Of a stretch of 64,000 bases of DNA, positions 1-64,000 are shown one piece after another; within the stretch, counting starts at the first letter, position 1, and each line of letters begins with the position of its first letter. Source of the stretch: Woeseiaceae bacterium (GTDB lineage Bacteria; Pseudomonadota; Gammaproteobacteria; Steroidobacterales; Woeseiaceae); contig JAHEFD010000004.1 of assembly GCA_024640345.1 (NCBI GenBank), forward strand, positions 1 through 64,000, given 5' to 3'. The position numbers and the translations under genes were made by a program. The notes under the pieces are model-generated. The model saw only the letters and a list, made by a program, of their open reading frames with translations. It was not told where the DNA came from and searched no databases.

Positions 1-350
1 CGGCAACCAATGTTTCGAAAATATACGGAATGGACCACTGCAAGGGTTCGATCACGGAAGGCAAGGATGCGGACATAGCGATCTGGGATCCGGAGATAAC
101 CCGCGTGGTCACTGCGGCAGATCTGCATGACAACATGGAATTCACGCCTTACGAAGGCATGGAGATAACCGGGTGGCCTACAAAGGTCATTCAACGCGGT
201 CATGTAGTGATTGAAAACAACGAATTGAAGGTTGCTCGCGGCGACGGTGAATTTGTGCCGCGCAGGACAATTGACTGCACAGGCATGCCGGGCAGGACGG
301 CACCTGAACTCGATCCTGCCATCAATTTCGGTGTTGATTTCGGCCTCTGA
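1..350 (+). CDS. D-hydantoinase/dihydropyrimidinase, C-terminal part (cut by window edge)
   Basis: Only the last ~115 residues are visible, open from base 3 to the TGA at 348-350. The start of the visible part (VSKIYGM, then KGSITEGKDADIAIWDPE) is the conserved C-terminal strand region of the cyclic amidohydrolases dihydropyrimidinase, D-hydantoinase and allantoinase, where the polypeptide returns to the small beta domain after the metal barrel. The family hydrolyses cyclic amide rings such as dihydrouracil or 5-substituted hydantoins. The catalytic metal ligands lie upstream and outside the window, so substrate cannot be assigned. The stop overlaps the ATG of the racemase by one base (TGATG), so the two are translationally coupled and likely act in one hydantoin or pyrimidine pathway. 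Confidence 0.85.
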   Translation, partial: ATNVSKIYGMDHCKGSITEGKDADIAIWDPEITRVVTAADLHDNMEFTPYEGMEITGWPTKVIQRGHVVIENNELKVARGDGEFVPRRTIDCTGMPGRTAPELDPAINFGVDFGL

Positions 351-991
351 TGAAACAGAAGAAGATTCTCGTCATCAATCCGAACTCCAACGAATCGGTT
401 ACCGGGGGACTGCGCGAGTCGCTCCGCGGGTTTTCGAACCAGGCAGAGATTGATTGCTGCACGATTGCAGAAGGTCCGTTCGGTATCGAATCTGACGACG
501 ATATTGCATCGGTTATTCCCCTGGTGGCCCGGCGCATTTCAGAGTCACCGCAATACGATGCGTACGTGATAGCGTGCTATTCCGATCCGGGCCTTAAGGA
601 ATGTCGCGAGATGTTCAGCAAGCCGGTTTTTGGTATGCAGCAGAGCGCAATTGAAACCGCCATTTCATTGGGCGGAAAATTCGGGGTCGTGGCGTTGTCG
701 GACGAATCCATCCGGCGTCATCTTGCCTATATCAGGACACTCGGTCACGAGGTTCATCTCGCCGGCGAAGTACCGTTAAACATCACTGTCGACGAAGCGG
801 CGAATGACGTGGCTACCCTGGACAAGGTCATTGCGGGCGGCTACAGGCTGGTCGACGAATACGGCGCGAGCTCAATTATCCTGGGATGTGCCGGCATGTC
901 GTCGATAAAAACCGGGGCAGAAACAAAACTGCCTGTGCCGGTTATCGAGCCGGCACAGGCAGCGGTCAGTCTTGCAATCAAGGCTGGCTGA
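350..991 (+). CDS. Aspartate/glutamate/hydantoin racemase family protein
   Basis: A 213-residue cytoplasmic protein of the Asp/Glu racemase superfamily. The N-terminus ILVINPNSNESVT is the hydantoin racemase signature. Two cysteines in the right places, Cys76 in ACYSDPG and Cys180 in LGCAGM, match the two-base catalytic pair that removes and returns the alpha proton without a cofactor. Length is typical (200-240). The start ATG overlaps the stop of the hydantoinase, so the pair forms an operon; established hydantoin systems combine a racemase with a hydantoinase to use both enantiomers of 5-substituted hydantoins. An allantoin or maleate isomerase role is an alternative. No carbamoylase is visible downstream. 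Confidence 0.85.
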   Translation: MKQKKILVINPNSNESVTGGLRESLRGFSNQAEIDCCTIAEGPFGIESDDDIASVIPLVARRISESPQYDAYVIACYSDPGLKECREMFSKPVFGMQQSAIETAISLGGKFGVVALSDESIRRHLAYIRTLGHEVHLAGEVPLNITVDEAANDVATLDKVIAGGYRLVDEYGASSIILGCAGMSSIKTGAETKLPVPVIEPAQAAVSLAIKAG

Positions 992-997
992 TCAGTA

Positions 998-2353
998 TCA
1001 GACCTTTCTGACAGCCTCTTTGATGTTGTCCAGTGCGAATTTGAGCACCTTGCGAGAACAGCCAACGTTCATGCGCATACAACGGTCACTGCCCTTGCCG
1101 TAGCTCTGGCCGTTGTTCAGCTGTACGCCGGCATTCTCAACCAGCCAGTCTTCAAATACCTGCGTCTCGGACTGCGGGTTGTCTGTCATCTGGCTTGCCT
1201 TGGATTTCTTCACTACGCCGACCTCATCCATGATGTCATCGAAATGCAGCCAGCTCAGGAACGTTCCCTGCGCTCTCGTGTAACGCATCTGCGGGATGTT
1301 TTCCTTGAGGTAATCCTCGACGAACTGGTGGTTGCCATCAAGGTAGACCAGCAACTGGTCCAGCCAGTCCTTGCCATGCTTGTACGCGGCGGTATTGGCC
1401 ACGATGCCAAGCGTGTTGATGCCTGCCATGTGGTTCCTCTTGACGCGCTCCAGCATGACCTTGTTGGTTGAGAACCAGTAGGCATTCTTCGATGCCGGCA
1501 TGCTGAAGGTCTTGGTAATAGCCCTGAATGACAGGCTGTTGTCGACGATGGCCTTGTCCGGCAGCGAGGCGAATGGCGTGAACTTCTGGCCGGCACGCGT
1601 GAAATCCGCGTGAATTTCGTCAGACAGCACGACTACCTGGTTCTTCAGACACAATTCACCGATGCGAAGCAGGTCATCTTCAGACCAGACATTGCCCGTC
1701 GGGTTCTGCGGGTTGCAAAGGAGCATCGTCTGGGTGTCAGGGGTCATGCGGGCTTCGAGGTCGTCCCAGTCAATTGAATAATGACCATTTTCGAAAACCA
1801 TCTGGCTTTCGTTCTTGACTGTCTGCGTGTTGCGCAGGTCCGAATAGAAGCCGTTATAGGTCGGCGTCATCAACAGCACTTTGCTTGCCGGCGGCGAGTA
1901 AGTCTGGATAGCGGCGATCAGCCCGGGATGGACACCGGTCGCAATCTGGATCGATGTCGGGTCGACTGCGAGTCCATAGCGATCATGGTTCCACTCGGCG
2001 ATGACTTCGCGAAACTCCGCATAAGCCTCACCACCCAGGTAGCCCCAGTTCTCGTGCTTGAGACGTTCGGCCATGGCCTCTCCAATGCAGGGTGCTGCCC
2101 TGAAATCGGTATCGGCGATGCCCATGCCCACTTTGACCTTGTTGCCGTACTTGGCGATCTGGCTGTCCCACTTGACAGAGCCACTGCCAATTCGGCTGTA
2201 GACCGTATCGAAGTCGTATTTGCCATTGACGAGATAAGGCATTTCCTCCGCGACTGCGGTGCCGGCAGCGGTACTGCCTACTGCGCCCGCCAATGCGGTC
2301 ATTCCGGCGCCTTTTATGAAATTTCGGCGATTCAATCCTGTGTTCTTCGGCAT
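998..2353 (-). CDS. Tat-exported PLP-dependent aminotransferase, MalY/PatB-like
   Basis: A 451-residue fold-type I PLP enzyme. Residues 1-37 form a twin-arginine signal (NRRNFIKGAG, then an alanine/glycine-rich segment ending AVAEE), predicting folded export to the periplasm. The catalytic body has NPQNPTG (214-220), SDEIH (244-248) and the PLP lysine in TKTFSMPASK (Lys281), closest in pattern to MalY/PatB C-S lyases and class I/II aminotransferases. The exact reaction (transamination or beta-elimination of cystathionine-type substrates) cannot be read from sequence. Export is unusual, since most relatives are cytoplasmic; Tat would allow cofactor loading before transport. It converges on the racemase gene 7 bp away and shares its strand with the cytochrome c and quinoprotein genes. 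Confidence 0.85.
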   Translation of the reverse strand: MPKNTGLNRRNFIKGAGMTALAGAVGSTAAGTAVAEEMPYLVNGKYDFDTVYSRIGSGSVKWDSQIAKYGNKVKVGMGIADTDFRAAPCIGEAMAERLKHENWGYLGGEAYAEFREVIAEWNHDRYGLAVDPTSIQIATGVHPGLIAAIQTYSPPASKVLLMTPTYNGFYSDLRNTQTVKNESQMVFENGHYSIDWDDLEARMTPDTQTMLLCNPQNPTGNVWSEDDLLRIGELCLKNQVVVLSDEIHADFTRAGQKFTPFASLPDKAIVDNSLSFRAITKTFSMPASKNAYWFSTNKVMLERVKRNHMAGINTLGIVANTAAYKHGKDWLDQLLVYLDGNHQFVEDYLKENIPQMRYTRAQGTFLSWLHFDDIMDEVGVVKKSKASQMTDNPQSETQVFEDWLVENAGVQLNNGQSYGKGSDRCMRMNVGCSRKVLKFALDNIKEAVRKV

Positions 2354-2549
2354 AAGTGTCTCCCCCTTTTTCAGCCGTCGCCCGTCAATGCGGGATCCGA
2401 CAGAGAATAGCAGATTTCGGCCGCATGGCCCTCATTAAACCTGTATTAAATGCGCCACTATTCATGGCAGATTGCAGTCGGACATTACGTCCTTTGCGAC
2501 ATAAGGTGGTCTGCACACAGACTCCGATTCGGAAATCCGCAACAAGTCC

Positions 2550-2948
2550 CTATTTCTTTCGGGCTTCGATCTTGAGTTCGTTCAATGCCCCGTCATTGAA
2601 GTCGAGCTCGCTGTCCCCCGCATCGTAGCGGCTCAGTGACAGGATATAGGCCAGGATATCGACGTATTCTTTCTCAGTCAGGAAGCCCGGATTGCTCTCG
2701 GGCATCGATGTACTCATCACCGTGAACAGAACGCTGATCGGCTGTCCCTCCCAGCGTTGCAGCACCGGTCGAAAGTACTTTTTGTCATGACACAGCAGGC
2801 AATGCTCGGTGTATAGCGCTTCGCCGACATCTGCCTGGTCTTCGGTAAAGACACCGTCATTGGTTGTTCGCGGGTCTGCAGCCGCGCCCGCCCAGGCGAT
2901 GAGGCAGCCCAAAGCAGTCACTAGCGGTGTCGATATTACTTTCTTCAT
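2550..2948 (-). CDS. Small periplasmic class I cytochrome c
   Basis: A 132-residue protein with a signal peptide (MKKVISTPLV to about residue 24, AAA cleavage region). One CxxCH heme site is present (CLLCH, Cys50-His54), and Met82 in SMPESNPG is the likely sixth ligand. The C-terminal DILAYILSL helix is typical of class I cytochrome c domains. It lies 96 bp downstream of the quinoprotein dehydrogenase on the same strand, so it is the probable periplasmic electron acceptor of that enzyme, passing electrons towards a terminal oxidase. Partner assignment is by context. Confidence 0.88.
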   Translation of the reverse strand: MKKVISTPLVTALGCLIAWAGAAADPRTTNDGVFTEDQADVGEALYTEHCLLCHDKKYFRPVLQRWEGQPISVLFTVMSTSMPESNPGFLTEKEYVDILAYILSLSRYDAGDSELDFNDGALNELKIEARKK

Positions 2949-2966
2949 TTTCTGGTCCGTTTAAGC

Positions 2967-3002
2967 GGCAAGGCTCCGCCCCGTAAGGGGCGGGCCGTTG
3001 CC
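2967..3002 (-). other. Strong GC-rich stem-loop between quinoprotein dehydrogenase and cytochrome c genes
   Basis: CCGCCCC (2976-2982) and GGGGCGG (2987-2993) pair perfectly around a GTAA loop. The helix is extended by GGCAA (2967-2971) with TTGCC (2998-3002) after small internal bulges. On the minus strand no T-run follows, so it is not a classical intrinsic terminator. It may set relative expression of the two genes by stabilising the upstream mRNA end or damping read-through. Confidence 0.6.
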
Positions 3003-3044
3003 AGGTATTGCCTGAATTATGGACTGATGTACCTGAATTTTCGC

Positions 3045-5054
3045 TTAATGGCCACCGGAGATGTGATCGTCGCCGCCGGGCAGTGCCATCGTGGTCAGTT
3101 TCGAGCGCGTCTGCAGCATGATGTACTGCCGGCCGCCGTGAATATAGGTCATCATGCCGTAGCTGCTCGAGTCAGGCACTTCGACCTTGCCGAGTTGTTC
3201 GCCGGTCTTCTTGTCTACCGCGTAAAGATACGGTGTGCCATCGCTGCCATTGCCAGCGTAGAGCAGCAGGTTCGGCGTGACCGTCATTGGCGCAACCTGC
3301 ACGCCATTGCCCGTGTTCGGAATATCCATGCCCTGCAGGTCAGGATGTTCCAGTACCCGGTCCGGCGTTTCGCCGACAGGAATCCACCAGAGATGCTCGC
3401 CGGTGTTCATGTCGATAGCAGTGATGCGGCTATACGGTGGCTTGAACATGTTGAGTCCGTCCGGACCCTGGACACTGCCGTAGCCTGGCGTCACAACATA
3501 GTCGGCGATTGTTGCGCCGGTGGGTTTGTCGATTACTGCGTCCCGCTCCGCACCTGGCGCCAGGATTCGATAAGAGCAATGTTTCCGTGACGTTACATAG
3601 AGAATCCCGCTTTCCGGATCTGCCGCTGCCGGGCCATCAATATTCACCCCGCCAATGTCACCCGGGCACCACAAGGCTGCTTTCTTGCCGGCTTCATTCC
3701 CGCGATGCAGCGGCGGGTTAAACAAGGGTCCGATCTCGTACTCTTCAAGTATTTCGAGCATGCGTGCCCGTAATTCCGGCGTGAAGTCGATCAACGCGTC
3801 GTGTGTCAGTCCCTGGTTGTCGTAGGGCAACGGCTTGGTCGGGAACGGTTGCGTCTCAGAGAGTTTCTCACCCGGGACTTTCGATGCAGGAACCGGTCGT
3901 TCCTCGATCGGCCAGATCGGCTCGCCCGTCTCACGGTTGAAGGTGTAGGCGAAAGACTGCTTGGTTACCTGGACCACGATAGGCACGGTTTCGCCATTCT
4001 GTTGCACGTCCATCAGGACCGGAGCGGTTGGCGTGTCGTAATTCCAGATATCGTGATGTACGAGCTGGTAGTGCCACACGCGTTTGCCTGTCTTCACGTC
4101 CAACGCAATCAGGCTGGTGCTGAAAAGGTTGTCGCCGGGTCGAAAGCCGCCGTAGAAGTCGAGCGTCGCACCATTGGTCGGGATATAGACAATGCCGCGT
4201 TCCGTGTCTGCGGAGATCGGTGCCCACGACGAAATGTCGCCGGTCCACTTCCATGCGTCGTTTTCCCAGGTCTCGTGGCCGAATTCGCCGGGTTTTGGCA
4301 GGACATTGAATTTCCAAAGGAATTTGCCCGTCTTCGCATCGTAAGCGAGGATATCGCCGGGTACGTTTTCGATTCGCGACTGGTTGTAACCCTGTTCTGC
4401 CGAGTTGCCGACAATGACTACGCCATTAACGACGATCGGTGGTGAAGAGGACGTGATGTAGCCCGTCTCGAGCGGCAGGCCTTCATACGGGTCATATTCG
4501 TGACCAAGATCGCCCAGCAGATCGACCACGCCTGTCTGCGGAAAACCATCGACCGGTACCGGTTTGCCAAAGCCTTTTATCGGGCGCCCGGTTTTAGCGT
4601 CCAGTGCGGTCAGGAAGAAAGCAGGTGAAATCGTGTAGATGACGCCGCGGCCATCGACCTCGGCATAGGCGACACCCTTGCCGTGGTCCTGGCGCATCGA
4701 GTATTCCCAGCGCGGCGTATTGGGCTCGCGGTACGACCAGATGGTTTCACCGGTCGCGGGATCAATCGCGACGACGTGGCGACGAGGTCCTGCAACGGTG
4801 TAAAGGACGCCATCGACGTAAACCGGCGTGGATCGGCCACTCGCAGCGCCGAAACTGGCGCCATCCCAGACCCAGGCCTCTTCGAGGTCTTCGAAATTGT
4901 CGGCATCAATTCGGTCGGCCGGAGAGTATCTCGTATGGGCCGCGTCACCGCCGATGTAGTGCCACTGACCGTCCTCGGTACCGGGTGACTCGGCATTTGC
5001 CTGAGCGACAAACAAGAACCCGGCGGCCAGCGTGACAAGTAATTTTTTCATCAT
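3045..5054 (-). CDS. PQQ-dependent quinoprotein dehydrogenase (glucose/quinate dehydrogenase-type propeller)
   Basis: A 669-residue secreted protein. The start is one of two adjacent ATGs (5054 or 5051) preceded by AGGGGA; the open frame upstream has no ribosome site. A Sec signal (MMKKLLVTLAAGFLFVAQANA) is followed by repeated tryptophan-docking propeller blades such as GRVIYTISPAF, DAKTGKFLWKF, DVKTGKRVWHYQ and DKKTGEQLGKV. LVHHDIWNYDTPTAP and WPIEERPVPASKVPGE are signatures of the membrane glucose/quinate dehydrogenase propeller; the N-terminal membrane domain of those enzymes is absent, so this is a soluble periplasmic form. It should oxidise a sugar, polyol or alcohol, with the downstream cytochrome c as acceptor. 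No pqq biosynthesis gene is in the window. Substrate unknown. Confidence 0.88.
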   Translation of the reverse strand: MMKKLLVTLAAGFLFVAQANAESPGTEDGQWHYIGGDAAHTRYSPADRIDADNFEDLEEAWVWDGASFGAASGRSTPVYVDGVLYTVAGPRRHVVAIDPATGETIWSYREPNTPRWEYSMRQDHGKGVAYAEVDGRGVIYTISPAFFLTALDAKTGRPIKGFGKPVPVDGFPQTGVVDLLGDLGHEYDPYEGLPLETGYITSSSPPIVVNGVVIVGNSAEQGYNQSRIENVPGDILAYDAKTGKFLWKFNVLPKPGEFGHETWENDAWKWTGDISSWAPISADTERGIVYIPTNGATLDFYGGFRPGDNLFSTSLIALDVKTGKRVWHYQLVHHDIWNYDTPTAPVLMDVQQNGETVPIVVQVTKQSFAYTFNRETGEPIWPIEERPVPASKVPGEKLSETQPFPTKPLPYDNQGLTHDALIDFTPELRARMLEILEEYEIGPLFNPPLHRGNEAGKKAALWCPGDIGGVNIDGPAAADPESGILYVTSRKHCSYRILAPGAERDAVIDKPTGATIADYVVTPGYGSVQGPDGLNMFKPPYSRITAIDMNTGEHLWWIPVGETPDRVLEHPDLQGMDIPNTGNGVQVAPMTVTPNLLLYAGNGSDGTPYLYAVDKKTGEQLGKVEVPDSSSYGMMTYIHGGRQYIMLQTRSKLTTMALPGGDDHISGGH

Positions 5055-5199
5055 ATTTCCCCTGATTGATGCGTGCTGAGGATACCTCACGGCCTTGAAC
5101 AGGAAAACACATTCAGTGGTAACAAATGGACCGGTCTTCACGTCACTTTGGCCGGGGCGCTCATTTGGGGCAGAATGACCAGTCAGTGGAGGGCACCCT

Positions 5200-6489
5200 A
5201 TGCGGCCACAGAACCCCGTTATCGTCATTCCCGGAATCACCGGATCGAGCCTCGTCGATGATTATCCGCTGAAGGCCGATGAAATATGGACGATGGTCTT
5301 TAATAAGGAGTACGAGCGCATCGCGCTCCACCCGGACGACCTGCGATACGAGGCTATCGAGCCCGCCCGCGTTCGTGCCGGTCAGCTCTTTCCCGTCTAC
5401 GACGACCTCATACGTGCGCTGCGTCACGAGCTATCGCCACGGGCCGACAGGCAAACCCCGGTATTCGCATTTCCGTATGACTGGCGCATGGACGTTCAAA
5501 CGAGCGCCGGAAAACTCTCGCGGTTTATCGATGAAGTCATTGCCCGGACGAAATTATTGCGGCATTACGCGGACGTTGACGATCTTTGCGTGGATCTCGT
5601 CGGTCACTCGATGGGCGGCCTCGTCATCAGCGAATACTTGTCGCAGGTCGGAAGGCGTTCCAGGGTGGAGAAAGTGGTAACGATTGCCACGCCGTTTCTC
5701 GGCTCAATTGAAGCGATTGTCAAAATCGCAACGGGCATGAGTTTGCTCACGGGGCCCGAGCCCAGGGAACGGGAGCGCGAAGCGGCGCGCGTTACCCCGG
5801 CGCTTTATCAGCTGTTTCCGAGTTATGCAGAGGCAACCGTGGATCCGGACGGAAACGATATCGATGTTTTTGACTGCAAGAATATGCAATCGAGCATCGT
5901 CGACAGCCTCGCTGAATTTGTTCGTCTCTATTCCGTATCGACCAGGAGTGACGCGCGAGGACGTCGTGCCGTTGAAATTCTCGAGGACATGCTGAGTCGT
6001 GCCCGTACGCACAGGCAGAATATCGTGAAACTGAACCTGTCAGGCACTGGAGTCAGGCAGTCCGATTGGCTGGCCATCGTTGGCGTCGGCGACAAGACAC
6101 GCATTCAGTTGACAGTCAGGGAAAGCCGCCGCGGACCCTGGTTTGTTATCGAAGAAGAGCAATTTGTTAATGAGCTGGGACCCGGCAACAGGAAGTCCCA
6201 CCGCACTGGCGATGGCACTGTCCCGCTGGCGGGAGCTTTGCCTCCCTTCCTTCCGCACAGCCGCCTCGTCTGTGTGACTGAAGATGACCTGGGCATGCTC
6301 GAGCTGCGCGACAAATTGCTGGTCGAAGTCGGGGGGTTCCACGGATTGCTGCCGAGAATTAACCTGGTGCAGCGCCTGGTAACGAAGCACCTGAACCCCG
6401 CTTATCGGGGCAGGGTGTGGGGGAGGCGGGTTCCGGGAGCGAGATCATGGCGCCCGCCGATCAGCGAATTGCGCGAAAAGGCTTACTGA
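5200..6489 (+). CDS. LCAT-like alpha/beta-hydrolase (lipase/acyltransferase)
   Basis: A 429-residue alpha/beta hydrolase of the lecithin:cholesterol acyltransferase family. PVIVIPGITGSSL at the N-terminus is the oxyanion-hole region of the family. VGHSMGG carries the nucleophile Ser137, GDGTVP the acid Asp338, and GFHGLL the base His381, so the triad is complete. YDWRMD (93-98) is another LCAT-type motif. No signal peptide is seen, so a cytoplasmic or peripheral enzyme acting on acyl esters or phospholipids is likely; it could deacylate or transfer acyl chains. It is divergent from the quinoprotein gene, with 145 bp for promoters, and converges on the OPT transporter gene. Confidence 0.82.
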   Translation: MRPQNPVIVIPGITGSSLVDDYPLKADEIWTMVFNKEYERIALHPDDLRYEAIEPARVRAGQLFPVYDDLIRALRHELSPRADRQTPVFAFPYDWRMDVQTSAGKLSRFIDEVIARTKLLRHYADVDDLCVDLVGHSMGGLVISEYLSQVGRRSRVEKVVTIATPFLGSIEAIVKIATGMSLLTGPEPREREREAARVTPALYQLFPSYAEATVDPDGNDIDVFDCKNMQSSIVDSLAEFVRLYSVSTRSDARGRRAVEILEDMLSRARTHRQNIVKLNLSGTGVRQSDWLAIVGVGDKTRIQLTVRESRRGPWFVIEEEQFVNELGPGNRKSHRTGDGTVPLAGALPPFLPHSRLVCVTEDDLGMLELRDKLLVEVGGFHGLLPRINLVQRLVTKHLNPAYRGRVWGRRVPGARSWRPPISELREKAY

Positions 6490-6533
6490 TTATCGGGGCA
6501 AAGCAGACGCTCCGCGTATTCATGACCGCCCCT

Positions 6534-8495
6534 TCAGTCCTTGCCTCGCACCGAGCGAAAGAACCAGGCGACAAACAAGGCGAATGCAATCGTTCCGACC
6601 ACCATCGCCGTAACGTCACTGCCGAGCCAGTCAGTGCCAATGCCGTCCGGGCGACGGCTCTTGACGACGGCCACCAGCGCGATACCGACGCCCAGCAAGC
6701 CTTCGCCGCCGACGAATCCGCTGCCAAGCAACACGCCGCGCTCGCGGCGATCTGCAGCAGTCGATTCATCTTTCGCAGTGCGTTCCATCCACATCCGGAT
6801 AAGGCCGCCGACGAATAATGGCGTCATTGTCGATACCGGAAGATACACGCCAACAGCGAACGGCAGCGACGGGATGCGGGCGCCCTCGCACACGAGCGCG
6901 ATGCCGGCGCCGATCGCGACCAGTGCCCAGGGAAGGTTCTGGTCCAGCACGCCGTCAATAACCAGCTTCATGAGTGTAGCCTGCGGCGCCGGAAGCTCGG
7001 CGCTGCCAAAACCGAAACCCTTGCCGAGTGCCAGTATTGTCAGGCAAACGAAAGTGGCGGAGGTCAGTACACCAATCAATTCGGCGGTCTGTTGGCGGCG
7101 TGGTGTTGCGCCGAGAAGAAATCCGGTCTTGAGATCCTGGGAGGTGTCACCGGAAATCGATGCCGCGATAGCCACGACACAACCAACGGTCAGTGCGGCG
7201 GCCTTGCCGAATTCATCGGTCCAGCCAAACACGAGGAAAATTGACGCAGTCCCGAGCAGTGCTGCGATGGTCATGCCGCTGGTCGGATTGCTGGTTACAC
7301 CAACAAGGCCCACGATGCGTGATGCAACGGTGACAAAAAAGAAAGCGAACAGGATGACACAAATGGCGGCAACTGCGCGGATACCAATGCCACCCACCGA
7401 CCCGAATACATGCGGTACGAGGACAAGCAGCAAGGCAACAGCAACGACGCCGATACCGACGACGCGCAGCGGCAGGTCATGCCCGGTCCTTGGCACGGAA
7501 TCAGCAGCGCCGCCGACGCGTTCGCCGATTTGCTGTGCGCCGATGCGGAAACTGCTGATCATAACGGGGATGCTGCGTATTAACGTGATGATGCCGGCCG
7601 TGGCGACGGCACCTGCGCCGATGTAGCGCACGTAACGACTCCAAATTTGTGAGGGCGACATATCGGCTATCAGTTGTACTGTTTCCGGAAATAAAGGCGC
7701 CGTCTGTCCGTCGCTCCACCAGGCAATGGCCGGGATAATTACCAGCCAGGAAAGCAGACCACCGCCGACCATGATAGCCGCGATGCGCGGTCCCAGGATG
7801 TAACCAACACCGAAAAGCGCTGCCGACAGGTCCATTCCGACTTCACCTTTCTTGAGGAAAGGGATCTTGAGATGGGCGGCACCCGGTATCACGTTGATCC
7901 ACGAGGTCAGTAACTTGAAGAACGCTCCCCCGGCGAGTCCGTAGAAAACGAATCGTGCCCGGCCGCCGCCGATTTCGCTCGCGACCAGAACTTCAGCGCA
8001 CGCGGTCCCTTCGGGATAAGGGAGATTGCCATGCTCGCGCTCGATCAGGAAGCGCCGGAGTGGAATCATGAAGAGGACGCCCAGCAGTCCGCCGCACAAC
8101 GCGAGCAGCGTCATTTGCAGCAGTTCCGGTGGCATGCCCCACATGAACAGGGCGGGCAGTGTGAAGATAACGCCACTCGCCAATGAGCTGGATGCGGATC
8201 CTGTTGTCTGGGAAATGTTCGTTTCGAGAATGGTGCCGCGAACGCCGACACTTGAGAGTGCACGAAAGACCGCAACGGTCATTACTGCTACCGGGATCGA
8301 GGTGCTGATGGTCAGTCCGGCGCGTAATCCCAGGTAGGCGTTGGCCGCGCCAAAAATGATGCCGAAAAGGATGCCCAGCCCGACTGCCTTGAGCGTGAAT
8401 TCGGCAGGTGACTCATCGGCCGGCACAAAGGGGTCGTACGATTCACCCTCCGGAATCGGTACGTAGGCTTTCGGGCTTAATCCTTCTTTTTGCAT
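6534..8495 (-). CDS. OPT-family oligopeptide transporter
   Basis: A 653-residue polytopic inner-membrane protein with about 14-16 hydrophobic segments. The start MQKEGLSPKAYVP is chosen because the frame upstream of it is not homologous-looking. The N-terminal block TLKAVGLGILFGIIFGAANAYLGLRAGLTIS, together with LPYPEGTACAEVL and SGDTSQDLKTGFLLGATPRRQQ, is diagnostic of prokaryotic OPT transporters, which import peptides, glutathione-type compounds or metal chelates by proton symport. It lies 242 bp downstream of mtnD on the same strand, so it may be cotranscribed with methionine salvage genes, but the gap permits its own promoter. Substrate is not predictable. Confidence 0.9.
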   Translation of the reverse strand: MQKEGLSPKAYVPIPEGESYDPFVPADESPAEFTLKAVGLGILFGIIFGAANAYLGLRAGLTISTSIPVAVMTVAVFRALSSVGVRGTILETNISQTTGSASSSLASGVIFTLPALFMWGMPPELLQMTLLALCGGLLGVLFMIPLRRFLIEREHGNLPYPEGTACAEVLVASEIGGGRARFVFYGLAGGAFFKLLTSWINVIPGAAHLKIPFLKKGEVGMDLSAALFGVGYILGPRIAAIMVGGGLLSWLVIIPAIAWWSDGQTAPLFPETVQLIADMSPSQIWSRYVRYIGAGAVATAGIITLIRSIPVMISSFRIGAQQIGERVGGAADSVPRTGHDLPLRVVGIGVVAVALLLVLVPHVFGSVGGIGIRAVAAICVILFAFFFVTVASRIVGLVGVTSNPTSGMTIAALLGTASIFLVFGWTDEFGKAAALTVGCVVAIAASISGDTSQDLKTGFLLGATPRRQQTAELIGVLTSATFVCLTILALGKGFGFGSAELPAPQATLMKLVIDGVLDQNLPWALVAIGAGIALVCEGARIPSLPFAVGVYLPVSTMTPLFVGGLIRMWMERTAKDESTAADRRERGVLLGSGFVGGEGLLGVGIALVAVVKSRRPDGIGTDWLGSDVTAMVVGTIAFALFVAWFFRSVRGKD

Positions 8496-8737
8496 GATGT
8501 TGGATTCGTTTCTGGGCCAGCAACTGATTCTACGGGAAAAATCCCTGTCTACGGTCACAATGACGGCCGTGTTGTCGGATTGGCAATCCGATATCGCTAT
8601 CGGGTGGCCGAACAACTGTTCATCGTGCTGCCGGATATCGTTGATCGGAAGTCAATCACCGGGCGGGGCAGGATATCGCGAGCACTCCGGAAGGTCTCGT
8701 GGCCGCAGGTACCCCGAAAGTAAATCCAGCGGAGCTG

Positions 8738-9283
8738 TCAGTTTTCCAGCAGCGGGAAGTTGGCGGCAATCTTGTCGCCGGTGAAACTGGCAACCCACCC
8801 TTCCGGATTATTGAACAACCTGATTGCCGTAAAGCTCGGGTTCGGTCCCATGTCGAACCAGTGCTTCGTATTAGCAGGCACCGAAATCAAATCGTCCTTC
8901 TCGCAAAGCATTGCATAGACTTTGCCACCTGCATGAATAACGAACAGCCCGCTGCCGCGGACGAAGAAACGAACTTCGTCTTCGGAGTGTGTGTGCTCAT
9001 CGAGAAACTTTTGCCGGAAAGCGTCTTTTTCCGGGTGATCCGGGTTCATGCTGACAACATCCCAGGTCTGGTAACCGCCAATGGAAACGAGGCGGTCAAT
9101 TTCATCCTGGTACGCAGCGATGATCGTATCGTTGTCTGCATCGTCGGCAAGCTCCCGGTCGGCGGTCCAGCGTTCTACCTGGATGCCGGCCCTGGCGAGT
9201 TCATCAACGATGACGTTAATATTGTCACTCTTGATTATCGGTTTTGCGGGTTCGGCTTCGTCGTAAACTGTTAGCTGGCTCAT
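8738..9283 (-). CDS. mtnD: Acireductone dioxygenase
   Basis: A 181-residue cupin. The metal site HTHSEDEVRFFV supplies His97, His99 and Glu103, with His141 in TKHW, the complete 3-His/1-Glu set of acireductone dioxygenase. With Fe(II) it splits acireductone and O2 to 4-methylthio-2-oxobutanoate and formate, the last oxidative step of the methionine salvage pathway; with Ni(II) the same fold makes the off-pathway products with CO. It is the third gene of a compact mtnB-mtnC-mtnD run and lies 26 bp after mtnC. Cytoplasmic; length is typical. Confidence 0.96.
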   Translation of the reverse strand: MSQLTVYDEAEPAKPIIKSDNINVIVDELARAGIQVERWTADRELADDADNDTIIAAYQDEIDRLVSIGGYQTWDVVSMNPDHPEKDAFRQKFLDEHTHSEDEVRFFVRGSGLFVIHAGGKVYAMLCEKDDLISVPANTKHWFDMGPNPSFTAIRLFNNPEGWVASFTGDKIAANFPLLEN

Positions 9284-9309
9284 GGCAGAAATGCACCTTG
9301 TTAATGTGT

Positions 9310-9993
9310 TCAGGAGTCGACTATGACTTCGTCGAAATCGGATGCGACCGGGTGTGAGCCGATTACGACATCTTCCTGGCGTACGAGCTGAGTTGTTCTC
9401 ATGCCTGCTTCGGCCGCCGCATCCAGCTCTTCTGCGACGTCTGAAAGAAACAGGATATCAGGTGCAGCAAATCCAATGGAATCCACTATGTTTCGGTAAG
9501 ACCTTGATTCCTTCTTGTGCCCGATATTCGTATCGAAATAGCCTTTGAATAGCGGCCGAAGGTCGCCGGCGTCACTGTAACCAAAAAGCAGTTTCTGTGC
9601 GCCTACCGAGCCGCTCGAATACACGTAGAGATCAATGCCGCTGTTGGACCACCGGCGCAGACGGTCGGCGGCATCGTCATACATATGCCCGGTGAAGTCG
9701 CCGCGTTCGTACCCCCGGCGCCAAACGTGTCCCTGCAAGGCTTTTAATGGAGTTGCTTTCCGGTCCTCCCTGATCCACTGCAGCAGGATTTCGATGACGC
9801 GTTCGATTGTGGCGTCGCACTCGCCCGCCTCCGAACGAACGTCGTCGAGCAGAGCCGCGATATCGGCGTGCGTACTGCCCGATCGGATGAAATCAGGAAG
9901 TTCCCGCGCAGCGTAGGGAAACAGGACGCGATGAACGAAATCGATGGAACTCGTCGTGCCCTCGATGTCCGTGACTATTGCCTTGATCGTCAT
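9310..9993 (-). CDS. mtnC: Enolase-phosphatase E1 (2,3-diketo-5-methylthio-1-phosphopentane phosphatase)
   Basis: A 227-residue HAD-superfamily enzyme. [13 protein letters not shown] at residues 9-21 is the E1 signature, with Asp9 as nucleophile and the Glu11 that replaces the usual second Asp. [20 protein letters not shown] is motif II, and [12 protein letters not shown] plus [12 protein letters not shown] complete motifs III and IV. It enolises and then dephosphorylates the 2,3-diketo intermediate of methionine salvage, giving the acireductone substrate of MtnD. Its start overlaps the mtnB stop by 4 bp (9990-9993), so the two are translationally coupled. Confidence 0.96.
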
Positions 9994-10613
9994 GACGTTC
10001 GCGCCAGTATTTCATTCCACAGGCATTCAAACAGAAACTCAAAGCCCTCGACGTGGCGTTTCGCTTCTTCCAGGTTTTTTCCCCAGGCATACAGGCCATG
10101 CCCGCGAATCAGGAAACCCGGCGCCGCAAACGCTCGTTCATGCCATGCTTTTTCGATGACGCCGGCAAGCGCCTCCATATCCTGGTTGTTGTCGTACACG
10201 GGTATCGCAAGCTCAGTCTCATGTGAGGTCACGCCAGAGAATGCTTTCTGCATTTCAAACCCTGAAAACTTGAGTTGTGATCCAACTTTTCGCGATAGCA
10301 GGGTCGAGGCGATAGAGTGAGTATGCAAAACAGCGCCGATGGCGCCGCCCATGCGATAGAGGCAGGTATGAACGGGCGTTTCCGCTGACGGCAGGCAACC
10401 CGGGTCAGCCGGGTGACCGTCGAGATCGAGAATCATGAGATCATCGACTGTGAGTTGCGACTTGTCTTTACCGGACTGTGTAATCAGGCAGGACGATTCA
10501 TCGACACGAACTGAGAAGTTTCCGCTGGTTGCGCGACACCAGCCACGCTCACCAAACGACTGGCAAGTTCGGCACAACGCCCGGGCATCGTCGGCATATC
10601 GGTCCGGAGTCAT
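9990..10613 (-). CDS. mtnB: Methylthioribulose-1-phosphate dehydratase
   Basis: A 207-residue class II aldolase-fold dehydratase. [12 protein letters not shown] is the family N-terminal motif. Zinc ligands are His97 and His99 in LHTHS and His172 in RGHGLYAWG, with Glu78 as the likely catalytic acid. It removes water from 5-methylthioribulose-1-phosphate to give the diketo compound used by MtnC. It leads the mtnB-mtnC-mtnD group. The enzyme that makes its substrate (MtnA) is not adjacent but sits at about 43-44 kb. Gene order and full motif set leave little doubt. Confidence 0.95.
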
Positions 10614-10641
10614 AATAAAGCCTGGCTGCCGTCAACCGGCA

Positions 10642-11943
10642 TCAGTTCAGGTCTGCCGCCGTCATTGGTGAAGACAGCAGTTTTTCGAAGCGGTCCCAGC
10701 GCTCGGCCATGTTGGTCGTATCGCGTTCGACATACTCGCGAACCAGGTCCTGGCCGAGATTGTAATTAATGGTGTAGCTGCGGTAGGCATCAAAGAACTC
10801 GGTTCTTTGCAGCGCTCGCTCGGGTGAGGCGAGCGTGTATTCGACTAACCACTCAATAGCCTGTTCCCGGTCTATCGTTCCATTGAGATAGTCGCGAGCT
10901 GCTTCGTTGCCGGCATAGTTGAGTTTGGCCAGCAAAGCCATGACCTCGTAGTAATGATCCGCCTCCGCGGCGTCGAGCCCGGCCAGCGGAAACAGCACAT
11001 TCTTTTCGAATTCGATTCGTTCGTCGCCGGGGAATGCCAGTTCGATGCCATAGTTGCCGCTGCCCTCAGCGATAAGCGACTGTGGGCTGAACAGCGGGTA
11101 AAGGGAAAACTCGAGCCAACCCTTATCAAGGACGAGATTCTTTTCGAGTAATGCGTTGAAAGTGTGGTGTCCCGGGTAACCCTCGTGGCAGCCCAGGTCA
11201 ACGGCTCTGCTGATGAATATAGGAAGATCCGTATTTACCTGGATCAGGCTCTGCGCGTTTCCCTGGTACCAGTTATAACCCGACCACGGTTTGTCATTGA
11301 CGTATTCAATGCTGAACGATTCGTTGTCAGGCAGGTCGATGTTCGCAAGGGTTCGACGGCGGCATTCCGCGATTGCTGCGTCAAAAACCGCCGAAAGCCT
11401 GTCCTCGGGAATTGCGAACTGATTCTGGAAAGCATTGACTCTTTCCGGAAGATTCCCTTCACCGCCCAAACGATCGTCTATTTCTTCGAGGATAGCCTGG
11501 AAGTAAGCGGCGTCGCGGTCCGGCGCAGCGGCACCGAAGAGCCTCATCGATTCGTCATCGAAGGAAATTGACTCACCTTTATTCAACGCGATGCGTGTTT
11601 GTAAGGCGCTCAGCCGGCGCAGTAAACCATCCAGCCGGGCATTTTCCGCCGAATCTGCATCAGTCGGTGCCGTGGCCATCAGTTTCGCCTTCAGCGCTGT
11701 GACGCGCGAATCGATGTCGTCCAGCGAGATCTGCTGTTCATTGGCGGCCTCGCGTATTTCTTCCGGTCCGAAATAAGCATCGACGTGGCCGTTGTCGTGC
11801 CAGCCCATACTAAGCTCGAGAAACAGGTAGTCGTTGACCATGTTATCGATGTCGGCTGCCGGCGTCTCGGGGCCTGCTGGCTGTTCCTGTCCGCAGCCGG
11901 CCAAAACGAAAAAAAGCAAGTACGCGGGAAGTTTTTGTGTCAT
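10642..11943 (-). CDS. DUF885-type lipoprotein metallohydrolase
   Basis: A 433-residue lipoprotein: signal MTQKLPAYLLFFVLAGC with lipobox LAGC and acylated Cys17. HEGYPGHH at 253-260 is the hallmark of DUF885 proteins, a zinc-peptidase-like family with an HExxGHH-like site; Glu and histidines are all present. DUF885 proteins are all-alpha and often annotated as secreted dipeptidyl or oligopeptide hydrolases, but few are characterised. It sits 28 bp upstream of mtnB on the same strand and may share a transcript, though a functional link with methionine salvage is not obvious. Envelope location is supported by the lipobox. Confidence 0.82.
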   Translation of the reverse strand: MTQKLPAYLLFFVLAGCGQEQPAGPETPAADIDNMVNDYLFLELSMGWHDNGHVDAYFGPEEIREAANEQQISLDDIDSRVTALKAKLMATAPTDADSAENARLDGLLRRLSALQTRIALNKGESISFDDESMRLFGAAAPDRDAAYFQAILEEIDDRLGGEGNLPERVNAFQNQFAIPEDRLSAVFDAAIAECRRRTLANIDLPDNESFSIEYVNDKPWSGYNWYQGNAQSLIQVNTDLPIFISRAVDLGCHEGYPGHHTFNALLEKNLVLDKGWLEFSLYPLFSPQSLIAEGSGNYGIELAFPGDERIEFEKNVLFPLAGLDAAEADHYYEVMALLAKLNYAGNEAARDYLNGTIDREQAIEWLVEYTLASPERALQRTEFFDAYRSYTINYNLGQDLVREYVERDTTNMAERWDRFEKLLSSPMTAADLN

Positions 11944-12129
11944 TACATGTGTCCGAAGCTAAACTTAAGGGATACGCTGGTCGGGCAGCATAGCAGTGCC
12001 GGCCGGCGATTTGCGAACGGTGATCGATCAGTCATCGTGGACCGAAGGGAAACCAGTAAGGTTCCCGCTGGTGTATTGTATTGATCGCTCAACCGATTCC
12101 CGGGCTGTATTACTAGCAGGTTACCTAAG

Positions 12130-12930
12130 ATGGAAAAACAATCGAGCCAATGGCTAATCCCCGTCATCCTCGCGGCCGGCGTCGCCGTCGCGCTGTGGTT
12201 TTACTGGGCACAAATCTCTACACCACCGGCACAACCGGCTGATACGACGCCAGCCGTTGCCGCGGAACCTGCGACTCCGATCGGTCCGGTGCACCGGGTA
12301 CCCGAGGTTGCCGCGGAACTCGCCGAGGCGGACCTGGTGCCCTTGCCTTCGCTCGACCAGAGTGATGAGTTTTTCAAGATGGAAATTGCCGGCATTTTTG
12401 GCCAGGCAATGGAGGCGATGCTCGTCGAATCAGGAATGATCGGGCGCCTGGTCGCCACGATAGATAATTTGCCGCGTGCACACGTTGCAGAAAAAGTACG
12501 ACCTGTTGGTCGCCTTGCAGAGCCGTTCCTCGTTGACGAGCAGGATGGCAGTGGCGATTTCACAATCAGTGCCGGTAATTATCGACGTTACGATGAAATG
12601 GTCAGCCTGTTGATTAACGCGGACATGAACGAGGTCGCTGACCTGTATCGCCGCTACTATCCGCTGTTTCAGAAGGCCTACGTCGACCTTGGTTATCCGA
12701 ACGGATATTTCAATGATCGTCTGGTGGAAGTCATCGACCACCTGCTCGAGACGCCCGACATAGCGGCGCCTGTTCAACTGGTCAGGCCGCACGTGTTGTA
12801 CGAATTCCAGGACCCGGCGCTCGAGCGCCTGTCCAGTGGCCAGAAGTTAATGCTGCGGATTGGGGCCGTACACGCAGAGAAGATGAAGGCAGCGCTGCGT
12901 GAATTGCGTGCGCTGGTAACGGCGATGTAA
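12130..12930 (+). CDS. DUF3014 family membrane-anchored protein
   Basis: A 266-residue protein with one N-terminal transmembrane helix (about 8-28, LIPVILAAGVAVALWFYW) followed by a Pro/Ala/Thr-rich linker and a globular periplasmic domain. The segment LVPLPSLDQSDEFFKMEIAGIFG is the typical opening of DUF3014, a family of unknown function in Proteobacteria. YRRYYPLFQKAYVDLGYP and QKLMLRIGAVHAEKMKAALRELR are further family-like stretches. It precedes the M28 peptidase by 73 bp on the same strand. No catalytic motif is visible. Confidence 0.75.
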   Translation: MEKQSSQWLIPVILAAGVAVALWFYWAQISTPPAQPADTTPAVAAEPATPIGPVHRVPEVAAELAEADLVPLPSLDQSDEFFKMEIAGIFGQAMEAMLVESGMIGRLVATIDNLPRAHVAEKVRPVGRLAEPFLVDEQDGSGDFTISAGNYRRYDEMVSLLINADMNEVADLYRRYYPLFQKAYVDLGYPNGYFNDRLVEVIDHLLETPDIAAPVQLVRPHVLYEFQDPALERLSSGQKLMLRIGAVHAEKMKAALRELRALVTAM

Positions 12931-13003
12931 GGTTTGGCCCTGCCTGCTATCTGTGTTTTGATTAAGGCAAACAACCATTCGATCTGATTTTCGGGGGAAT
13001 TTC

Positions 13004-15214
13004 ATGCGATTTCTTGCACTTTTGCTGCTGGTTTCGGCCGGCGCCGTATTCGCCGCAGACGACGACATAGTCGGCTTCAATGCCTCGGCCAGTACAAGTC
13101 AGCGCGCCCTGGAGGAACAGCTCGATTCGATCATCAATGCGGATGAGATGGATGAATGGCTGCGCCGGATGTCGGCTGAGCCGCATCACGTAGGGTCGCT
13201 GGCAAGCAAGGAAAACGCAGAGTTCATTGCCGAACTCTTTGAGTCCTGGGGGTACGATACGGAAATCGTGGGCTACGAAATCCTGTTGCCGGAACCGAAG
13301 ACCCGTGAAATTGAACTGGTGGCACCGACCAGTTTTACGGCGTCGCTGCGCGAAGAAACGCTTGCCGAAGATCCGAGCACGGCGGTACGCGAAACTTTAT
13401 TGCAGCCCTATAACGCTTTTTCGATTGACGGCGAGGTTGAAGCCGAGCTGGTCTTCGTCAACTACGGCATGCCCGAAGATTACGAAATTCTCGAACGATA
13501 TGGGATCGACGTTACAGGCAAGATTGCGATTGCGAAATACGGCCGATCCTGGCGTGGAATCAAACCAAAGCTCGCCGGTGAAAAAGGTGCCATTGGTACA
13601 ATCATTTATTCGGACCCTGCAGACGATGGTTACGGCGCTGGAGATGTGTATCCGAAAGGCCCCTTCAAGAACGACAGTGGTGTGCAACGCGGGTCTGTAA
13701 TGGATATGCCGACGTACCCGGGTGATGTATTGACGCCCGGGCGGGGTGCCACGGAACGTGCACGGCGGTTGAAGCGTGAAGACGCTCCGACCATCACAAA
13801 AATACCGGTCCTGCCAATTTCTTATCGCGACGCATTACCGTTGCTGTCCGCAATGGGTGGTGAAGTTGTGCCCCAGGAATGGCGAGGCGCGTTGCCGATC
13901 ACCTATCACCTCGGCCCCGGCCCGGCAAAGGTTCGTTTGAAGGCCGAATTCGACTGGAACATGGTGACGGCGTACAACGTGATTGCGCGCCTGGAGGGCA
14001 GTGAGTACCCGGACGAGTGGGTTATTCGCGGTAATCATCATGACGGCTGGAATCACGGTGCCTCCGATCCGCTGTCCGGGCAGGTTGCCATGCTCGCGGA
14101 AGCAAAAGCTGTCGCCCGGCTGGCTGCAGCGGGTCATCGTCCGCTGCGCACTATTATCTATGGGGCATGGGATGCCGAGGAACCCGGATTGATCGGTTCG
14201 ACAGAGTGGGCGGAGGACCACGCCGACGAACTTAAAGAGCATGCGGTTGCATATCTCAATACAGACGGCAGCGCCCGCGGCTTTCTCGGCATCGGTGGCA
14301 GCCACGTCCTTGAGCGATACCTGAACCAGGTTGCTGACGACGTAAATGACCCGCGCGCTGATATTTCACTGAAGGAGCGCAGTCGCGCAAATCGAATGAT
14401 CACTGGCGATGAGAAGTCCAGGTCCGAAGCCAAAAATCGCAAGGATCTTCGCATCAGCCCGCTGGGATCAGGATCTGATTACACGCCGTTCCTGCAGCAC
14501 CTGGGAATTGCCTCCGTGAATGTGGGCTTTGGGGGTGAGGCTTCTGACGGCAGTTATCACACGCTGTACGACACCTATGAGCATTTCACGAAGTTCAAGG
14601 ACCCTGGCCTGACCTATGGCGCGACACTCGCGAAAGTCACCGGCCGCGCAACGCTTCGGCTTGCAAATGCACCGCGCCTGCCTTTCGACTTCAAGGGCCT
14701 GGCCGACAACGTGGCGCTCTATGTAACAGAGCTTGAAGAGCTCGCCAACGGAATGCGCGATAAGACCATGGCCGAAAACCAGCTTATCAAGGATGGTACT
14801 TACGCAGTTGCCATGAATCCTTACACGACATTTGGACCGCCGCTTGCGAAAGATCCTGTGCCGCACTTCAATTTTGCGCCGCTGAAGAATGCGCTCTCAC
14901 GGTTGCAGGAAGCTGCAGAAGCGTTTGATGCTGCCGCGGCGGAGAACGATGCAGCAACAGAGGAAGTAAACAAGCTCCTCTATACCAGCGAAAGGCTCCT
15001 GACTCGCGAAGCCGGCCTGGATGGACGGCCCTGGTACAAACACCATATTTATGCGCCGGGTTTTTATACGGGTTACGGTGTTAAGACGATCCCGGGCGTG
15101 CGGGAGGCAATTGAACAGCGTGAATACGACAAGGTCGGCCCGCAAATCGATATTGCGGCGGAAGTTTTGAACGATCTGGCGGACCGAATCACCACGTTGA
15201 CGGACATGCTTTGA
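13004..15214 (+). CDS. Secreted M28 peptidase, glutamate carboxypeptidase II (NAALADase)-like
   Basis: A 736-residue exported enzyme with signal MRFLALLLLVSAGAVFA. Layout matches GCPII/PSMA: protease domain interrupted by a PA domain (about 130-310), then the zinc core and a C-terminal helical TFR-like dimerisation domain (from about 590). Zinc and catalytic residues align by eye: His345 in GNHHDGW, Asp355 in SDPLSG, Glu392/Glu393 in WDAEEPGLIGSTEWAED, Asp421 in NTDGS, and the His in SYHTLYDTYEHF. These enzymes remove C-terminal glutamate or other residues from peptides and folyl-polyglutamates. A periplasmic or extracellular nutrient-scavenging role is likely. Its TGA is followed 11 bp later by the TPR gene. 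Confidence 0.9.
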   Translation: MRFLALLLLVSAGAVFAADDDIVGFNASASTSQRALEEQLDSIINADEMDEWLRRMSAEPHHVGSLASKENAEFIAELFESWGYDTEIVGYEILLPEPKTREIELVAPTSFTASLREETLAEDPSTAVRETLLQPYNAFSIDGEVEAELVFVNYGMPEDYEILERYGIDVTGKIAIAKYGRSWRGIKPKLAGEKGAIGTIIYSDPADDGYGAGDVYPKGPFKNDSGVQRGSVMDMPTYPGDVLTPGRGATERARRLKREDAPTITKIPVLPISYRDALPLLSAMGGEVVPQEWRGALPITYHLGPGPAKVRLKAEFDWNMVTAYNVIARLEGSEYPDEWVIRGNHHDGWNHGASDPLSGQVAMLAEAKAVARLAAAGHRPLRTIIYGAWDAEEPGLIGSTEWAEDHADELKEHAVAYLNTDGSARGFLGIGGSHVLERYLNQVADDVNDPRADISLKERSRANRMITGDEKSRSEAKNRKDLRISPLGSGSDYTPFLQHLGIASVNVGFGGEASDGSYHTLYDTYEHFTKFKDPGLTYGATLAKVTGRATLRLANAPRLPFDFKGLADNVALYVTELEELANGMRDKTMAENQLIKDGTYAVAMNPYTTFGPPLAKDPVPHFNFAPLKNALSRLQEAAEAFDAAAAENDAATEEVNKLLYTSERLLTREAGLDGRPWYKHHIYAPGFYTGYGVKTIPGVREAIEQREYDKVGPQIDIAAEVLNDLADRITTLTDML

Positions 15215-15225
15215 GAGGGATGACA

Positions 15226-16146
15226 ATGAGAATTTCTGTACGCGCGGCATCAATTGTGTTGTTGACCCTGGCATTCAACGCCTGGTCGCAGAATCTGCCC
15301 GAGGTGCCGAACGGAGCGCAGGCTGTCTCTTTGTCGGGCAAGCCATTGATGTCACCCGCTCCCGGACAGGGTGTGCTTGATCGGCTGGCGGAGGCAAAAG
15401 CGGATTACGACAGTGATCCGAATAATGCGGACAACATTATCTGGTATGGCAGGCGAACGGCATACACGGGCGACTATCGCGGTGCGATCGGGATTTTTTC
15501 GGAAGGCATCGAAAAATTCCCCGACGATGCCCGAATGTATCGGCATCGGGGTCACCGGTATATTTCTATCCGTGAATTTGATCGCGCCATCGACGACCTT
15601 GAAAAGGCGTCAAAACTCATTGAAGGCACGGCCAATGAAATTGAGCCGGACGGTATGCCAAATGCGCTCAATATTCCGCTTAGTAGTTTGCACGGCAATA
15701 TCTGGTATCACCTTGGGCTCGCGTATTACCTGAAGCAGGACTGGGATAATGCCTACCGTGCATACAAGGCAGGTTTCGATACAGGCGGTAATGATGACAA
15801 CCGGGTTTCGACCGCGCACTGGCTTTATATGATTTTGCAGAGAAAAGGCGACCCGGAGGCTGCGGCGAAAGCGCTCGAGCCGATTTCCGCCGATATGAAC
15901 GTGATTGAAAACATGTCGTATCACAACCTTTGCCTGTTCTATAAAGGTGAAATTACGCTGGCGGAGCTTATCGGCGATAACGAGGACAGCCCAACCGGAG
16001 CGGCGATAATGTATGGCGCTGCAAACTGGCATTACTATACGGGTGATGTCGACAAGGCTAACGAAATGCTCGAGGCGCTGGTGGCTACAAACGCATGGTC
16101 CGCGTTCGGTTTCATTGCCGCGGAAGCTGACCTGGCCATTCGCTGA
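15226..16146 (+). CDS. Secreted TPR-repeat protein
   Basis: A 306-residue protein with signal peptide MRISVRAASIVLLTLAFNAWSQ. The ATG at 15226 is preferred: GAGAGGG lies 6 bases upstream, whereas the ATG at 15220 and the TTG at 15211 lack spacing for a ribosome site. The mature part contains tetratricopeptide helices, for example residues with NADNIIWYGRRTAYTGDYRGAI and MYRHRGHRYISIREFDRAIDDLEKA, then WYHLGLAYYLKQDWDNAYRAYKAG. It is likely a periplasmic scaffold. It follows the M28 peptidase by 11 bp, so both are probably one transcript. No enzymatic motif. Confidence 0.8.
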   Translation: MRISVRAASIVLLTLAFNAWSQNLPEVPNGAQAVSLSGKPLMSPAPGQGVLDRLAEAKADYDSDPNNADNIIWYGRRTAYTGDYRGAIGIFSEGIEKFPDDARMYRHRGHRYISIREFDRAIDDLEKASKLIEGTANEIEPDGMPNALNIPLSSLHGNIWYHLGLAYYLKQDWDNAYRAYKAGFDTGGNDDNRVSTAHWLYMILQRKGDPEAAAKALEPISADMNVIENMSYHNLCLFYKGEITLAELIGDNEDSPTGAAIMYGAANWHYYTGDVDKANEMLEALVATNAWSAFGFIAAEADLAIR

Positions 16147-16210
16147 TAACAGGAAACCTGGATCATCGTAGTCCGTACAATGCTGACGGTTTACTGAAAG
16201 TCGTGCGGAA

Positions 16211-17173
16211 CTAGTCTCCAGCCACTCGTTTTTTGCGGCGCCTGAAGATTTCGGCGGCGCCGCCTGCGGTGAACACGCGCAAATACCGATTGGTCATCGA
16301 GCCGCCGATTTCACGAAAGACGATATAAATGCCGCTGGCGATAATGATCGTCGCGCCGGTGATAACCCAACGATCCGGCACCTCATCCCAGATCAGGTAA
16401 CCGGCAATCGCCGCGCCGATCAGGGCCGTGTATTCGAACGGCGCCAGCACGACAGGGGGAGCGCGGCGATAACCACCAACGATTCCAACCCAGGCCAGGG
16501 CAGAGCAAAGCCCGGCCACAATGAAAAGTATCCATCCCTGTTTCGTCGGTGGCGTGTAACCGCCGGGCAGCAGGAATGATGACGCGAGCAATGGTCCTGC
16601 GGTGATATAGAGCGATAAAGAGAAACTCGATTCGGTCGTCGCGAGTTTGCGAGCCGTGACCGACAGGCCGGCCCAGCACAGAGCGGCGAACAGAACTGCG
16701 ACGGATGCCGGCGTGAACATGCCCTCGCCGGGGCGCAGGACGATCACAACGCCGATAAATCCGGCAACGACGGCCAACCAGCGTCGCCACCCGACATGCT
16801 CGCCGAGGAACGGAACCGACATTGCCGTTACGATGAGCGGTGCAGTAAATGCGATCGTCAGCGCATTGACCAGGGGCATTAGCGTTAGCCCGTAGAAGAA
16901 ACCGAACATTGCACCGGTGGCGAGAAATGTTCGCAACAAATGCCACTCCCACCTTTTGGTCTTCAACGAACCGAGCCCGCCATACCAACGCGATGACAAC
17001 AGGAAGAAGATGACGCCGAACGCACTCCTGAGGAAGACAAACTGCTCGAGTGAATAATCGACGAGCAGCCATTTGGCGCATAGATCGAGTGCGAGGCCAC
17101 CGGCGACACCAAGCATCAGGAAGCTTAATGCTACGCGGAAGTTATCTTTGGGTGTGTGCCGGATATTGCTCAT
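16211..17173 (-). CDS. EamA/DMT-family inner-membrane transporter
   Basis: A 320-residue protein with about ten hydrophobic helices in two EamA repeats (first half ending near VIVLRPGEG, second ending near IYIVFREIGG). The start MSNIRHTPKDNF is chosen because GCGAGGAT precedes it; a longer frame to 17212 has no ribosome site. DMT exporters move small metabolites such as amino acids across the inner membrane; the substrate here is unknown. The helix ends in VLAPFEYTALIGAAIAGYLIWDEVPD, a conserved EamA block. It converges on the TPR gene. Confidence 0.85.
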   Translation of the reverse strand: MSNIRHTPKDNFRVALSFLMLGVAGGLALDLCAKWLLVDYSLEQFVFLRSAFGVIFFLLSSRWYGGLGSLKTKRWEWHLLRTFLATGAMFGFFYGLTLMPLVNALTIAFTAPLIVTAMSVPFLGEHVGWRRWLAVVAGFIGVVIVLRPGEGMFTPASVAVLFAALCWAGLSVTARKLATTESSFSLSLYITAGPLLASSFLLPGGYTPPTKQGWILFIVAGLCSALAWVGIVGGYRRAPPVVLAPFEYTALIGAAIAGYLIWDEVPDRWVITGATIIIASGIYIVFREIGGSMTNRYLRVFTAGGAAEIFRRRKKRVAGD

Positions 17174-17331
17174 ATCCTCGCCGCAAAAAAAAGAACGCTG
17201 TGGCCCGGGCACACAGCGAGTTCATGTTCAGCCTCTGTTCATAAAAGTACGTCTGAAGTTCAGCTTCGATTCATGGTGATTGTTCTTTAATGATCACCAG
17301 CATCAAAGATTGTGCGACAGAGGTGAAGAGC

Positions 17332-18219
17332 ATGTCTACTAAAATCGGGAAGGTTCTGCGGAACACAAAATTCCACCTGGTAATTATCGGGTTATCAGCC
17401 ATGGGCGCGTCCGGAGTTTCGGTGGCCGATCCGGCACCCGGGCCGACTGGAGCTACCGAGGAAGTGCGGTCTTCAATTACGCTTCACCGTGTGCGCGGCG
17501 GACGGGGCAGCACGACCATGCTCAGGGAAACAACCGAAGATTATGGTCCGTTGCTGACGACTGGTGAGCGTATCAAGGTGGGCACACAAAGCGGTTTATC
17601 CAAGCCGGGGCTTGCCGATGTCCTCGAGAAGAGTTCCAGTCTCGATTTCTGGTTTTATGAGGCCGACGTCATTCTCTATAACGATGATGACAACGATGGC
17701 TTCTACCATGGCATTGACTTGCTGTTTGATGTGGATACGAATTTTCTCTCAGCCGATATCTTTGCAGTCCTCTATTTGAGTTTTGAAGGCGGCCCGTGGA
17801 ACGAGTATGCAGCGACAGAAGACTTCACGATATTCGGCTCCAGCGGAGGTGACGAATATGTCATTGAAACGGAGCTGATGTCGGGATATCTCACGGGTAG
17901 TTATGACCTTCTTATCGAAGTATTCGACGCTTACGACGGCACTTACCTGACAAGTTTCGGCCCGGATGAAACATCGGAGCTGGCATACCTTCCGCTGGAA
18001 GACTACAACCGGGATGCGCCGATCGAAGTGGTCGTTGTACACCATCATGGTGGCGGTGGCGCGATCGACCAGTGGTTTCTCAGCGCGCTGGTCATGCTGC
18101 TGGTATTCGGTGCGATCATGAAAATCTGGCGCCGCCGCAACGATGCGCTGGTGAGGATTGATTCTGAGGCGCCATGCTGGCAGTCCAGCGTGGATCAAAA
18201 GCAGCGGCTACAAAAATAG
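17332..18219 (+). CDS. Choice-of-anchor H family surface protein with GlyGly-CTERM-like tail
   Basis: A 295-residue secreted protein. Start at 17332 is supported by AGGTGA six bases upstream. After a signal peptide (about residues 14-34) comes a single conserved domain with FYEADVILYNDDDNDGFYHGIDLLFDVDT, acidic loops resembling calcium sites, and YDLLIEVFDAYDGT, matching the choice-of-anchor H family. The C-terminus has HHHGGGGAIDQW, a hydrophobic helix (SALVMLLVFGAIM) and a basic stop (KIWRRR), the layout of sorting tails cut by rhombosortase. Unusually about 25 more residues follow the basic cluster. No rhombosortase gene is in the window. Probable role: cell-surface or secreted protein of unknown function. 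Confidence 0.72.
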   Translation: MSTKIGKVLRNTKFHLVIIGLSAMGASGVSVADPAPGPTGATEEVRSSITLHRVRGGRGSTTMLRETTEDYGPLLTTGERIKVGTQSGLSKPGLADVLEKSSSLDFWFYEADVILYNDDDNDGFYHGIDLLFDVDTNFLSADIFAVLYLSFEGGPWNEYAATEDFTIFGSSGGDEYVIETELMSGYLTGSYDLLIEVFDAYDGTYLTSFGPDETSELAYLPLEDYNRDAPIEVVVVHHHGGGGAIDQWFLSALVMLLVFGAIMKIWRRRNDALVRIDSEAPCWQSSVDQKQRLQK

Positions 18220-18238
18220 CGTTACGCGTAAACAGACG

Positions 18239-18267
18239 ACGGGGTCAGGGCAGTGCTTTGACCCCGT
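18239..18267 (+). terminator. Hairpin terminator between convergent genes
   Basis: ACGGGGTCA (18239-18247) pairs perfectly with TGACCCCGT (18259-18267) around an 11-base loop, and TT follows. It lies exactly between the end of the choice-of-anchor gene (18219) and the end of the RND pump gene (18268), and could stop transcription from both sides. The T-run is short, so efficiency may be modest. Confidence 0.6.
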
Positions 18268-21200
18268 TTATGCGTTCTGGAGGGATCCGCTTCGCGCCAC
18301 CCGCATTACGTTTCTCCCCCAAATGGCAAGCGTATCGAAATAGGCGTACAACGCGGGCACCACAAAGAGAGATACAACGGTAGAGAATGCCAGCCCGCCA
18401 ATGATAGCCCTGGCCATCGGAAAGTACGGCGGCCCGTCTCCACCAATCTGGGTTGTACTTATGGCGAGCGGTGCAAGGCCAACTATTGTCGTTGCGACCG
18501 TCATGAGGATAGGGCGAATTCTTTCTCTTCCCGCCTCAACGATAGCCTCATTCCTGGGTATGCCTTCGAGCCTGAGATTGTTGATGTGGTCTACCAGTAC
18601 GATGCCATTGTTCACTACGACACCGATCAGAATCATGATGCCGATTGATGCCATAAAGGAAAAGGTCGTACCGGTCGCGGCAAAGAATAGAAATACGCCG
18701 AAAACAGAAAAGACAATTGAACCCAGGATGATCGAGAAGGGAAAAAGCAATGACTCGAACAGTGCTGCCATCACCAGGAAAATGCACGCGATACCAAGAA
18801 TAATGTTGGTTGCCATCATCTGCTGAGTTTCGTCCTGGCGTTCAAATCCACGTCCGAACTTCCAGCTGTAACCAGGCGGCAGATCAAACTCATCCATCAT
18901 CTTTTCGACTTTTGGCTTGATGGATTCGAGGCTTTCTTCGTCTTCGAGATTGGCGGACAGAACAATTGCAGTCTGGCGATCCGTTCGTCGTATTGTGTCC
19001 GGAGATGAATCCACGCGAAAGTTCGCAACCGTGCTCAATGACACGCGACGACCGTCCGGACTGTATAGCGGTAAGTCCGCCAGTTGTTCCAGGCTCTGTT
19101 TGTCGCTTTCGCGAAATGCCAGGCGAACCTTGACTTCACCGCTATCGCCACGAAATTCCCGCAGTTCCTGACCACGCATCGCGACGCCAATGTCTCTTGC
19201 TATTTCTTCAGTCGTAAGCCCTACGGCTGCGGCCCGTACCCGGTCCACGCTGATTCGAACTTCACGGTCACCACTTTCGGCATCGGACCGCACATCTTCC
19301 AGGCCTTCTATGGTCGTAAGCATGCGAGTGACGTCGATGCCGATCTCGTTCAGAATTTCTGTCGAATCGCCGGAAACCTGCAAACTGAATCCGTCTCCAC
19401 CACCTTGCTGGTCGAATTCGAAACTGGGTTTACCGATGGCAATAACAGGCAAGTCAGCCTTGATCAGTTCAACGATTTCCGCTGTCGAGAGAGTTGCTTC
19501 TTCTTCCTCGGTCAGAAGAATGACGATGCTCGCATCGCTTTTTTCGTAGTAGCTGTAAACAGACCGGACGTTGAATTTTTCCTGGTTCTCGAACAGGTAG
19601 TCTTCAATCGTCCCGACGTTCGCTTCGACTCGTTCGAGTGGGTGTTCGCCTTCGATGTGAAGCGGCATATAGAGGCGCCGGCCGACATCCTGGGGAAATG
19701 CATCAAACTTGACAAGTTGCAGCAGCAAGGGGGCGATACCGACCAGGCAGGTCAGCACGATGCCGCCAAAAGTTTTCCAGGGGTGTTTCAGAATCCATTG
19801 CAGGCCAGAAACGTAACGTTGCGTCAGGCGATACATCAAGGATCCGCTTTTTTGTGCGGGCGGCACTTCTATCCTGGCTGCGAGCATTGGTACCAGGGTT
19901 TGTGCAATCAGCAGTGAGGCCAGCAGGGCGACGATAATGGTGATGCCGACGTGCGTCATGAATACCGATATGTCGTTCTGGGCACCGAACATAATGGGAA
20001 CAAAAACGATGATGGTCGTCAGCGTGCCGGCAATAACGGCAATGCCGACTTCGTTCACGCCTTTGAGCGTCGCCCGCATCGGGTTGTCGGGATCAAGCGC
20101 TCGATGCCTGAAGATGCTTTCGGCAACGACGACGGCGTTGTCGACCAGCATCCCGATAGCGAGCATCAGTCCCATCATCGTGAGCATGTTGAGACTGAGT
20201 CCAAAGAAATACAGGGCACCAAGCGTAATCAGGAGTGAGAACGGCACGGATGCGGTGACGATAACGGTCGTTGTCACCTGGCGGAGAAATGCATACAGCA
20301 CCAGCAAAGCCAGGAGGGCGCCTATTGCCCCGGCGCTCAGCAGATCTCCCAGTGAATCACGAACGCTTTCGCCCATATTGTCGAGATCGAAGATATTGAT
20401 GCCCTGCATTTGCGGCAGTTTCGATATTTCCGCGACTTCTGCCATCACGCGGTCTGTCACTTCGACCATGTTGGCGCCGGTCGACTTGCTTACGGCCACG
20501 CCGATTGCGTACTTTCGGTCCAGGTGTCGGCCATGATCGCGATCAGGGCTCCTTAGTTCGATATCGGCGACATCTCGGAGCCTTAAGCCTTCGTCATTAA
20601 TGACGACACTGCGAATATCTTCGACTGAACTGTACTCGCCACGCGGCCGGACACTGAATCGCTGGTCGCCATCCGTGATGCGACCGGCGCTCACGGCGAA
20701 ATTGCTCTGTTCCAGCAGTTTGCGAACCTGGTCTATATTGACGCCGTGGGCCGACAATCGATCCGGGTTCAGCAGGATTCGAATCTCGTGAGGGTCCACG
20801 CCGTAGAGGTCGACTCGCGAGACACCCTCCAGCCGCTCGATTCGCCGCTTGAGCATTCGGTCGAGTAAATCGTAACTATCCGAAAGATCCCGGCTACTCG
20901 ATATTCGAAGTTCCAGAATTGGCAGGTCGCCCAGTGACCCGGTAAATATGATTATGCGCCGGACATCGGCCGGCAGCTGGTGTCGAATTCCGTCAACTTT
21001 GGCTCGGGCCTCGATGCCCTTTGTGCCCATTTCCTGGTCCCAGCCAAACTGCAGAAAAATTTCGGCCATATTTTCCCGGGAAGAAGAAGTCATCTGTTCC
21101 ACGCCAGATAAGGTGGCAAGCGCTTCCTCGATTGGACGCGTGATCAGGCGTTCGACTTCCTCAGGTGTTGAGCCGGCGTAGGGGATCTGAATGATGATTC

Positions 21201-21330
21201 CCGGAAACTCGATGTCCGGAAATTTTTCCAGAGGAAGCAACCGTGTCGCGATGAGGCCTATCAGCGCCAGCGCAACGAACATGACGATCGTGGTGACCGG
21301 GCGACGAAGCGATATTTCGGTGTGCTTCAC
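18268..21330 (-). CDS. RND efflux pump inner-membrane subunit (second of tandem pair)
   Basis: A 1020-residue RND/HAE1 transporter. Start is a GTG at 21330, 4 bases after the stop of the preceding pump gene with GGGGTGA ahead of it, so translation is coupled. Body: TM1 (TTIVMFVALALIGL), porter domain, GMLVDNAVVVAES in TM4 carrying the proton-relay Asp, a second porter half, then TM8-12 with GVVVNNGIVLVDH. RND pumps work as trimers with a periplasmic adaptor and TolC-like channel, exporting drugs, detergents or lipids with proton influx. Tandem unequal RND genes suggest a heteromultimer like MdtBC, by inference. It ends at a shared terminator. Confidence 0.92.
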   Translation of the reverse strand: MKHTEISLRRPVTTIVMFVALALIGLIATRLLPLEKFPDIEFPGIIIQIPYAGSTPEEVERLITRPIEEALATLSGVEQMTSSSRENMAEIFLQFGWDQEMGTKGIEARAKVDGIRHQLPADVRRIIIFTGSLGDLPILELRISSSRDLSDSYDLLDRMLKRRIERLEGVSRVDLYGVDPHEIRILLNPDRLSAHGVNIDQVRKLLEQSNFAVSAGRITDGDQRFSVRPRGEYSSVEDIRSVVINDEGLRLRDVADIELRSPDRDHGRHLDRKYAIGVAVSKSTGANMVEVTDRVMAEVAEISKLPQMQGINIFDLDNMGESVRDSLGDLLSAGAIGALLALLVLYAFLRQVTTTVIVTASVPFSLLITLGALYFFGLSLNMLTMMGLMLAIGMLVDNAVVVAESIFRHRALDPDNPMRATLKGVNEVGIAVIAGTLTTIIVFVPIMFGAQNDISVFMTHVGITIIVALLASLLIAQTLVPMLAARIEVPPAQKSGSLMYRLTQRYVSGLQWILKHPWKTFGGIVLTCLVGIAPLLLQLVKFDAFPQDVGRRLYMPLHIEGEHPLERVEANVGTIEDYLFENQEKFNVRSVYSYYEKSDASIVILLTEEEEATLSTAEIVELIKADLPVIAIGKPSFEFDQQGGGDGFSLQVSGDSTEILNEIGIDVTRMLTTIEGLEDVRSDAESGDREVRISVDRVRAAAVGLTTEEIARDIGVAMRGQELREFRGDSGEVKVRLAFRESDKQSLEQLADLPLYSPDGRRVSLSTVANFRVDSSPDTIRRTDRQTAIVLSANLEDEESLESIKPKVEKMMDEFDLPPGYSWKFGRGFERQDETQQMMATNIILGIACIFLVMAALFESLLFPFSIILGSIVFSVFGVFLFFAATGTTFSFMASIGIMILIGVVVNNGIVLVDHINNLRLEGIPRNEAIVEAGRERIRPILMTVATTIVGLAPLAISTTQIGGDGPPYFPMARAIIGGLAFSTVVSLFVVPALYAYFDTLAIWGRNVMRVARSGSLQNA

Positions 21331-21334
21331 CGCA

Positions 21335-24300
21335 TCACCCCGCGTGTGAAGCCGGAATCGCGCCTGCAGGTACGGCAACCGTCCATTTCTTTCGATCCAG
21401 CAGTGAATAAACGACGGGAATGACGACCAGGGTGAGCAGCGTCGATACCAGCAGGCCACCGATAACCGTAATCGCCATGGGCGTGCGTACCTCGGCGCCT
21501 TCCCCCAGGCCGACTGCCATCGGCAGGAGGCCCAGTGCGGTTGTCAAAGTTGTCATGAGAATCGGTCGCAGTCGCGCGGTTCCGGCCTCGATGATTGCCG
21601 CCATCTTTTCCATGCCCTGTGCCTGCAGCTGATTAATCAGGTCTACCAGCACGATCGCGTTGTTAACGACGATTCCCGCCAGCATGATGACACCGATAAA
21701 AGCAACGACGTTGACAGTCGTGCCCGTGATGAACAGGGCAAGAACAGCACCGACCAGGGCAAGGGGAATTGTGAAAAGAATGACGAAGGGGTGTACCAGG
21801 GATTCGAACTGGGAAGCCATCACCAGGTAAACAAGGAACACGGCAAGTGCGAGCGCAAATTGCATTGACCGGAAGGAGTCCTGCATTTCCTCATTCTGTC
21901 CCGATACCATTGCAGTGATTCCGTTGGGCAGGGCGATACTGTTTATTGCAGCATTCGCTTCGGCAACCGCAGCTCCCAGGTCTCCATAGGAAAGGTTTGC
22001 CGTGATGATCGCTACACGCTCCTGGTCAACGCGGCGAATTTCGGCCGGTCCCCGGGCAACCCGAATATCGGCGACGGCGTCCAGGGTGACGGGTCGCTCG
22101 GAAGCCGGGTTGACTATCAGGCTGCGAATCTCCCCAATACTCGCCTTCCTCGAGTCAACACTGCGAACAAGAACGTCGATTTTTCTGTCGCGCCATGTGT
22201 ATCGGGTCGCCAGTTCGCCACGCACGTTTGCGACGACGCGATCAGCAATATCCCGAACCGAAAGGCCGAGCGAGGCCGCGCGCTCCTGGTCGAACAGAAT
22301 CTGGATCTCAGGGTTACCGGCTTCAATCGTTGTCTTGAGGTCCGTGAATCGATCAGACGCCGAAAGTTTGCGGAGGAGCGCTTCATTTGCGGCTGCCAGG
22401 TCCTCGAGGTCAAAGCCTGCGATTTCTATCTGCAGTGGGCTGGCGAAAGTCATGAGCGCGGGCCGACTGAATTCATACTGTACGCCGGGCATCGTCGCCA
22501 GTTCCTTGCGCATTGCATCCATTACAGCTGCTTCTGCCTCGCGTCCCGCGCCAGGCACCAGGATAAGACTCAGTGTGCCGGTATTTTCCCCGGAGTCGAC
22601 CGGGTTGGCATCAAGTCGATTTCCGGTACCGGCAACTGAGTAACTGAGCGCCACGTCATCTAAATCGCGGGTGGTTGCCTGGGCGAACCTGATCGCCCGG
22701 TCCGTCTCCTGCAGCGGAGCACCCGGGGACAGCCGAAGGTCCACGTTGAATTCACCCTGCGATAGTTGAGGAATGAGTTCTGTTCCAAGCCGTGGAATCA
22801 GCATCATTGTGGCTGCGAAAATGGCTGCAGCGCCGCCGACAATAATTGCGCGGTGAGCCAGGGACCAGCGCAAGAGTGGCTCGTATGCATTCGCAGCTGC
22901 CTGGTTCAGGCCCTGGAATATCTTGCTCGGAATCCAGAGGATCATGCGAACCAGCCAGCCGATGCCTGCGAATGCGACTCCTGCCATCCTTACGATATAG
23001 GCGACACCGCGAGTAAACCGACCGGGTTCCTTGAATTCATTGGACGCTTCATAGCGGGCTCCGGTTCCTAGTGCTGCGAGCATCGGAATCAGGGTTAATG
23101 CGACAATCAGCGAAAAGACCAGGGCAAAGGTAACGGTAAGTGCCTGGTCCCTGAACAACTGGCCTGCTATGCCGCTAATAAAGACCATGGGAAAGAACAC
23201 GGCGATTGTCGTCAGCGTTGCGGCGATTACCGCGCCCGACACTTCAGCCGTCCCGTTGCGCGCTGCATCAAGGATGCTCTCGCCTTGCTCACGTTTGCGC
23301 ACGATGTTTTCGAGCACGACAATTGCGTTGTCGACCAGCATGCCTACAGCGAGAGCAACACCGCCCAGGGACATGATGTTGAGCGATACGTCGTTTGAGT
23401 ACATCAGCAGGAACGTGCCGATAACGGAGACGGGAATCGAAACCGCAATGATCGTGGTCGCGCGCGCATCCCGCAGGAAGCCGAACAGCACCATGATTGC
23501 CAGAAGGCCGCCGAATACAGCCGCCGACGTCACCTGCTGAATAGCGGCTGATATGAATTTGGACTGGTCATATATTACGACCAGCTCGCGATTGTCCGGA
23601 AAATCCTCACGAAGTGCATCGAGCCTGCGCGCAACACGATTAGCGACTTGTACCGTGTTCGCATCTCCCTCTTTATAGACAGCCAGTTCTACGGATTCCC
23701 GTCCGTTGACCCGCGTAATCGCCTCGCGGTCTTTATAGCCACGGACAACGGTAGCTACGTCACGCAGGTAGATTGGGCGACCTGATACGTTTGCGATGAT
23801 TGCGCTTGCGAACTCTTCTACAGTCTGGAATTCGTTGATCGTTCGAACAAGGTACCGCTGGGAGCCTTCCTCGAGTCGCCCGCCCGAGAGATTGACGTTT
23901 TCAGCCCGGATTCTTTGAGCAATCTGTTCAATGCTGATTCCCAGCTGCGAGAGCTTCTGCTGATCAACCCGGATCTGAACTTCATCTTCCAGGCCGCCGC
24001 TGACCTTAACCGCTGCCGTGCCTTCCTCTGCCTCCAGGTCGTTCTTGATTCGATCTTCCGCCAGTCGCCGAAGCATTTTCAGGTTGGCATCCGACTCGGT
24101 ATCCGCCGTCTCGTCATCATTCGCTTTCTGCAGCAAGCCGAGTCGCATCACGGGTTCAGACGACGGATCGAAGCGCAGCAACAGTGGCCGGCTGGCCTCG
24201 AGCGGCAATTCCAGGACATCGATTTTTTCGCGGACATCGACTCCCGCGATATCCATGTCGGTTCCCCATACGAATTCAAGCGTGACATCGGATTGACCGG

Positions 24301-24559
24301 AGCGGGAAACCGACCGAACCTGGCGCACGTTTCTGATAACGCCGACTGCCTCTTCAATTGGCTTGGTAAGGAGATTTTCTATTTCTACCGGCGCTGCACC
24401 TGTCAGCTCGGTTCTAACGGTAACCGTGGGATAGGAGATGTCAGGCAGAAGATTAACTTTAAGGCGAGACAGGGAGACCATGCCAAAAAGCACGATCGCA
24501 ATGGTAAACATTACAATCGTGACACGTCGTTCGGTGGCGATTTCAATCAGTCGGCGCAT
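21335..24559 (-). CDS. RND efflux pump inner-membrane subunit (first of tandem pair)
   Basis: A 1074-residue HAE1-type RND transporter. The N-terminus MRRLIEIATERRVTIVMFT leads into TM1, followed by LLPDISYPTVTVRTELTGAAPVEIENLLT, a conserved porter-domain entry. TM4 holds GMLVDNAIVVLENI. A ~50-residue insert with two extra amphipathic stretches (near GVAYIVRMAGVAFAGIGWLVRMILWIPSKIFQG) between the two halves makes it longer than its partner. The C-terminal GGLLVSTLLTLVVIPVVYSLL is typical. It lies 22 bp after the second adaptor and 4 bp before the second pump. No outer-membrane channel is encoded nearby, so it probably borrows a TolC homologue encoded elsewhere. Confidence 0.92.
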   Translation of the reverse strand: MRRLIEIATERRVTIVMFTIAIVLFGMVSLSRLKVNLLPDISYPTVTVRTELTGAAPVEIENLLTKPIEEAVGVIRNVRQVRSVSRSGQSDVTLEFVWGTDMDIAGVDVREKIDVLELPLEASRPLLLRFDPSSEPVMRLGLLQKANDDETADTESDANLKMLRRLAEDRIKNDLEAEEGTAAVKVSGGLEDEVQIRVDQQKLSQLGISIEQIAQRIRAENVNLSGGRLEEGSQRYLVRTINEFQTVEEFASAIIANVSGRPIYLRDVATVVRGYKDREAITRVNGRESVELAVYKEGDANTVQVANRVARRLDALREDFPDNRELVVIYDQSKFISAAIQQVTSAAVFGGLLAIMVLFGFLRDARATTIIAVSIPVSVIGTFLLMYSNDVSLNIMSLGGVALAVGMLVDNAIVVLENIVRKREQGESILDAARNGTAEVSGAVIAATLTTIAVFFPMVFISGIAGQLFRDQALTVTFALVFSLIVALTLIPMLAALGTGARYEASNEFKEPGRFTRGVAYIVRMAGVAFAGIGWLVRMILWIPSKIFQGLNQAAANAYEPLLRWSLAHRAIIVGGAAAIFAATMMLIPRLGTELIPQLSQGEFNVDLRLSPGAPLQETDRAIRFAQATTRDLDDVALSYSVAGTGNRLDANPVDSGENTGTLSLILVPGAGREAEAAVMDAMRKELATMPGVQYEFSRPALMTFASPLQIEIAGFDLEDLAAANEALLRKLSASDRFTDLKTTIEAGNPEIQILFDQERAASLGLSVRDIADRVVANVRGELATRYTWRDRKIDVLVRSVDSRKASIGEIRSLIVNPASERPVTLDAVADIRVARGPAEIRRVDQERVAIITANLSYGDLGAAVAEANAAINSIALPNGITAMVSGQNEEMQDSFRSMQFALALAVFLVYLVMASQFESLVHPFVILFTIPLALVGAVLALFITGTTVNVVAFIGVIMLAGIVVNNAIVLVDLINQLQAQGMEKMAAIIEAGTARLRPILMTTLTTALGLLPMAVGLGEGAEVRTPMAITVIGGLLVSTLLTLVVIPVVYSLLDRKKWTVAVPAGAIPASHAG

Positions 24560-24581
24560 CGTAGTGTCAGCCCTGGTGGAT

Positions 24582-25715
24582 TCAGTTGTCGGTAACGTCG
24601 GGAGACGTGCTATTTTTCGCGATCAGGTCGGATGTTTCTGTTCGCTTGATCACCGATACCTTTGAGCCTTCCTTGAGATTCGTGTGACCGACATACACGA
24701 TTTCGTCATTGTCAGCGATGCCTTCAACGATCTCTATCATTCCGCCTTCGGCATAGCCGGTCTGCACTATTCGTTTTTCGACGCTGTCACCGCTGACAAC
24801 AAAGACCGAGTCCGTGCCTGATTCTTCCAGGATCGCGCTGCGCGGGATCTGGAGCACATTCGGCCGACTGTCAAAAACGATACCGACTCGTCCGAACATG
24901 CCGGGCTTCATTCTGCGGGTTGGATCAGTCACCTCTATAGTGATTTTGAACGTGCCGGTTGCCGGGTCGACGATCGGGCTGACGCGTGCCACAGTTGCTT
25001 CGAACCGGGCGCCCTGCAACGCATCAATCTCGATTGTTGCCGGCTGGCCCGGATCGATGCGCCGATACTCGCGCTCCGGTATGTGGAGATATGAAACCAG
25101 CGGTTCCAGGCTTGTGATCTGAAATGTTCTTGTATTGGCATCAATCGTGTTGCCGATTTTGACGAATCTCTCCGATATAACGCCAGTGATGGGAGAGCGA
25201 ATCTCGGTGTAATTCAGTTCGAGCCGAGCCAGGTCATAAGACGCCTGTAACGCTTCCATTTCATATTGAATTTTTTCGAAGTCGCCAGCGCTGATCAGAT
25301 CCTTATCTTTCAGGTCGACGTTGCGTTGATAATTACGGCGCAGCTTTTGCAGATTGGCCTCGGCTTGCTGTAATTCGAGTCGCAGCCGGTCTCCGTCGAG
25401 TTTCGCCAGCACTTGCCCGCTGACGACATCGTCTCCTTCTTCAACGAGAATTTCCCGCACCTCGCCGCCAACTTTCGCAATTACGGTTGCATCGGCGAAT
25501 GCTTCAATCGGTGCCGTACCTGAATACATCGCGTCAATATCGCCGCGTGCAGGCACGACTATCTCGACCGGTATCGAAACACTTTCCTCATCTTCGGATT
25601 TGTCGCCGGACTCACTGCCGTCGCCGCAGGCCGTGATCAGCATCATTGCGACAATCAATCCCGTCCAGACCTGGCCGGGTATCGATACCCGGTTTTCGTG
25701 TGCCCCAATATGCAT
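24582..25715 (-). CDS. RND-type membrane fusion lipoprotein (adaptor 2)
   Basis: A 377-residue periplasmic adaptor. Its signal ends in MMLITAC, a lipobox giving an acylated cysteine at about residue 30. Domains in order: acidic linker (EDEESVSIPVEI), barrel-sandwich hybrid (VIAKVGGEVREILVEEGDDV), alpha-hairpin coiled coil (about 105-160, LQQAEANLQKLRRNY), lipoyl return strand (IRSPITGVISERFVKIGNT), beta-barrel and membrane-proximal domain. It bridges an RND pump to an outer-membrane channel. It lies 30 bp after adaptor 1 and 22 bp before the first RND gene. Two related but unequal adaptors suggest a mixed assembly or one per pump. Confidence 0.9.
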   Translation of the reverse strand: MHIGAHENRVSIPGQVWTGLIVAMMLITACGDGSESGDKSEDEESVSIPVEIVVPARGDIDAMYSGTAPIEAFADATVIAKVGGEVREILVEEGDDVVSGQVLAKLDGDRLRLELQQAEANLQKLRRNYQRNVDLKDKDLISAGDFEKIQYEMEALQASYDLARLELNYTEIRSPITGVISERFVKIGNTIDANTRTFQITSLEPLVSYLHIPEREYRRIDPGQPATIEIDALQGARFEATVARVSPIVDPATGTFKITIEVTDPTRRMKPGMFGRVGIVFDSRPNVLQIPRSAILEESGTDSVFVVSGDSVEKRIVQTGYAEGGMIEIVEGIADNDEIVYVGHTNLKEGSKVSVIKRTETSDLIAKNSTSPDVTDN

Positions 25716-25745
25716 CGTCTTAACTCGCTGATTTGTTATCTTTAT

Positions 25746-26819
25746 CTAGCCGGTTACCGGAGTCTTTGCTGGCAGGCTGGCGAGCACAAGGCTGCCGTCG
25801 CGCAATCCACCCTGGCCCGTGACAACGATGCTTTCGCTGCCATCCAGACCACTGAGGACTTCGACGCTTCCATTTTCTTCGATCCCCGTTTCGATCGCTC
25901 GGCGAACCGCCGCTCCATTGTCGACGACATAGACTACGGACTGATTGTCTTCCTGGAGGATTGCGACAGCGGGAATCAGCAGCGCATCAGCGTGTTTTTC
26001 ATAGGCGATTTCAAAGCGCCCAAACATACCGGGGGCAAGCAGGCCGTCGGTATTGTTCACATAGGCGGTAATTCGAAAGGTCCCGTTACGTGCGTCGATT
26101 GTCGGGCTGACGCGCGCGACGGTTGCCTGGAAGGCCATGTCGGGCATAGCGTCCACCCGGACATCGGCAACGATGCCCGAGGTAAATTTGCCGAGTTCTC
26201 TTTGCGGAATGTGGAGGTAGGCAACAAGTTCCGATGTGTCGGTTACGCGAAATGTCGAATTGCCGGCGTTAATCTGCTGGCCAACCTTGATGTCGCGCGC
26301 CGAAATCACGCCCGAAATGGGGGCCCGGATATAGGTGTAGTCGTAGTTCAGCTTTTTGAGTTCGTAATTTGCCTGAAGCGAATCGAGGTCGTACTTCATG
26401 CTGTCGAATGCCGCCGAGCTGACCAGGCCACGGTCGTGAAGATTGATAAAGCGTTCGTACTCGCGATTGGTCTTGTCCAGGTTGGCTTTGGCCTGCTGCA
26501 TTTCGAGACGCAGGCGTTCACCGTCCAGCCGGGCGAGTATCTGGCCTTTTTGAACCTGGTCCCCTTCCTCGACCAGAATTTCTGTAATTTCGCCGGCGAC
26601 ACGAGCCGTAACGGCGGCATCGACATCGGATGCAATGTTGGTTGTCGTTCGGTAGGTGGCGAATATCTCCGCTCTGCGCGGCATTGCGACCTCGACGGGC
26701 AGGGGCGTTGCGACGACGGTTTCATCGGCGTTGGTCTTCGCTTCGCCGATACCACAGCCTGATAAAGACGCGCCAAGTGCGGCGGCAGCTAATGTAATGA
26801 TCAATTTATTGAGAGTCAT
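25746..26819 (-). CDS. RND-type membrane fusion lipoprotein (adaptor 1)
   Basis: A 357-residue adaptor and first gene of the four-gene efflux operon. Start at 26819 (MTLNKLIITLAAAALG) gives a clean lipoprotein signal with lipobox LSGC (Cys about 22). An in-frame ATG at 26858 would sit only a few bases after the predicted transcription start. Domains mirror adaptor 2: VTARVAGEITEILVEEGDQV, coiled hairpin (LEMQQAKANLDKTNREYERF), IRAPISGVISARDIKVGQQ, then barrel. The promoter upstream is overlapped by a 32-bp palindrome. Substrate range of the pump cannot be read. Confidence 0.9.
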   Translation of the reverse strand: MTLNKLIITLAAAALGASLSGCGIGEAKTNADETVVATPLPVEVAMPRRAEIFATYRTTTNIASDVDAAVTARVAGEITEILVEEGDQVQKGQILARLDGERLRLEMQQAKANLDKTNREYERFINLHDRGLVSSAAFDSMKYDLDSLQANYELKKLNYDYTYIRAPISGVISARDIKVGQQINAGNSTFRVTDTSELVAYLHIPQRELGKFTSGIVADVRVDAMPDMAFQATVARVSPTIDARNGTFRITAYVNNTDGLLAPGMFGRFEIAYEKHADALLIPAVAILQEDNQSVVYVVDNGAAVRRAIETGIEENGSVEVLSGLDGSESIVVTGQGGLRDGSLVLASLPAKTPVTG

Positions 26820-26856
26820 TTTCGGTACCAGTTGAATGCCGACATCGTTGTTGGCC

Positions 26857-26888
26857 ATATAGTGTTGTAGTGAAGTATAACACTAGAT
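26857..26888. promoter_or_regulatory. Palindromic operator candidate overlapping the efflux-operon promoter
   Basis: Arms AT-n-TAGTGTT-n-TA (from 26857) and TA-n-AACACTA-n-AT (to 26888) are symmetric about a six-base centre; 11 of 13 positions in each arm pair, with the seven-base core TAGTGTT/AACACTA perfect. It covers the predicted -10 and transcription start of the MFP-MFP-RND-RND operon, a placement expected for a TetR-, MarR- or PadR-type repressor. The binding protein is not identified. Confidence 0.6.
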
Positions 26889-26901
26889 GACTATAACGCA
26901 A
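26874..26901 (-). promoter_or_regulatory. Sigma70-type promoter of the four-gene efflux operon
   Basis: On the minus strand TTGCGT (26901-26896) is followed after 16 bases by TATACT (26879-26874), close to the consensus pair. The predicted start near 26866 is about 47 bases ahead of the adaptor start codon at 26819. The -10 lies inside the palindrome described separately. Confidence 0.6.
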
Positions 26902-27021
26902 CTAAACTTACCTGTTTTCAAAAAAGTACAATAAAAACAGCCTGTTAATTAGATGTGGAGATCGGACATCTGGTCCGGCAGGTAAATATTCGGAAGGTTT
27001 CGCCAACTGAAATGCCTGAAT

Positions 27022-27127
27022 CCCGCGCATCTACTAACTTAGATGCACGGGCAGAGGGTTTGGATTGGACCGGTGGCGAGGTACCGTGAGGACCGGGACC
27101 TGAGTCAGTGAAGAATACTGACCCAGG
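27022..27127 (-). other. Intergenic stretch (26902-27133) with two hairpins
   Basis: This stretch between the two efflux operons holds no gene. CCCGCGCATCT (27022-27032) pairs with AGATGCACGGG (27041-27051) with one mismatch, and CCTGAGTCAGT (27099-27109) with ACTGACCCAGG (27117-27127) with one mismatch. Both lie just downstream of the third RND gene on its strand. Neither is followed by a clear T-run, so they may be mRNA 3'-end stabilisers or Rho-assisted ends rather than intrinsic terminators. Confidence 0.5.
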
Positions 27128-27133
27128 CGGCGA

Positions 27134-30100
27134 TCAGGTGTGCGCGTGCGCGCTCCTGGCACTGCGCTTGTTGCGCCGGGCTGCCAGCCAGTCAGAGCTC
27201 TTGGCGCCAATCATCAGGAGGCTGGGCGTCAGGAACAGGGTCAGCACGGTAGCAAACGCAAGCCCACCGGCAACTGACGAGGACAGCTGGGTCCAGTACT
27301 GGGTCGATGGGGCACCAACGGAAACGTCACGATTGATAAGATCAATATCGATGGCGAAAACCATCGGCATCAATCCGAGAATGGTTGTTACCGTCGTTAG
27401 CAGTACCGGGCGCAAACGAACTGCACAAGTCCGCAGGATTGCCTCCAGTGATTCGGCACCCCGGCTTCGCAAGACATTGTAAGTGTCGATGAAAACGATA
27501 TTGTTATTGACCACTATGCCCGCGAGCGTGATGACGCCAACGCCGCTCATCACCGTACCGAACGGCTTGTTCATGATCAGATGTCCGAGCAGCACGCCGC
27601 CGGTCGAGAATACTACGGCAGTCAGGATCAGGAACGCCTGGAAAAGGCTGTTGAATTGAGTTACCAGGATGATTGCCATCACTGCAATAGCAATCATCAT
27701 CGCCCTGGCCAGGAACTCCTGGGCTTCCATCTGATCTTCACTTCCGCCGCGAAACTGGATGCTGACCGCGGGATCAATATTCAGGAAGCGAAGCTGTGCA
27801 GTCATCTCCTTCACAATATCCGCATCCAGGTATCCCTCTTCGATATCCGCTTCGACTTTCATCGTGCGACGCATGTCGGTCCGCTGAATGGTGCTGACTT
27901 TATTGGCGGCCACTCGCTTTACAAAATTACTGATCGGCACGAGACCGTTAGGCGTCGGAATCCTGAGGTCATCAATTTGTGCAAGATTGCGATAATCGTA
28001 GGGATAGCGAACGCGAATATCGATTTCGTCCTCGGCATCGTCCGGTCGATATTCACCGATCTTGATGCCATTTGTTACGAGCTGAATCATGTTGCCAACA
28101 ATCGTAATATCGGCACCAAATTTCGCCGCCTCTGCCCGATCGACATCGATTTGCCACTCGATTCCGGGCAATGGACGGGTGTCGTCGACGTTGTATACAC
28201 CTTCAACCGATTCCAGCGCTTCCCTGACGTTTGCCGTTGCGCGCGTCAGAATTTCCGGAAACCGGGACGAAAGTTCGATCTGAATCGGTTTGCCCTGTTG
28301 CGGGCCATCCTTCGCTTTAACGGTCTGAATTGAAACCCCGGCCAGGCCTTTCACGCTTTCCCGAACGTCACGCAGAATCTGATCTGCCGGGCGACGCTCG
28401 TCCCACTCGATGAAGTTCAGAGTGATGGACCCGATCTGGTCTTCCGCCGACCCTTGTCCATTGCCACCTGTTTTGGCGTAAACACTTTCGACCTCTTCCA
28501 GGCCCAGAACATAGGTTTCAACCTGTCGGACCAGGAAATCCTTTTCGTCTGTTGACAGGTCGCCTCGCGCCCGGATCTCGATATTGGCGAACTCAGGCTC
28601 AATTTCCGGAAACAACTCGACGCCACGTCCAAACTTCGCGAATGCAAATATGATTGCGATAAGGACCACGCTAACGCCGGCTACATTGCTCCAGGGCGTC
28701 AATAGGGAGCGTTTGAGAAACCGGATGTACGAGCCCGTGAAGCCGGATAATTCATTCAGGTCGCCCGTTTCTGCAACCGTCAGGTCTTTCCGGGCCTTGT
28801 CACTGATTGCGCCGGATGAGCCGAAAAGCGAGCCGAGCGTCGGCACGAATAGCAGCGCCATTAACAGCGACGCTGAAAGAACCGCAATCAGGGTAATGGG
28901 CAGGTACTTCATGAATTCGCCCATTTCATTGGGCCAGAAGGCGAGCGGGATAAAGGCCGCAAGCGTCGTGCACGTGGATGCGATGATCGGCCAGGCCATA
29001 CGCCGAGCAGCGCTCGAATACGCATCATGGCGATCGATGCCTTCGGCCATCCGCCTGTCGGCGAGTTCCGTTACGACGATCGCTCCGTCAACCAGCAAGC
29101 CAACCGCCATGATCAGTGCGAATAACACCATCATGTTGATCGTTATGCCGAACGACGCGATCGTCAGAATGCCCAGCAGGAAGCTGCCCGGGATTGCTAC
29201 TCCAACCAGGCCCGCGGCACGCAGGCCGAGAATTCCGATAATGACGATGAATACCAGCAGCACTGCGGAAATGACGCTGTTTTGCAGGTTCGACAGCATC
29301 CTGTTGACGTCCAGCGATTTATCACGAGAAGCGACAACCTGGATTCCCGGCGGCCAGTTGGCGCTTTCCGCCTCGATCAGTTCTTTCACTTCCTCAACTG
29401 TGCCAATTATGTTTGCACCACTGCGCTGCACGACCTCAATCGCAAGTGCCCTCTCACCGTTCAGCCGGGCGACACTTTCTGCATCCTTGTAGGTCCTGCG
29501 AACTTCGGCAACATCGCGAAAATGGACGATTCGATCACCGACTGCCTTGATCGGCATTTCGAGAATATCCTCGGCAGATTCGAATACGCCGGGGACCTTG
29601 ACCGGGAATCGACCTTCTGTCGTGTGCAAAGCGCCGGCGGCAACCAGCCGGTTGTTGCGATCGACGAGAGAAAGTATCTGGGCCTGGTCCAGGTTGTAAC
29701 TTTCCATTGCACGCGGATCTACGACGACTTCCATTAATTCTTCGCGGACGCCAACCAGCGTTACTTCCAGAACGCCGGTGATTCCTTCGATCTTCTCCTT
29801 GAGATCCCTGGCAATTACATTCAGTGTTCGCTCGGGAACGTCTCCCGCCAGGTTGAGGACCAGCATCGGGTCGAAACGCGAAAACTTGATTTCAGTTACG
29901 GTTGGTTCCTCGGTCTCGCTCGGCAGCTTTGCTTTCGCGGCATCAACTTTTGCCCTCGAATCCTGCAGTGCCAGGTCAACATCCGTGCCGGCATAGAATT
30001 TGATCGTGATATTCGCGCCGCCCTCATAGGCATTGGCCGTGAGTTCCTCGATACCCTCGATGGTTCGAAGCTCCTGCTCCATCGGGCGAATAAGCAGGCG

Positions 30101-30280
30101 TTCAGCGTCTTCGGGCGAGATTCCGTCGTGCGTCATGCTGACGTAGATCATCGGAATGTTGATGTCAGGTTCGGCTTCCTTGGGGACACTGATGTAGGTA
30201 ACCACGCCGGAGATGATGATCACTATAAGCGACATGATGACGGTACGAGACCGTCGCATTGCGGTATCGATAATTCTCAT
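27134..30280 (-). CDS. RND efflux pump inner-membrane subunit (PadR-linked operon)
   Basis: A 1048-residue RND transporter. ATG at 30280 lies 4 bases after the adaptor stop; a longer frame to 30325 lies inside the adaptor gene. Conserved features: TVIMSLIVIIISGVVTYISVPKEAEPDINIPMIYV (TM1 and porter entry), SPEDAERLLIRPMEQELRTIEGIEE, TM4 with GLLVDGAIVVTELADRR carrying the relay Asp, and GIVVNNNIVFIDT near the C-terminus. The PKEAEPDI/D-G pattern marks a subgroup separate from the tandem pumps to its left. It works with the adaptor encoded immediately upstream and an outer-membrane channel not in the window. The C-terminal tail is basic (RRNKRSARSAHAH). Confidence 0.92.
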   Translation of the reverse strand: MRIIDTAMRRSRTVIMSLIVIIISGVVTYISVPKEAEPDINIPMIYVSMTHDGISPEDAERLLIRPMEQELRTIEGIEELTANAYEGGANITIKFYAGTDVDLALQDSRAKVDAAKAKLPSETEEPTVTEIKFSRFDPMLVLNLAGDVPERTLNVIARDLKEKIEGITGVLEVTLVGVREELMEVVVDPRAMESYNLDQAQILSLVDRNNRLVAAGALHTTEGRFPVKVPGVFESAEDILEMPIKAVGDRIVHFRDVAEVRRTYKDAESVARLNGERALAIEVVQRSGANIIGTVEEVKELIEAESANWPPGIQVVASRDKSLDVNRMLSNLQNSVISAVLLVFIVIIGILGLRAAGLVGVAIPGSFLLGILTIASFGITINMMVLFALIMAVGLLVDGAIVVTELADRRMAEGIDRHDAYSSAARRMAWPIIASTCTTLAAFIPLAFWPNEMGEFMKYLPITLIAVLSASLLMALLFVPTLGSLFGSSGAISDKARKDLTVAETGDLNELSGFTGSYIRFLKRSLLTPWSNVAGVSVVLIAIIFAFAKFGRGVELFPEIEPEFANIEIRARGDLSTDEKDFLVRQVETYVLGLEEVESVYAKTGGNGQGSAEDQIGSITLNFIEWDERRPADQILRDVRESVKGLAGVSIQTVKAKDGPQQGKPIQIELSSRFPEILTRATANVREALESVEGVYNVDDTRPLPGIEWQIDVDRAEAAKFGADITIVGNMIQLVTNGIKIGEYRPDDAEDEIDIRVRYPYDYRNLAQIDDLRIPTPNGLVPISNFVKRVAANKVSTIQRTDMRRTMKVEADIEEGYLDADIVKEMTAQLRFLNIDPAVSIQFRGGSEDQMEAQEFLARAMMIAIAVMAIILVTQFNSLFQAFLILTAVVFSTGGVLLGHLIMNKPFGTVMSGVGVITLAGIVVNNNIVFIDTYNVLRSRGAESLEAILRTCAVRLRPVLLTTVTTILGLMPMVFAIDIDLINRDVSVGAPSTQYWTQLSSSVAGGLAFATVLTLFLTPSLLMIGAKSSDWLAARRNKRSARSAHAHT

Positions 30281-30284
30281 CGTA

Positions 30285-31412
30285 CTAGTCCTGTTGTCCG
30301 GACTTGATCGCAACGGCGGTATCAACTTCCACTTCAGTTACGGAGTTGACGACGGCGCCGGCATTTACGAAGCCCTGGCCAACGGTAATGATTGATGCAG
30401 ACTGCGGCAGTCCGGCAATCCAGACACCATCACTAGAAGACATCGCAACATCGGCCCGATGAAATTCGACCTGCCCGAGATCGTTAACAGTCTTGATGCC
30501 GAGATTGCCTTCATCATCAAGTGTCAACAAGGACGGGGAAATTTTATGTGCAAATATCGTCTCCGCGGGAATCATCAGTTCCGCTGTCATTCCGGCCCTG
30601 TAATTTCCAGCACTGTTGTCAACCTCGAGTTCGACAACGAAGGTTCGTGTCGCCTCGTCAGCAACGGGCGCAATGTAGCGAATCACTCCATTGACAATTT
30701 CTCCCGTTGCCAGTTTCGCAGAGGCGAACTCGCCCTTTGTTACGTTGTGGGCGTCAAACTCTGAAATGTTCGCACTGACAACCAGTTTTCTGTCGTCAAC
30801 GAAGGTGGCAATCGGATCCGCTGCTTTTACGTAGTCGCCTATTTCAACGAGGCGTTCCTGCAGGGCTCCGTCGAATGGTGCGCGTATTACCATGTTATCG
30901 ATGTCCAGCTTTGCTCGCGTCAGCTCCACTTTCGCGGTTTCCAGCATCGCAGCAGCTTCCTGTAACTGGGCTTCGGATACGTAGCTCTGGCCCTCGAGTT
31001 TTTCCCTTGCGGCAAATTCGAGCTCCCGCTGTTTAACAGTGGCAACGGCCTGGGACAGCCTCGCTTTTCTCTCCCGTTCATCCAGGCGAACGATGACTTC
31101 GCCGATATTCAGTCGCTCGCCACGTTCTTTGCCAATTGAGACAACACGGCCATCCGTTTCGGCGTTGATCTCGACGACCCGTGCCGGCGCTGTTTTACCG
31201 TTCAGGGTGATTGTCCGTGTAACTTCTTCGGCAGTCTGATTTCTGACGCGAACACTCGTACGCAGCTCTTCGGCAGAGGTTGGCGTCATAGCAGACGGGC
31301 CGGGTTCACTATGCTCATCCAGCCGCCCGCTAAGCAGCCAAATGCCGATTGCGGCAGCGATACCGGCCGAGACCAGCCACGATTTATAACTTTCAAGTTT
31401 GCCCAGGTTCAT
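30285..31412 (-). CDS. RND-type membrane fusion protein of the PadR-linked operon
   Basis: A 375-residue adaptor with an N-terminal transmembrane anchor (about residues 12-28, WLVSAGIAAAIGIWLLSG) and no lipobox, unlike the two adaptors of the neighbouring operon. Domains: VVEINAETDGRVVSIGKERGERL (lipoyl half), coiled hairpin (RKARLSQAVATVKQRELEFA to about 165), VIRAPFDGALQERLVEIGDYV, then barrel domain. It lies 38 bp after padR and 4 bp before its RND gene. The periplasmic adaptor links the pump to the outer membrane. Confidence 0.9.
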   Translation of the reverse strand: MNLGKLESYKSWLVSAGIAAAIGIWLLSGRLDEHSEPGPSAMTPTSAEELRTSVRVRNQTAEEVTRTITLNGKTAPARVVEINAETDGRVVSIGKERGERLNIGEVIVRLDERERKARLSQAVATVKQRELEFAAREKLEGQSYVSEAQLQEAAAMLETAKVELTRAKLDIDNMVIRAPFDGALQERLVEIGDYVKAADPIATFVDDRKLVVSANISEFDAHNVTKGEFASAKLATGEIVNGVIRYIAPVADEATRTFVVELEVDNSAGNYRAGMTAELMIPAETIFAHKISPSLLTLDDEGNLGIKTVNDLGQVEFHRADVAMSSSDGVWIAGLPQSASIITVGQGFVNAGAVVNSVTEVEVDTAVAIKSGQQD

Positions 31413-31450
31413 TTTAATAGCCTTAATTAGAATTCTTTGCGTTCTGTTCG

Positions 31451-32002
31451 TTATCTGCCTGCTGCTGCCCTGATTTTCTCTTCATCAGATTCAGTCAGCA
31501 TGCCGCGGTGTTCTTCGATATATGTCTTCAACGAGGATGCGACAAATTGACCAAAGCCGGCAACGAAGCGAGCCCCGTTCGGCATCGACTGGCATTGTCC
31601 TGTCGGTATGTCATCAAATAGTTTCAGAAATGCGTCGAGTTCCAGAAGTTTGTTATCGATAACTTCGTCGATCTGTTCCGCTGACATCAGGTGGGCAAAA
31701 CACATCATCGCCAGGAACTCGGAACGCACTTTGTGCGTCGGTGACGTATTCGACAGCCCCTTCATCAGTTCCTCGCGACCCTTCTCGGTGATCGTATAAA
31801 CCTTGCGATCCGGTTTGCCTTCCTGGGGAACCTCTTCGAATTCAACCAGCCCGTTGCGCGCGAGTGTGGCGAGCGCCGGGTAGATCGAGCCATAGCCGGC
31901 CGGAAAGAAATGGCCGAACGAGGACTCGAAGCATTTCTTCATGTCGTAGCCGGAGGCAGGGCCGTCCGTCAGCATTCCCAGGCAAACTGTCTTTACATCC
32001 AT
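31451..32002 (-). CDS. PadR-family transcriptional regulator
   Basis: A 183-residue winged-helix regulator. GPASGYDMKKCFESSFGHFFPAGYGSIYPALATLARNGLVE is the PadR DNA-binding domain (residues 14-55), followed by the wing (PDRKVYTITEKGREEL) and a C-terminal helical Vir-type dimerisation region (about 95-183). PadR proteins are usually repressors released by hydrophobic ligands and often control adjacent efflux genes. It is the first gene of a padR-MFP-RND operon, so autoregulation of the pump is expected. Upstream DNA carries candidate operator repeats. Confidence 0.92.
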   Translation of the reverse strand: MDVKTVCLGMLTDGPASGYDMKKCFESSFGHFFPAGYGSIYPALATLARNGLVEFEEVPQEGKPDRKVYTITEKGREELMKGLSNTSPTHKVRSEFLAMMCFAHLMSAEQIDEVIDNKLLELDAFLKLFDDIPTGQCQSMPNGARFVAGFGQFVASSLKTYIEEHRGMLTESDEEKIRAAAGR

Positions 32003-32029
32003 TGAATTTCATTCCGCCGGAGGACCGGC

Positions 32030-32085
32030 TATATATCGGGGCGATGCATAGTATCAGTTTGATATATAAAAACCAGTATCTGATT
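32030..32085. promoter_or_regulatory. Candidate PadR operator region
   Basis: The 213-bp stretch between padR and the methyltransferase gene contains a perfect short palindrome TATCA-gtt-TGATA (32052-32064), a related half-copy TATC-TGAT at 32077-32084, and a wider inverted pair TATATATC (32030-32037) with GATATATA (32061-32068). All lie 28-83 bp upstream of padR, where its promoter should be. Repeat arrangement suits an autoregulated repressor, but no binding evidence exists. Confidence 0.42.
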
Positions 32086-32215
32086 GGAGAAATGCAGAAG
32101 ATTTTGGAATAAGTTTAAAAAACAATAAGTTATAGTATTTCTCCTTGCCGGGAATTGCACTGGAACGGCAAAATAACGGGCCAGGAGAGCCCGGGCTCGG
32201 GGGAATACCTGGGAA

Positions 32216-32947
32216 TCAGGGCTTCTGAGCGGTGACCGTGATCATCCCGTCGACGACTGAACGATCCAGGATAAACAGGCCGTTTGCCGTCAGCTGCTCG
32301 TCCAGCCCGGCCGTGTCCAGGCGGAGTTTCAGATAGTCACTTATCTTCATGCGCCATTCGTCACCCTGCTTTTGATGAAGGACATCGTGGACATGAACGA
32401 CGTCGTCCCTGTAATCCAGGAAGCAGGTGAAAATCTGATTTTCGTTGGAGCGAATCGGGATGAATCGGTCCGCCCCCTGGGGCACGTAATCCACATAGTC
32501 GCGAATGGCGTAGATAAATCTGCCGCCGGGCCTGATTGCATCGCAGATCTTGCGGATAAGGATCTGCACAGTCTTCCGGTCAGGCAGGTGGACCAGTGTG
32601 TCACCCATGCAGACGATCAGGTCAGCCTGGCGAGAAAGATGATCGGGGAAATTCAGAACGTCGTCACAGACAGGCTTGACGGACAATCCATCAATGCGCC
32701 CAGCGAGTTCGTCAATCAACGCCTGGCAGAAATCGATAGCAAGTACATCGTAGCCAAGTTCTGCGAGTGGCACCGATTGACATCCAGGCCCGCAGCCAAG
32801 ATCGACCGCACAATTCCCCTGTTCGGGCGCCAGCTTCAGCCTGGCGAAAAGATCGACGTTTTTTCGATACGCCGTTTCGAAGTCCCCAAGGATCCAGGAA
32901 TAGACCTCTCCCAGGAATTTGTCGTAGTGGTCCTTGACGGTCTCCAC
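32216..32947 (-). CDS. Class I SAM-dependent methyltransferase
   Basis: A 243-residue Rossmann methyltransferase. Motif I is CAVDLGCGPGCQSVPLAELG (about 46-65), followed by the acidic VLAIDF, then DLIVCMGDTLVHLPD (motif IV region) and IRPGGRFIYAIRDY (post-motif). The C-terminal part (DYRDDVVHVHDVLHQKQGDEWRMKISDYLKLRL) is a beta-rich extension seen in small-molecule methyltransferases. It follows the FAD oxidoreductase by 20 bp on the same strand and so shares the transcript governed by the c-di-GMP riboswitch. Substrate unknown; coupling suggests it methylates the oxidoreductase product or a related metabolite. Confidence 0.85.
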   Translation of the reverse strand: METVKDHYDKFLGEVYSWILGDFETAYRKNVDLFARLKLAPEQGNCAVDLGCGPGCQSVPLAELGYDVLAIDFCQALIDELAGRIDGLSVKPVCDDVLNFPDHLSRQADLIVCMGDTLVHLPDRKTVQILIRKICDAIRPGGRFIYAIRDYVDYVPQGADRFIPIRSNENQIFTCFLDYRDDVVHVHDVLHQKQGDEWRMKISDYLKLRLDTAGLDEQLTANGLFILDRSVVDGMITVTAQKP

Positions 32948-32967
32948 TGTTTTCCACCATTGATGCG

Positions 32968-34335
32968 TCAGAGAAAATACTGTGACAGGAATGGATTCAT
33001 CATACGGTTTTCGGGGTCAAATTGCCGACGGATCTTGCGAAAAAAATCAAAGCGACTGCCATAGACCTGCGCCGGGTAGTCGGCAGGAATCTCTCGTGTC
33101 TGGTTGAATAAGGGTGAGCCGCCCCAGTGCCGGGCGAAGTCGCCGAAGTCTATCGCGAAGTCCTCCCAGCCTTTGGCCTGAGTCGAAATGGCGCGCAATG
33201 CAATCATTGGTTCATCGAAGCTTGGCGACAGTAATGCCGACCTGTCGCGCCCGATCCGGAATCCGACGGTAGGCATGTCGCAGCGGAATTTGCTGTTTTC
33301 CTTTATGCGCAGGCAAAAATCCCGATAGGCCTGCACAACGATGGCGAAGTCTGCCGCCGGGAAGAACCAGGTCGAGTAGTGAAGTTTCTTCGCAGCGTCG
33401 TTGGTTTTTGAGCTGCTGGACAAAGCGGTCGAGTTGCTGCCCGAGTTAACGAGTCGGTTATTCACGATGCCCTGGGTCAGTTTGCTGATCTCGTCGATCA
33501 CGCGATAGCGAACGCCGGGCACCGGAACGATGCGGTTGATCGATTTGAAGACGTGGGGGAGTACCGTGCTTTCACCCCAGTCCTTGACCTTCCACGGTAT
33601 GCGATGTGATGCAGTTGTGCCTGTGCCGACCCTGCGAATGTCGAGATAGACCTGATCGCGAAATGGCAGGAGGAAGAATTTCAATCCGACATCAATGCGT
33701 GCGAGTTTCTCCGCAACCGCGCCGAATTGTTCAAACGTGCAACGACGGTGTGTTACCGCGAAAGTCCTGATAGGACGAACCCGCAACTTTATTTCATAGA
33801 TGATTCCTAGCATGCCGAAGCTCATACGAAATGCATGCAGGAGATTTTTCTGGTCATGTCGAATCTCTATCGCCTTGCCGATTGGCGTAATGACGCGGAT
33901 GCTTTCGACTTGCGAGGCGAAAAAGGCGCCATCGTCGCCAAAGGCTGGGCCAATACAGCCACCGGCTACCGCGCCGCCGACTGTGCGGCTCATCAGGTCG
34001 TGTCCACCGCCGAGTTCAAGTCCATGGGTGGCAAGCTCTTGCGCCAGATCGCCGATCCGTACTCCTGGTTGTACTGTCACCGTGTGTCGGTCGGTATCGA
34101 TATTCCGGATCTTGTTGAGTCCCGTCAGGTCGACCAGGGTGCCGGATGGCGACGAGGTGCAGGCTGTGGCTGAGCTGTTCGCTCCCATCGGCCGAAAAGG
34201 CGCGGCGTAGTGTGACTTTGGACCGAGCGCGTTTTTTGCTTCGGCTGTTCTTGCTGGTCGAAGGACTATCGGGCCCTGTGATAACGGAGACTGAAATCTG
34301 CCCGACCGTCGCAGGTGCATTGCGTTACTTGACAT
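32968..34335 (-). CDS. FAD-binding oxidoreductase, aldonolactone-oxidase type
   Basis: A 455-residue flavoenzyme of the vanillyl-alcohol oxidase/aldonolactone oxidase superfamily. ATG at 34335 is preceded by TTGGAG at six bases; the in-frame TTG at 34347 falls in that ribosome site. FAD domain: FRPMGANSSATACTSS, LVDLTGLNKI, VTVQPGVRIGDLAQELATHGLELGGGHDLMSRTVGGAVAGGCIG. The usual histidine that holds FAD covalently is absent (GANSS), so flavin is probably non-covalent. The C-terminus RRQFDPENRMMNPFLSQYFL resembles the aldonolactone-oxidase cap. It likely oxidises a sugar lactone, polyol or alcohol with O2 or another acceptor. A c-di-GMP-I riboswitch lies in its leader. Confidence 0.85.
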   Translation of the reverse strand: MSSNAMHLRRSGRFQSPLSQGPIVLRPARTAEAKNALGPKSHYAAPFRPMGANSSATACTSSPSGTLVDLTGLNKIRNIDTDRHTVTVQPGVRIGDLAQELATHGLELGGGHDLMSRTVGGAVAGGCIGPAFGDDGAFFASQVESIRVITPIGKAIEIRHDQKNLLHAFRMSFGMLGIIYEIKLRVRPIRTFAVTHRRCTFEQFGAVAEKLARIDVGLKFFLLPFRDQVYLDIRRVGTGTTASHRIPWKVKDWGESTVLPHVFKSINRIVPVPGVRYRVIDEISKLTQGIVNNRLVNSGSNSTALSSSSKTNDAAKKLHYSTWFFPAADFAIVVQAYRDFCLRIKENSKFRCDMPTVGFRIGRDRSALLSPSFDEPMIALRAISTQAKGWEDFAIDFGDFARHWGGSPLFNQTREIPADYPAQVYGSRFDFFRKIRRQFDPENRMMNPFLSQYFL

Positions 34336-34348
34336 TGCTGACTCCAAA

Positions 34349-34370
34349 ATCGAATGGGACGAGATTCGAT
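34349..34370 (-). other. Leader hairpin adjacent to ribosome site of FAD oxidoreductase gene
   Basis: On the minus strand ATCGAAT (34370-34364) pairs perfectly with ATTCGAT (34355-34349) around an eight-base loop, followed immediately by TTT and the GGAG ribosome site. The position suggests a role in the riboswitch output (attenuation or shielding of the ribosome site), but the stem is short and AT-rich. Confidence 0.4.
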
Positions 34371-34451
34371 GTTCAAATCAGGACGTTTGTCGTTGCCGGA
34401 GGTCGGGAAGCGAGCGGGCAGAAGGTTGCCTGGCGAATGCCGTTACAGGCC

Positions 34452-34476
34452 GGTAACTGATTTCGTGATTCAGTTA
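34452..34476 (-). other. Hairpin immediately downstream of c-di-GMP aptamer
   Basis: GTAACTGA (34476-34469) pairs with TCAGTTAC (34459-34452) on the minus strand, starting 11 bases past the aptamer's closing strand at 34487. No T-run follows, so it is not an intrinsic terminator by itself. It is likely part of the expression platform. Confidence 0.55.
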
Positions 34477-34481
34477 CTTTG

Positions 34482-34563
34482 GACCTGGCAACCCCGCTGT
34501 CCTAGGTTTCCCCGTAGACCGGTGGCTTTGCGACCCCTTCTTTCGAAGAGTGTGCCTTTATCG
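34482..34563 (-). promoter_or_regulatory. Cyclic-di-GMP-I (GEMM-I) riboswitch aptamer
   Basis: Read on the minus strand, the segment matches the GEMM-I consensus closely: GGCACAC at 34556-34550, a helix closed by a GAAA tetraloop (TTCGAAAGAA), the core GTCGCAAAGCC, then CCGGTCTA, a variable second stem, TAGGACAGCGGGGTTGCC ending at 34487. GGCA at the start pairs with TGCC at the end as P1. The tetraloop and CCGG..CTA receptor needed for tertiary docking are present. It lies 147 bases upstream of the FAD oxidoreductase start and 10 bases after a predicted promoter. Downstream GGCAACC (34430-34424) could pair with aptamer GGTTGCC (34493-34487), giving an alternative anti-P1 helix that ligand binding would prevent. 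Direction of control is not certain. Confidence 0.92.
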
Positions 34564-34572
34564 AACGAGTGC

Positions 34573-34602
34573 ATCGTGGCACAGTAAATTCAGGACTGTC
34601 AA
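34573..34602 (-). promoter_or_regulatory. Promoter upstream of the c-di-GMP riboswitch
   Basis: A perfect -35 TTGACA (34602-34597, minus strand) is followed after 18 bases by the weak -10 CACGAT (34578-34573). The predicted start near 34566 falls just before the aptamer, the arrangement expected for a riboswitch leader. Confidence 0.45.
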
Positions 34603-34718
34603 TTTGTGCCGGGGCTACGTGTTCTGGGCAGCCGGGACCGGCGGGAGAACTTCTGATTTACCGAGGACTTGCATGTGCGGGCCAGGTTTTCCAGCCACCC
34701 GGCGAAAAGGAGCTTGCC

Positions 34719-34746
34719 TTGACATAAGATAGCGAGAGCGTACGGT
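34719..34746 (+). promoter_or_regulatory. Promoter candidate for the zinc metallopeptidase gene
   Basis: TTGACA (34719-34724) is a perfect -35, followed after 16 bases by TACGGT (34741-34746), a weak -10. The ribosome site CGGAGGAAG lies at 34765-34773 ahead of the ATG at 34782. Together with the divergent promoter at 34573-34602 this accounts for most of the 446-bp gap between the two genes. Confidence 0.4.
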
Positions 34747-34781
34747 CCGGGGGGAAACGTTTCTCGGAGGAAGTTTGAGCA

Positions 34782-35645
34782 ATGAAATGGCGTGGTGGCA
34801 GACGCAGTAAAAATATAATTGACCGGCGCGCAGCAGGGCCCGGCAGGAAGCTTGCCGGCGGTGGAATCGGCACGCTGCTTATCATTCTTGCAGCCATGTA
34901 TTTTGGCGTTGATCCGACGTTGCTCCTGGAAGGCGTGCAGTCTGTGAATGTCTCACCCGGGCGGTCGGAGACCAGGCCGGGAGCTGAAGATCTCGCAGAC
35001 GATCCATTGGCCGACATGATTTCCGTGGTGATTGCGGATACAGAGGATGTATGGAGCGATATCTTCGCGGGGATCAATCGCCGTTATGAGGAACCGAGAC
35101 TGGTGCTGTTCAGCGGCACGACGAACTCGTCGTGCGGACTAGGCCAGGCCGCGATGGGACCGTTTTACTGTTCGAGAGACAAGAACGCCTATATCGATTT
35201 GTCGTTCTATCGTGACCTGCAGAACCGCTTTAACGCCCCGGGTGATTTTGCCCAGGCATACGTGATTGCGCACGAGGTAGGTCATCACGTGCAAAATCTG
35301 CTCGGCATTTCAGCCGAAGTGCAGCGAATGCGACAACAAAGCAGCGAAATCGAATCAAACAAACTGTCTGTGCGGCAGGAGTTACAGGCCGATTGTTTTG
35401 CCGGTGTCTGGGCAAATCGTTCGAGGGGTGGAACCAATATTTCGCTGGAGACCGGCGATATCGAGGAGGCGCTTAACGCGGCGAGTGCGATCGGCGATGA
35501 TCGACTGCAAAAGCAGGCGCGCGGAACGGTGACGCCCGACTCCTTTACGCACGGCAGTTCGCAACAGCGGGTTCACTGGTTTCGCAGAGGCTTCGACCAG
35601 GGCGATCCCGAAAGCTGCGATACATTCAGCGCCGAATCAATCTAG
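34782..35645 (+). CDS. Neutral zinc metallopeptidase, YpfJ family
   Basis: A 287-residue protein of the YpfJ/zinc_peptidase family (PF04228). A hydrophobic segment (LAGGGIGTLLIILAAMYFG, about 27-46) anchors it in the inner membrane. The catalytic site is YVIAHEVGHHVQN (HExxH), with the third ligand expected in QELQADCFAGVW. The SGTTNSSCGLGQAAMGPFYCSRDKNAYIDLSFY block, including two cysteines, is diagnostic. The active site faces the periplasm. Family members are poorly characterised. A strong ribosome site (GGAGGAAG) precedes the ATG. Confidence 0.92.
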   Translation: MKWRGGRRSKNIIDRRAAGPGRKLAGGGIGTLLIILAAMYFGVDPTLLLEGVQSVNVSPGRSETRPGAEDLADDPLADMISVVIADTEDVWSDIFAGINRRYEEPRLVLFSGTTNSSCGLGQAAMGPFYCSRDKNAYIDLSFYRDLQNRFNAPGDFAQAYVIAHEVGHHVQNLLGISAEVQRMRQQSSEIESNKLSVRQELQADCFAGVWANRSRGGTNISLETGDIEEALNAASAIGDDRLQKQARGTVTPDSFTHGSSQQRVHWFRRGFDQGDPESCDTFSAESI

Positions 35646-35750
35646 CATGTGGTAACAAGGTATTCTTGTTGAGGCTGACGAACCCGGCTAAGCTTCATCA
35701 ATGATTGTTCGCGCGGAACTCCGTTCGGGCTACAGGGAGAATCCCGGAAT

Positions 35751-35930
35751 ATGTGTATGAGAATGTCCTCGGACGGAGGGCGAAATTTTCTGTCGACAAA
35801 AGACCCGGTCAGGAGTGACGAGCGGCGCACGAGCGCCCAGGCTGATCGGCAGGAAGACGGGAAGGCCGGTCGCTCATTCAGCCTCCGTCATCTGCTGACA
35901 CAACTGTATTTTGGCAGCACCGGCAAATGA
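35751..35930 (+). CDS. Small basic ORF overlapping the dehydratase start (hypothetical)
   Basis: A 59-residue frame starting MCMRMSSDGG and ending QLYFGSTGK. It is rich in Arg, Ser and Asp with no recognised domain. Its TGA overlaps the ATG of the following PLP dehydratase (ATGA at 35927-35930), a spacing typical of translational coupling. AGGGAG lies about 12 bases upstream of the start, further than ideal. The in-frame run across 180 bp with no stop is only weak evidence, so this could equally be untranslated leader. Confidence 0.35.
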   Translation: MCMRMSSDGGRNFLSTKDPVRSDERRTSAQADRQEDGKAGRSFSLRHLLTQLYFGSTGK

Positions 35931-36889
35931 TAAACAGGCAACGCCTGCCAGCGGATATTGTTCTCGCTGCGAACCGCATTGGGCCCAATATCAGGGAAAC
36001 GCCGCTGGACCACTCGCTCTATTTCAGTGAGTTAACCGGAGCCAATGTCTATCTGAAGCTTGAGAACCTGCAATACACAGGGTCATTCAAATTGCGCGGT
36101 GCGTTTAACAAGGTTCTTTCCCTGACACCCGAGCAGCGCCGCGCAGGTTGTGTTGCCGCATCGAGTGGCAATCACGGAGCGGCCATTGCTTATGCAATGA
36201 AGAAGCTCGGCGTTACCGGCATCATTTTCGTTCCGGAAAAAACCTCCTCTACAAAGGTCGATGCGATCAAACGTGCGGGCGGCGAAGTTCGTTTCTTCGG
36301 GACCGATGGTCTGGATACCGAGATGCATGCTCGCGAATACGCAGCCGAACATGACATGGTCTACCTGTCGCCATACAACGATGTTGATGTAATAGCCGGG
36401 CAGGGCTCGATAGGCGTCGAGCTGGCGCAGCAGCTGCCGAAAATTGATGCCGTATTTATTGCGGTCGGCGGAGGCGGGCTGATAAGCGGAATTGGCGCTT
36501 TCCTGAAGTCGGTTAATCCTGGCGTACAAATAATTTCATGCCAGCCGGCCGCATCGGCCGTAATGACCGAGTCCGTGAAGGCGGGCGAAATACTGGATTT
36601 GCCGAGTGACCCGACCCTGTCTGATGGCACCGCCGGAGGTATAGAGGCGGGCTCGATTACCTTCGATATATGTTGTGATGTTGTAGACAGATATGTCCTG
36701 GTAACAGAGGAGCAAATCGCCAATGCAATGCGGGGATTTATTGACTCCCATCATATGCTTCTTGAAGGGGCGGCCGGAGTCGCTATTGCCGGGTTTCTGG
36801 AAGTCGCCGATGATTTCAAAGGCATGAATGTTGTCGTTATCGTATGTGGTGGCAATATCAGCCGGGAAACACTGAAGAAAGTCATCTGA
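35927..36889 (+). CDS. Threonine/serine dehydratase-like PLP enzyme
   Basis: A 320-residue fold-type II PLP enzyme. NLQYTGSFKLRGAFNKV carries the Schiff-base lysine (Lys53), SSGNHGAAIAYA is the substrate loop, VPEKTSSTKVDAIKRAGGEV the cofactor-domain strand, and VGGGGLISGIG binds the phosphate. CGGNIS at the C-terminus ends the family fold. Length matches catabolic threonine dehydratase (about 320-330) with no regulatory ACT domain. Likely reactions are dehydration of threonine or serine to 2-oxobutanoate or pyruvate; hydroxyaspartate dehydratase or serine racemase are alternatives. It precedes the amidohydrolase by 82 bp on the same strand. Confidence 0.9.
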   Translation: MINRQRLPADIVLAANRIGPNIRETPLDHSLYFSELTGANVYLKLENLQYTGSFKLRGAFNKVLSLTPEQRRAGCVAASSGNHGAAIAYAMKKLGVTGIIFVPEKTSSTKVDAIKRAGGEVRFFGTDGLDTEMHAREYAAEHDMVYLSPYNDVDVIAGQGSIGVELAQQLPKIDAVFIAVGGGGLISGIGAFLKSVNPGVQIISCQPAASAVMTESVKAGEILDLPSDPTLSDGTAGGIEAGSITFDICCDVVDRYVLVTEEQIANAMRGFIDSHHMLLEGAAGVAIAGFLEVADDFKGMNVVVIVCGGNISRETLKKVI

Positions 36890-36971
36890 CGGCATCCGGG
36901 ATATCAGCCGCAAATTGAACTGACTGGTGTTGCCTGGTCCAAAGAACCAGTCGAAGTGGCGGACTGAATCA

Positions 36972-38330
36972 ATGAAAGCAACCGTTTTATCTTTTTACGT
37001 TTTTTGTGCGACCTCTTTTTTCGCGGTTGATGCCGCCTGTGGCGAGTCGGTAGCCTTCGTCAATGTCAACGTTATTCCAATGACGTCAACAACCATCATT
37101 GAGAATCAAACAGTGATAGTGACCGATGGCATCATCATTTCGATCAGCGATGTCAATGACACGGCTATACCTGACGATGCCATTATTGTTGATGGTACCG
37201 ATCGATACCTGATGCCAGGGCTTACAGAAATGCACGGGCACGTTCCCGGCGGTACCTCGGCGAACCTGGAGAGGGTGCTCGGTCTTTATCTTGCAAACGG
37301 CATAACAACCGTGCGCGGCATGCTCGGCCAGCCTTCGCACCTTGTTATGCGCGACGATATTCACGAGCGACGATTGCTTGGACCGAGGCTCATTACTTCC
37401 GGACCATCATTTAACGGCCGTAGTGTCGACAGCCCGGAACAGGCCTCAAGGATGGTAGAGGACCAGGCTGCCGCCGGGTACGACTTCCTTAAAATCCATC
37501 CGGGCCTGACCCGCGCCGAGTTTGACGCGATTGCGAAGACCGCGAAGCGGCTTGATATCCCATTCGCGGGACATGTGCCGGAGGATGTCGGTATTGGGCG
37601 TGCGCTTGAGGCCGGCATTGCAACTATCGATCATCTCGATGGTTACATGGAGACCTTGATGCCGGTCAGCGATGATCCGTCAGGCGGGCTTGCCGGGTTT
37701 TTCGGCGTATTCATCGCGGACCAGGCGGATCTCTCAAAAATTTCGGTTGTTGCCAGGGCAACGGCTGATGCGAACGTCTGGAACGTGCCCACAGAATCGC
37801 TGTTCGAGCATGTAACCAATGCGGAGTGGGCTCCGGAGGACATGGCGCGCTGGCCGGAAATGAAATACATGCCGAGGCAGACGGTGGCGCAGTGGCAGGG
37901 CGCCAAGCGGGAGGTCTTAAGCGATGTGAACTACGACAGCAGCACTGCAATGCGCGCGGTCGAAATTCGCCGCAAACTGATAATGGCCTTAAAGGAGGCC
38001 GGGGCCGGCCTGTTACTGGGATCTGACTCGCCACAAATTTTCAACGTCCCCGGTTTTTCGCTCCACCACGAACTAAGGTACCTCGTTGACGCCGGCCTGA
38101 CTCCGTTCGAGGCATTGCAGACGGGTACAGTTAACCCAGCGAAGTTCTTTTCAGCCGAGTCCCGGTTCGGCTCCGTTCAGGAAGGCCTCGACGCCGATCT
38201 CATTCTTTTGGACGAAAATCCTGTCGAAGATATCAATAATACGAAGCGAATCCACGGTGTAATGGTGAGGGGTACGTGGTTATCCCGAACGGACCTAGAC
38301 AAGATGCTGCAGCGGTTCGAAAGCCAGTAG
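36972..38330 (+). CDS. Secreted amidohydrolase (imidazolonepropionase-like family)
   Basis: A 452-residue metal-dependent amidohydrolase with a signal peptide (MKATVLSFYVFCATSFFAVDA). ATG at 36972 is preferred over an upstream in-frame TTG with no signal. The barrel begins with YLMPGLTEMHGHV (HxH metal pair), continues with FLKIHPGLTRAEFDAIA (carbamylated lysine candidate), FAGHVPED and TIDHLDGY (His ligands), and LLLGSDSP (Asp). FEALQTGTVNPAKFF and GLDADLILLDENPVEDI are the C-terminal strand motifs. This subgroup includes secreted prolidase-like and imidazolonepropionase-like enzymes, mostly uncharacterised. Periplasmic hydrolysis of a small amide or dipeptide is likely. Confidence 0.85.
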   Translation: MKATVLSFYVFCATSFFAVDAACGESVAFVNVNVIPMTSTTIIENQTVIVTDGIIISISDVNDTAIPDDAIIVDGTDRYLMPGLTEMHGHVPGGTSANLERVLGLYLANGITTVRGMLGQPSHLVMRDDIHERRLLGPRLITSGPSFNGRSVDSPEQASRMVEDQAAAGYDFLKIHPGLTRAEFDAIAKTAKRLDIPFAGHVPEDVGIGRALEAGIATIDHLDGYMETLMPVSDDPSGGLAGFFGVFIADQADLSKISVVARATADANVWNVPTESLFEHVTNAEWAPEDMARWPEMKYMPRQTVAQWQGAKREVLSDVNYDSSTAMRAVEIRRKLIMALKEAGAGLLLGSDSPQIFNVPGFSLHHELRYLVDAGLTPFEALQTGTVNPAKFFSAESRFGSVQEGLDADLILLDENPVEDINNTKRIHGVMVRGTWLSRTDLDKMLQRFESQ

Positions 38331-38428
38331 GTTCTGCGCCTGCCAATGCAACCGTTCGGCGAGCCGGGGTATCTAATATGGAAACGGCTCGATAATTTCG
38401 GGCCCGGCGACCATTGAGGGGCAACAAG

Positions 38429-39148
38429 ATGCGCAACGTGCTGATAATAATATTGTTCATCGCTACTCAGGCGACTGCTGCCTGGAGTGACTACGAGGAG
38501 GTACGTGAACTTTCTCTCAATACCCAGGGAATCGACACCCTGAGTGTCGACAACGGTGCTGGCAGCATCGATATCACAGGCGTATCCGGCACAGACGAGA
38601 TCGTCGTGACGGCAACTGTCCTGGTACCGGGAAAAAACGAGAAAAAGGCACGCAGAAAAATTGAGGGTAACCTCGTTTTGTCCCTCGAGCAGGTCCGCGA
38701 ATCAGCCGTACTCAAAGCGTATTTCAAAAATGGCGGTGGCCTTTTTAATTTTGGGGACAGTCCGTCTGTCCAGTTGAATATACAGATGCCGGATGCACTC
38801 AACCTTGAGCTTGATGATGGTTCCGGTTCGATTGAAATAAGAGGCGTGCATGGCGATATCGTACTTGATGACGGGTCTGGCTCGGTCACCATGGTTGATG
38901 TTGGTGGCGACGTGGAAATCGATGATGGTTCGGGGTCGATTACCGTTCAGGGCGTCGGTGGCGACATCTCAATCAATGACGGCTCGGGTGGTATCAACGT
39001 TCGAGATGTGGCGGGTAGCGTCATCGTAGACGACGGATCAGGCAGCATTGATGTGAGTGACGTGCAAAAAGACCTGATTATCGTGGACGACGGCAGTGGT
39101 GGCCTGGATTATTCAAACATCTCCGGGCGTGTCGAATCCGAATCCTGA
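38429..39148 (+). CDS. Secreted DUF4097-like protein with 18-residue DDGSGS repeats
   Basis: A 239-residue exported protein; ATG at 38429 follows GAGGGG by 7 bases and heads a signal peptide (MRNVLIIILFIATQATAAW). An N-terminal beta region (SVDNGAGSIDITG) resembles DUF4097/putative adhesin domains. The second half consists of six units, each beginning DDGSG or NDGSG, spaced 54 bp (18 residues) apart, for example DDGSGSIEIRGVHGDIVL then DDGSGSVTMVDVGGDVEI. The pattern predicts a regular right-handed beta-solenoid. No catalytic motif. It may be an adhesive or structural envelope protein; alternatively a relative of the DUF4097 family often linked to membrane-stress operons. Confidence 0.78.
   Translation: MRNVLIIILFIATQATAAWSDYEEVRELSLNTQGIDTLSVDNGAGSIDITGVSGTDEIVVTATVLVPGKNEKKARRKIEGNLVLSLEQVRESAVLKAYFKNGGGLFNFGDSPSVQLNIQMPDALNLELDDGSGSIEIRGVHGDIVLDDGSGSVTMVDVGGDVEIDDGSGSITVQGVGGDISINDGSGGINVRDVAGSVIVDDGSGSIDVSDVQKDLIIVDDGSGGLDYSNISGRVESES
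38813..39112 (+). repeat. 54-bp tandem coding repeat (six units)
   Basis: Codons for the DDG/NDG start of each unit begin at 38813, 38867, 38921, 38975, 39029 and 39086. The first five steps are exactly 54 bp and the last is 57 bp. DNA identity between units is only partial while the protein motif is kept, suggesting older duplications maintained by selection on protein. Confidence 0.85.
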
Positions 39149-39296
39149 TTTATCGCTGAAGAATTAGTTGCAGCGGACCATTGTCAGCGGCGACGTTTTG
39201 CACCCTGGCCGTCGGTGAATTCCACGCGGTCGTATCCAATAGGCTAGTATTCCCTAACAGTTTGTTCATTTCATTCAATGTTCAGAGGGGGATATC

Positions 39297-40178
39297 ATGG
39301 CCGGCAAAGCCGAATACGATCAGCGCTTCCTGGATCTTTACGACAAGTACGCGCACGGATTTTTAAGTCGTCGCGAGTTTGTAGACAGGCTCTGTACGAT
39401 TACTGCGTCAAGTGCGGCAGCGATGGCCGTATTCAATGCACTGGCCCCAAACTATGCGCTTGCAAGCCAGGTGGCCGAAGACGATCCGGATATCGAGGTC
39501 AGCTATCAGGAATACGATTCACCGGAAGGTGCCGGATCCATGCGGGCCTACATGGCGGTGCCTGCTCGAGCGAATGGCAAAATCCCTGCCGTCGTTGTTA
39601 TTCATGAGAATCGCGGCCTTAATCCCTACATTGAGGACGTCGCACGTCGCGTGGCAAAAGCCGGCTTCATCGGCTTCGCGCCTGATGCCCTGGCGCCGCT
39701 GGGTGGGTACCCGGGCAATGACGAAGATGGCCGGGCAATGCAGCAGGAGAGGAATCGTGACGAGATGCTCGAAGACTTCGTCGCGGCGGTTCGCACGATG
39801 CAGTCCCATGACCTCAGCACCGGGCGCGTCGGGTGCGTCGGGTTCTGTTATGGCGGCGGTGTCTCCAATGCGCTTGCCGTCAGAATCCCGGAACTTGCCG
39901 CGGCCGTTCCGTTTTATGGCCGGCAAGCGGAAGCGGAAGATGTCCCACGAATAAAGGCACCCCTGCTAATCCACTATGCCGGACTTGATACCCGGGTTAA
40001 TGAGGGCTGGCCAGCCTACAAAGAAGCGCTGGATGCCGCTGGAAAAGACTATGCGATGCATATGTACCCGGGCGTAAACCACGGTTTTCATAACGATACG
40101 ACCCCGCGATATGACGAGGCGGCAGCGCAGCTGGCGTGGGACCGAACGATTGAATTTTTCCGCGAGAATCTGGTCTGA
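39297..40178 (+). CDS. Dienelactone hydrolase family protein
   Basis: A 293-residue alpha/beta hydrolase. The nucleophile motif is GFCYGGG, with cysteine in place of serine as in dienelactone hydrolases; the acid is in [10 protein letters not shown] and the base in [41 protein letters not shown] is the YghX/dienelactone oxyanion region. Before the catalytic domain lies a stretch of about 55 residues with SRREFVDRL followed by a small hydrophobic patch, which resembles a Tat-type signal placed internally. It is probably a carboxyl-ester or lactone hydrolase. A GGGGG-type ribosome site precedes the ATG. Confidence 0.87.
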
Positions 40179-40319
40179 ACGATAGGTGCTTGTCCCGGGG
40201 AACTTATCATCCACCAGGGAGACAGAGCTATTCCAGGACCGTTTGCAGATGAAGTCATGATTCTCGTAGTGGAATATGAAATTGGTCTAGAATGAGAGAG
40301 ATTTTGGGAGATTTGATTC

Positions 40320-40862
40320 ATGCGTAGCCGATTCACCATTCTTGTTGCTACTGTGTTTCTGGCACCCCTGTGCTGGGGGCAGAGTGCCGAAAGAATTACT
40401 GGTGATCAGTATCCGACAACCGTTATCGGCCCGCGAAATATGCCATTACACGATGGCGCGCAGGCGCTGCTCGCCGGTGACTTCGAAGAGGGAGTGCGGC
40501 TAACGCACCAGGGTCTTGAAATCGCCATGGGCCGTCGGGAGGAAGAGGCGGCACTGTCCAACTTGTGCGCAGGCTATATCCGCCTCGGCAAGTACAGTGA
40601 TGCGCTCAGGTACTGCGACATCCTGCTGACGAGAAATGACAAGAACTGGCGCGGGTACAATAACCGGGCGGTCGTTTACATACAGACCAAGCAATGGGAA
40701 AAGGCGGAGAAAGACCTCGTCAAAGGCGAAGCACTCAATCCGGATGCCCGCACATTGAAAGTCGCTCGAGCCATGTACATGGACGCTGTCCATCCAGTCC
40801 GCCCGGAAATCGAGATTGATGACCGACAAAATAGCGAGAATGAGGATCCTGAGGGATCGTAA
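40320..40862 (+). CDS. Secreted TPR protein
   Basis: A 180-residue protein with signal peptide MRSRFTILVATVFLAPLCWGQ. Three TPR-like helical pairs follow (EAALSNLCAGYIRLGKYSDALRYCDILL, then WRGYNNRAVVYIQTKQWEKAEKDLVKGEAL). The C-terminus is acidic (NSENEDPEG). GGGAGAT lies upstream of the ATG. The next gene starts inside its final codons in another frame, so the two are cotranscribed. Function unknown; a periplasmic scaffold is likely. Confidence 0.75.
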   Translation: MRSRFTILVATVFLAPLCWGQSAERITGDQYPTTVIGPRNMPLHDGAQALLAGDFEEGVRLTHQGLEIAMGRREEEAALSNLCAGYIRLGKYSDALRYCDILLTRNDKNWRGYNNRAVVYIQTKQWEKAEKDLVKGEALNPDARTLKVARAMYMDAVHPVRPEIEIDDRQNSENEDPEGS

Positions 40863-41277
40863 TAATCAACGTTCACAGTTCGTTCGCGCTTGTACTACGG
40901 CGTTTACGGTTGTGCTCATCTCGTCCATTGCGATTGCGCAGGATACGACGGATGTCGTCCATTTCATCGACACAAACACTGACCGTACACCTGCATTAAC
41001 GGCTTTCCCGAGATATCCATCCATCGCTCGCCGAGACAGGATTGAGGGCGAGGCAACGGTTTGTTTCAAGATCAGGGCCAACGGTAAGATTTCCCGACCG
41101 GTCGTGACCGAACGTACTCACAAGATCTTCGCCAAGCCCGCGTTGCGGGCCATCAAGAAATCGACATTCGAGCCCCTTGGTCCCGGCCAGGTTCTGGACT
41201 CTGCCAGGACCTGCAGGATTTATCGATTCCGGCTCGATCCGGTGGTCCCTGTGAGTGAGTCCGAGGAAGAAGACTGA
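40840..41277 (+). CDS. Secreted TonB C-terminal domain protein
   Basis: A 145-residue protein starting at 40840 (or 40819), overlapping the end of the TPR gene by 23 bp in a different frame. An N-terminal hydrophobic segment (CTTAFTVVLISSIAIAQ) is either a signal peptide or an anchor. The remainder matches the TonB C-terminal domain: PRYPSIARRDRIEGEATVCFKIRANGKI, then KPALRAIKKSTFEPL. A proline-rich linker, needed by a true energiser to span the periplasm, is missing, so this is probably a soluble TonB-fold protein and not a transporter energiser. Role unknown. Confidence 0.7.
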   Translation: MRILRDRNNQRSQFVRACTTAFTVVLISSIAIAQDTTDVVHFIDTNTDRTPALTAFPRYPSIARRDRIEGEATVCFKIRANGKISRPVVTERTHKIFAKPALRAIKKSTFEPLGPGQVLDSARTCRIYRFRLDPVVPVSESEEED

Positions 41278-41368
41278 ATACCCGCTGTCGGCCGAAAGCG
41301 ATCTGCCCTCGAGCAACGACCAGTGTGTCCGATGATCAGGTCGAACCTGGCGCCCGGGTGAATTTCAA

Positions 41369-42358
41369 TCAGTGAACTTTGGCGCGGCCAATATAGTTGC
41401 TTTGTGTTCCGAACCAGATCTCTCCGGCGGCTTCAAAATAATGCATGTCACTGATCGACCCGGCACCGCTGGGTATATCGGTTTCAGTCAGGAATGACTC
41501 GGTGGCGGTGTCAAAACCGATCAGTCGATTTGGGTCGCTGCCGGTTTCGACAACCCAAAGGCGGTCATTTTTGTCAACTGTCAGGCCATGGGGTCGGCTG
41601 TCAGGGCCGCCCGGTAAGGCCCACTCCCTGAATTCGCCACGTTGTGGATTGTATCGTCCGATATTGCCCAGTTCGAAGTCTGCATACCAAACCTGGTTAT
41701 CTGACGTCAGGGCAATTCTCCGGAACCGGGAACTCTTGTTTGGCGTCCTTAATTCCGTGACGGACAAGTCCGGGCGATTCACTTGCAACAAGATGTTTTG
41801 CCCCGACGCAACTGCCCAGGGATTACCATTCGAATCCAGCGCAATGCCGTGCGGCCGGATCTTTTTCGTCTGAAGTGGAATAAGGTCAACCTGGCCGGTG
41901 GCGACCTGAAGCCGACCCAGAAAATTGCCTTGTTCTACGGTAAACCAGATGTCGCCTGACGCGTCGAGAGCAATCGACAGCGGGTCTTTGGCTTTCCGGT
42001 CCGGAAGCGGAAATTGTTGAACCCGTCCTGTCGATGGATTCAGCGCACCTATGTGCCGCCGACCATTGCTCGTGAACCAGATATTGCGGTTTGCATCAAT
42101 CGCGAGACTCGTCGGAACCGTGCCCTTATCAAGGTCGTAACGGTTAAATTCGCCGGTTTCCGGAGAGAAATTGCCTACATAACTGCCGCGCTGCCCCACG
42201 AACCAGACTCGCCCGCCGGCATCGACAAAGGCATGACCCGGTTCCGAGTCTGTCCAGGGAACCAGCCATTCGCGAATATCGACGGTGTCCGCGACAGCAT
42301 CAACTGCGGTGCAGAATGAAAACAGCAGCAGGATCACAAAGGTTTTGATTTTCATCAT
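41369..42358 (-). CDS. Secreted Vgb-like beta-propeller protein
   Basis: A 329-residue exported protein with signal (MKIKTFVILLLFSFCTAVDAVA). Start is one of two adjacent ATGs (42358/42355), with GAGAG upstream. About seven propeller blades of the virginiamycin B lyase/streptogramin-lyase type are visible, each ending DIWFT, NIWFT, RVWFV or QVWYAD, with AIDANRN and ALDASGD strands. Vgb proteins linearise streptogramins, but most environmental relatives are of unknown function; the catalytic His/Glu of Vgb cannot be confirmed by eye. It stands alone, convergent with the TonB-C gene and 31 bp downstream of the aldolase gene. Confidence 0.78.
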   Translation of the reverse strand: MMKIKTFVILLLFSFCTAVDAVADTVDIREWLVPWTDSEPGHAFVDAGGRVWFVGQRGSYVGNFSPETGEFNRYDLDKGTVPTSLAIDANRNIWFTSNGRRHIGALNPSTGRVQQFPLPDRKAKDPLSIALDASGDIWFTVEQGNFLGRLQVATGQVDLIPLQTKKIRPHGIALDSNGNPWAVASGQNILLQVNRPDLSVTELRTPNKSSRFRRIALTSDNQVWYADFELGNIGRYNPQRGEFREWALPGGPDSRPHGLTVDKNDRLWVVETGSDPNRLIGFDTATESFLTETDIPSGAGSISDMHYFEAAGEIWFGTQSNYIGRAKVH

Positions 42359-42389
42359 CACACTCTCTGGCCCCCCAGGTTTGCGTAAG

Positions 42390-43001
42390 TCAGGTCAAAT
42401 GACTCTCGTAAAGCGTTAACAGTTTCTCGGCAGCCTCCTGCACCGTGATACCAATGCTGATCAACCCGCCTTCATGCCCTGCCATCGTGGCGACGCCGAT
42501 CTCGAGAAATTCGGTTTCCCTGGCCAGGCGGTCAAATTCACCGGCCATTTCAGGCGTACCGTAAGCCACCTGGTGGTCCGTAGTTGGTACCTGATCTTTT
42601 AATGCTACCCATAAGGCATCATTGTGAATATGAACCACTGCGCGAATTTCGGGACTCAATTCGTACAACATGGCGTGCGTCATGGACTCGGACGACGCTT
42701 CGGACGCGCCTTGTGAAGTGACAAGGTTTCTCTTCAGGTCGAAACCGGTTACCAGTGAAAAATGCTCGCTACCCAATTTGGAAAGATGCCCGGTCTGGGT
42801 GCCGCTGATGACGAAATGGCCTTCCTTTCCAACTCGCGCGCTCAGATTGCCATAGCCGATGCCCAATTCGGGAAAGTGCCCGATGAGTCCGGCCAAGTGG
42901 AGTGGAGTTCGCCACCGCACGAGGTCCGCGATTTCCGGGTTATCGAGCGGGCCTGACTTCTTCCAGCGCGATTCGAACTTGATATAGCCTTCATCGATCA
43001 T
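42390..43001 (-). CDS. Class II aldolase/adducin family protein, coupled to mtnA
   Basis: A 203-residue zinc aldolase. GYGNLSAR is the family N-terminal motif. Zinc ligands are His124 and His126 in VVHIHND and His175 in AGHEGG; Glu102/Glu105 supplies the acid. Start ATG overlaps the mtnA stop by 4 bp (42998-43001), so it is translationally coupled to mtnA. It is distinct from MtnB at 9990, lacking WCRATS. In known DHAP-shunt operons an Ald2-type class II aldolase next to MtnA splits methylthioribulose-1-phosphate or 5-deoxyribulose-1-phosphate into DHAP and an aldehyde. That role is inferred from family and neighbour only. Confidence 0.82.
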   Translation of the reverse strand: MIDEGYIKFESRWKKSGPLDNPEIADLVRWRTPLHLAGLIGHFPELGIGYGNLSARVGKEGHFVISGTQTGHLSKLGSEHFSLVTGFDLKRNLVTSQGASEASSESMTHAMLYELSPEIRAVVHIHNDALWVALKDQVPTTDHQVAYGTPEMAGEFDRLARETEFLEIGVATMAGHEGGLISIGITVQEAAEKLLTLYESHLT

Positions 43002-44116
43002 CTACGCGTTCCGGCCAGGTCCGGAAACAGCCCGCGCAAACCATCTTCGCTGGCCTCGCAGATACCGTGCTCCGTAATCAGCCCGGTAATGAGCCTCGCG
43101 GGTGTCACATCAAAAGCGAAATTGCTGATCCTGGTGTCCGACGCGACGGTGTTGACTGTTTCCAGTCCACTATTTGAGCGGCCATAGATCATGCTGACTT
43201 CGCCGGGATCACGTTCCTCAATCGGGATATCGCGTACGCCGTCGCTAATAGTCCAGTCAATCGTCGTTGACGGTAACGCGACGTAAAACGGAACGTCATT
43301 ATCGTGTGCGGCGAGTGCCTTGAGATAGGTTCCTATCTTGTTAGCTACATCACCCGTGCGGGTTGTTCGGTCGGTACCGGTGATGCACAGATCGACCATG
43401 CCATGCTGCATCAGGTGACCACCCGCGTTATCGACGATCAGCGTGTGGGGCACACCATTTTCAGCAAGTTCCCACGCGGTCAATTGCGAACCCTGGTTTC
43501 GTGGTCGCGTTTCATCAACCCATACGTGCACGTCAATGCCTTTTTCGTGAGCGAAATAAATCGGTGCCGTAGCCGTTCCATATTCAATTGTTGCGAGTGC
43601 GCCAGCATTGCAATGCGTCAGGATATTGACAGTCTCTCCCTGTTTTCTGCTCGCGATGCCTTCGATGAGTGCGAGTCCGTGCTCGCCGATTCCACGCGAG
43701 ATCCGGGCATCCTCGAGGCAGATGGCGCGCGCTTCTCTTTCCAGGACGGTTACAAGGTCAGTATCTGCGGCTGTCCTGGCGATGACCTGCCGGACCCGAT
43801 CCAGCGCCCAGATGAGATTCACAGCTGTAGGCCGCGTGCCGCCCAGAACGTCGGCTGCCCGCAGGACGTGTTGCCGGCACTCCGTATCTGCCTTATGTTC
43901 CACTGCGGCAAGATAGAGGCTCCACGCAGCCGTCGCACCGATCAGCGGGGCGCCACGTACGAGCATGTCACTGATTGCACTGGCACCGTCCTGCCAGGTA
44001 ACGAGATCCTGTACAACGTATTCATGCGGCAAACGACGCTGGTCAATGATCTGAACGATGGCTGGGTCATTCGGCTTTTGCCAGATCGTGCGGAATTTTT
44101 CGCCGGATATTCTCAA
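42998..44116 (-). CDS. mtnA: S-methyl-5-thioribose-1-phosphate isomerase
   Basis: A 372-residue eIF2B-fold isomerase. The start is a TTG at 44116 preceded by GGAG; this begins LRISGEKFRTIWQ, and the longer frame upstream has no family similarity. The catalytic pair is Cys in LTHCNAGALATIEYGTA and Asp in TGTDRTTRTGDVANKIGTY, both canonical. ISDMLVRGAPLIGATAAW and GSQLTAWELAENGVPHTLI are further signatures. It converts methylthioribose-1-phosphate to methylthioribulose-1-phosphate (or 5-deoxyribose-1-phosphate to its ketose). It supplies both MtnB 33 kb away and the aldolase coupled directly downstream. It is divergent from the Omp85 gene. Confidence 0.93.
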   Translation of the reverse strand: MRISGEKFRTIWQKPNDPAIVQIIDQRRLPHEYVVQDLVTWQDGASAISDMLVRGAPLIGATAAWSLYLAAVEHKADTECRQHVLRAADVLGGTRPTAVNLIWALDRVRQVIARTAADTDLVTVLEREARAICLEDARISRGIGEHGLALIEGIASRKQGETVNILTHCNAGALATIEYGTATAPIYFAHEKGIDVHVWVDETRPRNQGSQLTAWELAENGVPHTLIVDNAGGHLMQHGMVDLCITGTDRTTRTGDVANKIGTYLKALAAHDNDVPFYVALPSTTIDWTISDGVRDIPIEERDPGEVSMIYGRSNSGLETVNTVASDTRISNFAFDVTPARLITGLITEHGICEASEDGLRGLFPDLAGTRR

Positions 44117-44244
44117 TTCTTGTTCTCCTGCCCCGCAGGTGGTGTGGTGGGCCGGCAACATTCTACCGTTGGATTGCAGTTTGCGGAGCGGAATGTCCGA
44201 AAATAACTGATTCGTTTTATCGCTTCCGGTGATAAATTGCACAT

Positions 44245-45873
44245 GTGAGCAAATCTGCTGTTCTTTCGATCATTCTCGCGTGCCTTTTCTTATTGAGGGT
44301 AACCCCGACCATTGCCGAAGACACCCTGCCGTCACCCGATGAGCTGGAAGCGCTGGGTGCCACGATCGGCGAAATTATTTATGAAAAGAAGAATGTTTTC
44401 GACACGACGATGCCGGGAGAAAACAAATCGCTGTTTCGACTCGCAAACCGTTGGCACGTCATCACGCGGGACTCAACCATCAGGCAGCAGCTGCTGTTTG
44501 CCCCCGGAGACCGGTTTTCGAAAAGGCTGATCGACGAATCAGAGAGATTGTTGCGCAAAAATGATTATCTCTATGAGGCAAAGATCGAACCCGTCCGTTA
44601 TGAGAACGGTGTCGTCGATATTCGTATCCGAACGCGTGATCTCTGGACACTGATGCCGAGTGTGTCTCTTTCCCGAAGCGGCGGAGAAAACCGTAGCGGG
44701 TTCAAAATTGCCGAGCGTAACCTGTTGGGGACCGGCACGTCTCTTCGCCTGAGCTACAAGGACACGGTCGACCGCGAATCGCTGAGTTTTCAATTCTATG
44801 ACAGGAACCTGGGGAAAAGCTGGACAACGCTGTTTCTCGAACTGGCAGACAATTCTGACGGCCATACGACAGACGTCCAATTGATTCGTCCGTTCTATGC
44901 GCTCGATACCCGCTGGTCTGCCGGTGGAACGTTTTACGAGTACATACGGGAGAAATCCTTGTATGACCTTGGCGAACCTGCTGCGGAGTATGCCGAGGAA
45001 GGAAATCAGTACTCCGCATTTGCCGGATGGTCTGCCGGGCTTCAGCGAGGATGGGTCCGACGCTGGACAGCCGGGCTTGTCCACGATGAGCGGCAATTTG
45101 AGCCGCTTGCCAACGGCACGCTTACACCATTAATTCCTGCTGATCGAATGCTCGTTTATCCTTTTATCGGCTTCGAGTTGCTGCAGGATAAGTTCGAGTC
45201 GACGTCAAATCGGGATCTGATCGATCGAACCGAAGACTTTTATATGGGCACGCGACTGTCCGCAAACATCGGCTTGGCGAACGAAGGGTTTGGATCTGAT
45301 CGAGATTCGTTCCTTTATCGAATTGAAGCGAGCAAAGGTTTTGGTGACATCGACAAGAAAGCCCTGATACTGTCATCGACCTTAAGCGGCCGCGTAGACG
45401 ACGGGACCGGCGCAAATCGCGAATTATCGCTAAGTGCGAAATATTACAACCAGATTTCGGACAAAAGGCTTTTCTTCATGACGCTCGTTGGTGGCCATGG
45501 AGAAAATCTCGACCTGGATAACCTGATCGAGCTCGGCGGCGACAATGGCCTGCGAGGTTACCCGCTGCGATATCAAACGGGTGACTCAAAGATCCTTTTC
45601 ACAGCCGAGGAGCGTTACTTTACCGACTGGTACCCATTCAAGCTGATGCGGGTAGGCGGCGCCGTTTTTGTCGACGTTGGTAGAACCTGGGGTCCTGGTC
45701 CGCTCGGGACAGAGTCATTAGGCTGGCTCAGGGACGTTGGTTTCGGCTTTCGGCTCGTGCCAACGCGAGCAAGTGGCCGCGATGTCATCCACATCGATTT
45801 TGCGTTTCCCCTTGACGGAGACCCATCAATTGACAGCTTTCAAATCAATATAGAGACAAAAAAGGGTTTCTAG
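44245..45873 (+). CDS. Omp85/BamA-like outer-membrane beta-barrel
   Basis: A 542-residue outer-membrane protein. The start is GTG at 44245; the signal peptide ends near IAEDTL. After a POTRA-like region (about 55-135, [30 protein letters not shown]) comes a 16-strand barrel with [19 protein letters not shown]. The conserved L6 lid motif is [14 protein letters not shown] (VRGF/RGY type), and C-terminal strands end INIETKKGF with a terminal Phe. Omp85 proteins insert or translocate other barrel proteins or lipids; with only one or two POTRAs this is not BamA itself. It converges with folD, overlapping its stop by 4 bp. Confidence 0.83.
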
Positions 45874-46757
45874 CTCGCCGACCTCTCGGCTGACCGCAGC
45901 GTATTGAGCATCAACAGGGCTATGGTCATCGGGCCGACGCCGCCGGGAACCGGGGTAATCGCGCCAGCAACTTTAACTGCTTCCTCGAAGTCAACATCAC
46001 CAACCAGGCGGTTCTTGATTTCACCATCGACATCGACCTGGATTCGATTGATACCAACGTCGATTACAATAGCGCCAGGTTTGATCCAGTCACCTTTCAC
46101 CATTTGTGGTCGTCCGACGGCCGCAACCAGTATGTCGGCATTTCGGGCGACGGATGGAAGGTCTTTGGTGCGGCTGTGGCAAATAGTTACTGTCGCGTTC
46201 GCTTTCAGCAACAGGCTGGCCATCGGTTTACCGACAATGTTCGAGCGACCGATGATTACGGCATTCAGACCGGACAGATCCTTGCCAAGCTGGTCCTCAA
46301 TCATCAGCATGCATCCGGCCGGCGTGCACGGAACAAATGCGCCATCAATGTGGCCGGCTGTCAGCATGCCGATGTTCTGGAAGTGAAAACCATCAACGTC
46401 CTTGTCTGGCAAAATGGACTGTGTGATTTCCTGCTCATTCAATTGCGCCGGCAAAGGCAGTTGGACAAGAATGCCATGCACGGTTGGATCGGCATTGAGC
46501 TGTTGGATTAACGCCAGCACCTGTTCCTGAGAGGAGTCTGCGGCGAGCGTATGTTGTACAGAGTTGAATCCACAGGCTTCAGCGGTCCGTTTCTTGTTTC
46601 TGACATATACCTGGCTGGCAGGGTCCTCACCGACAATCACAACGGACAGTCCCGGTTTGACTCCCCGTTTTTCTACAAGTGCGGTTGTCGCCGCGGTAAT
46701 GGATTCTGAAAGCTCGGCAGCCTTGGCTTTCCCGTCGATGATCGTCGTATTTGCCAT
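45870..46757 (-). CDS. folD: Bifunctional methylenetetrahydrofolate dehydrogenase/cyclohydrolase
   Basis: A 295-residue FolD. Start at [10 protein letters not shown] (46757); a longer frame to 46802 crosses a leader hairpin. All signatures are present: [14 protein letters not shown] with catalytic Lys, [44 protein letters not shown] (NADP phosphate loop), and [10 protein letters not shown] at the C-terminus. It interconverts methylene-, methenyl- and formyl-tetrahydrofolate, providing one-carbon units for purines, methionine and fMet. Its stop overlaps the convergent Omp85 stop by 4 bp. Cytoplasmic; length typical. Confidence 0.97.
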
Positions 46758-46780
46758 AAAACAAGTCTCTAAACATAAAC

Positions 46781-46800
46781 GACCGCCGGTTTCGGCGGTC
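46781..46800 (-). other. Perfect hairpin in folD leader
   Basis: GACCGCCG (46800-46793, minus strand) pairs perfectly with CGGCGGTC (46788-46781) around AAAC, and GTTTATGTTT follows. It lies 23 bases ahead of the folD start. It has terminator shape with a broken T-run, so it may attenuate folD or simply protect its mRNA. The rest of the 202-bp gap to the DoxX gene shows no gene. Confidence 0.5.
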
Positions 46801-46959
46801 AAGCGCGTGGGCGCAGATAGTAACCCTTTGCCTCGACGGAGGTAAACCGCACGGACCGATTAGAACCTGGAAAACCGCTACACCTGCATGATGCCGGTGC
46901 TACCATTGGGAAAAGACTAATCGCCACGGTACCTGAAGATGTGGCGAGGAGAGTAGAAA

Positions 46960-47439
46960 ATGATTGATCGCCTCGATACCAGGAGCCACTCAAAGATTCA
47001 GCATTGGCCGATCGTGATGCTGCGCGTATACACCGGGCTTTTTTTCGCTTGGAATGGTTTCGGAAAACTGCGACGAGATAATTTTGCCGATGGGATGGAG
47101 GGTTTTCTCGCGGCGCAGGCTGAAAAAACTTTTGACTTCTACCTCGTGTTTGTTCAGAACGTGGTTATTCCCAACAAGGCAATTTTTGCCTCTCTTGTCT
47201 CCTGGGGAGAGCTCGCGATCGGTCTTGCCATGATTTTCGGTCTTGCGACTCGTTATGCAGCTGCCGCCGGAAGCATCCTGGTGCTGAACTTCTGGTTCGC
47301 GAAGGGTGCAGGGTTTTTCGACGGCACGAATCACGACGTGGTCTGGTTGATGATTTTTATCGTTCTTGGGATGGTCCCGGCGGGCCGAATTGCCGGCCTC
47401 GACGACGGCCTGTCCGACCAGCTGCCGTTCCTGCGCTAG
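46960..47439 (+). CDS. DoxX-family inner-membrane protein
   Basis: A 159-residue four-helix membrane protein. MLRVYTGLFFAWNGFGKL is the DoxX N-terminal signature and LVSWGELAIGLAMIFGLATRYAAAAGSIL the second helix pair. Ends GLSDQLPFLR. DoxX proteins are implicated in redox homeostasis and sulfur compound metabolism in some bacteria, but their biochemical role is open. A GAGGAGAG ribosome site precedes the ATG. Its last 4 bases are 4 bp ahead of the tpm start, so it shares that transcript. Confidence 0.85.
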   Translation: MIDRLDTRSHSKIQHWPIVMLRVYTGLFFAWNGFGKLRRDNFADGMEGFLAAQAEKTFDFYLVFVQNVVIPNKAIFASLVSWGELAIGLAMIFGLATRYAAAAGSILVLNFWFAKGAGFFDGTNHDVVWLMIFIVLGMVPAGRIAGLDDGLSDQLPFLR

Positions 47440-47443
47440 AACC

Positions 47444-48094
47444 GTGAATGAAGACTGGATCGGCCGCTGGGAAAATGGCAGAACCGGCTGGCACGAGGCA
47501 GGCGGCAACGCCGGGCTCAGGAATTACTGGCCGAGTGACATTGCCGGGAATCGTGTCCTCGTTCCCCTGTGTGGAAAATCAGCCGATTTGCTGTGGCTTG
47601 CACGGCGCGGCCACGAGGTCGTCGGCGTCGAGCTCGCGAAAAAAGCGGTTCTTGAATTCTTTACCGAGCATGATCTCGAGTATCGATCTGAGAGTGGTAC
47701 GAATCTCGATTGCTACACGGCGATCGACCTGCCACTCAGGATCTTCTGCGGCGACTACTTCAAATTCGACGACGGGCCGTTTGACGCGCTTTACGATCGC
47801 GGCGCGCTGGTCGCCTTGCCTGGCCATTCAAGGCCAAAATATGTCGAGCACACGAAGAAACTGCTTCGTCCGCGTGCTGTTCGGCTGATCGTCACGCTGG
47901 AATATGACCAGGCAGTAGTCCAGGGGCCACCATTTTCGGTGCTCCCGCCGGAGATTCGCGGCTACTGGGATGACCTCGCGCGGGTGACTGAAGCCGATGA
48001 CCTGGAGACCTGTCCACCGAAGTTTCGCGCCGCCGGACTGAGCGAGATTCAGGAGGTGGTGTGGCTGGCAGGCCCGGATCCAGCCGTTACCTAG
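47444..48094 (+). CDS. tpm: Thiopurine S-methyltransferase
   Basis: A 216-residue TPMT, the usual bacterial length. The start is GTG at 47444 (VNEDWIGRWENGRTGWH), only 4 bp after the DoxX stop; a longer frame to 47366 lies inside that gene. SAM-binding motif RVLVPLCGKSADLLWLARRGHEVVGVELAKKAV and YDRGALVALPGHSRPKYVEH are the family signatures, with LEYDQAVVQGPPFSV towards the C-terminus. Bacterial TPMTs methylate selenium and tellurium oxyanions or thiol-containing aromatics, giving metalloid resistance; native substrate is uncertain. Cytoplasmic. Confidence 0.92.
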   Translation: MNEDWIGRWENGRTGWHEAGGNAGLRNYWPSDIAGNRVLVPLCGKSADLLWLARRGHEVVGVELAKKAVLEFFTEHDLEYRSESGTNLDCYTAIDLPLRIFCGDYFKFDDGPFDALYDRGALVALPGHSRPKYVEHTKKLLRPRAVRLIVTLEYDQAVVQGPPFSVLPPEIRGYWDDLARVTEADDLETCPPKFRAAGLSEIQEVVWLAGPDPAVT

Positions 48095-48223
48095 TGGCTT
48101 AGTCGCATGAAATCCGGCTCATTGGAAAATCGACCGATCGCGGCGAGCCACTTGTGATTCGATACAGTTCGGCAATTGTTCGGCGATCGCACTTGCTGGC
48201 CGAGGGAACCCTGGCACCTGGCA

Positions 48224-48547
48224 TCATTCTCCCCCTTCGGGCCCATAAAAAATGACCCATGCTGCGAAGTCTTCGGTGAAGTCTTCGAATCGATGAATCA
48301 TGCCGGCCTGAACGAATAATGCCTCACCGGTTTCGAACGGTTGACGGTCATTACCTTGTACAAAAAAACCGGAACCGGACTGCACAATATAAATCTCATC
48401 CTGAGTATGCGGTTGTTGCGGGTCAATGCCGTCCGGTTTGTAAAAACCGAGTTCGAGCGTACCGCGTTCCAGTAGCACGCCGTACGCTTTGTCGTCTGAT
48501 TGAGCTGCCAGAGCCAAAGCTTTGCCAACTGTATATCTTTCGGTCAT
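48224..48547 (-). CDS. Small cupin protein
   Basis: A 107-residue single-domain cupin. ATG at 48547 (MTERYTVGKAL) has GAGGAAAG upstream; the longer frame to 48589 does not. Cupin motif 1 is PQQPHTQDEIYIVQSGSGFFVQG and motif 2 EALFVQAGMIHRFEDF, giving a His, Glu, His metal site. Small cupins of this type bind a metal and may act as isomerases, dioxygenases or sensors; no specific reaction can be assigned. It precedes nothing obvious but lies 52 bp after the aminotransferase start-side gene on the same strand. Confidence 0.78.
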   Translation of the reverse strand: MTERYTVGKALALAAQSDDKAYGVLLERGTLELGFYKPDGIDPQQPHTQDEIYIVQSGSGFFVQGNDRQPFETGEALFVQAGMIHRFEDFTEDFAAWVIFYGPEGGE

Positions 48548-48599
48548 GGGTCTTTCCTCGAAATTTGCAGCATGTTGCGATAACGTCAAACAAGCACTA

Positions 48600-49757
48600 T
48601 CAGCCTAACGCCTGGCGAAAACGCTCACCGATACCTCGCAGACGATCGACTGTCTCATTGGAATAAACCAGGCGTACATAGTCTGCGCAATGCGCTCCAC
48701 CCCAGTTAATCATGGGGGTAGCCGCGATTTTTCCCTTTTCGAGCAGCAGCTTCGATGCTGTCGGTCCATCGATACCCAATGGGGATACATCGATCAGGAG
48801 TGACCAGCCGCCATGCGGCGGAATCACGGTGAAATCGGCAAGCTCGTCGATGATCAGGTCGCGCCTTTCCTGCAATTCTTCGACGAATTTCGCGATGCCA
48901 TCATTCCGGTCTTTGATTGCCGTAGCAACGGCGCCCATCGCGATGCCAGTCTGGCACACAACATTCGTTATGCTGACTCGTGCAATATCAGCCAGAATCG
49001 TGGCCGGCCCAACGACCCAGCCGACCCGCCATCCAATCATGCGGTATTCCTTCGATGCCGACCCAACGGTAATCACTTTGTCACGCATGCCAGGAAATTG
49101 CGCCGGGTGAATGACCGTGCGCTGGTCGAACAGGATTCGTTCCATCGCTGCGTCGTTGATTATCCAGCAGTCTGCGGCCCGGGAGAATTCTGTCAGCGCC
49201 TGCCAGTCCTGGTCATCGAATACTGCGCCGGTCGGCATGGATGGGCTCATCATCAGCAACGCCTTGACCGGTGCCGGATCAATATTGCCGAGCGCCTCCC
49301 TGTCGAGAAACCAGCCCTTAGTCGAGGGAATCAGCGGAACAAAGCGCGGTATGCCGCCAGCCAGACGAACCCGGTTGATGAGTCCAACGTAAGTCGGGTC
49401 TGTCATCAAAACCTCGTCTCCGGGCTCCAGCGTTGCCAGTAGCGTGTTGAGAATTCCGGAGAGACCACCCGCACTGATGACGGATTCCGTCTTCCAGTCG
49501 TACTCCTGGCCGCTTTGGCGGCCTACCAGGCCGCATGCAGCCTGCCGTATCGCGTCCATGCCGAGAAATGGCAGATAACTGTTGGCGTCATCATCACCGG
49601 CCGCAATCCGGGTGAATTCAATTGCGGAAGCTGGAGGCGGAATGTTGGTGTCGAGGTTCTCAAGGCGCAGCACCGCCGGGTCGCTGAGGCTGTCGGCGAG
49701 TTCACCCATTTGTTCGACGCCAATCTTTGTGATGTGTTCCAGTCGCGATACAGACAC
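48600..49757 (-). CDS. Fold-type I PLP aminotransferase with altered NPTG motif
   Basis: A 385-residue aminotransferase starting with GTG at 49757, where AGAGGGGGGG gives a strong ribosome site; an ATG at 49799 has none. The PLP lysine is Lys236 in VGSASKEYRMIGWRVGWVVGP and the carboxylate-binding Arg is in YVRLVYSNE. Unusually the cofactor/substrate motif NPxNPTG is replaced by SPSMPTG (171-177), and the Asp-x-x-Tyr pair is DAAM (202-205), so Tyr is Met. The Asp is intact. The enzyme may have drifted in specificity. Next to a cupin 52 bp downstream. Function of the pair unknown. Confidence 0.83.
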   Translation of the reverse strand: MSVSRLEHITKIGVEQMGELADSLSDPAVLRLENLDTNIPPPASAIEFTRIAAGDDDANSYLPFLGMDAIRQAACGLVGRQSGQEYDWKTESVISAGGLSGILNTLLATLEPGDEVLMTDPTYVGLINRVRLAGGIPRFVPLIPSTKGWFLDREALGNIDPAPVKALLMMSPSMPTGAVFDDQDWQALTEFSRAADCWIINDAAMERILFDQRTVIHPAQFPGMRDKVITVGSASKEYRMIGWRVGWVVGPATILADIARVSITNVVCQTGIAMGAVATAIKDRNDGIAKFVEELQERRDLIIDELADFTVIPPHGGWSLLIDVSPLGIDGPTASKLLLEKGKIAATPMINWGGAHCADYVRLVYSNETVDRLRGIGERFRQALG

Positions 49758-49833
49758 AGCTTGCCCCCCCTCTAAAGACGCCCACTCTACCGTAACCATT
49801 TGCGTTTTTTTAGCGTGCAGCGATACTGGCCGG

Positions 49834-51087
49834 ATGATCATTCACCTCCGACACATAACGCCCCTGGCCGTGGCGACAGGCTGGCTACTACTGGGCGGTT
49901 GCTCGGATGCCCCGCAATGGAACGGGTCGCTCGAGGCGTTGTTACGATCACAGCCCGCGCGGTTCTCGAAAGTGATGGCGGAGCCCGAGAAATATCGCGT
50001 GCAGGTAATCTATACGCAGATTGACAGGGATGGGGACAACCGGCCGTCATTTACATCGTTCAGTTATCGCCTGAACGCGGACGAGTATTTCTACCCGGCA
50101 AGTACGGTCAAGCTGCCGACGGCGTTGCTGGCCCTCGAGCGGCTCAATGCCCTGGCGTCAGTTGATCGTGACACGTCGATGTTGACCGGGAAAAGTTCTG
50201 AGTCACAGACGCCTGCTACCCTGGATGCCTCGTCACCGACAGGTCTCCCGAGTGTCGGTCATTATATTCGAAAGATTCTGCTCGTCAGCGATAACGACGC
50301 ATTCAACAGGCTTTATGAATTCCTGGGGCAGGAGGGGCTAAATGAGTCATTGAGATCGAAAGGTCTCGTCGGAACGCGGATCCTGCATCGCCTCGAGCTT
50401 GTACTGGGCGTCGAGGAAAACCGCCTGACGAACCCGGTTCGCTTTATGAGTGGTGACAGGATCGTCTATGAACAGGGGCCTCAATTCAGCAGCAAGTCAT
50501 ACGTTAATGACAAGCCTGTTTTGCTGGGGCAGGCAGAGGTGGTTGGCGGTGAGCTGTTGCAAAGACCGAAGGATTTCGCGGAAAAGAATGCTTTTCCGTT
50601 GCAGGATCTTCACGACGTAATTCGGGCGCTGATCTTTCCTGAAAGCGTTGATCCTCAACGCAGGTTCGACCTGACGGATGATGATTATCGATTCATTTAC
50701 AGAAATATGTCTTCTTACCCGGGGGATAGCGGAATCGCTGAATACGATAATGACGAGGATTTTCCGGATGGCTATGTAAAGTTTCTGATGTTCGGTGGCA
50801 GCGAAGCGAAGATTCCGGATAGCCTGAAAATGTTTAACAAGGTGGGGGACGCATATGGGTTTCTTACGGATGCCGCTTACATTATCGATACTGAAAACCA
50901 CGTTGAGTTCATTCTGGCAGCCACGATCTATACCAATGCCAACGAGACTTTCAACGACAACAACTACGAATATGACGAAATCGGGCTGCCGTTTCTCCGG
51001 GACCTCGGCCAGGTGATTTACGAAATAGAACTTGGTCGGAAGCGAGTGAATCAACCCGACCTCGATAAATTCAGTTACTTAGAATAG
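49834..51087 (+). CDS. Class-A beta-lactamase-like serine hydrolase lipoprotein
   Basis: A 417-residue lipoprotein with signal MIIHLRHITPLAVATGWLLLGGC (acylated Cys23). ATG 49834 fits the signal peptide; in-frame codons upstream do not. Serine beta-lactamase/transpeptidase motifs are all present: SxxK as STVK (Ser90, Lys93) within YFYPASTVKLP, SDN (152-154) in LVSDNDAFNRLYE, and the KTG-like KVG in FNKVGDAYGFLTD. It is longer than TEM-type enzymes and has an inserted region at about 200-290. Most relatives of this PF13354-type group are not proven lactamases and may be peptidoglycan or ester hydrolases. Divergent from the aminotransferase. Confidence 0.78.
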   Translation: MIIHLRHITPLAVATGWLLLGGCSDAPQWNGSLEALLRSQPARFSKVMAEPEKYRVQVIYTQIDRDGDNRPSFTSFSYRLNADEYFYPASTVKLPTALLALERLNALASVDRDTSMLTGKSSESQTPATLDASSPTGLPSVGHYIRKILLVSDNDAFNRLYEFLGQEGLNESLRSKGLVGTRILHRLELVLGVEENRLTNPVRFMSGDRIVYEQGPQFSSKSYVNDKPVLLGQAEVVGGELLQRPKDFAEKNAFPLQDLHDVIRALIFPESVDPQRRFDLTDDDYRFIYRNMSSYPGDSGIAEYDNDEDFPDGYVKFLMFGGSEAKIPDSLKMFNKVGDAYGFLTDAAYIIDTENHVEFILAATIYTNANETFNDNNYEYDEIGLPFLRDLGQVIYEIELGRKRVNQPDLDKFSYLE

Positions 51088-51306
51088 CGCCCGTACCACC
51101 AGCAGGAAACCGAACGAGGCGAGCGGCACACCAATGATCGCACCGATGATGCTCAACGATATCGCGACCCCTGTGGCCATCAGTGCCAGTCCGAGGACCG
51201 CGCAAATAATGCGCCCTGTGATATTCAGTATGAGCGTGAGCACCTTCCAGAGCGCATAGAACGGCCATAAAATCCATGGCACCTCTTTTTGCGTTGATTC
51301 ACTCAA
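51079..51306 (-). CDS. Small inner-membrane protein with two hydrophobic stretches
   Basis: A 75-residue protein starting at TTG 51306 (GGAG seven bases upstream), or at a longer frame to 51339. Hydrophobic spans are at WILWPFYALWKVLTLILNITGRIICAVLGL and GVAISLSIIGAIIGVPLASFGFLLVVRALF. The WP-FYALWK...IIGVPLA..GF pattern is seen in many small conserved membrane proteins of unknown role. Its 3' end overlaps the convergent beta-lactamase-like gene by 9 bp. Confidence 0.62.
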   Translation of the reverse strand: MSESTQKEVPWILWPFYALWKVLTLILNITGRIICAVLGLALMATGVAISLSIIGAIIGVPLASFGFLLVVRALF

Positions 51307-51428
51307 ATCGATAACTCCAGAAATTAGCAGACATCCCAACCACTTGGTCTGTCATGCGTTTTGTCCGGTCCAGGCGGTGCTGGTTCGGACGGTTTTACGG
51401 GTCTGTACTGAAATTGGCGTCCGTCGAT

Positions 51429-51581
51429 TCACGCCTTGTTTTTGCGGAAAATCCGAACCCAGAACGCGCCCTCGGCAACAGCACCGATTACAAGGAATAT
51501 CGTTCCGGGCCCGACCGCGCCAAGTGTGTAAAAAACAATCGCAATGACAAGGAAAAGTATGGTTATGAAGTGTTTCTTCAA
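51429..51581 (-). CDS. 50-residue membrane microprotein
   Basis: A short frame starting TTG at 51581, two bases after the stop of the NTF2-like gene, ending TGA at 51431-51429. It encodes KKHFITILFLVIAIVFY then GAVGPGTIFLVIGAVAEG and ends WVRIFRKNKA: two membrane spans joined by a Gly-Pro-Gly turn and a basic tail. The layout resembles widespread short two-helix proteins of unknown function. Other frames here give only low-complexity shadows. Coupled translation with the preceding gene is likely. Confidence 0.6.
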   Translation of the reverse strand: MKKHFITILFLVIAIVFYTLGAVGPGTIFLVIGAVAEGAFWVRIFRKNKA

Positions 51582-51583
51582 GG

Positions 51584-52084
51584 TTACCGGGACGCTCCAG
51601 GTGGCCCAAGCGGACTTTCCTCGCAGTTCTCCGATTGTACTGAGAAAACTACGCCCGTGATCTTCCAGCCGTCGCTGCCCTTAAGCAGGCTGAACGTATT
51701 CATTCCGCAATGACTGAACACGCCGTCATTGTGGAAATCATAGGGCGTCCAGACAACGGCGATGCGGTCATGCAATTGAATGCGCGGGTTCCAGATGCGT
51801 TCAACAGGAACTCCTTCGCGCCTCGCCAGGCTTTCAAGGTAAGCAGCGTGAGTCACGCTGAATACGTCCGGGCCCTCTTCACCCTCGCGGTATCCATACA
51901 GAATTCCATCTTCTGTCATTATTTGCTGCATCCCTTCGACATCCTTCGCCGTCATGAGGGCAAAAAAAGCGTTGATTACGTCCATAACGGCCTCACGGTC
52001 TTCTGTCTCATCTGCAGATGCCGGGACCAGCGTGAAAATCAAAAGTACTGCGGTTAAAAGCTTAGCCAAGTCAATTCGCTCCAT
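51584..52084 (-). CDS. Secreted SnoaL/NTF2-like protein
   Basis: A 166-residue exported protein with signal (MERIDLAKLLTAVLLIFTLVPASA). The mature part is an NTF2-like cone fold: AVMDVINAFFALMTAKDVEGMQQIMTEDGILYGYREG, then RIQLHDRIAVVWTPYDFHNDGVFSHCGMNTFSLLKGSDGWKITGVVFSV. Such domains bind small ligands or act as isomerases/dehydratases in other settings; here the function is unknown. It is followed 2 bp later by a 50-residue membrane protein. The ribosome site is not strong. Confidence 0.78.
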   Translation of the reverse strand: MERIDLAKLLTAVLLIFTLVPASADETEDREAVMDVINAFFALMTAKDVEGMQQIMTEDGILYGYREGEEGPDVFSVTHAAYLESLARREGVPVERIWNPRIQLHDRIAVVWTPYDFHNDGVFSHCGMNTFSLLKGSDGWKITGVVFSVQSENCEESPLGPPGASR

Positions 52085-52183
52085 GCTGTGTAGAGAAAAC
52101 GTTGTCGTGTTGTTTCATGAGCTGGCGACGGGCCGGATCGGATTTCGCCGGCTGCCAGAGCTTCTGTAGCCTGGTGGATGACG

Positions 52184-52648
52184 CTACCTCTCGGATGCCG
52201 AGGCAACAATCTCGTTGGTCAGGATTCCATCGTTATCGAAAAATCGAAGGCGCCCTTCATCTTTCAGGTTAAGAACAGCCGCACCTTCTGGCTTTACTCT
52301 GTGAAGTGCGACACCGTGGGCGAACTGAGCGATGCCAGTTCGTGTCGTTTTCTGGTCGTTACGCAGGTATAGACCGGCGTCTTCAGTGTTATGGATCGCC
52401 TGGAGTCGATCTTTACCATGTTCTTCTTTGATGTAGCGACCAACGGCATCGTTCTTCAACGTTAGTTCGGTCCGCACATTGTCAGTCTCGTCAGCCTTCT
52501 TAATTGAGGTCGCACGAATGACGACAGGTCCGCCGATTGCGGCGATAAGTAGCATAACGATCGTGGCGCCAGCAATTATTGTGAGCCAACGATTCTGCCG
52601 CTCCAGCATTTCGAGGCGGGCTCGCGTTGATTTCATGTATGTATTCAT
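52184..52648 (-). CDS. Conserved-looking protein with N-terminal membrane anchor
   Basis: A 154-residue protein starting MNTYMKSTRARLEMLERQN (ATG 52648 with GGGAA upstream; a longer frame starts at 52666). One transmembrane segment, WLTIIAGATIVMLLIAAIGGPVVIRA (about 21-46), is preceded by a basic amphipathic stretch and followed by an acidic soluble domain of about 110 residues. The end reads GRLRFFDNDGILTNEI. No known domain is recognised. Orientation predicts the soluble part in the periplasm. Confidence 0.68.
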   Translation of the reverse strand: MNTYMKSTRARLEMLERQNRWLTIIAGATIVMLLIAAIGGPVVIRATSIKKADETDNVRTELTLKNDAVGRYIKEEHGKDRLQAIHNTEDAGLYLRNDQKTTRTGIAQFAHGVALHRVKPEGAAVLNLKDEGRLRFFDNDGILTNEIVASASER

Positions 52649-52671
52649 CACGTTCCCACAATTCACTTAAG

Positions 52672-52917
52672 CTAGTGTTGTCTGTCACCAGTATAGAATA
52701 TTCCGGCTCCGATGATACCGAGCGGGGCGCAGGTTATGTGCAATGTGTGGCTCGAAACGCAGCCCGGCAGGTCACTGGATTCAGATAATGGTGCCCATGG
52801 CATCATGTCTGCATGCATGACAGCATCAAACAGCCTATGTGAAATGTTGCCCGCAAGGGCGCCGGTCGCTGCGGCATAGAGAAGATATCGGCCTTCAGTT
52901 CTTATTGGCCGGGCTAT
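52672..52917 (-). pseudogene. C-terminal remnant of a membrane-bound metal-dependent hydrolase-like gene
   Basis: An 81-codon open stretch without a start codon, bounded by TAA at 52920-52918 and ending TAG at 52674-52672. It reads YLLYAAATGALAGNISHRLFDAVMHADMMPW, then SESSDLPGCVSSHTLHITC and PLGIIGAG. The HxxxD...MHADM pattern and the two membrane spans resemble the C-terminus of YdjM/DUF457-type hydrolases. The N-terminal half is missing where the next gene (ending at 52895) lies, so this is a decayed or truncated copy. Assignment is by recall of the family pattern only. Confidence 0.45.
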
Positions 52918-53329
52918 TTATGGATGCGGAGAAAAGGCAGGAAAGGGTCGAGGAATTGCTGTCAGCAGATTCGATATCTTCAGCGATCTCCAGCACATAC
53001 TCTCCATCAACGCTGAATATCAGCGCGGCTTCGGGCTCGCCCCAGTCATTGAACCAGGACCCTCGTGACTGTATGTCCAATACAAAACCGGGCAATTCTT
53101 CGAAGTTGTCGGTTACCGGAAACGTGAATGGGATATGAGCAGCCTGCAGCCAGACCATCCTGCCATCGGGTGTTCGAATAATCATTTCACCAGGATGTGG
53201 CGTGTCGAGGTTGACCGTTACTGTCAGTTCTTTTCCGCTCCCGACGACAGCGCAGTCGATTGGTACGTCGGCAAAGCCGCTGTTGACCAGCATGGCAAGG
53301 AGGATTGTGATGCGAAACATGGTTTTCAT
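52895..53329 (-). CDS. Secreted hypothetical protein
   Basis: A 144-residue protein with signal peptide MKTMFRITILLAMLVNSGFA. The mature part is beta-rich (LTVTVNLDTPHPGEMIIRTPDGRMVWLQAA, FTFPVTDNFEELPGFVLDIQSRGSWFNDWGEPEAALIFSVDGEYVLEIAED) with two cysteines (in DCAVV and LSCLF). No known domain is recognised. It lies 14 bp after the SWIM protein gene on the same strand. Its end overlaps the remnant at 52672-52917. Confidence 0.62.
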   Translation of the reverse strand: MKTMFRITILLAMLVNSGFADVPIDCAVVGSGKELTVTVNLDTPHPGEMIIRTPDGRMVWLQAAHIPFTFPVTDNFEELPGFVLDIQSRGSWFNDWGEPEAALIFSVDGEYVLEIAEDIESADSNSSTLSCLFSASINSPANKN

Positions 53330-53343
53330 AACGAGCGATAGTC

Positions 53344-53676
53344 CTAGCTGTTCATTGTTTTCGCAACTTTCTTTTTCAGCGCCATGATTTCTTCCTTGGT
53401 GCGCAGCTTGGATTTCTCAGCAGTGCGCAACTCTGCCAGCGCGGCCTCGACATCGGTACCGACCAGCCAGTCAATCACTCTTGACGCCTGGTCAGCGTTA
53501 CCACTGGATATCGCTTTGGTATTTCCGTCAAGGATCGCGACGCGATGTTTGCAAAGGTTGCCGTAGGTGCCGGCAGGACAGGTGCACAGTGCCGTAAGGC
53601 TGTTTCCATCCTTGATGAACGTGATTTCATAGGCGTCAGAAGATGACCCCTTGACCAGAAAAACAAGTTCTTCCAT
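53344..53676 (-). CDS. SWIM zinc-finger-like small protein
   Basis: A 110-residue protein. Residues 31-44 carry CTCPAGTYGNLCKH, the CxCxnCxH spacing of the SWIM zinc finger (Cys31, Cys33, Cys42, His44), with flanking YEITFIKDG beta strands. A charged helical tail (AALAELRTAEKSKLRTKEEIMALKKKVAKTM) follows. SWIM domains bind DNA or protein partners in many contexts, and a standalone small form is plausible as a nucleic-acid-binding or adaptor protein. Cytoplasmic. Head of a run with the secreted hypothetical gene. Confidence 0.72.
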   Translation of the reverse strand: MEELVFLVKGSSSDAYEITFIKDGNSLTALCTCPAGTYGNLCKHRVAILDGNTKAISSGNADQASRVIDWLVGTDVEAALAELRTAEKSKLRTKEEIMALKKKVAKTMNS

Positions 53677-53954
53677 TGCACTGCCTCAGCTGCTGTTTAC
53701 CTTATCCAGGCACGATTGCCTGCGTTGTCAGCTGTCACCGATATCAACCCGGAACCTGTTTCTTATAACTTCGATGACTTCAGGTTGTTGCAATTGGTCC
53801 GAATCGCTGACATTTGTTGTCGCGGATTTCCTGTAAGGCAACAATCATAACAGTGCATCACGGTAAACGAAGCCAGCTGACGGCTTTGGAGCCGCAATTC
53901 GTGCCCAAATAGTTCATAATCCCGAGATTAATTTGTTAGTACGGAGCAGTAAAT
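53677..53954. other. Non-coding stretch upstream of ppiC
   Basis: About 280 bp between the divergent SWIM gene and ppiC hold no credible gene. The plus strand has a modest promoter candidate: TTGGAG near 53888-53893 followed after 17 bases by ATAGTT, about 40 bp ahead of ppiC. A ribosome site CGGAG lies 8 bases before the ATG. Confidence 0.35.
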
Positions 53955-54236
53955 ATGGCCAAGGCAACAGCACGACACATACTGGTGGATACGGAGACGC
54001 AATGTCAGTCACTCAAAGATGAGATCTCGGGCGGCGCCGATTTCGCCGATCTTGCCAGGAAGCATTCTTCCTGCCCGTCGGGTCAAAAAGGCGGCGATCT
54101 TGGTGAGTTTGGCCCTGGAATGATGGTTCGTGAGTTTGATGAAGTCGTGTTTAGCGCTGATATTGGCACTGTACAGGGACCGGTCAAGACCCAGTTCGGC
54201 TATCACCTCCTGGAAGTGACCAGCAGGACCGACTAG
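53955..54236 (+). CDS. ppiC: Parvulin-type peptidyl-prolyl cis/trans isomerase C
   Basis: A 93-residue single-domain parvulin of exactly the E. coli PpiC length. It begins MAKATARHILVDTE and contains GADFADLARKHSSCPSGQKGGDLGEFGPGMMVREFDEVVFSADIG, ending QFGYHLLEVT, matching parvulin throughout; the catalytic His (RHILV), Cys (SSCPSG) and C-terminal His (GYH) are present. It catalyses prolyl bond isomerisation during cytoplasmic protein folding. It has its own terminator immediately downstream and appears monocistronic. Confidence 0.95.
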   Translation: MAKATARHILVDTETQCQSLKDEISGGADFADLARKHSSCPSGQKGGDLGEFGPGMMVREFDEVVFSADIGTVQGPVKTQFGYHLLEVTSRTD

Positions 54237-54276
54237 GTCAGGCGAGGCACTGTTCGGCTGGTTACGTTCGAATAAG

Positions 54277-54300
54277 GCCCCGGCAATGCCGGGGCTTTTT
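54277..54300 (+). terminator. Intrinsic terminator of ppiC
   Basis: GCCCCGGC (54277-54284) pairs perfectly with GCCGGGGC (54288-54295) around AAT, followed by TTTTT (54296-54300). It lies 41 bp after the ppiC stop. On the opposite strand an AT-rich flank lets it also act for the convergent iorB gene, whose stop codon abuts it. Confidence 0.88.
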
Positions 54301-56531
54301 CATGCGACGTCCTTTGACTCCAGGTTGATGTCGGACAGGTCATGTAGCCTGACCGGGAGCTCGCGGATTCTCTTCCCGGTTGCGTCAAAAATTGCGTTAA
54401 CCAACGCTGGTGCGATCGCCGGTGTCCCGGGTTCGCCGGCACCGCCAACTTTTTCGCCGCTATTGATGATATAGGTTTCGATGTCGGGCGATTCGTTCAT
54501 GCGCAGCATCGGGTAGTCGTCAAAATTTCCTTGTGCAACGGCCCCCCTCCGAATGGATATGTCGCTGTAAAGCGCTGCGGTGAGGCCGTACACGATGCCG
54601 CTTTCCATTTGTGCTCTCATGCCATCCGGATGCATTGCGAAACCTGCGTCAACTGCACAGATGGCGCGACGAGGGATAACCTTGCCATCGACAATTTCCA
54701 CTTCGACGACCTGTGCAACGATGGTGCCGAATGACTTGTGAATCGCGATTCCCCGGCCCCAGTTGTCAGGCAGCGGTGAATCCCAGTTCGCTTTCTCCGC
54801 AGCGAGGTCGAGCACATCCCGGAACCGAGGCGCGTCTTCCAGAAGGTCATGCCGATACTGGTACGGGTCTTTGCCGGCCGCGAATGCCAGTTCGTCTATG
54901 AACGACTCGGTAAAGAACGCGTGCAGCGAATGGTCCACGCTTCGCCAGAATCCCCACGGCACATGAGTTTTGGATTCTGCGTAGTGGATGTACTGATTGT
55001 CGATTGCGTACGGGATATACGGCGCTTCTTTCGGGTCATGTTTCTCGACATACTGGTTGACCCATGCCGTCGGGTTGCCATCGCTGTCGAGCGCCGCCCT
55101 GAATCGGCTGATGCTGGCCTGGCGATAGTGATCATGTCGCATGTCTTCTTCACGCGACCAGATCAATTTGACCGGGTATGGAACTTCCGCAGCGATTTTA
55201 GCTGCCTGGATCGTGTAATCGGGAAATGCCCGCCGACCGAACCCACCTCCCAGGTACGCGTTATGCAGCACAACATCTTCGATATCCAATTCGAGTGCAT
55301 CGGCGACCTCGGCAGCAAATCCCAGCGGATTCTGCGTACCCGTCCATAGCTCACAGATACCGTCATGCATCCAGGCGGTGCAGTTCATGGGTTCCATGGG
55401 CGCGTGCGATAAGTACGGAACGCGGTACTCAGCTTCCACAACCTGTCCGGCGCTGGCGAGTGCGCTCATCGCGTCTCCCTGTGCAAAGTCGGAAATCTCA
55501 TTACCTGCCGCGGTGGCGGCATCCATGTCAGTCGCGAACTGACTGAAGATATCGCTTTGCTCGATGGCCTCGCTGCCATTTCGTTCGAATTCGATTTCGA
55601 GTCGGTCGAGTGCTTTCCTGGCCTGCCAGTAACCATCCGCGACAACGGCAACCGCGTCGCCGAGATTCACGACCCGGCGAATACCGGGCATATCCTGGAT
55701 TGATGAGTCATCGACCGAGCGAACAGCGGTTCCGAAGACGGGTGAGGCCATTACCGATGCATACTTCATCCCCGGCAATGATGCATCGATGCCGAATGCC
55801 GCACTGCCATCGACCTTGGCCGGGACGTCGAAGCGCTGCACATCGGTACCCATGATCGTGTATTCATCCGGTGTCTTCAGCCGGGGCTTCGCCGGCAAAG
55901 GCAATTCGGCAGCCTTCACCGCGAAATCGGCAAACGGCGCTGAACGCGAACTGCGCTCGTGAATGATCTGGCCCTTGCTGGCTCTCAGTTCGCTGGCGGG
56001 AACATTCCAGGTATCCGCAGCGGCTTCGAGCAACACGGCTCGGGTCGCGGCGCCGGCAACTCGCATGCCGATCTGCCCTGTGGTTGGCACGGACATGCTG
56101 CCGCCCGTGATCTGCATGTTCATCGCCTTCATCACCGTCAGGAAGAAGCCGTCGACCGTGTCGACGAGGAACGCGGGAAAATCGACGTCCCCGGCAGCAA
56201 ACCCTTTGGCCAGCGCGTAGTTCGCATATTCTTTATTCGCTGGAGCCTCCAGCATCTTCACCTTGTCCCAGTCGGCATCCATTTCGTCGGCCAGCATCAT
56301 GGCAAGTGTTGTGTGTACACCCTGGCCCATCTCGGCATGTGGAATGATCGCAGTGACTGTGTTGTCCGGTGAGAGCTTTACCCACACATTGAACACAGAC
56401 TCATCATCAGTGGCGATCATTCCCCTGACTTTGTCTGCGCGATTTCCGGGACGAATTGCGATACCGAAAACAACCGCGCCGCCGGCAATGACGCCGGCCG
56501 AAACAAATGCTCGTCGAGTCCACTTACCCAT
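54300..56531 (-). CDS. iorB: Molybdopterin-binding subunit of isoquinoline 1-oxidoreductase-type hydroxylase
   Basis: A 743-residue xanthine-dehydrogenase-family large subunit. ATG 56531 overlaps the end of the small-subunit gene by 8 bp. A Tat signal ([23 protein letters not shown]) sends the folded complex to the periplasm. Cofactor motifs: [38 protein letters not shown] near the molybdenum site, and [19 protein letters not shown] with the catalytic Glu near the end. It hydroxylates an N-heterocycle or aldehyde with water-derived oxygen, passing electrons to the two [2Fe-2S] centres of IorA. No Mo-cofactor maturation gene is nearby. Exact substrate unknown. Confidence 0.9.
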
Positions 56532-57015
56532 TGGCCGTCTCCTCGCCCTTGGCAGCATCTTTCATTGCCAGCGCCGCCCGCTTGATACCCTTGCGAATTC
56601 TTGGGTAGGTACCGCAACGGCAGATATTGCCGCTCATCGCTGCATCGATATCGGCGTCGGTCGGGGCAGGGTTGGCTTCCAGCAATGCGACCGCGGACAT
56701 CACCTGCCCGGACTGGCAATAGCCGCACTGCGGAACCTGCTCATCAATCCAGGCTTGCTGAACGGGATGCAGGCCGCCCTCTGACCGGATACCTTCGATC
56801 GTCGTGATCTTTCGACCTTCGGCCGCACGGACCGGCGTAACGCAGGAACGAATCGGGGTGCCATCAAGGTGGACGGTGCACACACCGCACTGGGCGATGC
56901 CGCAGCCAAATTTTGTTCCAATCAGGCCGATTTGTTCGCGAATAACCCAGAGGAGAGGTGTTGCCGGGTCCAGCTCCAGGTCATGTGTTTCGCCATTTAT
57001 GTTCAGAGTAATCAT
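56524..57015 (-). CDS. iorA: [2Fe-2S] subunit of isoquinoline 1-oxidoreductase-type hydroxylase
   Basis: A 163-residue ferredoxin-type small subunit. Start at [15 protein letters not shown] (57015); the longer frame to 57123 is not homologous. The plant-type [2Fe-2S] site is CGIAQCGVC (Cys38, 43, 46) with Cys58; the second is CGYCQSG (Cys97, Cys100) with CRC (Cys132, Cys134). It transfers electrons from the molybdenum centre of IorB to an external acceptor. Not exported on its own; it is co-translocated with IorB through the Tat signal of that partner. It leads the iorA-iorB operon. Confidence 0.92.
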
Positions 57016-57169
57016 TGCGGGTCCGTGCCTCTTTGAGATTTCATGCGAGTGCTCGATGCAGATCGTTGCGGTGCAACAACCGGATAAGGTACTCCACGGC
57101 CTGCTTCGCGGCAACCGAGGCAAATTCAGGCTAAAATGTATTCCACTATGCCTGATGGATTAAGCGCTG

Positions 57170-58081
57170 TTGTTCAGAAAAACACTAAGAAACCTCAAAG
57201 GTCTGGTTACATTTTCAGCCTGCACGATCAATACGATTATCTGCTTCTTGCCTGTCATGGTTTTTGCGCTGCTAAAGTTCGCGGTTCCGGTCAGGTCATT
57301 TCGAAACCTGATGACTCGCTGGATAATGGTTGTTGGGGAGGCCTGGATAGCGTGCAACGCCTGGATATTCTCTCTGCCAAACTCCACTGAATGGGAGTTT
57401 CGTGGATTGGAGGGTCTTTCCCGGGATCGCTGGTACCTGGTTATCGCGAATCACCAGACGTGGGTTGACATTGTCGCAATGCAAACGATGCTTAATCGCC
57501 GGGTGCCATTTCTCAAGTTCTTCATCAAGCAGGAGTTGATCTGGTTTCCCTTTCTGGGCCTGGCCTGGTGGGCGATGGATATGCCGTTTATGAAACGGTA
57601 CACAAAATCCTATCTCGCCAGGCATCCTGAGAAAAAGGGCAAGGATCTCGAAGCTACACGAAAGGCCTGCGAAAAATTCAGAGACACGCCCACGTCCGTA
57701 ATCAATTTCATCGAGGGAACGCGCTTCACTGAGGAGAAAAGAGTCAAGCGAGGCTCGACCTATGACAATCTCCTGCCACCCAGGGCGGGAGGCGTCGCAC
57801 TGGCGTTGACGTCCATGGGCGAAATGTTCGATGCCGTCCTGGACGTGACCATCGTCTACCCGACGGGTGCCGCTAATTTCTGGGGAATGATGTGTGGAGA
57901 GTTCGACCAGGTGATTATCGACGTTGTTTCGCGACCGGTAGATGAGTCGCTCTACAATGGCGACTATCAGAACGACAGGGAATTTCGCCGAAATTTTCAC
58001 CAGTGGTTAACCCGGATCTGGGAAGAGAAGGATCAGAAAATTACCGCGATACGAGAATCTGCGTGCGATCAGGGAGTATGA
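57170..58081 (+). CDS. yihG: Lysophospholipid-type acyltransferase YihG
   Basis: A 303-residue inner-membrane acyltransferase. Start is TTG at 57170 in MFRKTLRNLKGL. Two N-terminal hydrophobic segments precede the PlsC domain: ANHQTWVDIV is the HX4D catalytic motif (NHQTWVD), FIEGTRFT the substrate-binding FPEGTR-type motif, and LPPRAGGVALAL a further block. Sequence order and spacing, including PFMKRYTKSYLARHPEKKGKDLEATRKACEKFR, match E. coli YihG closely. It transfers acyl chains to lysophospholipids in membrane lipid remodelling. Divergent from iorA across 154 bp. Confidence 0.9.
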   Translation: MFRKTLRNLKGLVTFSACTINTIICFLPVMVFALLKFAVPVRSFRNLMTRWIMVVGEAWIACNAWIFSLPNSTEWEFRGLEGLSRDRWYLVIANHQTWVDIVAMQTMLNRRVPFLKFFIKQELIWFPFLGLAWWAMDMPFMKRYTKSYLARHPEKKGKDLEATRKACEKFRDTPTSVINFIEGTRFTEEKRVKRGSTYDNLLPPRAGGVALALTSMGEMFDAVLDVTIVYPTGAANFWGMMCGEFDQVIIDVVSRPVDESLYNGDYQNDREFRRNFHQWLTRIWEEKDQKITAIRESACDQGV

Positions 58082-58160
58082 AATCGGCTCGCGGCAATAA
58101 TCGCCGCAGGCAACCGAACTAGCGTAAACTGCTTACCCCCGAATAAATCGAGAATGAACC

Positions 58161-58532
58161 ATGTCCGCCAGTCGCCACTACGACACCGTTGCTTTCGATG
58201 TCAGAGAGAATGCCTCAATGCTTTTCTTTGCCAGGACTTCGGCAGACGGTGACATTGAGGATTATTTGCTGCTGATGCGCACTGAGGGTGAAGATCTGGG
58301 TGGCGTAATCTTCCTTGAAATCAATGAACAACAATTTTCCGGCAGTGACATGATTTCCGAGGCTCGAATGTCAGGCAACATGCTAACGCTGGTTTTCAAT
58401 GAAAGTGTCAAGGAACTGGATGGTACAACCGAACTGGTCCTCTGTTTTGAAGATACGCAGGAAAATCGAACGTCGATGGAATCGGGCGCCTTCAGGGTGC
58501 TTGGCGAAAAACTCTCCGGTGGACATGCCTGA
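58161..58532 (+). CDS. Hypothetical protein of 123 residues
   Basis: A small soluble protein with alternating beta strands: HYDTVAFDVRENASMLFFARTS, DYLLLMRTEGEDLGGVIFLEIN, MLTLVFNESVKELDGTTELVLCFED. No signal peptide and no recognised domain. The strand pattern and charged loops suggest a single beta-sandwich or an alpha-beta fold. It is 80 bp after yihG and 12 bp before the DUF1272 gene, so it probably heads a three-gene transcript. Function unknown. Confidence 0.65.
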   Translation: MSASRHYDTVAFDVRENASMLFFARTSADGDIEDYLLLMRTEGEDLGGVIFLEINEQQFSGSDMISEARMSGNMLTLVFNESVKELDGTTELVLCFEDTQENRTSMESGAFRVLGEKLSGGHA

Positions 58533-58543
58533 GGGATCCGGCA

Positions 58544-58771
58544 ATGCTTGAACTCCGGCCGGGTTGTGAGCGCTGTGATCGCGATCTGCCGCCGGAATCG
58601 GAGGATGCGATGATTTGCACCTTCGAGTGCACATTCTGTCGGGATTGCGTCGAAACACAGTACAACGGCATTTGTCCAAACTGTGGCGGTAATTTTGAGC
58701 GCCGCCCCATTCGCCCGCCGGGCGCGCTCGATCGCCATCCTGCATCAAATAAACGCGTTATCCGCAACTGA
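58544..58771 (+). CDS. DUF1272 domain protein
   Basis: A 75-residue zinc-ribbon-like protein. It begins MLELRPGCERCDRDLPPES and continues MICTFECTFCRDCVE then ICPNCGGNFERRP; three CxxC pairs are visible and typical of DUF1272, a family of unknown function. It is likely cytoplasmic. Its TGA overlaps the ATG of the GIY-YIG gene by one base (TGATG), so the two are translationally coupled. Confidence 0.88.
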   Translation: MLELRPGCERCDRDLPPESEDAMICTFECTFCRDCVETQYNGICPNCGGNFERRPIRPPGALDRHPASNKRVIRN

Positions 58772-59055
58772 TGTCTGCTTACAGCATCTACCTGGTTCGC
58801 TGTTGTGATGGCAGTTTGTATACCGGCATAGCCACAGACGTGACGCGTCGCCTTACTGAGCACGAGGGAGGCGTCAAGGGAGCAAAATATTTGCGTGGCA
58901 AGGGTCCCCTGAAACTCGTCTACCAGCAGGAGATCGGTGACCGCAGCCTTGCCTCCAGGATCGAAAGTCGGATCAAGCGACTGACGAAGGCGGAAAAGGC
59001 CGACCTGAAAAACCTGCCAGGACTTATTGACGGATTCCTGGCGGAGTTTGGCTAA
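58771..59055 (+). CDS. GIY-YIG nuclease-like protein, YhbQ/UPF0213 family
   Basis: A 94-residue single-domain GIY-YIG protein. YSIYLVRCCDGSLYTGIATDVTRRLTEHEGG matches the family: Tyr pair, catalytic Arg and the helix ending in His-Glu. RIESRIKRLTKAEKADL is the following helix with the metal-binding Glu. Members are single-domain proteins of the YhbQ type, reported as structure- or damage-related DNA factors in a few species, with function mostly open. ATG overlaps the DUF1272 stop. Confidence 0.9.
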   Translation: MSAYSIYLVRCCDGSLYTGIATDVTRRLTEHEGGVKGAKYLRGKGPLKLVYQQEIGDRSLASRIESRIKRLTKAEKADLKNLPGLIDGFLAEFG

Positions 59056-59157
59056 ACGGCAGCCGGCGTTTTGAAAGCGCGGATACAGTTGAGCATAACC
59101 AGTCAGGGAAAGCTTTGAGAGGCTTCGCCATCGGAGTTTCCGCTACGGCCCGCAAGA

Positions 59158-60168
59158 TCAGTAAAGAAGCATTGGCTCGGCAAACGGGGGTAACTCAATC
59201 GTAATCGCTGAATCATTTTGCTCAATAATTGTATCGATCCAGCTTGCCGCCTTTACGACGTTGTCGAGCATGATCGGCATGAGCTTGACGACCCCGAACG
59301 GTTCCGTGAAGTCATCGTGATGAACTGCAATAACGCGAGATGCGTTGCTCGCCGTCACTGTTTCGTCCCAGAAAGTTTCCGTGTACTCGTAGCCAAGACC
59401 GGCGAGTCCGGCGATGCCCAGCATGACAACATCAGCAGTCTCGTTGGCAAGTTTGCCATTTACGTACCCGCCACTGGCCTGTATCAGGGTCGTTCCGCGC
59501 GGATGGCCAACGAGGATTGCCCAGGCAACGCCAGTCTTCCATGCAGATATGCGGGCGGGCTGGGTCAGTGGCTCCTCGATGATGCCGGGAAAGAACTCCA
59601 TGTTGTTGAATCCGATCGGCGCGTGAACCGAGGCGATAAGCTTGATTGTGAATGCGCCGAATTGCCTGACTTCACCGTCCGCGAGGATCTGGTACTGATC
59701 AACAGGTACTGATTCTCCGCGCGCAATATTGGCCGTTGATTCGGAGCCCAGGATGACTGCGCTTGTCCGGTTGGCAATGTGCCCAACGTCCATCGCGTGA
59801 TCAAAATGTGAGTGAGCCGGAACGATCGCTGCCAACCTGTCCATGTGGAACGTCGACAGTACGTAATTAATGGTCGCCACGTCGGACTTCAGCGTTTGCA
59901 GCAAGCCAAGCTGGAACGGGCTGGCGCGGGTAAATGCGCCGTCGATCAGTAATTGTGTCTCGCCGTCATCGAACAAGACAGTGGAGATGCCGAACCAGGT
60001 CGCTGTAACCATATCTCCGGGTTCGCTCGCCACTGCCGCCGTCGGCCAGCCAATCTCGTCGATCGAGCCCCGGATCTGCCATTGCCGCCAGAGTATAAAA
60101 ATACCCAGCGCGATCAAGGTAGTGATCGCGACGGCAATGTTTCGAAACAGTCGGACGTTGATATTCAT
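59158..60168 (-). CDS. Membrane-anchored metallo-beta-lactamase fold protein
   Basis: A 336-residue protein with an N-terminal membrane segment (about 9-28, NIAVAITTLIALGIFILWRQW) and a metallo-beta-lactamase fold facing the periplasm. The metal motif is HSHFDHAMD (119-127), followed by VHAPIGFNN and the late HHDDF with further ligands. Family members include lactonases, glyoxalases and phosphodiesterase-like enzymes; the substrate here is not evident. A TATAAT -10 is visible 143 bp upstream (60315-60310, minus strand). Convergent with the GIY-YIG gene. Confidence 0.8.
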   Translation of the reverse strand: MNINVRLFRNIAVAITTLIALGIFILWRQWQIRGSIDEIGWPTAAVASEPGDMVTATWFGISTVLFDDGETQLLIDGAFTRASPFQLGLLQTLKSDVATINYVLSTFHMDRLAAIVPAHSHFDHAMDVGHIANRTSAVILGSESTANIARGESVPVDQYQILADGEVRQFGAFTIKLIASVHAPIGFNNMEFFPGIIEEPLTQPARISAWKTGVAWAILVGHPRGTTLIQASGGYVNGKLANETADVVMLGIAGLAGLGYEYTETFWDETVTASNASRVIAVHHDDFTEPFGVVKLMPIMLDNVVKAASWIDTIIEQNDSAITIELPPFAEPMLLY

Positions 60169-60309
60169 TCTTCTGGAAGAGCGTCCTTCCGGTTATCTGC
60201 TGAACGTGAAGCTGAAATTGGCCATCAGCAATAAAGCCACGGATCTGCCACATGGGGGTTTGATCAGGATCTCGGACATAGTTCTCTGCCATGTTTCAAA
60301 TCTTGGCAG

Positions 60310-60315
60310 ATTATA
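60310..60315 (-). promoter_or_regulatory. Consensus -10 element upstream of the metallo-beta-lactamase fold gene
   Basis: A perfect TATAAT occurs on the minus strand at 60315-60310, 142 bp before the gene start. No good -35 is seen at the expected spacing. The 206-bp gap up to the NERD gene contains nothing else recognisable. Confidence 0.35.
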
Positions 60316-60374
60316 ACTGAAATGAGTCTGTGGCCTGCCGGGCGACGAGCCGGGTTACGGGGGGCGAGATGGGC

Positions 60375-61088
60375 TCAGGAAAAGCTCAGTTGAGCATTGA
60401 AGTCCTTGCGGGATTCTTCGTCGGTGAGTGCCGCAGCCCGCACCGTCATCCACACTGCATCCCAGTCCTTGATTTTGCATGGGCCAAAAACGAATTTTGA
60501 TATGTACCGGTCGAGATCCCTGACGTGAATAACGTTCTTCTCAAGCACGGAGGTGAACTGAACAGCGCCAGTGAATACGACAAGGTCGGCAACCGGAACC
60601 TTTGGCACCACTTTTTGCAGCGCCTTTGAGCGACCTTGATTTTGAATCAGCGGGTTCAGGAACTTGCGGCGATGAATGCCATCGACGTTCGTCCATTGTG
60701 GTTCTTTGGCCTCGCCAAACACGATGCCATTGTAGTGCTTCGTCTGGATACAAAGGATGCCACCCGATGTGAGAATCGCAAAGTCGATGCGTGTCAGTCC
60801 GCCGTAGGCGCCGGGCAGCAAGAAGTCTTCGATGACGTTGGCACTGCGTCCATTCAAAATCTTTCGCATCCGGTGCTTGCCAATGCGCTCCGTCACCATG
60901 CGGGCAACATGGGTCGCAGAGGCCCTGAAAAGCAGGGTGATAAGGAGGGCGGCGGCGACCGAAATGATGAATATACCGACGCCGGTGTTGGTCAGCCCGG
61001 TAACAACTTCCGCGTCAGCAGCGACTGACGGCCAGGCGGCCGTAACGCTGGCTATAACAATGGTATTTGGCAGAAGTCGTCGAATCAT
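60375..61088 (-). CDS. NERD (nuclease-related) domain membrane protein
   Basis: A 237-residue protein with a cleavable-looking N-terminal signal (MIRRLLPNTIVIASVTAAWPSVAA) and a second hydrophobic segment (VGIFIISVAAALLITLLF, about 37-55). The cytoplasmic part is a NERD domain: VIEDFLLPGAYGGLTRIDFAILTSGGILCIQTKHYNGIVFGE, then RRKFLNPLIQNQGRSKALQKVV. The catalytic D-x(n)-(E/Q)-x-K residues are Asp (DFAIL) and QTK. NERD proteins are proposed nucleases of unknown role, sometimes linked to DNA uptake or defence. No defence genes are adjacent. Monocistronic. Confidence 0.83.
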   Translation of the reverse strand: MIRRLLPNTIVIASVTAAWPSVAADAEVVTGLTNTGVGIFIISVAAALLITLLFRASATHVARMVTERIGKHRMRKILNGRSANVIEDFLLPGAYGGLTRIDFAILTSGGILCIQTKHYNGIVFGEAKEPQWTNVDGIHRRKFLNPLIQNQGRSKALQKVVPKVPVADLVVFTGAVQFTSVLEKNVIHVRDLDRYISKFVFGPCKIKDWDAVWMTVRAAALTDEESRKDFNAQLSFS

Positions 61089-61200
61089 CAGTCGAGATTA
61101 TGACCAGCAAGTCCTTACCGCCTTGCATTCCGTCACGTTTTCAACAATACGGCCGATTGTGAGCAGCAGACTGTGACCTGGTTAGTGTCAGTATCGACTT

Positions 61201-62049
61201 TCAGCCATCTGCCGGATAAGCGAGGTAGTAATCGTCGATCTTGGCGAGCCGCAGATCCGTTCCATACGTGTGCCGCAGGTTTTTCTCGGTTAAAACCGCA
61301 TCCTTGGCACCGTCGGCAATGATTTTTCCCTCACGAAGCAGAATGACCCGGTCGATTTCGGGAGGAATTTCGTTCAGGAGGTGAGTCACCAGGACGATGT
61401 TCTTGCCGCCCTCGCTAAGTTGTCGAATTCGTGTGAGGTAATCAAAGCTTGCTGCGAGGTCCAGGCCCGCCGTCGGTTCGTCCAGAATGAGCGTGTCCGG
61501 ATCATGGACCAATGCGCGCGCCAGGAGGCAGCGCCGCTGCTGGCCGGTCGACATTTTCCGCAGTTCGGTGCCCATGAGTGCCCCGACTCCCAGTGCTTCC
61601 ATGATTTCCCTGGCCCTGGATTTCTGCTCGGCCGAGATACGTCCGGCGAGCGAACCATGGATGCCGACACTCGATAGAAAACCGGACAGGACCACATGAA
61701 GGCCGGACGTGTTGTCCCGATACCGTGCCTGCAAATCATGCGAAACGATACCGATGTGCGAGCGAAGATCCCAGACGTTCCAGGTTTCACGGCCCAGTAT
61801 GCGTACCGAGGCGTTGTTCTGCCGCATCGGGTACAGCTCCCGATTCATCACTTTCAGCAGCGTCGTCTTTCCTGATCCGTTCGGGCCAAGTATGGCGGCC
61901 GGCTCGTGCTGTTCGATCTTCAGCGTCAGGTTTTCGAAGACCCGCGTACTACCACGATAGATAGTCGCATTTCGGATGTCGATCAGGGGTACGTCAGTCA
62001 TCGAAACTGTGTCGGTTATATCTGGTTCGTCAGGTTTGCTGGCAACCAT
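61201..62049 (-). CDS. ABC transporter ATP-binding protein (ModF-like)
   Basis: A 282-residue ATPase (or 265 from the internal ATG at 61998). Walker A is GPNGSGKTT (55-63), a degenerate signature MSTGQQRR (166-173) replaces LSGGQ, and Walker B is LILDEPTAGLD (187-197), followed by LVTHLLNEIPPEI with the switch His. The lead DIRNATIYRGSTRVFENLTLKI and MNRELYP resemble ModF/YlmA-type half-ATPases. No membrane subunit is nearby, so it may be a non-transport ABC protein. It overlaps the end of the upstream gene by 34 bp if the longest start is used. Ribosome site is weak in both cases. Confidence 0.85.
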   Translation of the reverse strand: MVASKPDEPDITDTVSMTDVPLIDIRNATIYRGSTRVFENLTLKIEQHEPAAILGPNGSGKTTLLKVMNRELYPMRQNNASVRILGRETWNVWDLRSHIGIVSHDLQARYRDNTSGLHVVLSGFLSSVGIHGSLAGRISAEQKSRAREIMEALGVGALMGTELRKMSTGQQRRCLLARALVHDPDTLILDEPTAGLDLAASFDYLTRIRQLSEGGKNIVLVTHLLNEIPPEIDRVILLREGKIIADGAKDAVLTEKNLRHTYGTDLRLAKIDDYYLAYPADG

Positions 62050-62549
62050 TGTTTATGTGCCACGTATGCCGGCTCGGTGTCGAGTGCATGGCTGTGTTCG
62101 AGCCGGTCTGCAAGCCATTGAAACCATTCGAAAACGGCCGGTTCATTTTGCTCTTCTCGAATCATTTCGACCCAGGGTGAGAGTTTTCTCCAAAGGGCAG
62201 GGCAACTCGCACCGATGAGATTGTAAACGACCATGAATGGCACGATTCGCTGAAATGTCATGACACCAATACTTTCCATCGTTGCGCTGATCAGCATCGC
62301 TGCATCTTCCAGTTCCGGGCCTTGACCCTGAATCTCGTCGCTGCTCTGTCCCTCCGGCAGGAGCAATATCCTTTTATACGCGGCTGTGAATCTGGCATTG
62401 CCAAAGAATCGAAACAATTCGATTGCTGCGAGTTCACGTCGTTGCTGGCGTGTTTGTCGCATTTGCAACACCGCAAAAATCAAACCGCCTATAACGATCA
62501 CGGCACCGATTATTTCTGCGACATTCGCCAGAGTATCTAGTTCGTTCAT
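62016..62549 (-). CDS. DUF4760-like protein with N-terminal membrane helix
   Basis: A 177-residue protein. MNELDTLANVAEIIGAVIVIGGLIFAVLQMRQTRQQRR is a membrane helix with a basic stop; the rest is alpha-helical and soluble (ELAAIELFRFFGNARFTAAYKRILLLP, AMLISATMESIGVMTFQRIVPFMVVYNLIG). The pattern resembles DUF4760-like proteins of unknown function. It follows the MATE gene by 38 bp on the same strand and runs into the ABC ATPase gene, so the three may be one transcript. Confidence 0.65.
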   Translation of the reverse strand: MNELDTLANVAEIIGAVIVIGGLIFAVLQMRQTRQQRRELAAIELFRFFGNARFTAAYKRILLLPEGQSSDEIQGQGPELEDAAMLISATMESIGVMTFQRIVPFMVVYNLIGASCPALWRKLSPWVEMIREEQNEPAVFEWFQWLADRLEHSHALDTEPAYVAHKQWLPANLTNQI

Positions 62550-62587
62550 CTTAAATTCCTTTGTGTGATGATTTCCACATCACCTGT

Positions 62588-63985
62588 TTAAACTTCCTGG
62601 AGTCGCCATTTTCCCTGGCGAAAAACGATGACACCGAAAATTGTTAACAACGACTCGGAGACGACAATCGAGAGAAAGACTCCATTCGGTCCCATGCCTG
62701 CTGATGTAGCCAGCCAGTATGCCAGCGGAATTTGCACAATCCAGAAACAAATAAAGTTCAGGAAAGAGGGTGTCCTGGTATCGCCGGCGCCATTAATCGC
62801 CTGAATCACGATCATACCTACCGCGTACATAGGATAGCCCAGACCCAGAATTCGCAGGCAATTGGTGCCGTAACGCAGAATCTCCTGGTCGCTGGTAAAG
62901 AGTCCCACAATCGCCGGCGCGAAGACAACGAATCCGGCCCCGACGATGGTCATGAACATTACGTTATACCGCGATGCCAGCCTGACGGACTCCTCAGCCC
63001 TCTCGGGCTTGCCAGCGCCGAGGTTCTGACCGACCAGGGTTGCGGCAGCATTTCCGAGCCCCCACGCCGGCAGGAAGACAAACTCGATCAGGCGGAGCGC
63101 AATAGTATATGCGGCAATAGGTGCGCTGCCATAAAGCGCGACGACACGCATGATTGCAATCCAGCTGGAAGTCGCGATCAGGAATTGGCCGATACCGCCG
63201 ATCGAGATGGAAATCATTCTGCGAATCAAGTCCGGGCTGATCGCAAGGTTCCGCAGTCGAAACTGCAGTCGGCCTCTTCCACCGAAGAGATACCAGAACA
63301 GGTAGAGTACGCCGATGCCGCGCCCGATGGTCGTTGCAACCGCCGCGCCGGCGACGCCGAGTTCCGGAAACGGGCCAAGCCCGAATATAAGGCAAGGATC
63401 CAGAATAATGTTCAGGCCGTTTGCAAGGGTAAGCGAGCGAAGCGCCACTGGTGCGTCACCTGCTCCACGGAAACCGGCATTTAGCAGAAACAGGTAAAGG
63501 ATGCTGGCATTTCCACCCAGTAGTATCGCCGTGAAACTGCTTCCCTCCGAAATAACGCTTTCAGTGGCACCCATCATCCTGAGCAGGTCAGATGCGAAGA
63601 CGACACCGAAAATCCCGATAATGATCGCAAGGCCTGCGCCGACCCAGATGGCCTGGCCCATGACATAAGCCGCGGCGATCGGGTCCTTTGCCCCGATGCG
63701 CCGGGAGATCATTGCCGTGACACCCATTCCGAGCCCGATCGCGAGCGCATAAAGTACCGTGATCAGTGCTTCGGTGAGACCGACCACGGCAATCGCGTCT
63801 GTTCCAAGGCGAGAGACGAAAGCGATATCGACGACTGCGAATATGGCCTCCATTCCCATCTCGAGCATCATTGGAACCGCCAATAGGCCTAGCGCCCGAT
63901 TGATCCTGCCTTCCGTCAGATCGGTTTCATTATCGCTCAATGCTTCACGGATAAACTTGCGCAGACGACGCAAAGTCGAGGTCAT
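62588..63985 (-). CDS. MATE-family multidrug efflux transporter
   Basis: A 465-residue membrane protein with 12 helices in two halves. TEGRINRALGLLAVPMMLEMGMEAIFAVVDIAFVSRLG (helix 1), GVTAMISRRIGAKDP, NAGFRGAGDAPVALRS and AINGAGDTRTPSFLNF are MATE signatures. MATE pumps export cationic drugs with Na+ or H+ influx. A hydrophilic lead of about 25 residues precedes helix 1. The gene lies complete within the window, with its start 15 bp from the right edge; its promoter is outside. First gene of a run with the DUF4760-like and ABC proteins. Confidence 0.9.
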   Translation of the reverse strand: MTSTLRRLRKFIREALSDNETDLTEGRINRALGLLAVPMMLEMGMEAIFAVVDIAFVSRLGTDAIAVVGLTEALITVLYALAIGLGMGVTAMISRRIGAKDPIAAAYVMGQAIWVGAGLAIIIGIFGVVFASDLLRMMGATESVISEGSSFTAILLGGNASILYLFLLNAGFRGAGDAPVALRSLTLANGLNIILDPCLIFGLGPFPELGVAGAAVATTIGRGIGVLYLFWYLFGGRGRLQFRLRNLAISPDLIRRMISISIGGIGQFLIATSSWIAIMRVVALYGSAPIAAYTIALRLIEFVFLPAWGLGNAAATLVGQNLGAGKPERAEESVRLASRYNVMFMTIVGAGFVVFAPAIVGLFTSDQEILRYGTNCLRILGLGYPMYAVGMIVIQAINGAGDTRTPSFLNFICFWIVQIPLAYWLATSAGMGPNGVFLSIVVSESLLTIFGVIVFRQGKWRLQEV

Positions 63986-64000
63986 GCTTGATAATTTGTA

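Follow-up and report, generated by a model that had tools for sequence, protein, structure and literature searches.

In an earlier survey of GEMM riboswitches, most of the genes under riboswitch control had no known function (114 genes; PMC3766115). A 64,000-nucleotide stretch of a Woeseiaceae genome (the entire stretch analyzed, referred to below as the window) poses the question for one gene in particular: does the minus-strand RNA element upstream of a flavoenzyme gene belong to the c-di-GMP-I (GEMM-I) riboswitches, and, if so, does it control that gene, in which direction, and how widely is the arrangement conserved? In agreement with the original prediction, which did not count this enzyme among the established GEMM-I targets, searches of an open-access library returned no report of it as a target of c-di-GMP.

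Identification of the aptamer

A cmscan search of the 64-kb window against Rfam 15 returned a single family match at the gathering level, RF01051 (c-di-GMP-I), located in front of the flavoenzyme gene:

34484 to 34566, minus strand: c-di-GMP-I (GEMM-I) riboswitch aptamer (RF01051; 74.7 bits, gathering score of 35, E value of 7.9e-13)
34562 to 34566, minus strand: 5' strand of P1, GUUCG, pairing with 34487-34483 (in the genus alignment, 48 of 50 cells form the pair)
32968 to 34335, minus strand: gene for an FAD oxidoreductase of 455 aa (Pfam domains FAD_binding_4 and ALO), the predicted riboswitch target

The match covers the full length of the model (positions 1 to 87) and exceeds the gathering score by ∼40 bits, which bears out the prediction of a clear GEMM-I aptamer on the minus strand. 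The anatomy described from the letters alone is found within the covariance model alignment in all its parts, namely, the GAAA-capped stem, the GTCGCAAAGCC core, the receptor side, and the GGGGTTGCC closing strand; the aptamer has the GAAA tetraloop with its receptor and the P2 and P3 helices of the family. Judged by this alignment, the RNA belongs to an already known riboswitch class. The isolated aptamer folds no better than its shuffled versions (z = -0.59), as may happen with RNAs whose fold depends on tertiary contacts. It forms part of the flavoenzyme gene's 5' leader and has the same direction, an arrangement that recurs in relatives. Its distance from the ATG (34335), predicted to be 147 bases, is 148 nt as computed, so that the earlier figure is correct to within one base.

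Conservation of the riboswitch-flavoenzyme pair

Among the homologs of the flavoenzyme in named contigs that retain upstream DNA (51 to 83% identity), 10 of 10 have an Rfam RF01051 match upstream of the gene, at a distance of about 116 to 153 nt. An order-level search with the enzyme as the query against 246 genomes yielded 81 loci with substantial homologs (∼28 to 100% identity). The same riboswitch-gene order, whose search in related genomes had been suggested with the original prediction, was detected, with the aptamer immediately ahead of the gene, at 71 of these 81 loci with E values of 1e-11 or better (plus one spurious weaker match), using a covariance model built from 24 related aptamers, a few of which were drawn from the 81 loci themselves, so that those matches are nonindependent, while the Rfam matches are independent. 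In the genus represented in the window, the aptamer is present in all 10 genomes in which the gene was found.

In the maximum-likelihood tree, the riboswitch accompanies 70 of the 74 proteins of the main clade. Of the remaining four, one (L114) is cut by the contig end, and three (L071, L090, and L107) have upstream DNA but no aptamer and look like cases of riboswitch loss. A second clade, on long branches, includes six proteins of the f10 family with the riboswitch and seven proteins without it, and may reflect either a single origin followed by losses or two separate gains. Outside the order, homologs are rare: one of comparable score was found in a class-level sample of 369 genomes and one more in a phylum-level sample of 398 genomes, and neither locus (L128 and L162) carries an aptamer.

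The orthologs without an aptamer (L071, L090, and L107) would be expected if the riboswitch and the gene were merely chance neighbors or if the aptamer were a functionless relic. However, this explanation is barely credible in view of the 71 of 81 loci, from several families, at which the aptamer is present, the conservation of its ligand-contacting bases while the leader sequence and the downstream genes vary, and the covariation in P1b, where the C13-G36 pair (Rfam columns) changes to U-A (C in 59 and U in 18, with G in 59 and A in 18, of the 77 gene-linked aptamers). The riboswitch and the flavoenzyme form a conserved unit that is old in this lineage. The riboswitch class is a known one, and its apparent target is new and deeply conserved.

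The ligand

The 77 gene-linked aptamers were aligned to a covariance model built in this analysis. All 77 have G, A, and C, respectively, at the positions that we take to be the equivalents of G20, A47, and C92 in the Vc2 numbering, as mapped from the Vc2 sequence. The first of these determines the selectivity among cyclic dinucleotides (PMC9262584), and it is the position involved in the G20A change and the use of cGAMP (PMC6274999). The window aptamer shares the tetraloop and receptor and the c-di-GMP-type contact bases with the RF01051-class riboswitches Vc1 and Vc2 of Vibrio cholerae; unlike that class, with its motility, adhesion, and chitin genes, it precedes a gene for an apparently cytoplasmic flavoenzyme, and many of the gene-linked aptamers have C and U in place of the usual A and A in Rfam columns 15 and 34. 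At these two positions, C is found in 52 and U in 44 of the 77 gene-linked aptamers, respectively, compared to A in 27 and 32 of the 35 comparison aptamers from related genomes, a set that includes two gene-linked members (L031 and L034).

Such a shift from mostly A to mostly C and often U, along with the existence of GEMM-I members that prefer cGAMP (PMC6274999), might indicate that the aptamer senses another cyclic dinucleotide, e.g., 3',3'-cGAMP. This is highly improbable, given the G at the selectivity position in 77 of 77 gene-linked aptamers, and cGAMP specificity was rejected on that ground. The likely ligand of the window aptamer, as suggested by its conserved contact positions, is c-di-GMP, which the source genome, with its 15 GGDEF matches, should be able to make.

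Promoter and transcript start

The original prediction placed a TTGACA promoter just upstream of the aptamer. This element is present at 34602-34597 and is conserved upstream of the homologous aptamers:

34597 to 34602, minus strand: -35 element TTGACA, found again ahead of the aptamer in most Woeseiaceae homologs
34573 to 34578, minus strand: probable -10 element CACGAT, predicted from a TG(T/C)GCAACGAT block conserved across relatives

In the window, the two elements are separated by 18 nt, with CACGAT ending 6 nt short of the Rfam match to the aptamer. Most homologous Woeseiaceae leaders retain the TTGACA-17/18 nt-(A/C)ACGAT arrangement, with AACGAT in most relatives, which makes a transcription start near the P1 strand probable. 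Outside Woeseiaceae, in the upstream flanks of the aptamers of families f6, f10, and f15 (e.g., L099, L112, L117, and L103), recurrent -10-like blocks have the sequences CATAGT, CATATT, and GATATT, which differ from the AACGAT of Woeseiaceae.

Expression platform and direction of control

Between the aptamer and the start codon, the window leader has the following elements:

34487 to 34493, minus strand: GGUUGCC, the aptamer closing strand and the 5' strand of an alternative anti-P1 helix
34432 to 34441, minus strand: small hairpin GGC-AUUC-GCC (all 30 cells form pairs across the 10 genus sequences)
34424 to 34430, minus strand: anti-P1 strand GGCAACC, paired with GGUUGCC in the MFE structure
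34338 to 34381, minus strand: hairpin CUGAUUU...GGAGUCAG, containing the Shine-Dalgarno sequence (local fold of -15.2 kcal/mol)
34342 to 34345, minus strand: Shine-Dalgarno sequence GGAG, 6 nt before the ATG

The GGUUGCC strand has two mutually exclusive partners, the aptamer (P1) and the GGCAACC strand 56 nt downstream, and both pairings are conserved in the genus: six of the seven anti-P1 pairs are present in 9 or 10 of the 10 genus sequences, with one compensatory change (L006). The small hairpin shows a single compensatory change as well, from G-C to A-U in L004, and the consensus helix of the Shine-Dalgarno hairpin is mostly paired across the same 10 sequences. A different Shine-Dalgarno hairpin, formed by GUGUCUUUGG with CCGGAGACA, was identified in a further 24 leaders, where pairs form in 218 of 240 cells (compared to 100 to 121 of 172 to 217 cells in a sliding control). 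In a set of 64 leaders, the accessibility of the Shine-Dalgarno sequence was 0.22, compared to 0.30 in shuffled leaders (Wilcoxon P value of 0.003, which is optimistic because the leaders are related). The hairpins that tend to enclose the Shine-Dalgarno sequence at the end of these leaders favor control at the level of translation.

Alternatively, the long leader could control transcription through Rho-dependent or intrinsic termination, which is how the class I riboswitches of Clostridioides difficile work (PMC6366702). The C-rich, G-poor stretch at 34424-34395, between the anti-P1 strand and the Shine-Dalgarno hairpin of the window leader, and the UUUU after the inner Shine-Dalgarno hairpin would be compatible with such a mechanism. 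However, the window leader yielded no site resembling an intrinsic terminator, many homologous leaders either measure only 53 to 90 nt or lack a separate platform, and the feature that recurs is the hairpin holding the Shine-Dalgarno sequence, all of which makes control by termination quite improbable.

Under the preferred translational model, a sigma-70-type promoter would start the mRNA near the 5' strand of P1, and the leader aptamer, assigned to its class by sequence, would bind c-di-GMP. In the ligand-bound state, the closing strand (...GGGGUUGCC) would be locked into the aptamer; in the ligand-free state, the same strand would be available for pairing with GGCAACC. The resulting P1/anti-P1 switch would be relayed to the Shine-Dalgarno hairpin beside the start codon, and the change in that hairpin would alter the translation of the VAO/PCMH-family flavoenzyme.

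With regard to the direction of this control, at six loci (L063, L074, L075, L078, L081, and L088), the 3' strand of P1 shares bases with GGAG, which there stands seven or eight nt ahead of the start codon; this placement suggests that c-di-GMP represses translation in that subgroup. Relatives are no guide to the direction, because the two class I riboswitches of V. cholerae act in opposite directions (PMC6366702). Forcing the aptamer core, as opposed to leaving it free, caused no consistent change in Shine-Dalgarno accessibility (an increase in 8 and a decrease in 8 of 73 leaders; 0.25 in either state in the window leader), so the relay and its direction are not established by equilibrium folding. 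For the window leader, repression at high c-di-GMP appears to be the most likely outcome, at odds slightly better than even; the flavoenzyme would then be an enzyme of the low-c-di-GMP, motile state.

The same riboswitch with the same target could also serve as an ON switch in the genus of the window, if the ligand frees GGCA from the anti-P1 helix to pair with UGCCUGG, so that the base of the Shine-Dalgarno hairpin opens and translation is allowed. Pairing of CCAGGCA with UGCCUGG is perfect at L005, L008, and L011 and would form at the expense of the closing pairs of the Shine-Dalgarno hairpin, and Vc1, upstream of gbpA in another gammaproteobacterium, is a class I riboswitch with positive action (PMC4744006). 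Still, conservation of this pairing is poor (each of the three outer columns is paired in 3 to 6 of the 10 sequences), the window itself retains only the short CAGG/CCUG core, and the loci in which the Shine-Dalgarno sequence overlaps P1 argue for an OFF switch, so that ON control is unlikely. The CCAGGCA/UGCCUGG helix was dropped as a reliable link element owing to this poor conservation. The preferred reading as a whole, a c-di-GMP-I riboswitch with a translational Shine-Dalgarno switch, likely OFF, acting on the flavoenzyme, is assigned a probability of about 0.5.

The flavoenzyme

The predicted resemblance of the target to aldonolactone oxidases is supported by two Pfam domains, both above their gathering scores (PF01565, 78.2 bits with a cutoff of 26.4; PF04030, 28.1 bits with a cutoff of 23.1). 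In NCBIfam, the protein falls below every cutoff, including those for sugar 1,4-lactone oxidase (TIGR01678, 62.7 of 396.8 bits), bacterial FAD_ox (TIGR01679, 103.9 of 292.25 bits), and the DprE1 equivalog (NF053785, 53.5 of 500 bits). Its AlphaFold2 model (pLDDT of 85.2, pTM of 0.86) has the two-domain VAO/PCMH fold of alditol oxidase (2vfr and 8ot8; Z score of 38.9, root mean square deviation [rmsd] of 2.5, 374 residues) and L-galactono-1,4-lactone dehydrogenase (8qmy; Z score of 37.0, rmsd of 3.0, 403 residues), the nearest solved structures. Over this set of structures, Z scores are 35 to 39 and rmsd values 2.5 to 3.2, with 374 to 408 aligned residues within residues 21 to 455 of the flavoenzyme, but the identity is just 16 to 19%, and the flavoenzyme lacks the flavin-linking histidine. 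The position of that histidine in the PCMH domain, located by sequence alignment, is occupied by S54 in the window protein and by S, T, or Y in each of the 76 tree proteins linked to the riboswitch, and six homologs without the riboswitch have H. The fold is also shared with the decaprenylphosphoryl-beta-D-ribose oxidase DprE1 (Z scores of ∼33 to 35; rmsd of 2.9 over 362 residues at a Z score of 35.0), but no prenyltransferase or DprE2 partner was noticed among the neighbors of the flavoenzyme gene.

The protein would thus represent an undescribed member of the VAO/PCMH fold that fits no named subfamily. Given the fold and the missing flavin-linking histidine, the best guess is an enzyme with noncovalent FAD acting on a sugar-like substrate, probably oxidizing a sugar-like alcohol or lactone. 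The polysaccharide-modifying role that had been proposed amounts to a guess, as the protein fails the curated cutoffs of the sugar-lactone oxidase and DprE1 models.

One GEMM target is thereby pinned to a defined enzyme family that is riboswitch linked across several families of bacteria. Because the riboswitch has been held across these families, the flavoenzyme is likely an important output of c-di-GMP signaling in Woeseiaceae and their kin. Woeseiaceae are largely uncultured, and riboswitch control, which predicts the state in which the enzyme is used, offers a handle for finding its substrate. It may tentatively be proposed that this flavoenzyme family, so far undescribed, belongs to the core metabolic genes under c-di-GMP control in a gammaproteobacterial order, with a dedicated riboswitch that predates the split of the families. 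If so, the enzyme would add a redox step that is new to the c-di-GMP pathways, perhaps one by which a surface or matrix component is made or broken down. Since leader designs differ between lineages, this system also allows the study of expression platform evolution under a fixed aptamer and target.

Neighboring genes

Downstream of the flavoenzyme gene, the window has the following features:

32216 to 32947, minus strand: class I SAM methyltransferase (Pfam Methyltransf_25), which in this genus follows the flavoenzyme as the unit's second gene
32177 to 32193, minus strand: terminator-like hairpin just past the methyltransferase stop codon, weakly supported by its numbers (3 such sites found, compared to 3.5 expected in shuffles)

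As predicted, the methyltransferase open reading frame begins (32947) 20 bp after the end of the flavoenzyme gene (32968), and the hairpin at 32177-32193 is the probable end of the transcription unit. The proposed oxidoreductase-methyltransferase operon did not hold up as a conserved unit: the methyltransferase gene is found beside the flavoenzyme gene only in the genus of the window and a few related genomes, as opposed to the riboswitch-flavoenzyme pair at 71 of 81 loci. The methyltransferase is a local neighbor outside the conserved core and was rejected as a conserved part of the regulon.

Farther downstream, the region 25746-32002 (minus strand) encodes a PadR regulator, an HlyD-type fusion protein, an AcrB-type RND pump, and a second HlyD-type protein. 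The PadR gene and the HlyD/RND pair are found downstream of the flavoenzyme gene in most Woeseiaceae; in other families, its neighbors vary and are often in the opposite orientation. Control of the PadR-HlyD-RND genes by the riboswitch was considered and rejected, as this arrangement is absent outside Woeseiaceae and lies beyond a 213-bp gap with a terminator-like site. Elsewhere in the window, 41369-42361 (minus strand) encodes a probably secreted beta-propeller protein of the virginiamycin B lyase family (Pfam Vgb_lyase, 144 bits).

Other c-di-GMP-I riboswitches in the same and related genomes

The source genome has two RF01051 matches in addition to that in the window. Other targets of the same aptamer class in this and related genomes include Ig/Fn3, beta-helix, and M23 proteins, which are mostly secreted or envelope proteins, in contrast to the apparently cytoplasmic redox enzyme described here, as well as DUF4382 proteins. 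The c-di-GMP-I class leans toward surface functions, and these other targets fit that tendency. A second conserved pairing is that of a LytM/M23 peptidase gene with a c-di-GMP-I riboswitch, mostly ∼122 nt upstream, seen in eight inspected loci (L001, L023, L030, L033, L036, L037, L040, and L043); the M23-linked aptamer of L001 is at G000:C29:8052-8139 (minus strand). The third RF01051 match of the source genome (L003, G000:C17:36140-36255, minus strand, 48.9 bits) has a long P3 insertion and is followed by a gene for an apparently secreted 264-aa protein with no Pfam family. Tandem c-di-GMP-I aptamers in the same direction, about 115 to 160 nt apart, precede a single gene at L015, L018, and L038, and two aptamers ∼900 to 970 nt apart are found at each of L025 and L017.
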